Source: a virus
Length of the DNA: 26,765 bases
Direction: 5' to 3' (one strand)
Virus record (IMG/VR): IMGVR_UViG_3300002242_000927
Coordinates: 1 to 26,765 of that record
Part shown: piece by piece, positions 1-26,765 of the stretch
How the letters are laid out: the number at the start of each line of letters is the position of its first letter
Position numbering within the stretch: position 1 is the stretch's first letter
The notes under the pieces: model-generated
Seen by the model: the letters and a program-made list of their open reading frames with translations, nothing else
Database searches by the model: none
What the model was told of the DNA's origin: nothing
Program-made: the position numbers and the translations under genes

Positions 1-39
1 CAGCAACCAGTAGAACGAGACTTTGAGTTGACTGAATAG
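1..39 (+). CDS. 3' end of an upstream gene (partial)
   Basis: An open frame enters from the left edge and gives 12 residues ending in ERDFELTE before a TAG stop. It is probably the tail of a gene lying outside the window, but so short a frame could be chance. No function can be read from it. The next plausible start follows 10 bases later, as expected in this tightly packed block. Confidence 0.3.
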   Translation, partial: QQPVERDFELTE

Positions 40-49
40 CAATGACAGA

Positions 50-259
50 ATGAATAGAGAAAGACTACAAGATAAAATAAAAACAATGTCCGATGAAGTA
101 GGAGACATTGAAAATGAAATAAACTTGGCGAGAACGCACGCTTTTAAATATACGATGTTTGTCAGTAGGCTTAGAAAACTCAAAAAGATAACAAATAAAA
201 AATTAAAAGCGTTGAATTTTATTTATTATTGCAGAACAGGAAGATTTCCGGATGGATGA
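50..259 (+). CDS. Small basic hypothetical protein (69 aa)
   Basis: This is a lysine/arginine-rich protein with an N-terminal half that looks helical (charged heptads around residues 3-28, DKIKTMSDEVGDIENEI) and a strongly basic middle (KLKKITNKKLK). I do not recognise the family. The start has only a weak ribosome-binding site, so translation may be coupled to the preceding frame. Its end overlaps the start of the next gene by 8 bases, which supports it being real. A small helical phage accessory protein is as far as the sequence allows. Confidence 0.5.
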   Translation: MNRERLQDKIKTMSDEVGDIENEINLARTHAFKYTMFVSRLRKLKKITNKKLKALNFIYYCRTGRFPDG

Positions 260-446
260 ATTAACAATAGTGACCGTCGAGAATGGATTTATAGTTGTAT
301 TTTATGATGCAAAAGACTTAGTAAGCAAAGCATTTGCATTTGAGACACCAGAATCATTGTCGATACAAATCTTAACCTGGGCGCGTGAAGAATATGAAAA
401 ACAGGCGAGCGAAGATGGGAAACAGGCGACCGAAGATGAAAATTGA
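252..446 (+). CDS. Small acidic hypothetical protein (64 aa)
   Basis: The N-terminal part alternates beta-like hydrophobic stretches (LTIVTVENGFIVVFYDAKD). An acidic, glutamate-rich tail follows, containing a short internal duplication (KQASEDGKQATEDE). An AGGAAG Shine-Dalgarno lies about 8 bases before the ATG, and the gene overlaps the previous one, so translation is probably coupled. The family is not recognised. The alternating basic/acidic pair of small proteins just before the tailspike could be partners, but that is only inference. Confidence 0.55.
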   Translation: MDELTIVTVENGFIVVFYDAKDLVSKAFAFETPESLSIQILTWAREEYEKQASEDGKQATEDEN

Positions 447-561
447 TAAGATTTTAAATATTTTGAGTGATGAGATGATAATAAGTAATTCAGAATTGGT
501 ATCATCAAACAATTTTGTACTTGTGTCATCTGACAATTTTGTATCAGTCTCAACAAATTAG
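436..561 (+). CDS. Small hypothetical peptide (41 aa)
   Basis: A short frame starts at an ATG inside the end of the preceding gene (11-base overlap) and stops 9 bases before the tailspike start. It encodes a helical start (MKIDKILNILSDEM) followed by a near-duplicate serine-rich beta-like motif, SSNNFVLV then SSDNFVSV. That internal repeat and the perfect fit between two genes argue for a real gene. Its Shine-Dalgarno is weak and no family is recognised, so a chance frame remains possible. Confidence 0.4.
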   Translation: MKIDKILNILSDEMIISNSELVSSNNFVLVSSDNFVSVSTN

Positions 562-570
562 GAAAATATC

Positions 571-2364
571 ATGGCAGCAACAGAACATCCAATTGCAGTA
601 ACTATAGCAGACATGGAAACTGATATGCTTAATGCAAATTTAGGAAAAGTAAAAAGTTACACAAATGCAACTAAACCCACGCCTGCAGTTTTTGGAGTCG
701 GGCCAATCTGGATTGATGGTATTGAGTACTGGAGCGATGGTATTAGCTTTAGTATCGCTACCCCCACAACATTTATTCCCAGCACAGGTGAAAGAAGCAC
801 TGAGATACAAGCAGAAATAGATAAACTTGCGGCTGCAAATGGAGGAAGTATAACCTTTGCTGCGGGTAATTACTTGATAGCTTCAACTTTAATTATTAAG
901 CAAAATGTAAGTCTGATTCTACAGTCTGGTGCTGAGTTCTATGCTGATACAGATATAACTATAGTAAAGATAGCTTTCAATGGTGCAAAGCTTTCAGGTG
1001 GTAGAATACGCAGCACTCTACTGTCTTCCATACAACCACTAATCCTTATCCAGTCAGATAACTCTATACCTGGATTCGATAGGAAAGTCACGACAGGTAT
1101 ATTTAACAAGACTAAAGTTGATAAGCCATTCACTTCTACAGGTAGAGTTGGTACAGGTATAAAGCTTGTAGCAGATAGTACAGCAACAGCATCTAGTTAC
1201 ATAAACTATATATGTATTGATGCTGTTATTTCAGATATGGGGAATGGATTACATTTATATTGTAATGAATTATCAGGTGGGCTTGCATTTATAAATGGTA
1301 ACTTGTTCTATATTAATTATGAGGATTGTATAAATTATATAGTTCTAGAAACTGCAGGTACTGGTATTCCTGCAATATCTGCCAATCAATTTATCGGCAA
1401 TAATATACAAGCCGACGCACAATCTATAAAAGCTATAAAATGTGTAGCCTCGAATTATGGTACTATAACTAGGAACATATTTTCTCCTTTTATTGTATGG
1501 GATTGGAATGTGGCAGCTGACCCTATCGCTGTATCTTTTCCTGTTGGGACTGTGGATAATACTATTCACTCATTAGACTTAACTGAGACATTAATTGATA
1601 TTAACAGAGATGATAATACGCTATCTAGTCCTCTCATCATTAGAAAAAATATAGATTCTGTAAATAGTATTGTCAACTTACCGACGCCCTCTCTGTACAG
1701 AGGGGAAACTATATACTTAGATGATCCTAATTTTAGAGGTACTGTAATAAGTACAGGAACTAGATGGACTACGTTAGTAGGTGCAGAATTAAAATCTACA
1801 CTATCCTCAGCGCAAATGCTTAATATATTTGATATGGTAGCAGGCACGTTCTTCCAGACGCCTTTCACATCAACTGCTGGAGACTTGGCTTTTTTATCTA
1901 CTGATGTGGATATTACGTTAAATCAGGTAAACATCGCAAACACATTTGTGGATGATGACGTTGTGCGTATTACTTCTACTGGTGCAGTTATGACAGGGAT
2001 TACTGCTGATACTGATTACTTCATTACAGCAAGCACCTCTACCAGCTTTAAATTATCACTTACCCGAGGCGGTGCAGAAATTGATCTAACTGCTGCAGGC
2101 AGTGGTAACTTAACAGTATCTCCAGCTTTTATACTGGACTTGAGCGCGGGTATTATGGGAGGCAAGTTCCATTTTATGAACTATCTAGCGAATAAAAGTG
2201 TAGTATTAAAAATAGGTGCAGGCAGGGCATTTAGTATAAATAGTGTAAAACAGGCATCAAATAAGCAAATTTTAATGGGTAGATTCTCTCAGTTTAAGCT
2301 CGAGTTTGTAGAGAATAATAATGCTGATTTCACACTACTGCAAACACCTTATTCCGTAGTTTAA
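571..2364 (+). CDS. Tailspike / tail fibre with predicted right-handed beta-helix
   Basis: This 597-residue protein has an N-terminal segment (1-60, with GVGPIWIDGIEYWSDG) that looks like a short virion-attachment region. From about residue 77 comes the typical entry to a pectate-lyase-like beta-helix: TEIQAEIDKLAAANGG, then SITFAAGNYLIASTLIIK and NVSLILQSGAEF. Short beta-rich repeats rich in G, N, S and T continue to about 340. The C-terminal third (about 430-515) has a DVDITLNQVNIANTFVDDD / TSTSFKLSLTRGGAEIDL beta domain. Such proteins bind, and often cut, surface polysaccharide of the host; no catalytic residues can be named here. An AGGA Shine-Dalgarno 8 bases upstream supports the start. 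It is the first large gene of the + block. Confidence 0.75.
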   Translation: MAATEHPIAVTIADMETDMLNANLGKVKSYTNATKPTPAVFGVGPIWIDGIEYWSDGISFSIATPTTFIPSTGERSTEIQAEIDKLAAANGGSITFAAGNYLIASTLIIKQNVSLILQSGAEFYADTDITIVKIAFNGAKLSGGRIRSTLLSSIQPLILIQSDNSIPGFDRKVTTGIFNKTKVDKPFTSTGRVGTGIKLVADSTATASSYINYICIDAVISDMGNGLHLYCNELSGGLAFINGNLFYINYEDCINYIVLETAGTGIPAISANQFIGNNIQADAQSIKAIKCVASNYGTITRNIFSPFIVWDWNVAADPIAVSFPVGTVDNTIHSLDLTETLIDINRDDNTLSSPLIIRKNIDSVNSIVNLPTPSLYRGETIYLDDPNFRGTVISTGTRWTTLVGAELKSTLSSAQMLNIFDMVAGTFFQTPFTSTAGDLAFLSTDVDITLNQVNIANTFVDDDVVRITSTGAVMTGITADTDYFITASTSTSFKLSLTRGGAEIDLTAAGSGNLTVSPAFILDLSAGIMGGKFHFMNYLANKSVVLKIGAGRAFSINSVKQASNKQILMGRFSQFKLEFVENNNADFTLLQTPYSVV

Positions 2365-2387
2365 ATAAATATAGGAAAAGCAGCAAA

Positions 2388-2771
2388 ATGAAAAAACTAC
2401 TTTTAATTACACTTCTATTATCCGGCTGTTCAACAATGAGAACAATGGATTCAGAATCATGCGTCTATCTTGCAAGTCCTGAGAATGTCTATGAAAATTA
2501 TCTTGTCTTTAATAAACATAGTGATATTGATTTGGGATTTACTCTTCCTGTTGACACACCTGTCGATGTCAAAATAAAAACGCTAATAGACAAACAGTTT
2601 AAAGCATTGCAGCAATTAGCCAATCAAAACAATATTGCCGTAGCAACAGCTTTCAAGACTATCGGTATGGTTGCGAGTCTTAATCCATGTGACAAAGGAT
2701 CAATCGCTGAAGCATTTAAAACAATGCAGATGGCTATTAAAACAATGGGCCGAGTTAAATTACATGAATAA
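2388..2771 (+). CDS. Small phage-encoded lipoprotein (127 aa)
   Basis: The N-terminus is a clear lipoprotein signal peptide: MKK, a hydrophobic core, and the lipobox LSGC with the lipidated Cys at residue 14. The mature part is a helical domain of about 110 residues with two Cys (C22, C99) and helices around KIKTLIDKQFKALQQLANQ and SIAEAFKTMQMAIKTM. It should sit in the outer or inner membrane of a Gram-negative host. A role in lysis (outer-membrane spanin subunit) or superinfection exclusion is possible, but it is longer than usual Rz1 proteins and is not proline-rich. It overlaps the next lipoprotein gene by 8 bases. Confidence 0.7.
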   Translation: MKKLLLITLLLSGCSTMRTMDSESCVYLASPENVYENYLVFNKHSDIDLGFTLPVDTPVDVKIKTLIDKQFKALQQLANQNNIAVATAFKTIGMVASLNPCDKGSIAEAFKTMQMAIKTMGRVKLHE

Positions 2772-3009
2772 AATTATTATTTTGGCTATGTTGTTGACTG
2801 GATGCGCTACTAACAAACTGCACAGCAGTAATGACTGCGTTGTTTTAATAACTCGTGATGATGCTGTTAACTCTTTGTGGGAGACAAAACAATCAATCAT
2901 GATTCCAGTTACTGTAAAGTGTGGACTGAGCGCTAAAGATTGCGATTTGAAGCTGGATAAATCTGTGGATTTTTTTACGCATGACCCGCTGACAATGGAG
3001 TGTTTATGA
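2764..3009 (+). CDS. Second small lipoprotein (81 aa)
   Basis: I choose the ATG at 2764, which overlaps the previous gene's 3' end, over a longer upstream frame. From this point the product begins with a perfect lipoprotein signal, MNKIIILAMLLTGC, with the lipidated Cys at residue 14. The mature part is about 67 residues with four more Cys (in NDCVVL, VKCGLS, KDCDLK and MECL), so disulfides in the periplasm are plausible. It follows another lipoprotein directly and overlaps the next small membrane peptide by 4 bases (ATGA). A spanin or exclusion role is inference only. Confidence 0.7.
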   Translation: MNKIIILAMLLTGCATNKLHSSNDCVVLITRDDAVNSLWETKQSIMIPVTVKCGLSAKDCDLKLDKSVDFFTHDPLTMECL

Positions 3010-3098
3010 TTGGGTATTCATTTATGCTTTTAGCAGGTATTACGGTTGCACTTTTCTTGGCATTAAGAAGAGAATTAAAACTTTATAAAAATAGGTAA
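3006..3098 (+). CDS. Single-pass membrane micropeptide (30 aa)
   Basis: The ATG overlaps the stop of the preceding lipoprotein gene as ATGA, pointing to coupled translation. The 30-residue product is one transmembrane helix (SFMLLAGITVALFLAL) followed by a positively charged tail (RRELKLYKNR). This places the C-terminus in the cytoplasm by the positive-inside rule. Its size, topology and position between a lipoprotein pair and an endolysin suit a lysis-timing or membrane accessory peptide. No family is recognised. Confidence 0.55.
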   Translation: MIGYSFMLLAGITVALFLALRRELKLYKNR

Positions 3099-3102
3099 GG
3101 CA

Positions 3103-3327
3103 ATGATCTTTTTTAATCCATTTCATAAATGCCAATCATTCGTCTGCTTCGAAGATAATTTTTATTATTGTGAAAAATGCCATAAGATTTATTACGATGT
3201 TGTCACGTCTAAAGCCGATGAAGATTACACAACTGAAATGCGGCGATGCAATAAAGAACAATCAGCAGAATGTAAAACCTGGGACAGTTATAAAGAAACA
3301 TTATTAAAATATGAAACTTCACATTAA
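3103..3327 (+). CDS. Cys-rich small protein with CxxC motif (74 aa)
   Basis: The 74-residue product has clustered cysteines, CQSFVCFEDNFYYCEKCHK in residues 10-28 (two pairs, the second CxxC). This resembles a minimal zinc-knuckle or ribbon. A polar C-terminal half with two further Cys follows. The start is 4 bases after the previous stop with a TAAGG-type ribosome site. The last codons (ETLLKYETSH) overlap the next gene and form copy 1 of a 41-bp direct repeat. The family is not recognised. Confidence 0.5.
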   Translation: MIFFNPFHKCQSFVCFEDNFYYCEKCHKIYYDVVTSKADEDYTTEMRRCNKEQSAECKTWDSYKETLLKYETSH

Positions 3328-3338
3328 AAAATCTGAGT
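3298..3338 (+). repeat. Direct repeat copy 1 (41 bp) across a gene junction
   Basis: It matches 3637-3677 at 38 of 41 bases. It covers the last codons of the Cys-rich gene and the start of the 108-residue gene. The second copy covers the end of the 108-residue gene and the start of the endolysin gene, so the 108-residue gene lies exactly between the copies. Confidence 0.85.
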
Positions 3339-3637
3339 CTGAACAGTGCGATGCATACAATAATTGGATAGAAACAAACTACCCGACAAAGGAAAGTTGC
3401 GTTAATAAATGCAATGAAGCTGTTAGGAAAATGGTCAATTGCTTTAGTGATTTGACGGTGCAAGTTGGACGCGCGAATGGTATTTACCATTGCTGGTGTA
3501 AAGATGGCGAGGAAAATATTGTTGACCCGACCGCTAAGCAATTTGAAAAAGATATTGAATACACTTTGATAGCAAGTAGGTTTCTAAAGAAGCATGAAAT
3601 TGAGCTATCGACTGGTGCAATATTTTTAGACACATAA
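3311..3637 (+). CDS. Small transglutaminase/papain-like protein (108 aa)
   Basis: The pattern YPTKESCVNKC ... GRANGIYHCWC ... NIVDPTAKQF is the Cys-His-Asp layout seen in short phage proteins of the transglutaminase-like/papain-like superfamily. Here the likely triad is C30, H60 and D72, with the His in an H-x-W motif and the Asp in DPTA-x-QF. Substrate and role are unknown; peptide-bond cleavage or amide transfer in the cell wall or on a host protein would fit. The first nine residues, MKLHIKKSE, nearly match those of the following endolysin (MKLHFKISE) because of the flanking direct repeat. The start overlaps the previous gene by 17 bases. Confidence 0.55.
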   Translation: MKLHIKKSESEQCDAYNNWIETNYPTKESCVNKCNEAVRKMVNCFSDLTVQVGRANGIYHCWCKDGEENIVDPTAKQFEKDIEYTLIASRFLKKHEIELSTGAIFLDT

Positions 3638-3677
3638 CATTATTAAAGTATGAAACTTCACTTTAAAATATCTGAGT
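3637..3677 (+). repeat. Direct repeat copy 2 (41 bp)
   Basis: This is the partner of 3298-3338, offset by 339 bases, with three mismatches. It contains the ATG and first nine codons of the M15 peptidase gene. Its upstream half repeats the 3' end of the Cys-rich gene, now without coding use. Confidence 0.85.
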
Positions 3678-4039
3678 TCTTGATTGTACCGACATTGCCG
3701 ATTGAGGGCGATATTGCAGATAAAATTTTGCATCACATTGAGATGATAGAGCCTGTTCGTAGAATCATTGGTAAACCAGTTTATGTATCAAAACATTCAG
3801 GATACCGGCCCTACTACTATGAGATACAACAAGGCCGCAGTGGTGAGAGTGAACACACTTTTAAAGGATTGGGCGCAGTGGATTATACTTGCGAGAATAT
3901 AGAATTATTAATCGATCTTGTTCGTAAAACAAAATACAAACGTGTTGCCTATTATCCGCTCAGTAAATTTGTGCATTGCGACTTTGGTGAGGATGCAGGG
4001 TTTTTTATTGATAAAGGAAAAGGCTGGATAAGACAATGA
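3650..4039 (+). CDS. M15-family peptidase, probable endolysin (129 aa)
   Basis: This is a small zinc D-Ala-D-Ala carboxypeptidase/endopeptidase-like protein. Visible motifs are SGYRP (50-54), SEHTFKGLGAVDYTC (67-81) with likely zinc ligands H69 and D78, and FVHCDFG (108-113) with H109 as third ligand and D111 beside it. The spacing from H69 to D78 is two residues longer than the classic HxxGxAxD pattern, but HTFK-x-GAVD is a recurrent phage variant as I recall it. The length fits a single catalytic domain without a wall-binding domain. It would cut peptidoglycan cross-bridges during lysis. No signal peptide is visible, so it needs a holin; candidate holins follow at 4760 and 4987. The start lies within a direct repeat shared with the preceding gene. 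Confidence 0.75.
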   Translation: MKLHFKISEFLIVPTLPIEGDIADKILHHIEMIEPVRRIIGKPVYVSKHSGYRPYYYEIQQGRSGESEHTFKGLGAVDYTCENIELLIDLVRKTKYKRVAYYPLSKFVHCDFGEDAGFFIDKGKGWIRQ

Positions 4040-4052
4040 CATATATAACGAC
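4028..4052 (+). repeat. Direct repeat copy 1: endolysin stop / lost MKYIT start
   Basis: It matches 4536-4560 at 23 of 25 bases. It holds the endolysin stop in an ATGA overlap followed by codons that read M-x-Y-I-T, matching the start of the holin-like gene at 4760. This looks like the original junction between endolysin and holin genes. Confidence 0.7.
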
Positions 4053-4104
4053 TTGCATAAGCGGCGTAGCGTAGCGAAGTCCGACTTTATGCACTTGTTA
4101 GCCT
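4044..4104 (+). other. attC-like hairpin (integron-cassette-type recombination site)
   Basis: The left half has TAAC (4046-4049), a short spacer, then TGCATAA (4054-4060). The right half has TTATGCA (4087-4093), a short spacer, then GTTAGCC (4097-4103). The paired boxes, the unequal unpaired spacers, a variable centre (GCGGCGTAGC repeated as GTAGCG) and an R'-like GTTAGCC match the folded-strand design of integron attC sites, about 60 bases long. It starts right after the endolysin stop, where attC lies in a cassette. There is no U-tract, so it is not a normal terminator. No integron integrase is present in the window. Confidence 0.5.
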
Positions 4105-4148
4105 ATTTTACGGGTATGCACAACCATTGATAGAGAGGAGAACTTAAC

Positions 4149-4445
4149 ATGAATGAAAAAACACTACATAACTCTCCTGTTTCTGGAGCGCGTAAAAATG
4201 TATCTGACCTTGCCGTTGTTGGCAATGGAGATATGTTTAAGTTGCTTTGCAAAGCATCCTCGCAGCAAGAGGGTTGGATGAAAAGCACGAAAGCAATGGA
4301 GGTATCTGGCGGCTGCGTTGTGCAAGTAACAACACAACAAAGAAACCCTGATGGCTCCTACGCTGTTGCTGAAGCATTGACATTTGTTCCGAATGTTGAA
4401 GTAAAGCATGACGATGATTTTGTTGGTGGACGAAAACTAAGTTGA
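4149..4445 (+). CDS. Cassette-like hypothetical protein (98 aa)
   Basis: A strong Shine-Dalgarno (GAGAGGAG, 8-9 bases upstream) precedes the ATG. The 98-residue product has GWMKSTKAMEV, a CVVQVTTQQRNPDGSYAVAEALTFVPNV stretch (read here as beta strands around an NPDG turn) and a C-terminal GGRKLS. I have an impression that similar short proteins (the KSTKAME...VVQVTTQQ pattern) occur as hypothetical genes in proteobacterial genomes and cassettes; I cannot confirm it. Its codon use looks less AT-biased than the neighbours. It follows an attC-like hairpin and is enclosed by a 25-bp direct repeat, so it looks transferred. Function unknown. Confidence 0.6.
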   Translation: MNEKTLHNSPVSGARKNVSDLAVVGNGDMFKLLCKASSQQEGWMKSTKAMEVSGGCVVQVTTQQRNPDGSYAVAEALTFVPNVEVKHDDDFVGGRKLS

Positions 4446-4494
4446 CCGTGATGCCGTACATGGATCTTCTTGTGCGGCTAACGCTTGGCATAAC

Positions 4495-4521
4495 AAGAGT
4501 AATAAGTATATGAATTGAAAT
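4495..4521 (+). repeat. Degenerate direct repeat copy 1 upstream of holin start
   Basis: It matches 4740-4766 at 23 of 27 bases. The shared sequence is the ribosome-binding and start region of the holin-like gene (AAGAGTAAT ... ATGA-x-TTGAAAT). This copy runs into TGA after two codons, so it is a dead start. Confidence 0.6.
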
Positions 4522-4535
4522 GACTGAAACACAGA

Positions 4536-4560
4536 ATAAGACAATGAAATACATAACGAC
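4536..4560 (+). repeat. Direct repeat copy 2: dead MKYIT start
   Basis: This is the partner of 4028-4052, offset by 508 bases. It contains an ATG followed by K-Y-I-T-T-N-P-Q and a stop, a decayed copy of the holin-like start. It shares TGAAATACATAAC exactly with 4761-4773. Confidence 0.7.
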
Positions 4561-4698
4561 CAATCCACAATAAACGATGTTGGGCTTTCCGATTTCAAAA
4601 CCAGAAACTTTAAAACAAAAGGCAGACCAGGATCAGAGCATCTGCTTGATGAGCAGCAAACAACTTTCTTAATCACGCAGGTAAGTCGCCAATTTTAA
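4540..4698 (+). pseudogene. Fragment of a Rha-type phage regulatory gene
   Basis: No complete gene lies in 4446-4759. The frame 4540-4698 lacks a start but from 4576 reads LSDFKTRNFKTKGRPGSEHL then LDEQQTTFLITQVSR before a stop. The same pattern (FKTR..K..GR...E.LLDE.Q..FL) occurs in the Rha relic at 26318-26686, and I recognise it as the central part of Rha-like phage regulatory proteins. Both the N-terminal part and the C-terminal half are missing, so this is a scar of a former gene, now between two decayed copies of the holin start and the live one. An alternative 31-residue frame from 4577 (MLGFPISKPETL...) has no homology signal. Confidence 0.6.
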
Positions 4699-4739
4699 GC
4701 CTTGAATTAAAAGAACATAATACCAAGGTAACTTGTCAT

Positions 4740-4766
4740 AAGAGTAATGAGGAGATGATTTGAAAT
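4740..4766 (+). repeat. Direct repeat copy 2 (live holin start region)
   Basis: This is the partner of 4495-4521. It holds the GAGGAG Shine-Dalgarno and TTG start of the holin-like gene. Confidence 0.6.
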
Positions 4767-4939
4767 ACATAACACATGATAGCCGCGGAAATCCTTCAAG
4801 AACGCTCCCGGTGGTATGGGTGTCAACCATAGGCATATTAGCAATTGCCTATTTAAATAACTGGAGTGGAACAGATTTAGCAGCAGCATTAGCAATACCA
4901 GCGGCATTATGGGGAACCCGTGAGTATATTAAACGGTGA
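4760..4939 (+). CDS. Two-pass small membrane protein, holin candidate (59 aa, TTG start)
   Basis: The gene begins at TTG, not ATG; a GAGGAG Shine-Dalgarno 5 bases upstream decides the start. The product MKYITHDSRGNPSRTLPVVW... has two hydrophobic segments: about residues 16-32 (LPVVWVSTIGILAIAYL) and 37-52 (GTDLAAALAIPAALWG). A charged tail REYIKR follows. Size, two-helix hairpin topology and position downstream of the endolysin and ahead of other membrane genes suit a class II holin, which would open the membrane for the endolysin. The start region is duplicated twice upstream (4036 and 4544), marking a site of repeated insertion. Another small membrane role cannot be excluded. Confidence 0.65.
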   Translation: MKYITHDSRGNPSRTLPVVWVSTIGILAIAYLNNWSGTDLAAALAIPAALWGTREYIKR

Positions 4940-4986
4940 TATTGTGGTAAGTTGTGATGGTTATATTCAGAGTTTTGGGGATTAGC

Positions 4987-5124
4987 ATGTACGTTCAAAA
5001 CAGAAATGACGGAAGACGGTATCAGGACACACATTTTAATTTATGTGAGATGGTAAATGGTGCGTATATCGGTATTGTGCTGGGTGTGTCAATAGTTGCT
5101 ATTGTTAAAATATTAATAATGTGA
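4987..5124 (+). CDS. Small single-pass membrane protein (45 aa)
   Basis: A TGGGGAT-type ribosome site precedes the ATG. The product has a charged N-terminal half (MYVQNRNDGRRYQDTHFN) and one C-terminal transmembrane helix (GAYIGIVLGVSIVAIVKILI). The stop overlaps the GTG start of the next gene (GTGA), so the two are probably translated together. A holin or antiholin partner is plausible from the context; no family is recognised. Confidence 0.55.
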   Translation: MYVQNRNDGRRYQDTHFNLCEMVNGAYIGIVLGVSIVAIVKILIM

Positions 5125-5372
5125 ACATACCCAATGACCTTTTGATGAAACTGTTAGGTTCTATTCTTACAGTTTCATGGATAATAATGACGTCCTTATT
5201 CGTTTGGGTATGGAACATAGATAGAGCCGTTATTAAAACGGCTGATAGTATTGTTCAGATTCAAGAACATCAGGAATTAACTTACGATATGATGATAAAG
5301 CAGATGACATCAATTAGAAAAAAGCAGGATAGAGTATTGGATAAAATATGGGGCGGTCATGGAGCCAGATGA
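5121..5372 (+). CDS. Membrane-anchored coiled-coil protein, possible inner-membrane spanin (83 aa, GTG start)
   Basis: The GTG start overlaps the upstream stop. Residues 10-30 form a transmembrane helix (KLLGSILTVSWIIMTSLFVWVW). A helical, coiled-coil-like polar domain follows (about 33-77, with AVIKTADSIVQIQEHQELTY and SIRKKQDRVLDKI). This topology, one N-terminal membrane anchor plus a periplasmic coiled coil, is that of Rz-like inner-membrane spanins, and a lipoprotein partner could be one of the genes at 2388 or 2764. It is shorter than typical Rz and the partner is not adjacent, so the assignment is tentative. A similar architecture appears on the other strand at 23844-24161. Confidence 0.55.
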   Translation: MNIPNDLLMKLLGSILTVSWIIMTSLFVWVWNIDRAVIKTADSIVQIQEHQELTYDMMIKQMTSIRKKQDRVLDKIWGGHGAR

Positions 5373-5511
5373 CCAAACGCAGGATACAGGTGCGCCAATA
5401 CAAGAATTGCCGCTTGAGGTTTCTGTAATTGGCGCAAATTCACAGACTAAAGAAACTGGCGTTCCAGTTATAGAATGGCCGTTTGAATTATTTGACCCAC
5501 CATGCGGTTAA
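5359..5511 (+). CDS. Small acidic Pro-rich protein (50 aa)
   Basis: The frame is embedded between two genes, overlapping the previous one by 14 bases and the next by 10. It encodes an acidic, proline-rich protein (MEPDDQTQDTGAPIQELPLE ... VIEWPFELFDPPCG). The pattern QxTGAPIQELP / KETGVPVIEWP is a rough internal duplication. The overlap on both sides without a gap supports expression. Function is unknown; an accessory peptide of the tail nozzle gene is possible. Confidence 0.45.
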   Translation: MEPDDQTQDTGAPIQELPLEVSVIGANSQTKETGVPVIEWPFELFDPPCG

Positions 5512-7199
5512 TTATTGCTAATTTCAAGCATTTAAAACCGCGAATGACTCAGCGCTTACTGCCTGATAATTTCGCGGTTAAGTCTATCAATGTGTTTAAC
5601 GAAAACGCATCAATACGCAATTGGCGCGCACCAGCCTTTAAAGTGTTACTTTCTACTACGCAAACCGTAAGGTCTTTGTATTTAATGAAGGGCGTATTAT
5701 TCCTGCATTGGGACAATGACGTAGACGTAGCGCGGGTTCCGATAGCCAGTAACACTGAAGAACGAATTATCTATACCGGGTCGCTGCATGGCCGTCCGAT
5801 GATAACAGATTATCCAACAGCATTAGGATCGGGCGCAGGCATCCCCCATCCAGACGTATCTTACTATGCGGGTATACCGGCTCCAGTGGGTAAGCTGGTT
5901 CCTTCAGTAACAGAAGAACCCGCGTCTGGTATACAGTTTCAATATCAGATTGCCGGCACAGTCGTTGCTCCTGGGAATACAGTAACCACAACTTATACCT
6001 ATCGGTATAGATCGGCATGGGGTGAAGTGGGGCCACCGTCGCCACCCTCAGAACTTATTGCCTTTTCTGATACAGAATTTGTAACACTGATAGGATTTTC
6101 CGGTGCGCCGACAGGCGCCTACAATATAACTAAAATGGAGATATTCAGAGCTACCTCGGGTGGTGAATATCTCTATGTAGATACCATACCGATAAGTCAA
6201 ACAACTTACGAGGATCACAAAACGGTTTCTGAAATAGGGCCGGATGTATTGGATTCTACAACATGGGACCCGCCGCCTATTCAGTTATTAGGAATAACAG
6301 AAATGGCTAACGGGATATTGGCCGGGTATGTAGACAATGATCTTTATTTCTCAGAACCCTATCAGGGGCACGCATGGCCAACTGATTACATCAAGACACT
6401 GGACTATCCCATAAGAGGATTAAGATCATCAGGTAACTATCTGTTTGTTGAAACAGATAACAATGCTTATGTTGTGGTAGGCAACCATCCTTCGGTGATT
6501 ACCACCAACAAGCTAAAACGGTCTGAATCTATTGTTAGTCATCGGTCGTTAGTCGAGATCGAGGGAGGGGCTATGTATGCCTCGCCTAATGGTCTTGTAT
6601 TGATAACACCACAAGGCGCGCAGCTTATTTCTGAAACTATTATAAGCCGGTCTTTTTGGGATGCGTTGAAACCTGAAACTATCCACGCGGTACTATATCG
6701 AGAGCAGTACGTTGGATTTTATGATTCCGGTGAAATAACAAATATTGTACTTGAAACGGGCGAGATTGTGCCACCCAAGGGAGCATTCTTCTTTAATTTC
6801 AAGACTGAAGATATCGCTTTCACAGACGAGTACGGTACAGCATCGCATAGTGAACTAGCTACCGGGGATTTATATTTTGTAAAAGATGCGGATAAAGGCG
6901 TTTATCAATGGGATGCGGACAATACCACTAAGCTGTTGGCTGAATGGCGTGGACGTGAACTGACCACAGATAAACAGCATACTATTTCATCAGCACGAAT
7001 AGAGAGTGATCTGTATCCGGTAAACTTCAGTCTTTATGTTGACAGGTTTATCCGTGTTAATAATATGGCTGTTGCTAATGACAAACCTTTTAAACTCCCA
7101 TCGACCTTTACCGGGCGGTACTTCTCTATCGAAGTGCAAAGCACTACGAGTAGTATCATTGCTGTCCAAATTGCTGATAACATCGGGGAGTTGGTTTAG
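5502..7199 (+). CDS. Phage tail nozzle/stabilisation-like protein (565 aa)
   Basis: The N-terminus (NFKHLKPRMTQRLLPDNFAVKSINVF ... NWRAP) is a familiar opening of large podovirus tail proteins: a short helix telling of RLLPDN-AV followed by beta structure. Next come a fibronectin-like beta segment (TYTYRYRSAWGEVGPPSPPSE, about 164-186) and repeated beta blades (LLGITEMANGILAGY, IRGLRSSGNYLFVET, SLVEIEGGAMYASPNGLVLI) consistent with a beta-propeller like P22 gp10 or T7-type nozzle proteins. It should form the tail tube or nozzle below the adaptor. The gene overlaps the small gene before it and shares one base with the GTG start of the next. Family identity is by pattern only. Confidence 0.65.
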   Translation: MRLIIANFKHLKPRMTQRLLPDNFAVKSINVFNENASIRNWRAPAFKVLLSTTQTVRSLYLMKGVLFLHWDNDVDVARVPIASNTEERIIYTGSLHGRPMITDYPTALGSGAGIPHPDVSYYAGIPAPVGKLVPSVTEEPASGIQFQYQIAGTVVAPGNTVTTTYTYRYRSAWGEVGPPSPPSELIAFSDTEFVTLIGFSGAPTGAYNITKMEIFRATSGGEYLYVDTIPISQTTYEDHKTVSEIGPDVLDSTTWDPPPIQLLGITEMANGILAGYVDNDLYFSEPYQGHAWPTDYIKTLDYPIRGLRSSGNYLFVETDNNAYVVVGNHPSVITTNKLKRSESIVSHRSLVEIEGGAMYASPNGLVLITPQGAQLISETIISRSFWDALKPETIHAVLYREQYVGFYDSGEITNIVLETGEIVPPKGAFFFNFKTEDIAFTDEYGTASHSELATGDLYFVKDADKGVYQWDADNTTKLLAEWRGRELTTDKQHTISSARIESDLYPVNFSLYVDRFIRVNNMAVANDKPFKLPSTFTGRYFSIEVQSTTSSIIAVQIADNIGELV

Positions 7200-7780
7200 T
7201 GTCAACAATTAATATTGACGTTCAATATTTTTATTCAGGTGATGGAACCGCAGCAGGCTCACTTGGTGGCGCTATATCGGTCAACCAACCTGTATCCGCC
7301 ACAGATGGTAATCTATTCGCTAATATCAGCGCAGCGGACGCTCTTGCCGGTGGAATAGACCATTATCGCTGTCTTTACCTCAAGAATACCAGCACTAATC
7401 GGCTATTCTCAAATATTGGGATTTATTTTGAAACGGTAACGCCATCGGACGGAACAGAAGTCTATATTGCTAATGCTATATCACCTGTTAATGGTGTTGA
7501 GCCTACCTCAGCAAATGAAATTACCGAACCGGCTGGTGTTGGTGTATGGCAGCAACCGATTGCCGATTACGACACGATACCGATTGTAAATTTAGGCATA
7601 GGCGATACAATAGGACTGTGGGTTAAACGATCTATCTTTGCTAATACAGATGGACTGGTCAAAGACGATTTCAGACTATTATTGATTGGTGATAGCACCG
7701 TAGGCTCAGGTAATGCAGTCACGAAAGAAGATGATGGCCTTCTGTTCCAGGAAGACGGCTTTATTATTTTGCAAGAGTAA
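7199..7780 (+). CDS. Phage structural protein, beta-rich (193 aa, GTG start)
   Basis: The GTG start shares its first base with the upstream TAG stop and has a GGGGAG ribosome site. The protein is beta-rich, with the segments IDVQYFYSGDG, CLYLKNTSTNRLFSNIGIYF, TPSDGTEVYIANA and GIGDTIGLWVKRSI and no signal or membrane segment. The CLYLKNTS...IYFE...IGLWVKR pattern resembles small proteins placed between nozzle and fibre genes in other podovirus-like genomes. A tail decoration or fibre-linker role is inferred from position. Confidence 0.5.
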   Translation: MSTINIDVQYFYSGDGTAAGSLGGAISVNQPVSATDGNLFANISAADALAGGIDHYRCLYLKNTSTNRLFSNIGIYFETVTPSDGTEVYIANAISPVNGVEPTSANEITEPAGVGVWQQPIADYDTIPIVNLGIGDTIGLWVKRSIFANTDGLVKDDFRLLLIGDSTVGSGNAVTKEDDGLLFQEDGFIILQE

Positions 7781-7786
7781 AAAATT

Positions 7787-8335
7787 ATGGCAGATTCAAA
7801 GATTTCCGCATTAGTCGAACTACTAACACCTCAACCCGCTGATTTACTGGTTGTGGTGGACAATACTCCGGCGACGCCAGTTACCAAGAACGTTAAGCTT
7901 TCGAGTCTATCGCAAGCCGTTTATGGGGCATTAACTTTCGTGGGGACGGGCGTAGATCATAATCCGACTACAACTCCGGTTAAGTTGACCGATTTTGACA
8001 CCGTGGGCGGGTCTAAAAATGTAACGGCTGATACGGTTGGCGATACGCTGACAGTTACCCGAGCGGGGACTTATGCCATAGATTTCAAGATTACCGCAAC
8101 GGCCAATGCCGCCAATACTTACCAATTTTTTGTCAAGGTAGATAATGTGCAGCAAAATGCTTTACCTACATCACCAGAAAAAGGCGCGCTATTAAGAGAG
8201 TCTGCTCGGGGGTATATTGACCTGCCTTTAGGCACTGAAGTTTTGGATATATGGGTCTCAAGTGATGCGGCGGGCGGAGCAACGCTCATTCCTGAAGTAA
8301 TAGCTTTTTCCTGCGAGCGCATCGGATCAATTTAA
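7787..8335 (+). CDS. Tail-associated protein with C1q/TNF-like jelly roll (182 aa)
   Basis: The N-terminal part (SKISALVELLTPQPADLLVVVDN ... TKNVKLSSLSQ, residues 4-44) is a common phage tail-protein head: a short 'isal..l....DllpvvD' domain. The C-terminal domain (from about residue 48, ALTFVGTGVDHN) has the beta pattern of a C1q-like jelly roll: FDTVGG, LTVTRAGTYAIDFKITATAN, YQFFVKVDN, LLRESARGYIDLPLGTEVLDIWV. Such small proteins usually trimerise as fibre tips or decorations. Start is 6 bases after the previous stop. Confidence 0.6.
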   Translation: MADSKISALVELLTPQPADLLVVVDNTPATPVTKNVKLSSLSQAVYGALTFVGTGVDHNPTTTPVKLTDFDTVGGSKNVTADTVGDTLTVTRAGTYAIDFKITATANAANTYQFFVKVDNVQQNALPTSPEKGALLRESARGYIDLPLGTEVLDIWVSSDAAGGATLIPEVIAFSCERIGSI

Positions 8336-8344
8336 TTTTATGTT

Positions 8345-10399
8345 GTGACACTTAAAACAGATAAAAATTTACCCTCAATAAGTCTGCCGATATTAACGGA
8401 GGATACACAACACCTACAACAATTCTTGCTGGATATAAAAACCAATATTGAAGGTATCCGTGCACAAGCGCTAACAGATTCGTCGATAACTGATTCATTA
8501 ACTACTGCTGTAAATGCAATAGTAAGCGCCACACCAGCATCATCTACAACCCCGGTGGCCGGCGGCGGCGGATCACCCGGACAATCACCACAACAGATAA
8601 CGGGTGTCACCGCGTTAGCAGGCCCTAATTTTGTATCACTCGCGTGGAACCCAGTGCAAGGGAACAGTGCGTATACTAAACTTTATCGGAATACCGTTGA
8701 TAACTTTGCAACGGCTCAGGAGCTTGGTACATCGCGCTTATTGCTTTATTTCGATAGTGTACCGGCTAATGTTCCTGATGTAACAATTTATTATTATTGG
8801 CTGACAACAGTTACCACAGATGGACTAGAGGGCGCGCCCTCGGTGTCGGTTAATGCCAACCCAAGACACATTACCGGCAACGAGATAACAGATGGCACTA
8901 TCGGCGATATTCAGATTTCATCTGTTGCTGCGAGTAAAATAGTTGCGGCAAATCTCGCGGCTTTATCCGCTAATCTTGGGGACGTTATAGCCGGTACATT
9001 ATCCAGTACGGACGCTACTCAGAATTTTTTTATAGATTTAATCAATAAATTTATACGCATATCCGGGCCAAATGGCTATTTAAACGACGATTACCTGCAA
9101 ATTCAAAACGGATCAATAGAGCAATTTGAATGGACTGGGACGGCGCACGCCCTCGCCAAAAAATTAAGTCATGTTGAAGTGGGCAATGCAGCCAATGGCG
9201 CTACTGTAACAATTCCAGGGTACTATAGAATAATTCCTGATATATTTGTATTACTCGATTCAACGCCGGTCTATCAGGCTGCAAACAGCGCCAGTGACCA
9301 AACTATACAAATGGCTGCGGAAAATGTAATAGAGAATCCTGTTGGCAGCGGGTCTTGGCAATTCGATGCAGTATCAAGACTTGTTATAGCGGCTACGAGC
9401 GGTTCGACTAATGTAAATCAGACTAATGGGCCTACTTCAGCAGCGACAATAACATCGGGGACTATTACAACTTTAGCCAATACGACAGATATAACGCTTA
9501 GTATATTAATGAGTTCTTCACGGGGTACAGGAACAGCGCCTAATTATCTTTATAGAACTGTTAGCTGGAGTATTCAATCTTCCCCAGTGGGCGCGGGCAC
9601 TTGGACTACATTGGCAACAAAAAATACAGGGATAGGCGCTACCTTTGGTGATATTTCAGACAGTCAATTAGCTACGTTTACCGCTTCAGGTACTTGGGAC
9701 GTGCGCGTTGTGGCGACTTACAACGACGCTGGTGGGACTTTCGCGTCTGGGTCAGGCGGGTTTATAGAAGGCCCTGGTGGAACTCGAACGGCGGCTGACA
9801 TATACCAGACTTTTTCTGGTATTTTTAGTCAAGGAGACCAGCCATCAACAGGAAGCGCCTCGCAACCTGTTAATCCGGTTCTTGGTGGATTCACACCGAC
9901 GCCTGGCTATTCTATATACCAAGTAACATACAGCTTTTCGTATGGCTATTATGAGGATATAAAGTGGACTCATAACACCGGATTAATAACAGGTATATCA
10001 GCAAGTTTTATACGTTCTGGAAATAGTGTTTTAGGCATACCCAACTTCATTTTTAATGGGTCTACGCAGCAGAGTACTTCAGGGTCTCCTGGTGCAAACC
10101 AGGGCATAGCAGCTACGCCCACTGTAGATACTTCAGGGAGTTACAATCCAAATTTTTACGCGGGGTCTTTAGATGAGAGTTGGGCAACCTATAGTTCATT
10201 TTATGGACATAACATGATTGCTGATTATAGATCTATTGAATACCGTATGACTAATATCCAGGCCGTTATTAAAGAGCGCAAACCTATAACGAACTCAACA
10301 ACCGCGTCAAATAAGCTTATACTATCATCCTACCTTTATAACTTGAGTGGATCGACAGTATTAGGTACTGGAACACTTAACTGGATAGCAGTAGGATAA
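8345..10399 (+). CDS. Tail fibre / host-specificity protein with FnIII domain (684 aa, GTG start)
   Basis: No ATG exists near the start of the frame, so GTG at 8345 is the only reasonable start, without an obvious Shine-Dalgarno. A coiled N-terminus (HLQQFLLDIKTNIEGIRA) leads to a glycine linker (70-80). A fibronectin type III domain follows at about 83-173 (QITGVTALAGPNFVSLAWNP ... YYYWLTTVTTDGLEGAPS). A segment at 178-240 (GTIGDIQISSVAASKIVAAN, LGDVIAGTLSS) resembles the DUF1983-type region of lambda J-like tail-tip proteins. The remaining 440 residues are beta-rich with low-complexity Ser/Thr/Gly stretches and are the likely receptor-binding part. Confidence 0.65.
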   Translation: MTLKTDKNLPSISLPILTEDTQHLQQFLLDIKTNIEGIRAQALTDSSITDSLTTAVNAIVSATPASSTTPVAGGGGSPGQSPQQITGVTALAGPNFVSLAWNPVQGNSAYTKLYRNTVDNFATAQELGTSRLLLYFDSVPANVPDVTIYYYWLTTVTTDGLEGAPSVSVNANPRHITGNEITDGTIGDIQISSVAASKIVAANLAALSANLGDVIAGTLSSTDATQNFFIDLINKFIRISGPNGYLNDDYLQIQNGSIEQFEWTGTAHALAKKLSHVEVGNAANGATVTIPGYYRIIPDIFVLLDSTPVYQAANSASDQTIQMAAENVIENPVGSGSWQFDAVSRLVIAATSGSTNVNQTNGPTSAATITSGTITTLANTTDITLSILMSSSRGTGTAPNYLYRTVSWSIQSSPVGAGTWTTLATKNTGIGATFGDISDSQLATFTASGTWDVRVVATYNDAGGTFASGSGGFIEGPGGTRTAADIYQTFSGIFSQGDQPSTGSASQPVNPVLGGFTPTPGYSIYQVTYSFSYGYYEDIKWTHNTGLITGISASFIRSGNSVLGIPNFIFNGSTQQSTSGSPGANQGIAATPTVDTSGSYNPNFYAGSLDESWATYSSFYGHNMIADYRSIEYRMTNIQAVIKERKPITNSTTASNKLILSSYLYNLSGSTVLGTGTLNWIAVG

Positions 10400-10416
10400 A
10401 GATTTAGGACAGACAA

Positions 10417-11415
10417 ATGGCAAACACAAAATATTCAGGTATATTCGGCGGCGGGGGTAATCCGATAGCATCACGTGGCACGACTACTGTGATGAACCCG
10501 GATACTCTTAATCTGGACCCGCGAAAGAATTATCTAACCTTTTCTCAGGATAATATCACCAATGATAAAACAGCTGCTTTTGATGGTCTGGATGAGATAT
10601 TGGCCGGGAATGACAATATTGCTAATAAGTATTCATCGCAATTAAAAAGCATAATTGGCAACTATGGAACGGCCTTTTCCACTTACAAAGGAAATATCAC
10701 GCCGATCATTGCGGCGATGAGTAAAGATATTGACGCGGCTAACGCTCAAGTAGATGACTATGCAGCTTATGTAAAGAGTAAGCAGGATTCTTTTGAAAGG
10801 GGGATTCTTGTTGAACCTAATGCGACAGCCAGGCAGGAGCGTTATCGCGGCGCAGTGGCTGACCAGTACGCCGGTGCACAGGATTCATTTAGGCGGCAGC
10901 AGGCCAGTCAGGGGATAAACCCGTATCGGGATTCTAGTGCGAATAGAGATTTTAGGATTAAGGCCGCAGCGGCCAGCGCGGATGCCACCAACAGGGGCTA
11001 TGAGGATTTCAGAGCGCAGCATAATGCTGACGTGCAGAAAAAGCAGGCCGCATTAGCCAAATACGCTGATCTACTTGGCGTCGGTGCTAATTTAAGAACA
11101 GGACTTGCTGGGGCCAGGGGAAGTTTACTGGATGCTCAAACAGGTCTATTTCAAGGGGAACTGGAATCCAATCGACTAAAAGCTCAAGGAATTAATAATT
11201 TGTATAAGCAGAACCAAGACCGACGCACCGAAGCATTAGAGCTGGCTAAGTATTCTGACCAAATGGGGCTGAAAAGGGCAGCAATGAAGAATCAATTATT
11301 CTTGAATACCAACCAAAGCCCAGTCTTCGAGGGCTTCAGTGGCAGCCGTCCGGCTCCTGGCTCCGGTCCTAATGGTATTATTCAACGGTCGGCCGGTAGA
11401 GCAAAGGTTTACTAA
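10417..11415 (+). CDS. Probable internal virion / tail protein, alpha-helical (332 aa)
   Basis: The protein is mostly helical, with the recurrent phage motif RRQQASQGINPYRDSSANRD ... IKAAAASADATNRGYEDFRA (about 161-200). I recognise this as the 'R-x-L-x-R-x-G-INP-x-S-G-R ... A-A-x-A-A' signature of small helical virion proteins next to the internal core genes in podoviruses. N- and C-termini are glycine/proline rich (YSGIFGGGGNPIAS; GSRPAPGSGPNG). AGGACAG precedes the ATG. It leads a run of three genes (10417, 11425, 12768) that I take as the ejected or internal virion proteins. Confidence 0.55.
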   Translation: MANTKYSGIFGGGGNPIASRGTTTVMNPDTLNLDPRKNYLTFSQDNITNDKTAAFDGLDEILAGNDNIANKYSSQLKSIIGNYGTAFSTYKGNITPIIAAMSKDIDAANAQVDDYAAYVKSKQDSFERGILVEPNATARQERYRGAVADQYAGAQDSFRRQQASQGINPYRDSSANRDFRIKAAAASADATNRGYEDFRAQHNADVQKKQAALAKYADLLGVGANLRTGLAGARGSLLDAQTGLFQGELESNRLKAQGINNLYKQNQDRRTEALELAKYSDQMGLKRAAMKNQLFLNTNQSPVFEGFSGSRPAPGSGPNGIIQRSAGRAKVY

Positions 11416-11424
11416 GGAAAAATT

Positions 11425-12765
11425 ATGACAGTTTTCAGAGCGGGTAATATCGGTATTCCAAATCTTTCCAGGTCACGCGCCGGTTCAGCGCCACGACATA
11501 GAAAAAAACATCATAAAGTCGTAAGGTATACGCCGCAAGGCCCATCTCCTAGATTTATAACAGGCAAAGGGCATGGCATTTCTGATACAGATAAACTGCT
11601 CAATGTGCTGCGTGACAGAGAAGCTAACCAAACCATTGATCCAAGATACCAAAATCCAGACGGTACAATGAAGTCCGTAGCGGAAATACAACTGGGCTTT
11701 GCGAATGATGATAGAGTTCGCAAAACGCTGCACCAACGGCATCGTGTGTCAAAACTCTTTGAGTTTAGTCATGCCTTATCAGGCAGGACGCCGGGGCCTG
11801 ATGGGTTTATCGACGTGTCAGACCAAATTCCAAAACTCGCTGGTGTTTTACCAGGAGTTTCGGGGGTTCGCGATTCCAGGGATGAGCAGGGCAATTTAAT
11901 CAAAGGCCCGGTGAGTTTTAAGGCACGGGTCTATTCACCAGAAGGCGAGGAGCAAAAGGTCGCGCTGTTTGGCGAATATGAAGACGGGACTCTGCGTCCG
12001 GTGATGAATAAAAATCGGCCTATTGAAATACCTACATCATTTCTATTGGCCAGTGCGCCCATAGGCAAGCTATTAAAAGATCAGCAGAATGCAGATATAA
12101 CTGGCGGCGGACAAGCACCTCTTTCAGAGCGGGAAAAGACCTCGATGGATTTAGAGCGTAAGACATTGGACAGTATGCGCAAATCTCAAGATAAAATTTT
12201 TAAAGCCATTAATGATAGCGATTCACCAGACCCAGCACTTGTAAAATCTTATTTTGACCAGAAGGCGGCTTTACAAAAACGTGAAGCAGCTTTCTCAAAT
12301 CGCATCAATGGGTTAAATCAGTCAAACATACCCGGTGAAAAGGCCGTTACAGGTTTTAAAAACACTCCTGTTCCAGCGGCTAAGTCTGAAACAAATGCAA
12401 AAGGTTTTAAGGCTGAAACGGTTCCGGATAAAGAGTTAACGGTTTCTCGGGAAACACCGACGAAGAAGAACGTCGTTAAAGCCAAAGGCATAACGACTAA
12501 GCCAGTTCCAGAAACCAATCCTATGCAACAGGGATTCCTTAATCCTGATGAGCAGGCCGCGTTGGATGAGTATTTACAGCGTACTGGCCAAGCACCGCGC
12601 GAAGAGGTATCGTATGGAGTGCGCAGACCAGAAGGCGAAGTTGGTATTAATCCTATGCAGAAAGGCCGTTTAGACCCGATTGAACAGCGTGATTTAGATT
12701 CATACCTGCACAGATCAGGGCAGACCAATTATAGAAGTAAACCTTATGGAATACAGCGGAAATAA
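11425..12765 (+). CDS. Probable internal virion protein with C-terminal tandem repeat (446 aa)
   Basis: A basic N-terminus (SRSRAGSAPRHRKKHHKVVR) is followed by a globular part up to about 220 and a long polar, helical and lysine-rich region. The C-terminus carries a duplicated unit of 44 residues: NPMQQGFLNPDEQAALDEYL at 365 and NPMQKGRLDPIEQRDLDSYL at 409, each followed by RxGQ and a YG[VI][RQ]R ending. Such short repeats may be docking peptides for a partner in the virion. A strong AAGGAAA site precedes the ATG. Position between two other internal-protein candidates is the main evidence for a virion role. Confidence 0.5.
   Translation: MTVFRAGNIGIPNLSRSRAGSAPRHRKKHHKVVRYTPQGPSPRFITGKGHGISDTDKLLNVLRDREANQTIDPRYQNPDGTMKSVAEIQLGFANDDRVRKTLHQRHRVSKLFEFSHALSGRTPGPDGFIDVSDQIPKLAGVLPGVSGVRDSRDEQGNLIKGPVSFKARVYSPEGEEQKVALFGEYEDGTLRPVMNKNRPIEIPTSFLLASAPIGKLLKDQQNADITGGGQAPLSEREKTSMDLERKTLDSMRKSQDKIFKAINDSDSPDPALVKSYFDQKAALQKREAAFSNRINGLNQSNIPGEKAVTGFKNTPVPAAKSETNAKGFKAETVPDKELTVSRETPTKKNVVKAKGITTKPVPETNPMQQGFLNPDEQAALDEYLQRTGQAPREEVSYGVRRPEGEVGINPMQKGRLDPIEQRDLDSYLHRSGQTNYRSKPYGIQRK
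12517..12762 (+). repeat. Coding tandem repeat, 132-base period (2 copies)
   Basis: Two in-frame units start at 12517 and 12649 and encode the NPMQ-x-G-x-L-x-P-x-EQ motif at the C-terminus of the 446-residue protein. The second unit is slightly shorter. Conservation is greater in protein than in DNA. Confidence 0.75.
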
Positions 12766-12767
12766 TT

Positions 12768-15700
12768 ATGGCCAAAGGATTTTACCCACAATTTAATCTT
12801 GAACAGTCCGGGCAGACAGGCCGCGTCTTAAAAAATGCGGCGGTTGGGTCAAGTGTAAATCCTGAGAAAGAAATAGCACAGCAATCTATTTCAGATCAAT
12901 CACAGAATTTTGGACTTTCGGAAGAGCAGTCACAAGCAATTGACGCGGAGAACGCCCAAGCTTATCAGGCGTTTTTACAATCCAAAGGTTTAGCACCTGA
13001 GCAGCAACAGCAGACCCGCGGTGTATCGGATTCGTTAAAAGATGTGAGCAAAAGTATTATCGGCGGGGGCGTTCAAGGTGTCGATATGGCGCTGGAAGGC
13101 GCCGCCCGGATTGCCGCTGGTGGAATTAACACCGCAGCAGAGGCCGTTGGCGCGGATTCACGGATAGAACTTGATCCGAACAATCCAATAAGACAATTGC
13201 AGAATGCCATTTTAGATAGCCGATCCAAAGAAGGTAAGGCACTTATTAATGATTCTCAGATTGAAGGTGACTTGTTTGACTTTTCTTCTTGGAAGTTGGG
13301 CAAAAAGTTTTCAGTTGAGGGCTTTTTAAATCAGGTCGCCCAAGGTGCCGGCCAAGTAGCGCCCCAATTAATTACCGCAATAGCTTTCGCGGGACTATCC
13401 TTGCCTGCTCAATTGGGGGTGGGATTCACTTCAGGTATGCTTCAAGGAGTAGCTGCGGGAGCAGATCAGCAGCATGATTATGTTATGGGGCTGGACAATG
13501 ATTCCTTGGCCAAACAATCATCCTACTACCGTAGTTTGATTGCCTCCGGTGTTAGCCCTGATAAAGCTAAGTCCGCAACCGCCGATAAAGCGGCGACAGG
13601 CGGTGCTATTGGAATGGGCGCGGACACTGGATTAACCCAGGCAATGGAAAATGTTCTTGTCGCGGCTATTTCCAGAGGAAAATTAAAGTTACCCGGCAAA
13701 GCAAAGCTTAAACGTTGGGGGAAACTTAAAGCTGCTGGAGTCGGTGCTTTGACTGAAGGCTCGCAGGAAGTTTCTGAAGGTGCGGCCGCTCGCGTTGGGT
13801 CGAATATCACAGCAGGCATGGATCAAGCCATAACCGATAATTCTTTGAGTGATTTTGTATTGGGCGCTGCGGTAGGTGGTCCAGTAGGCGGCGGGTTGCA
13901 TACCTTGTCACCCGGAAGTATTAGTAAAAAGAATAAAGACGATAAGTTAAAAATACCAACACGCAAAGATTCGGACCTTGCGGCTTTTACTGATTCGGAT
14001 GCCTTTCCAGGAGATAGTAACATTCAGTTTGCTAAGGCGAGAGGCATACCGGAGCAGGCCGGGATACATGGGCCGCAGCAACCTATTGTACAGCCTGTAG
14101 GTTCAGGTATTGATAATACACGTTTACCGCCGCAGCTACCCGATGAATTGATTGCTCAACAAGCGTTAGAGCAACAAGCTCAAGAAGACGCCGCAAGGCA
14201 TTTATTAGGGCGCGGTGTATTGCCTGAAGGACAAACGCCCCCAGTATTGCCAGCGGATCAGTTTGCTAAGGCGAGAGGCATACCGGAGCAGGCCGGGATA
14301 TACGGACCACAACAACCTATTGATAACAGTATCTCAAATACACGTTTACCGCCGCAACTGCCTGAAGAACTATTAGCGCAGCAGGCGCAGCAAAAACAGG
14401 ATGAAGAAGACGCCGCAAGGCATTTATTAGGGCGAGGAACATCGCCTGAAGACCAAGTACCTTTCCAACCACAACATCTACAAGGTGACAAAAATGAAGC
14501 TATCCAACCTAAAGAAAACAGCAACCCCAATCAGCAGGGAGCCGTTGAAATCCAGCAAAATATACCGGAACAAAATGCCGGGAGAACTGCCGGGACAAAT
14601 GCCGGAAAAAATGCCGGGAGAAATACCGGAAGAAATGAAGGAAAGAAAAATGTCTCCAAAGATGAAGCGAAGCAAGGCTTACAAAAAAGAGGAAATGATG
14701 GAAGGCGAGTATTAAAACCTGAAGATAATTTAATAACGGCCATAGCAAAACTTGGCGGTGTCAATGCCCAAGAAGCAGAGCAGCAAGGCATTGACCCTGC
14801 CCATTTTAAAACGGCCAAGCACGGCATAAAGCGGGTCTTTCATAAGGGTAAAAAAGCGCAGACCTTTGACCAAATGGCTGAAACTTTGCGCGAGCATGGT
14901 TTCGTGGTGGATGGGGCTAATGATCTGTTAGATCAGATGTCGCGGTCACTAGACCAAGGTGAAAAGATTTACACACCTGAAGGAGCTATGACTAATCTCG
15001 ACAATGAAGCGAAAGCTAAACAGTCGGATGATGCCGAGCAATTCAATGACAGGATTAACAGTCTTTTAGACCGGGCGAAGAAAACTGATCCTAAGTACCA
15101 TGCCGGATTAAAGAAGCTTAACGCTGAGGGCAAGATAGATTTATCCAATATTAATGAGTTTGAAAAGGAACTATCTGATTTAACGGGTGATGAAGCAAAT
15201 AATCTATCCTCTTACACTGAAGGAGACATCCAGCAGCGCGAGCAAAAAGATAAACAGCATAAGGAGAAAGAAAAACAAGCTATTGTTAAGGCTGAACAGA
15301 AGCGCAAAGCTGATCTTGAAGTGGGTACAATCATAGATGAAATGTTGGGAAACATAGGAACAGATGATATTTTTGACCAGAACAAGCGCAAGACTGAAAC
15401 CAGTAAAGCCAAGACTGAAACCAGTAAAGCCAAGACTGAAACCAGTAAAGCCAAGACTGAAACCAGTAAAGCTAAGACTGAAACCAGTAAAGCCAAGACT
15501 GAAACCAGTAAAGCTAAGACTGAAACCAGTAAAGCTAAGACTGAAACCAGTAAAGCCAAGACTGAATCCAAATCAGACAAACCTAAGTCTTATGGTAAAG
15601 AGAACAAAATCTTTACCGAAGATGCTGCGGAAAAGGCGCGCGCTGTTTTACGCTCAAAATTAGGACAGTTAAATGTAGGGATTGATCCAGAAATAATGCA

Positions 15701-18700
15701 GGCTGGGCTTACTTTAGCTGGATTCCATATTGAGGCTGGAGCAAGGAGATATTCAGAATATACTAAACGTATGGTCGATGATCTCGGTGAAGCGGTAAAA
15801 CCCTATCTAAGATCATTTTATGAATCAGTAAGACATTATCCAGGGTTCGATAATACTGGGATGGATACTGCTGAGACCATTGACGCATTAGATCAGAATA
15901 AAGGTGAAAGTAATGCAAGACAAAGTAATGCTGACAAGGTACCAAAAAGAGAAACTTTACAACATGATGCGGCAAGCACTGGAGGAAACGAACCCGGAAC
16001 TATTTCAGCAGCTAATAAAAGCCAAGGAGCTGAGAACGTTCCTGGAGGAAAGAGCGGCACAGGTATTTCTGGAAATACAACAACTTCTGAAAGCGGGAAT
16101 GCAGGACATGGAAGCTTTCAAGGTGGTAAGAGATCAAGTTCTACTTCTCAAGTAACCAAAGAACAGGAGAAGGATCAGAGTAGTGCAAAGCCTGAGCCTG
16201 ATCCGAAAAGAAAGCTGGCTACAAAGCGTGCTGAAAATGCACTGGGTAAAATTAAAAAGACGCTTCGTAATGGCATTAAGATTATAGGCAACGGTCTCCC
16301 GGTGGATTTCACCAAGACCGGGGCTGTATCACTAATTGGTAAGCAAGTAGGAAACATTGAGGAATTGGCTGTATTGGCTCAGGTGTACCGAAATTCTGCC
16401 TTTGAAACTTTTAGAGTGTTCACTGTTAAGCAAGGTAAGATCGTCGGACAAACGGCTGTAACATCAAGAGTTCCCGGCTATTCCGCAGTGACTATAAGGA
16501 ATAGACCCAATGAGAAAGACTACGATTATATTCGTGAATTGATTAAAGATACTGATGCAGATGGATATTATATTCTGCATAATCATCCTTCTGGAAGTCC
16601 AGACCCAAGCACAGCAGATATAAGATTTACTCGAAATTTAGCCAGTAAAGTACCTGGATTAATACATCATGTTGTTATTAATCAGACGCATTTTGGGTCA
16701 ATCTCATCGACAGGAGAAACATTAGTTGATGACTTGCCGAAGAGGATAACAAACGACAAAGGCCGGTATGATGTCAATAATCCTTTAGTTCCCCATGATC
16801 TTTTAGGAGCAGAAATAAGATCACCCGAAGACTTGGTTAATATTGGGAAACAGATAACGGCGGGTAATACTTTTCAGATTGTAACAATCACACGATCTGG
16901 AATACGCGGAATCTTTGAAGTTCCTATAGAACAATTTAAAAAGCTATCTGCGTTAAAGATGCAGGCCATTATATCTAAAGTGGCCTTAGCGTCCGGTGGT
17001 CAGTCTATATTCTTAACCAATATACCCGTAACGTTATCCAAGACACAGTTAAATTTATTGCATAAATCTATCCGTTCCGATCTTATTACTGATGCTGTTA
17101 ATACTGATGGACAATCAATACGGGATGATACACAGGGCGGAATTTTCCCAGAACCAAACCACACGTTTGGACGTAGAGAAAGGGGCGGATTACAAGTCCG
17201 GGAAGACACCGCCGAACGGGAATATACAGTAGACCAACAATCCGCACGGGCTAAAGTAGGGCCATTGCCTAAGCCCGGTGTTTTTGCCAAAGTATCAAAG
17301 TCTATTAATACGTTGGTTGATGAAGGCTGGGCAAGATTTATATTGCGATTCAGGCAAAGCACGGTCGATCAATATGCCTCCTTCAAAGATATTCTTGGTG
17401 ATGTAGATTTATGGAAACTGAGTAATATTTCTGAATCTGCCGGGGGTGCTGTTGAAGGGCTACTGAAGTTCAGTGGAATTAAACTGACTAAGTCTGGCAT
17501 TATAGATGCAGATGAGACTATACAATCATTCCAGGAACTCGCTAAACCTTTAGGCACTGAACTTGGTGATTTTCTTTTGTGGATTGCAGGGCATAGAGCG
17601 AACCGTTTAAAAGGTGAAGGCCGGGAGAACTTATTTACCGAAGATGAGATTAAGGCCATGATGCGTTTAAATGTTGGTCACATGAATGATGATCCTAATG
17701 CGCCTTTACGCTCAGAGGTTTATGACGAAGCTCGGAAGGGATTTGAAGAGCTTAATGATTCAGTTATTAAAGTAGGCGTTGAAACAGGCGTACTGGACCC
17801 GGCTACCGCCGAAATATGGCGGCAAGAAGGTTTTTATGTACCTTTTTACAGAGTGCTTGATGAAGAAGGCGAGAGTGCTTTTAGTTTAGGTGGACGCGGT
17901 AAAGTAATTAATCAAACGGCTTATAAAAAGCTCAAAGGCTCCAATAAGAACGTCCAGGACTTGCTGATCAATGTCACTATGAACTGGCACAGAATACTGA
18001 CGGCTTCTTTAAAGAACCAAACAGGAACGAGAGCGATAGACCTTGCTGTAAAGATGGGACTTGCTAAAAAAATCCCAAACTCTCTACGCAAAGCCGGGGA
18101 TGTATTTATAAGACGCGGGGGGCATGAACAGTATTACCGGCTGGATAAAAATAGTTCAGATGCTAAGCTTGTGCTGGAGTCTTTGCAATCCTTGGAACCA
18201 CTCTATTTGCAAGGCCCGCTGATGGATGCCGCGAGAGGCGCCAAACGGCTGTTGACGTTTGGTGTAACGGCTTCACCTGAATTCAAAATGCGTAATTTAA
18301 TTAAAGATTCTATTCAGGCAATGGCGGTTTCCGGTGTATCGACCAATATTGTTAAAAATGTAGCTCAAGGATTTAAACATACCGGAAAAGGCAACAAGAC
18401 TTTAGCCAGGATGATAATATCCGGCGCTGCGTTTGGTGATTCAGGATACATTCATGGCAGTGATCCTAAAGCTATACAGCGGGAGATAGCAAACGATGTG
18501 GATGAAAGCCTTATCCTCACACCTAAAAGTGTACTTAATAAAGTGTGGCGTGGGTATCAGGATTTTGGCGCACGGTTAGAGAATGTTAACCGGGCAACTG
18601 AATTTGCTAATAAAGCCGATGTGGATTTACTTGACGCTGTCTTTTCAGGCAGGGATCAGTTAGATTTTAGCAGAACAGGAACCAGCAATATAGTCCGTAC

Positions 18701-19772
18701 TCTAGCACAAACAGTATCATTTCTTAATGCCAGGATGCAGGGGCTTGATAAATTGGGCAGAGCAGCGGTAGACCCGAACCAAAAAAAACAATTCTGGTCG
18801 GTGATGATGAGCTACGCGGCGTTATCAATAGCGGCCTATATAGCTATGAAAGACGATGATGACTATAAAGAAGCGGAACAGTGGGAGCGAGACAGTTATC
18901 ACCTTTTTAAAATACCGCTACTGGATAACAGTCCAATGTTCAGATTGCCAAGGCCTTTTGAAGTGGGATTCTTCAGTGCTATGGCTGAACGGGCGGTAGA
19001 ACAAATGGTTAATGATGATGTTCATGGTGAACTTTTTGCCAATCAAATATGGCATGGGCTAACAAATACGCTCTCACTTAACCCGGTTCCACAGGTCATA
19101 AAACCTTTTTCAGAAATTTACGCTAATCGAAATTCTTTTCTGGATCGGCCTATTGAGCCGGAGTATATGAAAAACTTATCTCCTGAGCTTCGTAAGCGTG
19201 CATGGACTTCACAGACTGCAATTGGATTATCCAAGGCATATAATACGATTGCTTGGGAATCCGTTGAATTGTCACCGTTACAAATGGAGTTCTTAGTCAG
19301 GTCTACGCTTGGGTGGATAGGTGCTTCAGCAATGGGCGCTACGGATTATATCTTTAATAACGCTACAGGACGAACAACGCCGGACTTAGAGTTGGGGCAG
19401 ATACCACTATTAAAAGCCGTGGTAAGGCAGCCACAGGCCAGAACAACGCAGTATAATACATCTTTTTACGATAACCTTAAGGATATGGACCGGGCTTTTG
19501 CTGATATAAAGAAGTACCGGGAGGATAAAAAGTCCACTGAATTTATCCAGGAATTCAAGCGTGAGCATTTTACAGACCTAAAGCTGCGTAAATCTTTTAA
19601 TAGAGCGTCGCGTAGAATGGCATCACTTAATAAGAGGATCGCAAGAATTACCGCAGATGACACCGGGCGAATATCCGGTAGTCAAAAAAGGGATAAGATA
19701 AGAGACTTAAATTCACAACGCAATGCTATAGCGGAGCGTATGAGTAAACTTAAAGAGAGGCAAGAGCAATGA
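12768..19772 (+). CDS. Giant polyvalent virion protein with RadC/JAB and LPD38-like domains (2334 aa)
   Basis: This is the largest gene. Residues 190-235 are a hydrophobic segment (QVAPQLITAIAFAGLSLPAQ) and 260-370 are Gly/Ala-rich helices, both typical of injected internal proteins. Residues 420-575 are two 78-residue repeats (QFAKARGIPEQAGI ... AARHLLGRG), 603-626 are NAG[RK] tetrapeptides, and 875-930 are eight KTETSKA heptads. At 951-1027 comes a block common in polyvalent proteins (GFHIEAGARRYSEYTKRM ... YLRSFYESVRHYPGF). A RadC-type JAB domain lies at about 1200-1310 with the motif H1271-N-H1273-P-S-G then S1281-T-A-D1284, and a degenerate second copy at about 1345-1455. Residues 1517-2080 resemble LPD38 (EGWARFILRFRQSTVDQYAS; LDFSRTGTSNIVRTLAQTVS; FLNARMQGLDKLGRA). 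By analogy with polyvalent proteins it is packaged and ejected with DNA, and the JAB metallopeptidase may act on host proteins. The stop overlaps the next start (ATGA). Confidence 0.8.
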   Translation: MAKGFYPQFNLEQSGQTGRVLKNAAVGSSVNPEKEIAQQSISDQSQNFGLSEEQSQAIDAENAQAYQAFLQSKGLAPEQQQQTRGVSDSLKDVSKSIIGGGVQGVDMALEGAARIAAGGINTAAEAVGADSRIELDPNNPIRQLQNAILDSRSKEGKALINDSQIEGDLFDFSSWKLGKKFSVEGFLNQVAQGAGQVAPQLITAIAFAGLSLPAQLGVGFTSGMLQGVAAGADQQHDYVMGLDNDSLAKQSSYYRSLIASGVSPDKAKSATADKAATGGAIGMGADTGLTQAMENVLVAAISRGKLKLPGKAKLKRWGKLKAAGVGALTEGSQEVSEGAAARVGSNITAGMDQAITDNSLSDFVLGAAVGGPVGGGLHTLSPGSISKKNKDDKLKIPTRKDSDLAAFTDSDAFPGDSNIQFAKARGIPEQAGIHGPQQPIVQPVGSGIDNTRLPPQLPDELIAQQALEQQAQEDAARHLLGRGVLPEGQTPPVLPADQFAKARGIPEQAGIYGPQQPIDNSISNTRLPPQLPEELLAQQAQQKQDEEDAARHLLGRGTSPEDQVPFQPQHLQGDKNEAIQPKENSNPNQQGAVEIQQNIPEQNAGRTAGTNAGKNAGRNTGRNEGKKNVSKDEAKQGLQKRGNDGRRVLKPEDNLITAIAKLGGVNAQEAEQQGIDPAHFKTAKHGIKRVFHKGKKAQTFDQMAETLREHGFVVDGANDLLDQMSRSLDQGEKIYTPEGAMTNLDNEAKAKQSDDAEQFNDRINSLLDRAKKTDPKYHAGLKKLNAEGKIDLSNINEFEKELSDLTGDEANNLSSYTEGDIQQREQKDKQHKEKEKQAIVKAEQKRKADLEVGTIIDEMLGNIGTDDIFDQNKRKTETSKAKTETSKAKTETSKAKTETSKAKTETSKAKTETSKAKTETSKAKTETSKAKTESKSDKPKSYGKENKIFTEDAAEKARAVLRSKLGQLNVGIDPEIMQAGLTLAGFHIEAGARRYSEYTKRMVDDLGEAVKPYLRSFYESVRHYPGFDNTGMDTAETIDALDQNKGESNARQSNADKVPKRETLQHDAASTGGNEPGTISAANKSQGAENVPGGKSGTGISGNTTTSESGNAGHGSFQGGKRSSSTSQVTKEQEKDQSSAKPEPDPKRKLATKRAENALGKIKKTLRNGIKIIGNGLPVDFTKTGAVSLIGKQVGNIEELAVLAQVYRNSAFETFRVFTVKQGKIVGQTAVTSRVPGYSAVTIRNRPNEKDYDYIRELIKDTDADGYYILHNHPSGSPDPSTADIRFTRNLASKVPGLIHHVVINQTHFGSISSTGETLVDDLPKRITNDKGRYDVNNPLVPHDLLGAEIRSPEDLVNIGKQITAGNTFQIVTITRSGIRGIFEVPIEQFKKLSALKMQAIISKVALASGGQSIFLTNIPVTLSKTQLNLLHKSIRSDLITDAVNTDGQSIRDDTQGGIFPEPNHTFGRRERGGLQVREDTAEREYTVDQQSARAKVGPLPKPGVFAKVSKSINTLVDEGWARFILRFRQSTVDQYASFKDILGDVDLWKLSNISESAGGAVEGLLKFSGIKLTKSGIIDADETIQSFQELAKPLGTELGDFLLWIAGHRANRLKGEGRENLFTEDEIKAMMRLNVGHMNDDPNAPLRSEVYDEARKGFEELNDSVIKVGVETGVLDPATAEIWRQEGFYVPFYRVLDEEGESAFSLGGRGKVINQTAYKKLKGSNKNVQDLLINVTMNWHRILTASLKNQTGTRAIDLAVKMGLAKKIPNSLRKAGDVFIRRGGHEQYYRLDKNSSDAKLVLESLQSLEPLYLQGPLMDAARGAKRLLTFGVTASPEFKMRNLIKDSIQAMAVSGVSTNIVKNVAQGFKHTGKGNKTLARMIISGAAFGDSGYIHGSDPKAIQREIANDVDESLILTPKSVLNKVWRGYQDFGARLENVNRATEFANKADVDLLDAVFSGRDQLDFSRTGTSNIVRTLAQTVSFLNARMQGLDKLGRAAVDPNQKKQFWSVMMSYAALSIAAYIAMKDDDDYKEAEQWERDSYHLFKIPLLDNSPMFRLPRPFEVGFFSAMAERAVEQMVNDDVHGELFANQIWHGLTNTLSLNPVPQVIKPFSEIYANRNSFLDRPIEPEYMKNLSPELRKRAWTSQTAIGLSKAYNTIAWESVELSPLQMEFLVRSTLGWIGASAMGATDYIFNNATGRTTPDLELGQIPLLKAVVRQPQARTTQYNTSFYDNLKDMDRAFADIKKYREDKKSTEFIQEFKREHFTDLKLRKSFNRASRRMASLNKRIARITADDTGRISGSQKRDKIRDLNSQRNAIAERMSKLKERQEQ
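14025..14492 (+). repeat. Coding tandem repeat, 234-base period (2 copies)
   Basis: Copies begin at 14025 and 14259. Each encodes QFAKARGIPEQAGI, a GPQQPI motif, NTRLPPQLP and EDAARHLLGRG inside the polyvalent protein. Long stretches are nearly identical in DNA, so the duplication is recent or is kept alike by recombination. Confidence 0.85.
14574..14645 (+). repeat. 12-base coding microrepeat (about 6 units)
   Basis: Tandem units of the type AATGCCGGGAGA encode a run of N-[AT]-G-[RKT] tetrapeptides in a linker of the polyvalent protein. The run is basic and flexible. Confidence 0.75.
15390..15557 (+). repeat. Tandem 21-base repeat, 8 copies (KTETSKA heptads)
   Basis: Eight units start every 21 bases from 15390 to 15537 and encode KTETSKA. 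They differ only at the last codon base (GCC or GCT, in the order C,C,C,T,C,T,T,C). A ninth unit breaks off as KTESKSDKPKS. The result is a lysine/threonine-rich linker of 56 residues between helical parts of the polyvalent protein. Confidence 0.9.
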
Positions 19773-20092
19773 GTGAAGAACACAATTTTTCTAAAATGAC
19801 GAAAGACGAACTGGCTAACTTCGTATTGTTTGAAGGATTAGAAGTTGAACTCGATCTATCGCAGCGCGTAACAGATTTGCGTAAGATCGTGGAAGCGGTT
19901 TATGAATTGAGCCTTGAGGGTGAACCTGATCCTACAGAGCCTAAAGCTGCACCTGAAGGGTCTGAAGTTGTATTAACTAATCCTGATGGCACAATGCGCC
20001 GGGTAAGGAATAAAAAAACTGGGCATGAGTTTGAATTTACCGAGGCCATGCAGGAGCATGTTGATAATGGATTAGTAGAATTTATTGACTGA
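19769..20092 (+). CDS. Small acidic phage protein (107 aa)
   Basis: The gene overlaps the polyvalent gene (ATGA) with a GAGAGGCAAGAG ribosome site. The product starts with a SAP/LEM-like helical signature (FSKMTKDELANFVLFEGLEVELDLSQRVTDLRKIVEAVY, about 7-46). A Pro/Glu linker and a C-terminal NPDGTMRRVRNKKTGHEFEFT segment follow. The first motif resembles short helix-extended-helix domains that bind nucleic acid or partner proteins in phage particles. Location between the ejected protein and adaptor genes suggests a virion assembly role. Exact function unknown. Confidence 0.55.
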   Translation: MSEEHNFSKMTKDELANFVLFEGLEVELDLSQRVTDLRKIVEAVYELSLEGEPDPTEPKAAPEGSEVVLTNPDGTMRRVRNKKTGHEFEFTEAMQEHVDNGLVEFID

Positions 20093-20097
20093 AAATT

Positions 20098-20733
20098 ATG
20101 GCTATTAAAACGGTCGATAACTTAATTCTTGATGCCAGTAGTGATATTTTAGACCCTGGTAAAACCCGTTGGACAGATGCCGACTGGCTACGTTATATCG
20201 ACAGAGGCTACCGGGCTATAATGAACTACCGCCCGGATGCTTTTACTTCAGTAGTTGGTATGTCCCTTGTGCCAGGAGTTAAACAGACTTTACTCGCTAC
20301 GGATGGCAGCCGGTTTTTAAAGATACTGCGAAACGTCACTTCACCAGAAACAAGTAATCCGGTTTTTGTAAATTTTGATTACATTCGTGACCTTTCAGAA
20401 TACTGGTCCGGTGATGCCGCCAATGCTGTTGTTAAAGAATTTTCCTTTGATATAGCAGACCCAAGAACCTTTTATGTTTACCCAGCGCAGCCGGCTGCGG
20501 GCATGGGTACTGTAGAGATACAAGTCACCCGCCCTCCGGTGGATGCCGCATTAGGGGGAGCATTGGATTTACCAGACAATTATTATGATGCACTGCTTAA
20601 TTACATTATGTTTTTGGCCTATGCGAGAGACTACGACCAAAAGAAAATGGAGCATTTCAAAATATATCAAACGCTGATGGGTGTTAAGACTCAAAGCGAT
20701 AGTGTAGTAACGCCAACAGAAGCAACCACATAA
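20098..20733 (+). CDS. Phage head-tail adaptor protein (DUF6682-like, 211 aa)
   Basis: The protein begins MAIKTVDNLILDASSDILDP then RWTDADWLRYIDRGYRAIMN and YRPDAF. This is the adaptor signature 'W-x-D-x-[ED]-L-x-x-[WY]-x-x-x-G-x-x-x-I-x-x-x-RPDA' seen in short-tailed phage connectors. A beta middle (residues 60-160) and a helical C-terminus (LPDNYYDALLNYIMFLAYARDYDQ) complete the usual layout and length. It would sit between portal and nozzle, forming the upper tail ring. It stands just before a second adaptor-like gene. Confidence 0.7.
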   Translation: MAIKTVDNLILDASSDILDPGKTRWTDADWLRYIDRGYRAIMNYRPDAFTSVVGMSLVPGVKQTLLATDGSRFLKILRNVTSPETSNPVFVNFDYIRDLSEYWSGDAANAVVKEFSFDIADPRTFYVYPAQPAAGMGTVEIQVTRPPVDAALGGALDLPDNYYDALLNYIMFLAYARDYDQKKMEHFKIYQTLMGVKTQSDSVVTPTEATT

Positions 20734-20742
20734 GGATAATCT

Positions 20743-21411
20743 ATGGCAACTTTCGATCAATTTTATGCTTTTATTCGTGCTGATGTACCGGGCTGTCCAA
20801 GTCCTAGAATGAAGCAGGCATTACTACTAACGGCAATTGACTTTTGTGATTTGTCTGAAGTTTGGCGGTTCAATATTCCGGCCCAGGACATGACGTCCGG
20901 GCAGAGTATCTATCCTTTAACAGCTGAAACAGATGCGCGCGTGTCCAGACCGCAAAGAGTTTTATTGAATAAGACTGAGTGTAATGGGGTGAGCGAACAG
21001 TACTTAGATGCCCGGTTTACTGACTGGGAGAAGCTTCCTGATACGAAAGAGCCAAGGGTTTTTATCAGTCGTAAGCCTGGTGAAATAGAATTTGTCCAAA
21101 CGCCGAACTTTACGCATACATTAGGACTTGAAATTACGACTGTGCAAGTTCCAGCTATAACAGCGTTAACGCTTCCTGATTTGCTCTATACGGATTATCT
21201 CACCGCGATAACTGACGGTGTACTGGCAAGACTTAAGCGCGCTTCAAGGAAAGATTCGTGGTTCGACTCAAGAGCCGCGTTGACTCACCAGGGCGAATAT
21301 TTAAAGAAACGCCAAGGGGCCTTTGGAAAAACTTTAGGTGGCAATGTCAGGATGAGTGATATTGTGGCGCCAAGGTCATTTGTTGGACGATTGGCGCGAA
21401 GTAATTACTAA
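20743..21411 (+). CDS. Second adaptor / gp11-like tail connector protein (222 aa)
   Basis: The 222-residue protein starts MATFDQFYAFIRADVPGCPS, then PRMKQALLLTAIDFCDLSEVWR and IPAQDMTSGQSIYPLTAETDARV. It ends with a helical region (LPDLLYTDYLTAITDGVLARL). This is the pattern of small phage connector proteins that carry an N-terminal helix pair, a beta sandwich and C-terminal helices. It follows the DUF6682-like adaptor by 10 bases with a TAAGGATAA ribosome site. It is the last + strand gene; the next genes converge from the right. Confidence 0.6.
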   Translation: MATFDQFYAFIRADVPGCPSPRMKQALLLTAIDFCDLSEVWRFNIPAQDMTSGQSIYPLTAETDARVSRPQRVLLNKTECNGVSEQYLDARFTDWEKLPDTKEPRVFISRKPGEIEFVQTPNFTHTLGLEITTVQVPAITALTLPDLLYTDYLTAITDGVLARLKRASRKDSWFDSRAALTHQGEYLKKRQGAFGKTLGGNVRMSDIVAPRSFVGRLARSNY

Positions 21412-21421
21412 TATAGCATTA

Positions 21422-21472
21422 TTATTTGGTGTCTATGTCTGCTATTTCTTCGGGCAATAATTGTTCGTTCAT
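21422..21472 (-). CDS. Possible 16-residue coupled peptide
   Basis: The stop of the MazG-like gene overlaps an ATG (ATGA) that opens a 16-codon frame, MNEQLLPEEIADIDTK. Coupled translation is possible and the overlap is of the same kind as between real genes here. At this length it may be chance. The 57-base gap between the converging genes has no clear terminator. Confidence 0.2.
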   Translation of the reverse strand: MNEQLLPEEIADIDTK

Positions 21473-21867
21473 GTATTCTGATTCGTTCTTTCGCGCCAAG
21501 ACTCTTGAATAGGACTCAAATCTAAAGGTTTTATAATTGGTTTTCCGCACCCAGGGCAGAATTTAAAAGGAAAATTATCATCCTCTGTTTCGTGTGTAAA
21601 TAAAAATGTGAACTTGCAATCCGCGGTATAAATTCCTTCTCTATCCATACGCCATAGGCAAAATCTGTTCGGGCCGTCTTCTTGGTGGTGTAGCTCATGG
21701 ATAGCTCGGCGTAAGTAGATGGCTTGATCCAAGCATTCTTCTAGTGCATGTTGCAGCCACTTTTCCAAATCCAAATCTTCGCGCATCATATCAACGTTAT
21801 ACTTATTCAGTCCGAACTTGGCACGCTGTTCTATTAGTTCTATTACTTGATCTTCGATGTAAGACAT
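21469..21867 (-). CDS. MazG-like protein with C-terminal zinc ribbon (132 aa)
   Basis: Residues 8-56 (IELIEQRAKFGLNKYNVDMMREDLDLEKWLQHALEECLDQAIYLRRAI) carry the 'GL-x-KYG ... W-x-x-HALEE-x-LD-x-A-x-YL' motif of phage MazG-like all-alpha nucleotide pyrophosphohydrolases. The acidic residues E43, E44 and D47 are candidates for magnesium binding. Residues 70-107 have four Cys (C70, C84, C104-x-x-C107, in FCPGCGKP) like a zinc ribbon. Such proteins trim nucleotide or alarmone pools during infection; the substrate is not readable here. AGGA precedes the ATG. Confidence 0.65.
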   Translation of the reverse strand: MSYIEDQVIELIEQRAKFGLNKYNVDMMREDLDLEKWLQHALEECLDQAIYLRRAIHELHHQEDGPNRFCLWRMDREGIYTADCKFTFLFTHETEDDNFPFKFCPGCGKPIIKPLDLSPIQESWRERTNQNT

Positions 21868-21876
21868 TTTATTTTC

Positions 21877-22140
21877 CTATAATTTTTTCACACATAATAT
21901 TAATTTATGGGTTGTAAGGTCTTCGTTAAAAGTTATCTCATATTCAGGAGGAATTAAACCTTCCTCAATCGGACAGAAAAGATGTGATGTTCCGATAAAT
22001 TCAAAACAGTCATTATAAAATAGGTGTTCCACTCTAAGCGGAACAAAGCCTAAGTCTTTGAATAGCTTTGGGGCAATACAACTATTAACGACTTTTGTTT
22101 TTAGATAAAATTTACCTACTCTTCTTTTCATATTATTCAT
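21877..22140 (-). CDS. Hypothetical protein (87 aa)
   Basis: I choose the ATG at 22140, which overlaps the preceding gene's 3' end, giving MNNMKRRVGKFYLKTKVV. A longer frame to 22203 would overlap by 70 bases and has no ribosome site. The protein has a basic start and a beta-like middle (FVPLRVEHLFYNDCFEFIGTS), then PPEYEITFNEDLTTHKLILCV. No family is recognised. The -strand run 21469-24161 reads as one operon, most likely early or middle genes. Confidence 0.5.
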   Translation of the reverse strand: MNNMKRRVGKFYLKTKVVNSCIAPKLFKDLGFVPLRVEHLFYNDCFEFIGTSHLFCPIEEGLIPPEYEITFNEDLTTHKLILCVKKL

Positions 22141-22387
22141 AATCAATGGATACATCATGCTTGCCTTCTTCGTAAAGAGAACAGTGTTTTGAAAAAACAT
22201 CAAGGCATGCTTCTTGAGAATTTAGTCGTCCACGCTTTTTACAAAACTGTACTTTGTCGGGGAGTGATGTGCCATAAGATACATCACGCAGCCAATAAAC
22301 TTTGCCGTCATCGTTTATTTGCTTTTTGCAAAAAATAAACGCTGTTTCAAAGTCTAAAAACTTGCAAGCAGTGAATTTCTTTTCCAT
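22133..22387 (-). CDS. Small Cys-rich hypothetical protein (84 aa)
   Basis: The start overlaps the stop of the repeat gene before it (TAATG). The product has five Cys (8, 20, 49, 61, 69) and the motif QFCKKRGRLNSQEACLDVFSKHC, which looks like a small metal- or disulfide-stabilised domain. A YWLRDVSYG segment is in the middle. No family is recognised. Coupling suggests co-expression with the repeat proteins upstream. Confidence 0.55.
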   Translation of the reverse strand: MEKKFTACKFLDFETAFIFCKKQINDDGKVYWLRDVSYGTSLPDKVQFCKKRGRLNSQEACLDVFSKHCSLYEEGKHDVSIDYE

Positions 22388-22917
22388 TACATTTCTTCAA
22401 GAGTAGAGGATTGGTGCTCCTGCTTTGAGTAGGGCTCTTGATCGGGGCAATACTGATTCCATTCACGCATTTCCTGAGCTGTTGGGTTTTTGGATTGATG
22501 CTCTATTTTGGTATAGCAGGTTTGATCGGGGCAAGAAACATTCCATCTGCGAATTTCTGAAGCTATGGGGTTAGTGGATTTGTGTTCCTCTTTGGTGTAG
22601 GGAGTTTCGTCTGGACAGTCAACATTCCACCAACGAATTTCCAAAGATGCGGGGTTAGTGGATTTGTGTTCCTGTTTGGTGTAGGGGGTTTGGTCGAGAT
22701 AACCAAGGTTCCAAAGACGCATTTCCCAGGTTGTGGGGTTAGCGGATTGGTGTTCCTGTTTGGTGTAGGGGGTTTGAGCTGGGCAATCAATATTCCATTC
22801 ACGTATTTCTTGAGCTGTTGGGTTAGTGGATTTATGCTCATCTTTGGTGTAGTGGGTTTTGTCTGAGTATCGCTGATTCCATTGACGCATTTCATCGGGC
22901 GTGTGTGTGGTTTTCAT
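22387..22917 (-). CDS. WN-repeat protein A: six 28-residue repeats (176 aa)
   Basis: Almost the whole protein is six tandem units of 28 residues (the first is 27 and reads MKTTHTPDEMRQWN...). Consensus halves are NPTA-x-E-[MI]-R-x-WN, then (D/x)CPDQTPYTKQEHQS[AT]. Units begin at residues 32, 60, 88, 116 and 144; the tail is TLEEM. Conserved positions are P2, E6, R8, W10, N11, P15, Y20, T21, K22, E24, H25 and S27; the Cys at 14 is missing in two units. The pattern suggests two short helices per unit joined by a Cys-Pro turn. No signal peptide or membrane segment. Start is within the stop of repeat protein B (ATGA) with GAGGAAG as ribosome site. I do not recognise the family. Confidence 0.75.
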   Translation of the reverse strand: MKTTHTPDEMRQWNQRYSDKTHYTKDEHKSTNPTAQEIREWNIDCPAQTPYTKQEHQSANPTTWEMRLWNLGYLDQTPYTKQEHKSTNPASLEIRWWNVDCPDETPYTKEEHKSTNPIASEIRRWNVSCPDQTCYTKIEHQSKNPTAQEMREWNQYCPDQEPYSKQEHQSSTLEEM

Positions 22918-23273
22918 AATTCTTCCTCGGTATATGGGGTTTGGTTGGGACAGTCATTATTCCACAAAACCATTTCAGAAGTTATTGGATTAGCGGACTG
23001 GTGTTGGTGTTTGGTATAGGGAGTTTGACCGGGACAATCAGTATTCCACCAACGCATTTCCAAAGCTGTCGGGTTTTTGGATTGGTGTTCCTGTTTGGTG
23101 TAGAGGGTGTAGAGGGTGGAGAGGGTTTGCCTGCACCAATAAAAATTCCATTGACGCATTTCCGGAGCTGTGGGGTTAGCGGATTGGTGTTTTGTCTTGG
23201 TGAAGGAAGTCTCATCTGGAAAATGTTTAGTCAATTCAAGCATTTCCTGAGCTGTGGGGTTGGAAATTTTCAT
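22914..23273 (-). CDS. WN-repeat protein B: four 28-residue repeats (119 aa)
   Basis: The start is the ATG at 23273, chosen over a longer frame because a strong GAGGAGAG Shine-Dalgarno precedes it; the product begins MKISNPTAQEM. Four units follow. Unit 1 is degenerate (LTKHFPDETSFTKTKHQSA). Unit 2 carries a six-residue insertion from a 9-base microduplication (TLSTLYTLYTKQEHQS). Unit 3 is near consensus and unit 4 ends early with YTEEEL. The last three codons supply the ribosome site of protein A, so the two are coupled. Unit divergence fits an older array beside a more uniform one. Confidence 0.7.
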   Translation of the reverse strand: MKISNPTAQEMLELTKHFPDETSFTKTKHQSANPTAPEMRQWNFYWCRQTLSTLYTLYTKQEHQSKNPTALEMRWWNTDCPGQTPYTKHQHQSANPITSEMVLWNNDCPNQTPYTEEEL

Positions 23274-23295
23274 AAGCTCTCCTCGATGTAGGGTG

Positions 23296-23403
23296 ATTAG
23301 TGTAATGATGATCCTGTTTGGTACGGTAGGTCTGATTCCCTGTTGATGCTGATATTGGTATAGGGAGTTTGATTGGAACAGTCCTGATTCCACCAACTCA
23401 CTT
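23296..23403 (-). pseudogene. Relic of a WN-repeat unit
   Basis: Directly after the stop of the 145-residue gene, in the same frame, the codons read KVSWWNQDCSNQTPYTNIS before drifting off to a stop. The core WWN-x-DC-x-NQTPYT is the repeat consensus. The first part of the unit is replaced by the end of the 145-residue gene. A GTG could start it but has no ribosome site, so I treat it as a decayed outer unit of the array. Confidence 0.6.
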
Positions 23404-23404
23404 T

Positions 23405-23842
23405 CTAAAAATCAGACAGGTTTATGCCTGAAAAAAGCATGCTGCCTGGACGAATGTGGCCATGCAAATCAATTTGATGGTTTTCTACCCATTCTTTTAC
23501 ACAACGTCTTACCAAAACGTCGTCTTCGTAAGCGTCCATGCTTACAACAGAAGTGTGGAGGTATTCATACCCTTCTGTTGCGAATGCGTGGTGATAGTCA
23601 GCACCACGCTTTAATGATGTTTTCAGCGTAACTTCTACGCTAAAAAAGTCTAAATCCTTTTTCCAGAAAAACCTACCTGGTTGTAGATAATTTGGTCTGA
23701 AGCCCAACTTGTCTCTAAGTTCTCTTGAGTCCGCAGTCCCTTCTGGGACTACCACTACTTTTCGTCCCACGAATCCCTTCATTGCAGCTTCAGAGTTTTG
23801 CTCTGAAGCTGCAACTAAAAATAATTTTTTTGAAGTTATCAT
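23405..23842 (-). CDS. Hypothetical protein (145 aa)
   Basis: This protein has an alternating beta-like start (KKLFLVAASEQ), a motif EAAMKGFVGRKVVVVPEGTADSRELRDKLGFRP (19-51), then PGRFFWKKD, a VEVTLKT strand and GYEYLHTSVV. It might bind nucleotide or a partner; no catalytic motif is clear. The ATG lies one base after the stop of the previous gene, so it is coupled. An alternative start is Met21, just after a perfect 14-bp inverted repeat. No family recognised. Confidence 0.55.
   Translation of the reverse strand: MITSKKLFLVAASEQNSEAAMKGFVGRKVVVVPEGTADSRELRDKLGFRPNYLQPGRFFWKKDLDFFSVEVTLKTSLKRGADYHHAFATEGYEYLHTSVVSMDAYEDDVLVRRCVKEWVENHQIDLHGHIRPGSMLFSGINLSDF
23782..23814. repeat. Perfect 14-bp inverted repeat, 5-base loop
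   Basis: Arms TTGCAGCTTCAGAG (23782-23795) and CTCTGAAGCTGCAA (23801-23814) flank the loop TTTTG. It lies within codons 10-20 of the 145-residue gene on the - strand. On the + strand it is followed by an A/T-rich run with seven T's about 11 bases on, so it could act as an attenuator or weak terminator for convergent transcription. Confidence 0.7.
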
Positions 23843-23843
23843 T

Positions 23844-24161
23844 TTAGTTATACCATTCGATTTTTGAGTACTGTTTTTTAGCCTTGGCTTTTTCAGCGTT
23901 TACATAAGCTTCGAGCGCGTCTAATCGGTCAAAAGCTTTTATCGAACCACCCACCAGCGCTTTGCGCCAGACTGTTTGAGAGTGCCTCAAATCAATTATT
24001 TTTGAGTCCATTTCGACAATCTTCTGCTCAATAGTCCAAATCCAACCCGACAAAGCAATTATCACAAGGAATGCTACTTTGAGTAGAATATGCTCCACTC
24101 TTATACTATCACCGGGTGATTGGGCAGATTGATCGAATCTTTCTTTAAATGTTGCTTTCAT
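23844..24161 (-). CDS. Single-pass membrane protein with coiled coil (105 aa)
   Basis: A polar N-terminus (MKATFKERFDQSAQSPGDS) precedes one transmembrane helix (about 25-43, HILLKVAFLVIIALSGWIW). A heptad-like region follows (TIEQKIVEMDSKIIDLRHSQ, then FDRLDALEAYVNAEKAKAKK). The architecture resembles the lysis-region protein at 5121-5372. It might be a second spanin-like or an anchored early protein. GAGG lies 10 bases upstream of the ATG. Function unknown. Confidence 0.55.
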   Translation of the reverse strand: MKATFKERFDQSAQSPGDSIRVEHILLKVAFLVIIALSGWIWTIEQKIVEMDSKIIDLRHSQTVWRKALVGGSIKAFDRLDALEAYVNAEKAKAKKQYSKIEWYN

Positions 24162-24202
24162 TTTATATATCCTCAGTTTATTTTTGTAATTTATGATTCA
24201 AT

Positions 24203-24511
24203 TTATATGGGGAATCCAGACAGGTCTTCCATTATTTCACTGTATTTTATTGCTTTATCTAAAGGAAACTCAGATAGAAGATTTTTAATAGCCTCTTCTT
24301 TAGTAGAAGCGTCGCCTACAGTATAAAAAGCTAGGGAGTAATCTAAACATTCTTGGCATTGACATTCAACGCCATAAGAAATAACGCACTTATTCTCCTT
24401 AATCCTTGACAGGATTATTTTTTCTTCTCTTTTTCTGGCCCGTTTTTTTAGCAAAACTATTGCAAGCTCTTTGCGTATACCACCGCAAGCAAACTTTATT
24501 AAATCATCCAC
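24203..24511 (-). CDS. Hypothetical basic protein with Cys cluster (102 aa, GTG start)
   Basis: I choose GTG at 24511, one base after the stop of the GIY-YIG gene and 9 bases after a perfect AGGAGG. The longer frame with an ATG at 24556 would overlap that gene by 44 bases. The product begins VDDLIKFACGGIRKELAIVL, has a basic run KKRARKREEK and a Cys cluster ECQCQECLD (metal binding possible), and ends in a helical KEEAIKNLLSEFPLDKAIKY segment. No family is recognised; co-expression with the GIY-YIG protein is likely. Confidence 0.55.
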   Translation of the reverse strand: MDDLIKFACGGIRKELAIVLLKKRARKREEKIILSRIKENKCVISYGVECQCQECLDYSLAFYTVGDASTKEEAIKNLLSEFPLDKAIKYSEIMEDLSGFPI

Positions 24512-24512
24512 G

Positions 24513-25307
24513 TTAATTATCCTCCTGAAGCTTTGGAACAAATCCCAACGCATCAACTAATTTCTCGACTTCTTCCTTAGCGTAGTAATAAATCTCTTCA
24601 TAAGGCAACTTGCGCTTTATTCCGTCTTGTAACGCTAGTTTTAATTTTTTTAATACTTTGGCATTTGTTTCATTGGTAAAGTCTTTTATACACACATCAT
24701 CTCTTGACATCATATTTAGCTCTCCAATTAAAGAATCAAGCGTGTCAAATATTTGAGCTTTAGTTATATAATTCCTAAAAATATCGGTTACATCAACAGG
24801 CGAAAGATCAAACCATTCACCAGATATATGTTTATCTGCATAGTCTTCGTGTAATTCTTTTTCTATTTCTTTTCCACCTCGTATTGTCACACAAACCTCT
24901 ATGAAGTTTTTATTACCTACTTGAATAGCTTGCAATCTACTCCTAATATTAGACGTACAACCTATTTTGTAACCACCTCCATTTGATACCATAATATATG
25001 TGGTATCGGGCTCTATGCTAGGTGTAAATTCTGGTTCGTATCCTTCTCCATCACCAAACCCCTTAAATAAATAAATGGTTTCCAGCATCGTTACGACTCT
25101 AGGACTTAGCAGGAATTGGTCATACTCCTGCCCCATTCTTGTTTTGAAAATTGATGGTATTATTTCATCTGTTATACCATGAGTGGACAGCCTTCTTATT
25201 GTCTTAAGTAGTGTCCTATGCGGGACATCTAACATTTTAGAAACCAACACCGATGTGGTTAAAATATCTTTTCTTATCACATGTACTATGTCATTATTCA
25301 TTAGCAT
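24513..25307 (-). CDS. GIY-YIG (T5orf172/MUG113-type) protein with N-terminal Rha-like HTH region (264 aa)
   Basis: Residues 16-95 (ILTTSVLVSKMLDVPHRTLLKTIRRL ... YDQFLLSPRVVTMLETIYLFKGFG) look like the N-terminal recognition region of Rha-type phage regulators. Residues 103-170 are a GIY-YIG-superfamily domain of the T5orf172/MUG113 kind: TYIMVSNGGGYKIGCTSN, IRSRLQAIQ, then EIEKELHEDYADKHISGEWF. Y104 and Y113 (YKIG) are the two core tyrosines, R122/R124 and E151 the likely catalytic Arg and metal-binding Glu. The C-terminus is helical. Such shuffled proteins occur in phages and large DNA viruses as regulators or nucleases. Start at MLMNND or the second ATG is uncertain; neither has a strong ribosome site. 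Confidence 0.7.
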   Translation of the reverse strand: MLMNNDIVHVIRKDILTTSVLVSKMLDVPHRTLLKTIRRLSTHGITDEIIPSIFKTRMGQEYDQFLLSPRVVTMLETIYLFKGFGDGEGYEPEFTPSIEPDTTYIMVSNGGGYKIGCTSNIRSRLQAIQVGNKNFIEVCVTIRGGKEIEKELHEDYADKHISGEWFDLSPVDVTDIFRNYITKAQIFDTLDSLIGELNMMSRDDVCIKDFTNETNAKVLKKLKLALQDGIKRKLPYEEIYYYAKEEVEKLVDALGFVPKLQEDN

Positions 25308-25381
25308 TATCCGTTATTTAAAAATACTATATTAACAAACTTACGCAACTATGACATAACAAATTATTTAAGTGTACAAGT

Positions 25382-25438
25382 CGCTTAATTTTTATATTCA
25401 ATATTCCAAAAGCTCTTTGCTGATAACTTCGCTTTTGC
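25382..25438 (-). pseudogene. Rha 3'-end relic / direct repeat copy 1
   Basis: The stretch 25308-25482 between the GIY-YIG and KilA-N genes has no gene. It holds a broken copy of the Rha gene end, reading SKSEVISKELLEY and stop on the - strand. It matches 26306-26358 (GESEVISKDLAIE and stop) with one mismatch in the first 22 bases, a short gap, then a nearly identical 23. The rest is AT-rich with no convincing promoter for the GIY-YIG gene, although TTGCGT and TATTTT 16 bases apart lie near its start. Confidence 0.65.
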
Positions 25439-25482
25439 TGCTTTTTTTAGTTATGAGTTAATTTATGGCCTTATATACTTTA

Positions 25483-26070
25483 TTAGTGCTGCAATAGCGC
25501 TAACCGTACAGCCTCTTCATTATTATTCATAGCGTTAGCGAGCAAGGAAATGTCATTGTGAATTTGATCTCGTTTCTTTAATTGCTCCTCGCTAGAAGTT
25601 TGCCAGTCACTAACCCCGCATTTTTCTTTTATCTGTTTTGCGACAACCGAAACAAATTTGTAAAATTCTTTTTTGTTGCCATGATGTGCATAAAGGCTAC
25701 CACACATTTTCTTGTACGAATTTCCGCTAGCGTTTCTATTTGCAAGCAACTGGTCATACATCCACTTGTATGCTTCAATCTTTAACTTTGGGCTTATTGC
25801 AAGAGCAAGATCGATAAAAAGGAATGGATGAACCCATGTTTTTTTATCTCTTGAAATAGCGTTCCCATATTCCTCTTTCAACTCTGCTATAAACTCAACT
25901 GTAGATTTTGATTTCAACCACATTGAAAGATTGAAAAGGGGCATATCTTGTCCAATTCTCCATTTATTACCAGCTTTTACTAGATCCGTCGCAGAAAAAA
26001 ACTCAGATTTGCTTTTTTGTTTGATCTCCACCCCAAACAATTCTCGTTTCATAATGACTTCTGTTTTCAT
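25483..26070 (-). CDS. KilA-N domain protein (195 aa)
   Basis: Residues 9-110 are a KilA-N domain: RELFGVEIKQKSKSEFFSATDLVKAGNKWR, FNLSMWLKSKSTVEFIAELKEEYG, then TWVHPFLFIDLALAISPKLKIEAYKWMYDQLL. KilA-N is a DNA-binding fold found in phage and large-virus regulators. Here the C-terminal part (115-195) is helical with no recognised second domain. GGAG lies 9 bases before the ATG. Upstream is a near-consensus promoter inside a large palindromic operator (26103-26154), so the gene is strongly but tightly controlled, quite possibly by its own product. It lies between direct repeats made of the Rha gene end. Confidence 0.75.
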   Translation of the reverse strand: MKTEVIMKRELFGVEIKQKSKSEFFSATDLVKAGNKWRIGQDMPLFNLSMWLKSKSTVEFIAELKEEYGNAISRDKKTWVHPFLFIDLALAISPKLKIEAYKWMYDQLLANRNASGNSYKKMCGSLYAHHGNKKEFYKFVSVVAKQIKEKCGVSDWQTSSEEQLKKRDQIHNDISLLANAMNNNEEAVRLALLQH

Positions 26071-26102
26071 TTATATTGACTCCGATTCCAGTTAACTAAA
26101 GA

Positions 26103-26154
26103 TTTAGTACAATATTATTACATCAGTTTTCTGATGTCAAGTTTTTGTACTAAA
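26103..26154. promoter_or_regulatory. Nested palindromic operator (52 bp) over the KilA-N promoter
   Basis: Outer arms TTTAGTACAA (26103-26112) and TTGTACTAAA (26145-26154) and inner arms ACATCAG (26120-26126) and CTGATGT (26131-26137) are both perfect. They share one centre (TTTT, 26127-26130) with exactly 7 bases between outer and inner arm on each side. Both -35 and -10 boxes lie within it. It should bind a dimer or tetramer contacting four half-sites. Confidence 0.85.
26112..26140 (-). promoter_or_regulatory. Strong sigma70-type promoter for KilA-N gene
   Basis: On the - strand, TTGACA (26140-26135) is separated by exactly 17 bases from TAATAT (26117-26112). Transcription should begin about 7 bases later, leaving a leader of some 35 bases before the KilA-N ATG at 26070. 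The host's sigma70 would read it before phage proteins exist, as expected for an early gene. Confidence 0.8.
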
Positions 26155-26170
26155 AAATTATGTTAATTTC

Positions 26171-26190
26171 ACCGCCCTGACGTGGGCGGT
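26171..26190. repeat. Short GC-rich hairpin upstream of KilA-N operator
   Basis: Arms ACCGCCC (26171-26177) and GGGCGGT (26184-26190) flank the loop TGACGT. It lies between the Rha/X relics and the KilA-N promoter, so it may terminate transcription coming from the right. On the - strand no U-run follows directly, but TAATTTTTT comes about 15 bases later. Confidence 0.55.
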
Positions 26191-26215
26191 ATTTCTCGTA
26201 TCCATAATCTTCAGT

Positions 26216-26274
26216 TTTATTTTAGATATTCAAGCAAAGCTCTTTGCGTTTTACACTTAGCATCAAGCGCCTTT
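26216..26274 (+). repeat. 59-bp exact direct repeat, copy 1
   Basis: It is identical to 26707-26765 over all 59 bases visible; the second copy is cut by the window edge, so the true repeat may be longer. On the - strand both copies encode the end of the same gene: KALDAKCKTQRALLEYLK and stop. Confidence 0.9.
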
Positions 26275-26321
26275 TTAACCGCGAGATCAATTGTATTCTT
26301 CGCCCCGCTTAATTTTTCTAT
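26217..26321 (-). pseudogene. 3'-end fragment of gene X, copy 1
   Basis: After a TGA the frame reads IEKLSGAKNTIDLAVKKALD and continues to the RALLEYLK ending, without any ATG, GTG or TTG start. The last 18 codons match the gene entering from the right edge at 26708. It is a duplicated 3' end left beside the Rha relic. Confidence 0.6.
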
Positions 26322-26358
26322 TCAATAGCCAGGTCTTTGCTGATAACTTCGCTTTCGC
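26306..26358 (+). repeat. Rha 3'-end direct repeat, copy 2
   Basis: This is the partner of 25382-25438. It is the genuine 3' end of the Rha relic (SEVISKDLAIE). The KilA-N gene with its operator lies between the two copies. Confidence 0.7.
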
Positions 26359-26686
26359 CGTGTAGCTCTGCGAATAGTTCTACTTTTGTTGCCTGTTTTC
26401 TAACAATCTTTCCAGCTTCGCGAGTAATTCTATATTTAGGTTGTTTCTTGTATCGTTGGAATGCTTCAAGTTCAATCCTGAATTTTTTAAATTGTTGAAT
26501 GATTTTTTTCTTAAATTGTACAACTGTTTTATTATTCCTTAATAGTGTCCCTAAAAACATAAATTGATCCTCATCTAACATATATTCATTAGCAGCGCGC
26601 CCACCAGTAGACTTTAACTTTCGCGTCTTTAAAACGCTAAAGTCAGCAAAATAAGATTTGTATTTTTCTAAATTATATCTTATTGA
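26318..26686 (-). pseudogene. N-terminally truncated Rha-type regulatory gene
   Basis: The frame is open from 26686 to the TAG at 26318. It reads LEKYKSYFADFSVLKTRKLK, STGGRAANEYMLDEDQFMFL and GTLLRNNKTVVQFKKKIIQQ, then a basic helical part. Only a late ATG at 26581 exists (87 residues). The 'GR-x-x-x-EY-x-LDE-x-Q ... LLRN-x-x-x-VV-x-FK' run is typical of Rha-like phage regulators, and the homologous part starts well before that ATG. So the N-terminal HTH half has been lost. Whether the 87-residue C-terminal part is expressed is unclear; no ribosome site is visible. The related GIY-YIG gene at 24513 may carry the missing kind of N-terminus. Confidence 0.65.
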
Positions 26687-26706
26687 CTAATAAACCTAAT
26701 AAAGAC

Positions 26707-26765
26707 TTTATTTTAGATATTCAAGCAAAGCTCTTTGCGTTTTACACTTAGCATCAAGCGCCTTT
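26707..26765 (+). repeat. 59-bp exact direct repeat, copy 2 (at window edge)
   Basis: Partner of 26216-26274, offset by 491 bases. The Rha relic lies between the two copies. Confidence 0.9.
26708..26765 (-). CDS. Gene X, 3' end (partial, continues past the right edge)
   Basis: An open - strand frame enters from the right and encodes 18 residues, KALDAKCKTQRALLEYLK, then TAA. The same ending is repeated at 26217. It is probably the intact gene whose 3' end was duplicated when the Rha-type gene arrived. No function can be read from so short an end. Confidence 0.4.
   Translation of the reverse strand, partial: KALDAKCKTQRALLEYLK

Follow-up and report, generated by a model that had tools for sequence, protein, structure and literature searches.

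Which protein might read the double palindrome that encloses the promoter of a KilA-N gene near the right end of this viral record, and what would its binding achieve? The DNA-binding domain KilA-N is widespread among DNA viruses, and the fungal cell-cycle regulator SBF likely derives from it (PMC4862756). According to an eLife paper of 2016, the sequence recognized by KilA-N is little known outside the fungal family (PMC4862756). The window analyzed here is the whole record of 26,765 bp, which is probably a fragment.

Layout and genomic setting of the double palindrome

Direct reading and a repeat search revealed that the 52 bases at positions 26103-26154 form two perfect palindromes with one common centre, located between 26128 and 26129. 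The element reads TTTAGTACAA-TATTATT-ACATCAG-TTTT-CTGATGT-CAAGTTT-TTGTACTAAA, with outer arms of 10 bp, inner arms of 7 bp, two 7-base gaps, and a 4-base centre, and all 17 arm pairs match (34 bases). The TTGACA-17-TAATAT site inside it, called by consensus, resembles a promoter more than any other site in the region does. The original prediction of a symmetric double palindrome with equal 7-base gaps on the KilA-N promoter was thereby confirmed. The element lies 33 bp from the KilA-N start (ORF start at 26070, minus strand), and direct reading shows a GGAG-like ribosome site 9 nt ahead of the ATG. The features of this region are:

24513..25307, minus strand: GIY-YIG/T5orf172 (MUG113) protein, next gene downstream of KilA-N (profile match)
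25483..26070, minus strand: KilA-N domain protein of 195 aa, MKTEVIMKR subfamily, proposed autoregulator (Pfam PF04383)
26103..26112, no strand: left outer arm (TTTAGTACAA), perfect complement of 26145-26154
26112..26117, minus strand: -10 box TAATAT, its last base common to the outer arm (consensus match)
26120..26126, no strand: left inner arm (ACATCAG), perfect complement of 26131-26137
26131..26137, no strand: right inner arm (CTGATGT), overlapping the -35 box (direct reading, dyad search, and promoter call)
26135..26140, minus strand: -35 box TTGACA (10/12 consensus jointly with the -10 box, spacer 17)
26145..26154, no strand: right outer arm (TTGTACTAAA) (direct reading and repeat search)
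26171..26190, no strand: terminator-like hairpin ACCGCCC..GGGCGGT just upstream of the double palindrome (repeat search)

Among 300 Markov sequences of the window's length and with the composition of its AT-rich right end, only one had a summed length of the two longest concentric arms of at least 17. The second-best place in the real window had an arm sum of 11, versus 17 at the element. Around the common centre 19 of the 26 possible pairs are formed, whereas the mean over the window is 6.6 (sd 2.3). No further copy of TTTAGTACAA (0 mismatches) or of ACATCAG-N4-CTGATGT (fewer than three mismatches) was detected in the window, and Rfam yielded no match within 25300-26765. Half-site centres are spaced by 11 bp in the inner pair and by 42 bp in the outer pair, i.e., one and four helical turns, which would place the members of the inner pair on one DNA face, and likewise those of the outer pair. 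On the same side, inner and outer half-sites have a centre-to-centre distance of 15.5 bp, or roughly one and a half turns, which is predicted to put the two shells on opposite faces of the DNA.

The plus strand of the window carries podovirus-like structural genes, and a minus-strand block at the right end comprises a Rha C-terminal fragment, KilA-N, the GIY-YIG/T5orf172 protein, and small genes. No relatives of the structural gene or of the T5orf172 gene were found in viral contigs. The GIY-YIG/T5orf172 gene likely shares the KilA-N transcription unit, and the hairpin, which stands between the KilA-N promoter and the Rha fragment, probably shields this promoter from upstream transcription. 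The contig ends 611 bp upstream of the double palindrome.

Several repeats were also observed in the window. An imperfect direct repeat of ~55 bp (25382-25438 and 26306-26358), which comprises the 3' end of a Rha-like gene (..SEVISKDL/EL..) and the adjoining bases downstream, flanks KilA-N and its putative operator on both sides, as if both had come in as one cassette. An exact direct repeat of 59 bp (26216-26274 and 26707-26765) has its second copy at the contig's very end, so that the assembly probably broke at this repeat. Finally, 22404-23408 holds about ten degenerate 84-bp tandem units, located in minus-strand ORFs 22387-22917 and 22914-23396 and encoding the 28-residue repeat NPTxxEMRxWNxxCPDQTPYTKQEHQSx.

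The KilA-N subfamily and recurrence of the nested geometry

The KilA-N protein of the window matches PF04383 with 38 bits (gathering cut-off 23.8) over residues 15-105. A PDB sequence search returned nothing significant. Its AlphaFold model (pLDDT 87.5) matches the domains of Mbp1, PCG2, Bqt4, and Swi6 over residues 2-107 (Z 4.6-5.9); the KilA-N domain in the model resembles DNA-binding Mbp1 (Z 5.9), and beyond it lies a helical C-terminal part. The hallmark of the subfamily is a nearly invariant start, MKTEV.MKR, and its members occur in viral contigs, MAGs of several phyla, and named Vibrio phages. Residues 1-9 (MKTEVIMKR) are almost invariant and the rest only about 57% identical, the invariant stretch ending before the predicted first strand is complete. 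The window protein also matches PHROG 6095, and subfamily proteins in phage records H8-H40, e.g., OZ195694 (L026), are labelled 'amidase'. This label apparently derives from PHROG 6095, and no amidase evidence was seen.

The half-site search suggested by the original prediction returned no exact further half-sites, neither elsewhere in the window nor ahead of the KilA-N genes of the relatives found, the nearest of which (L016) is only 62% identical. Across all viral contigs, the exact outer arms occurred in five places, none with KilA-N context seen and one of them an assembly-like giant palindrome, and the exact inner dyad plus TTGACA in three places, about chance level. Loss of the symmetric arms in close homologues had been named as evidence against an operator. 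The letters are indeed lost, but the architecture is kept.

The geometry was fixed from the window, with paired positions at radii 2-8 and 16-25 around an even centre, and then sought upstream of other members. This revealed a second nested double dyad in L056, with the window's geometry and other letters (TTTTCTTGAAAAGCATTGACACTATTA followed by TAAAAGTGTTTTATTATTTCAAGAGAA), i.e., arms TCTTGAAA/TTTCAAGA outside and ACACT-N8-AGTGT inside. As in the window, its outer arm begins at radius 16 and its inner dyad lies between -35 and -10; it is present in one copy in the 38.7-kb contig. L033, L034, L059, and L066 each had a geometry score of p<0.05, and related dyads, some individually non-significant, were found by eye or dyad scan in L016, L023, L037, L044, L052, L111, L181, and L183. 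Within the window's own clade (the window, L016, and L051) all three have strong dyads, that of L016 with its centre elsewhere relative to the promoter. Dyad-bearing members are scattered across the protein tree, and many members have no clear dyad (e.g., Vibrio phages L025, L026, and L165). Two other approaches were set aside. The pattern TTGACAYY-N8-RRTGTNATAATAT matched 41 stretches of which only three precede KilA-N genes, and as those three had suggested the pattern the result was circular. A spacer-dyad test with 15 controls, for which promoters had been called loosely, gave no significant difference (p=0.14), and a half-swap test at fixed register was used instead.

For the register test, 31 sigma70-like subfamily promoters (window left out) were aligned with the centre 12.0 nt from the -35 start; as for all members, promoters were called by consensus, and samples are small. 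Pairing was 0.448 in the inner zone and 0.457 in the outer zone, compared to 0.304 in the gap zone. Both arm zones paired best at 12.0 nt among offsets 6-16, the inner zone being equalled only at 17.5, over the -10 box. In the half-swap permutation, right halves are exchanged between sequences, so that column composition is kept and within-sequence symmetry alone is removed. The excess was confined to the arms (inner p=0.009, outer p=0.0016, gap p=0.80), with a combined inner and outer count of 259 versus 221.4+-9.8 (p=0.00015) and a worst p of 0.001 upon leaving out one promoter at a time. These tests use the window geometry, which is independent of the tested sequences, although the test was chosen after some of them had been inspected. 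The excess per promoter is moderate (about 1.2 paired cells), and 80 promoters that belong to other genes of the retrieved loci had about a quarter of it (p=0.066).

Bacteroidota-type promoters (TAnnTTTG) were analyzed with the centre at the window's distance, 11 nt upstream of the -7/-10 box. The 12 promoters outside the first set had an excess (inner plus outer p=0.006, all 26 positions p=0.002) and no significant inner plus outer excess at offsets 1-2 nt away; all 18, some shared with the first set, gave p=0.064 and p=0.011 (all positions), respectively. A second symmetry centre was observed 9 nt downstream of the TAnnTTTG box start (e.g., L035, L057, and L190; z 4.8; all-position p=0.001 in the 12-sequence set), which might mark another operator close to the start of transcription.

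Next to these register tests, the fixed geometry was scanned over 100 bp upstream of 57 subfamily members (window out), 145 control regions, and 34 distant KilA-N genes. The subfamily differed from the controls (p=1e-6) and from the distant genes (p=0.0016), and the 34 distant genes had no excess over the 145 controls (p=0.44). The 15 later-fetched members had a mean p of 0.31 versus 0.61 in controls, none being below 0.05 individually. Judged from these upstream sequences, the nested architecture is a trait of the subfamily, and not of distant KilA-N genes or other promoters.

Candidate regulators of the element

The dyad at 26103-26154 overlaps the promoter of the putative regulator gene itself. 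We consider it fairly probable that the KilA-N gene is autoregulated and that the element serves as its operator, the operator sequence co-diverging with that of the protein. KilA-N binding, the sign of regulation, and the oligomeric state are what we infer from the dyads, their geometry and register, the recurrence, the subfamily specificity, and the single copy in two cases. A KilA-N dimer or dimer of dimers would contact the inner 18-bp dyad in the -35/-10 spacer and also the outer arms flanking the promoter. Bound in this way, KilA-N would cover -35, -10, and the start region and repress its own transcription; transcription starting about 7 nt past -10 would begin within the outer arm, and occupation should therefore repress. 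The presence of two different half-sites on each side points to two dimers, or to subunits that contact the DNA twice. The cooperative tetramer of the original prediction is possible, and a dimer whose subunits each touch the DNA at two points fits equally.

In related phages, arm sequences and protein would have diverged jointly, with geometry and promoter register unchanged. A conserved layout with rewritten letters is the trace expected when a regulator binds at its own gene and evolves together with the bound site. The proposal that an operator encloses the KilA-N promoter is well supported. That KilA-N itself is the regulator gains indirect support from the recurrence of geometry and promoter register in the subfamily, from their absence in distant KilA-N genes and other promoters, and from the gene content of the loci. 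Each neighbour gene was found in at most 4 of 46 loci; only one neighbour cluster was larger, and it consists of antisense shadows of KilA-N itself. The protein that the loci have in common is KilA-N. More tentatively, with slightly less than an even chance in our estimation, the KilA-N proteins of this subfamily may control themselves through a nested two-shell operator, with the inner dyad in the promoter spacer and the outer half-sites four turns apart, whose letters change from phage to phage at constant geometry and promoter register. Each phage would then have a private operator, and a first recognition rule for prokaryotic KilA-N proteins would be at hand.

The element might instead serve another phage regulator, a CI/Cro-like or Rha protein encoded past the contig end, as the operator for repression of the KilA-N unit. 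We regard this as unlikely. In its favour, the 26.8-kb fragment ends 611 bp upstream of the element, so that the gene for a repressor may have been cut off, the C-terminal fragment of a Rha gene is found upstream of KilA-N, and KilA-N is at the head of early or replication operons in several relatives, which are usual targets of repressors. However, the same geometry and register in unrelated phages with different neighbours would require one common regulator family, and no other gene common to the loci was observed. A main repressor typically acts at several copies of its operator, whereas the element is present once in the window and once in the L056 contig. The Rha-type regulator named in the original prediction fares poorly. 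The sole nearby Rha-like ORF (26318-26581) is a C-terminal fragment (26 bits, below the Pfam cut-off of 29.9; profile positions 58-89 of 91), no intact Rha gene adjoins the element, and Rha is not a recurrent neighbour among the 46 loci.

Alternatively, the element could be a cognate KilA-N site with a purpose other than promoter control, such as self-immunity (as in aba of BstA) or replication/compaction. Although KilA-N adjoins replication genes in several relatives, this is improbable, since a dyad 33 bp upstream of the gene and in fixed register to -35/-10 favours transcription control. Binding of the palindrome by a host transcription factor is very improbable: phage early promoters can use host regulators, but no single one explains an architecture found on different promoter types with different letters. 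Equally remote is chance, or a general palindromicity of AT-rich promoters, as AT-rich DNA pairs easily and control promoters had a slight, non-significant excess, but the excess beats shuffles, half-swaps, controls, and distant KilA-N genes and is confined to the arm zones.

Comparison with known systems

In lambda (CI/Cro) and P22 (C2/Cro), dyads overlap the -35/-10 boxes of the regulator's own promoter, and several copies of one half-site type are present. The window dyads likewise overlap the -35/-10 boxes of the putative regulator's own promoter. Unlike those operators, the element combines two half-site sequences on one centre, apparently occurs once per genome, and would serve KilA-N instead of a lambda-type HTH. 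The several operators of the lambda type were not found here, there being no second copy in the 26.8 kb of the window or in the L056 contig, both of which are fragments. A full-text literature search retrieved no paper on a KilA-N operator, and none combining KilA-N, operator, and palindrome.

Among proteins of related fold, the APSES/SBF regulators of fungi (Mbp1, Swi4) share a homologous KilA-N fold, but are eukaryotic regulators with other sites (PMC4862756). The best full-length structural match to the window model is DdrC of Deinococcus radiodurans (7udi, 7qvb, and 8u0g; Z about 10, rmsd 6.7-7.9, 10% identity), which has an N-terminal DNA-binding domain and a helical C-terminal domain and was solved as a dimer. 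This likeness in the model hints at a possible relationship between DdrC and the KilA-N proteins of phages. However, DdrC is a DNA-damage response protein and not a known transcription regulator, and with an rmsd near 7 the likeness is perhaps of arrangement only.

Of the systems described in the literature, the one nearest to the element is BstA of prophage BTP1, which has a KilA-N-like N-terminal domain and a cognate DNA, aba, at its own gene (PMC8585504). In both cases a short cognate DNA would lie beside the gene for a KilA-N-like domain, in pairs that differ between phages. BstA is longer (307 aa versus 195 aa), and a PADLOC scan of 50 subfamily members gave only a weak PDC-S22 match and no BstA match, in a release that may hold no BstA model. 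The aba sequence has 63 bp with terminal direct repeats, overlaps the start codon, has a role in self-immunity, and differs between BstA variants (PMC8585504), whereas the window element consists of nested inverted repeats that are locked to the promoter, 33 bp upstream of the ATG. A conserved geometry with letters specific to each phage would provide many candidate protein-DNA pairs, in which KilA-N specificity is testable by swaps, and the operator geometry is also a framework in which to view the as yet unexplained match between BstA and its own aba sequence.
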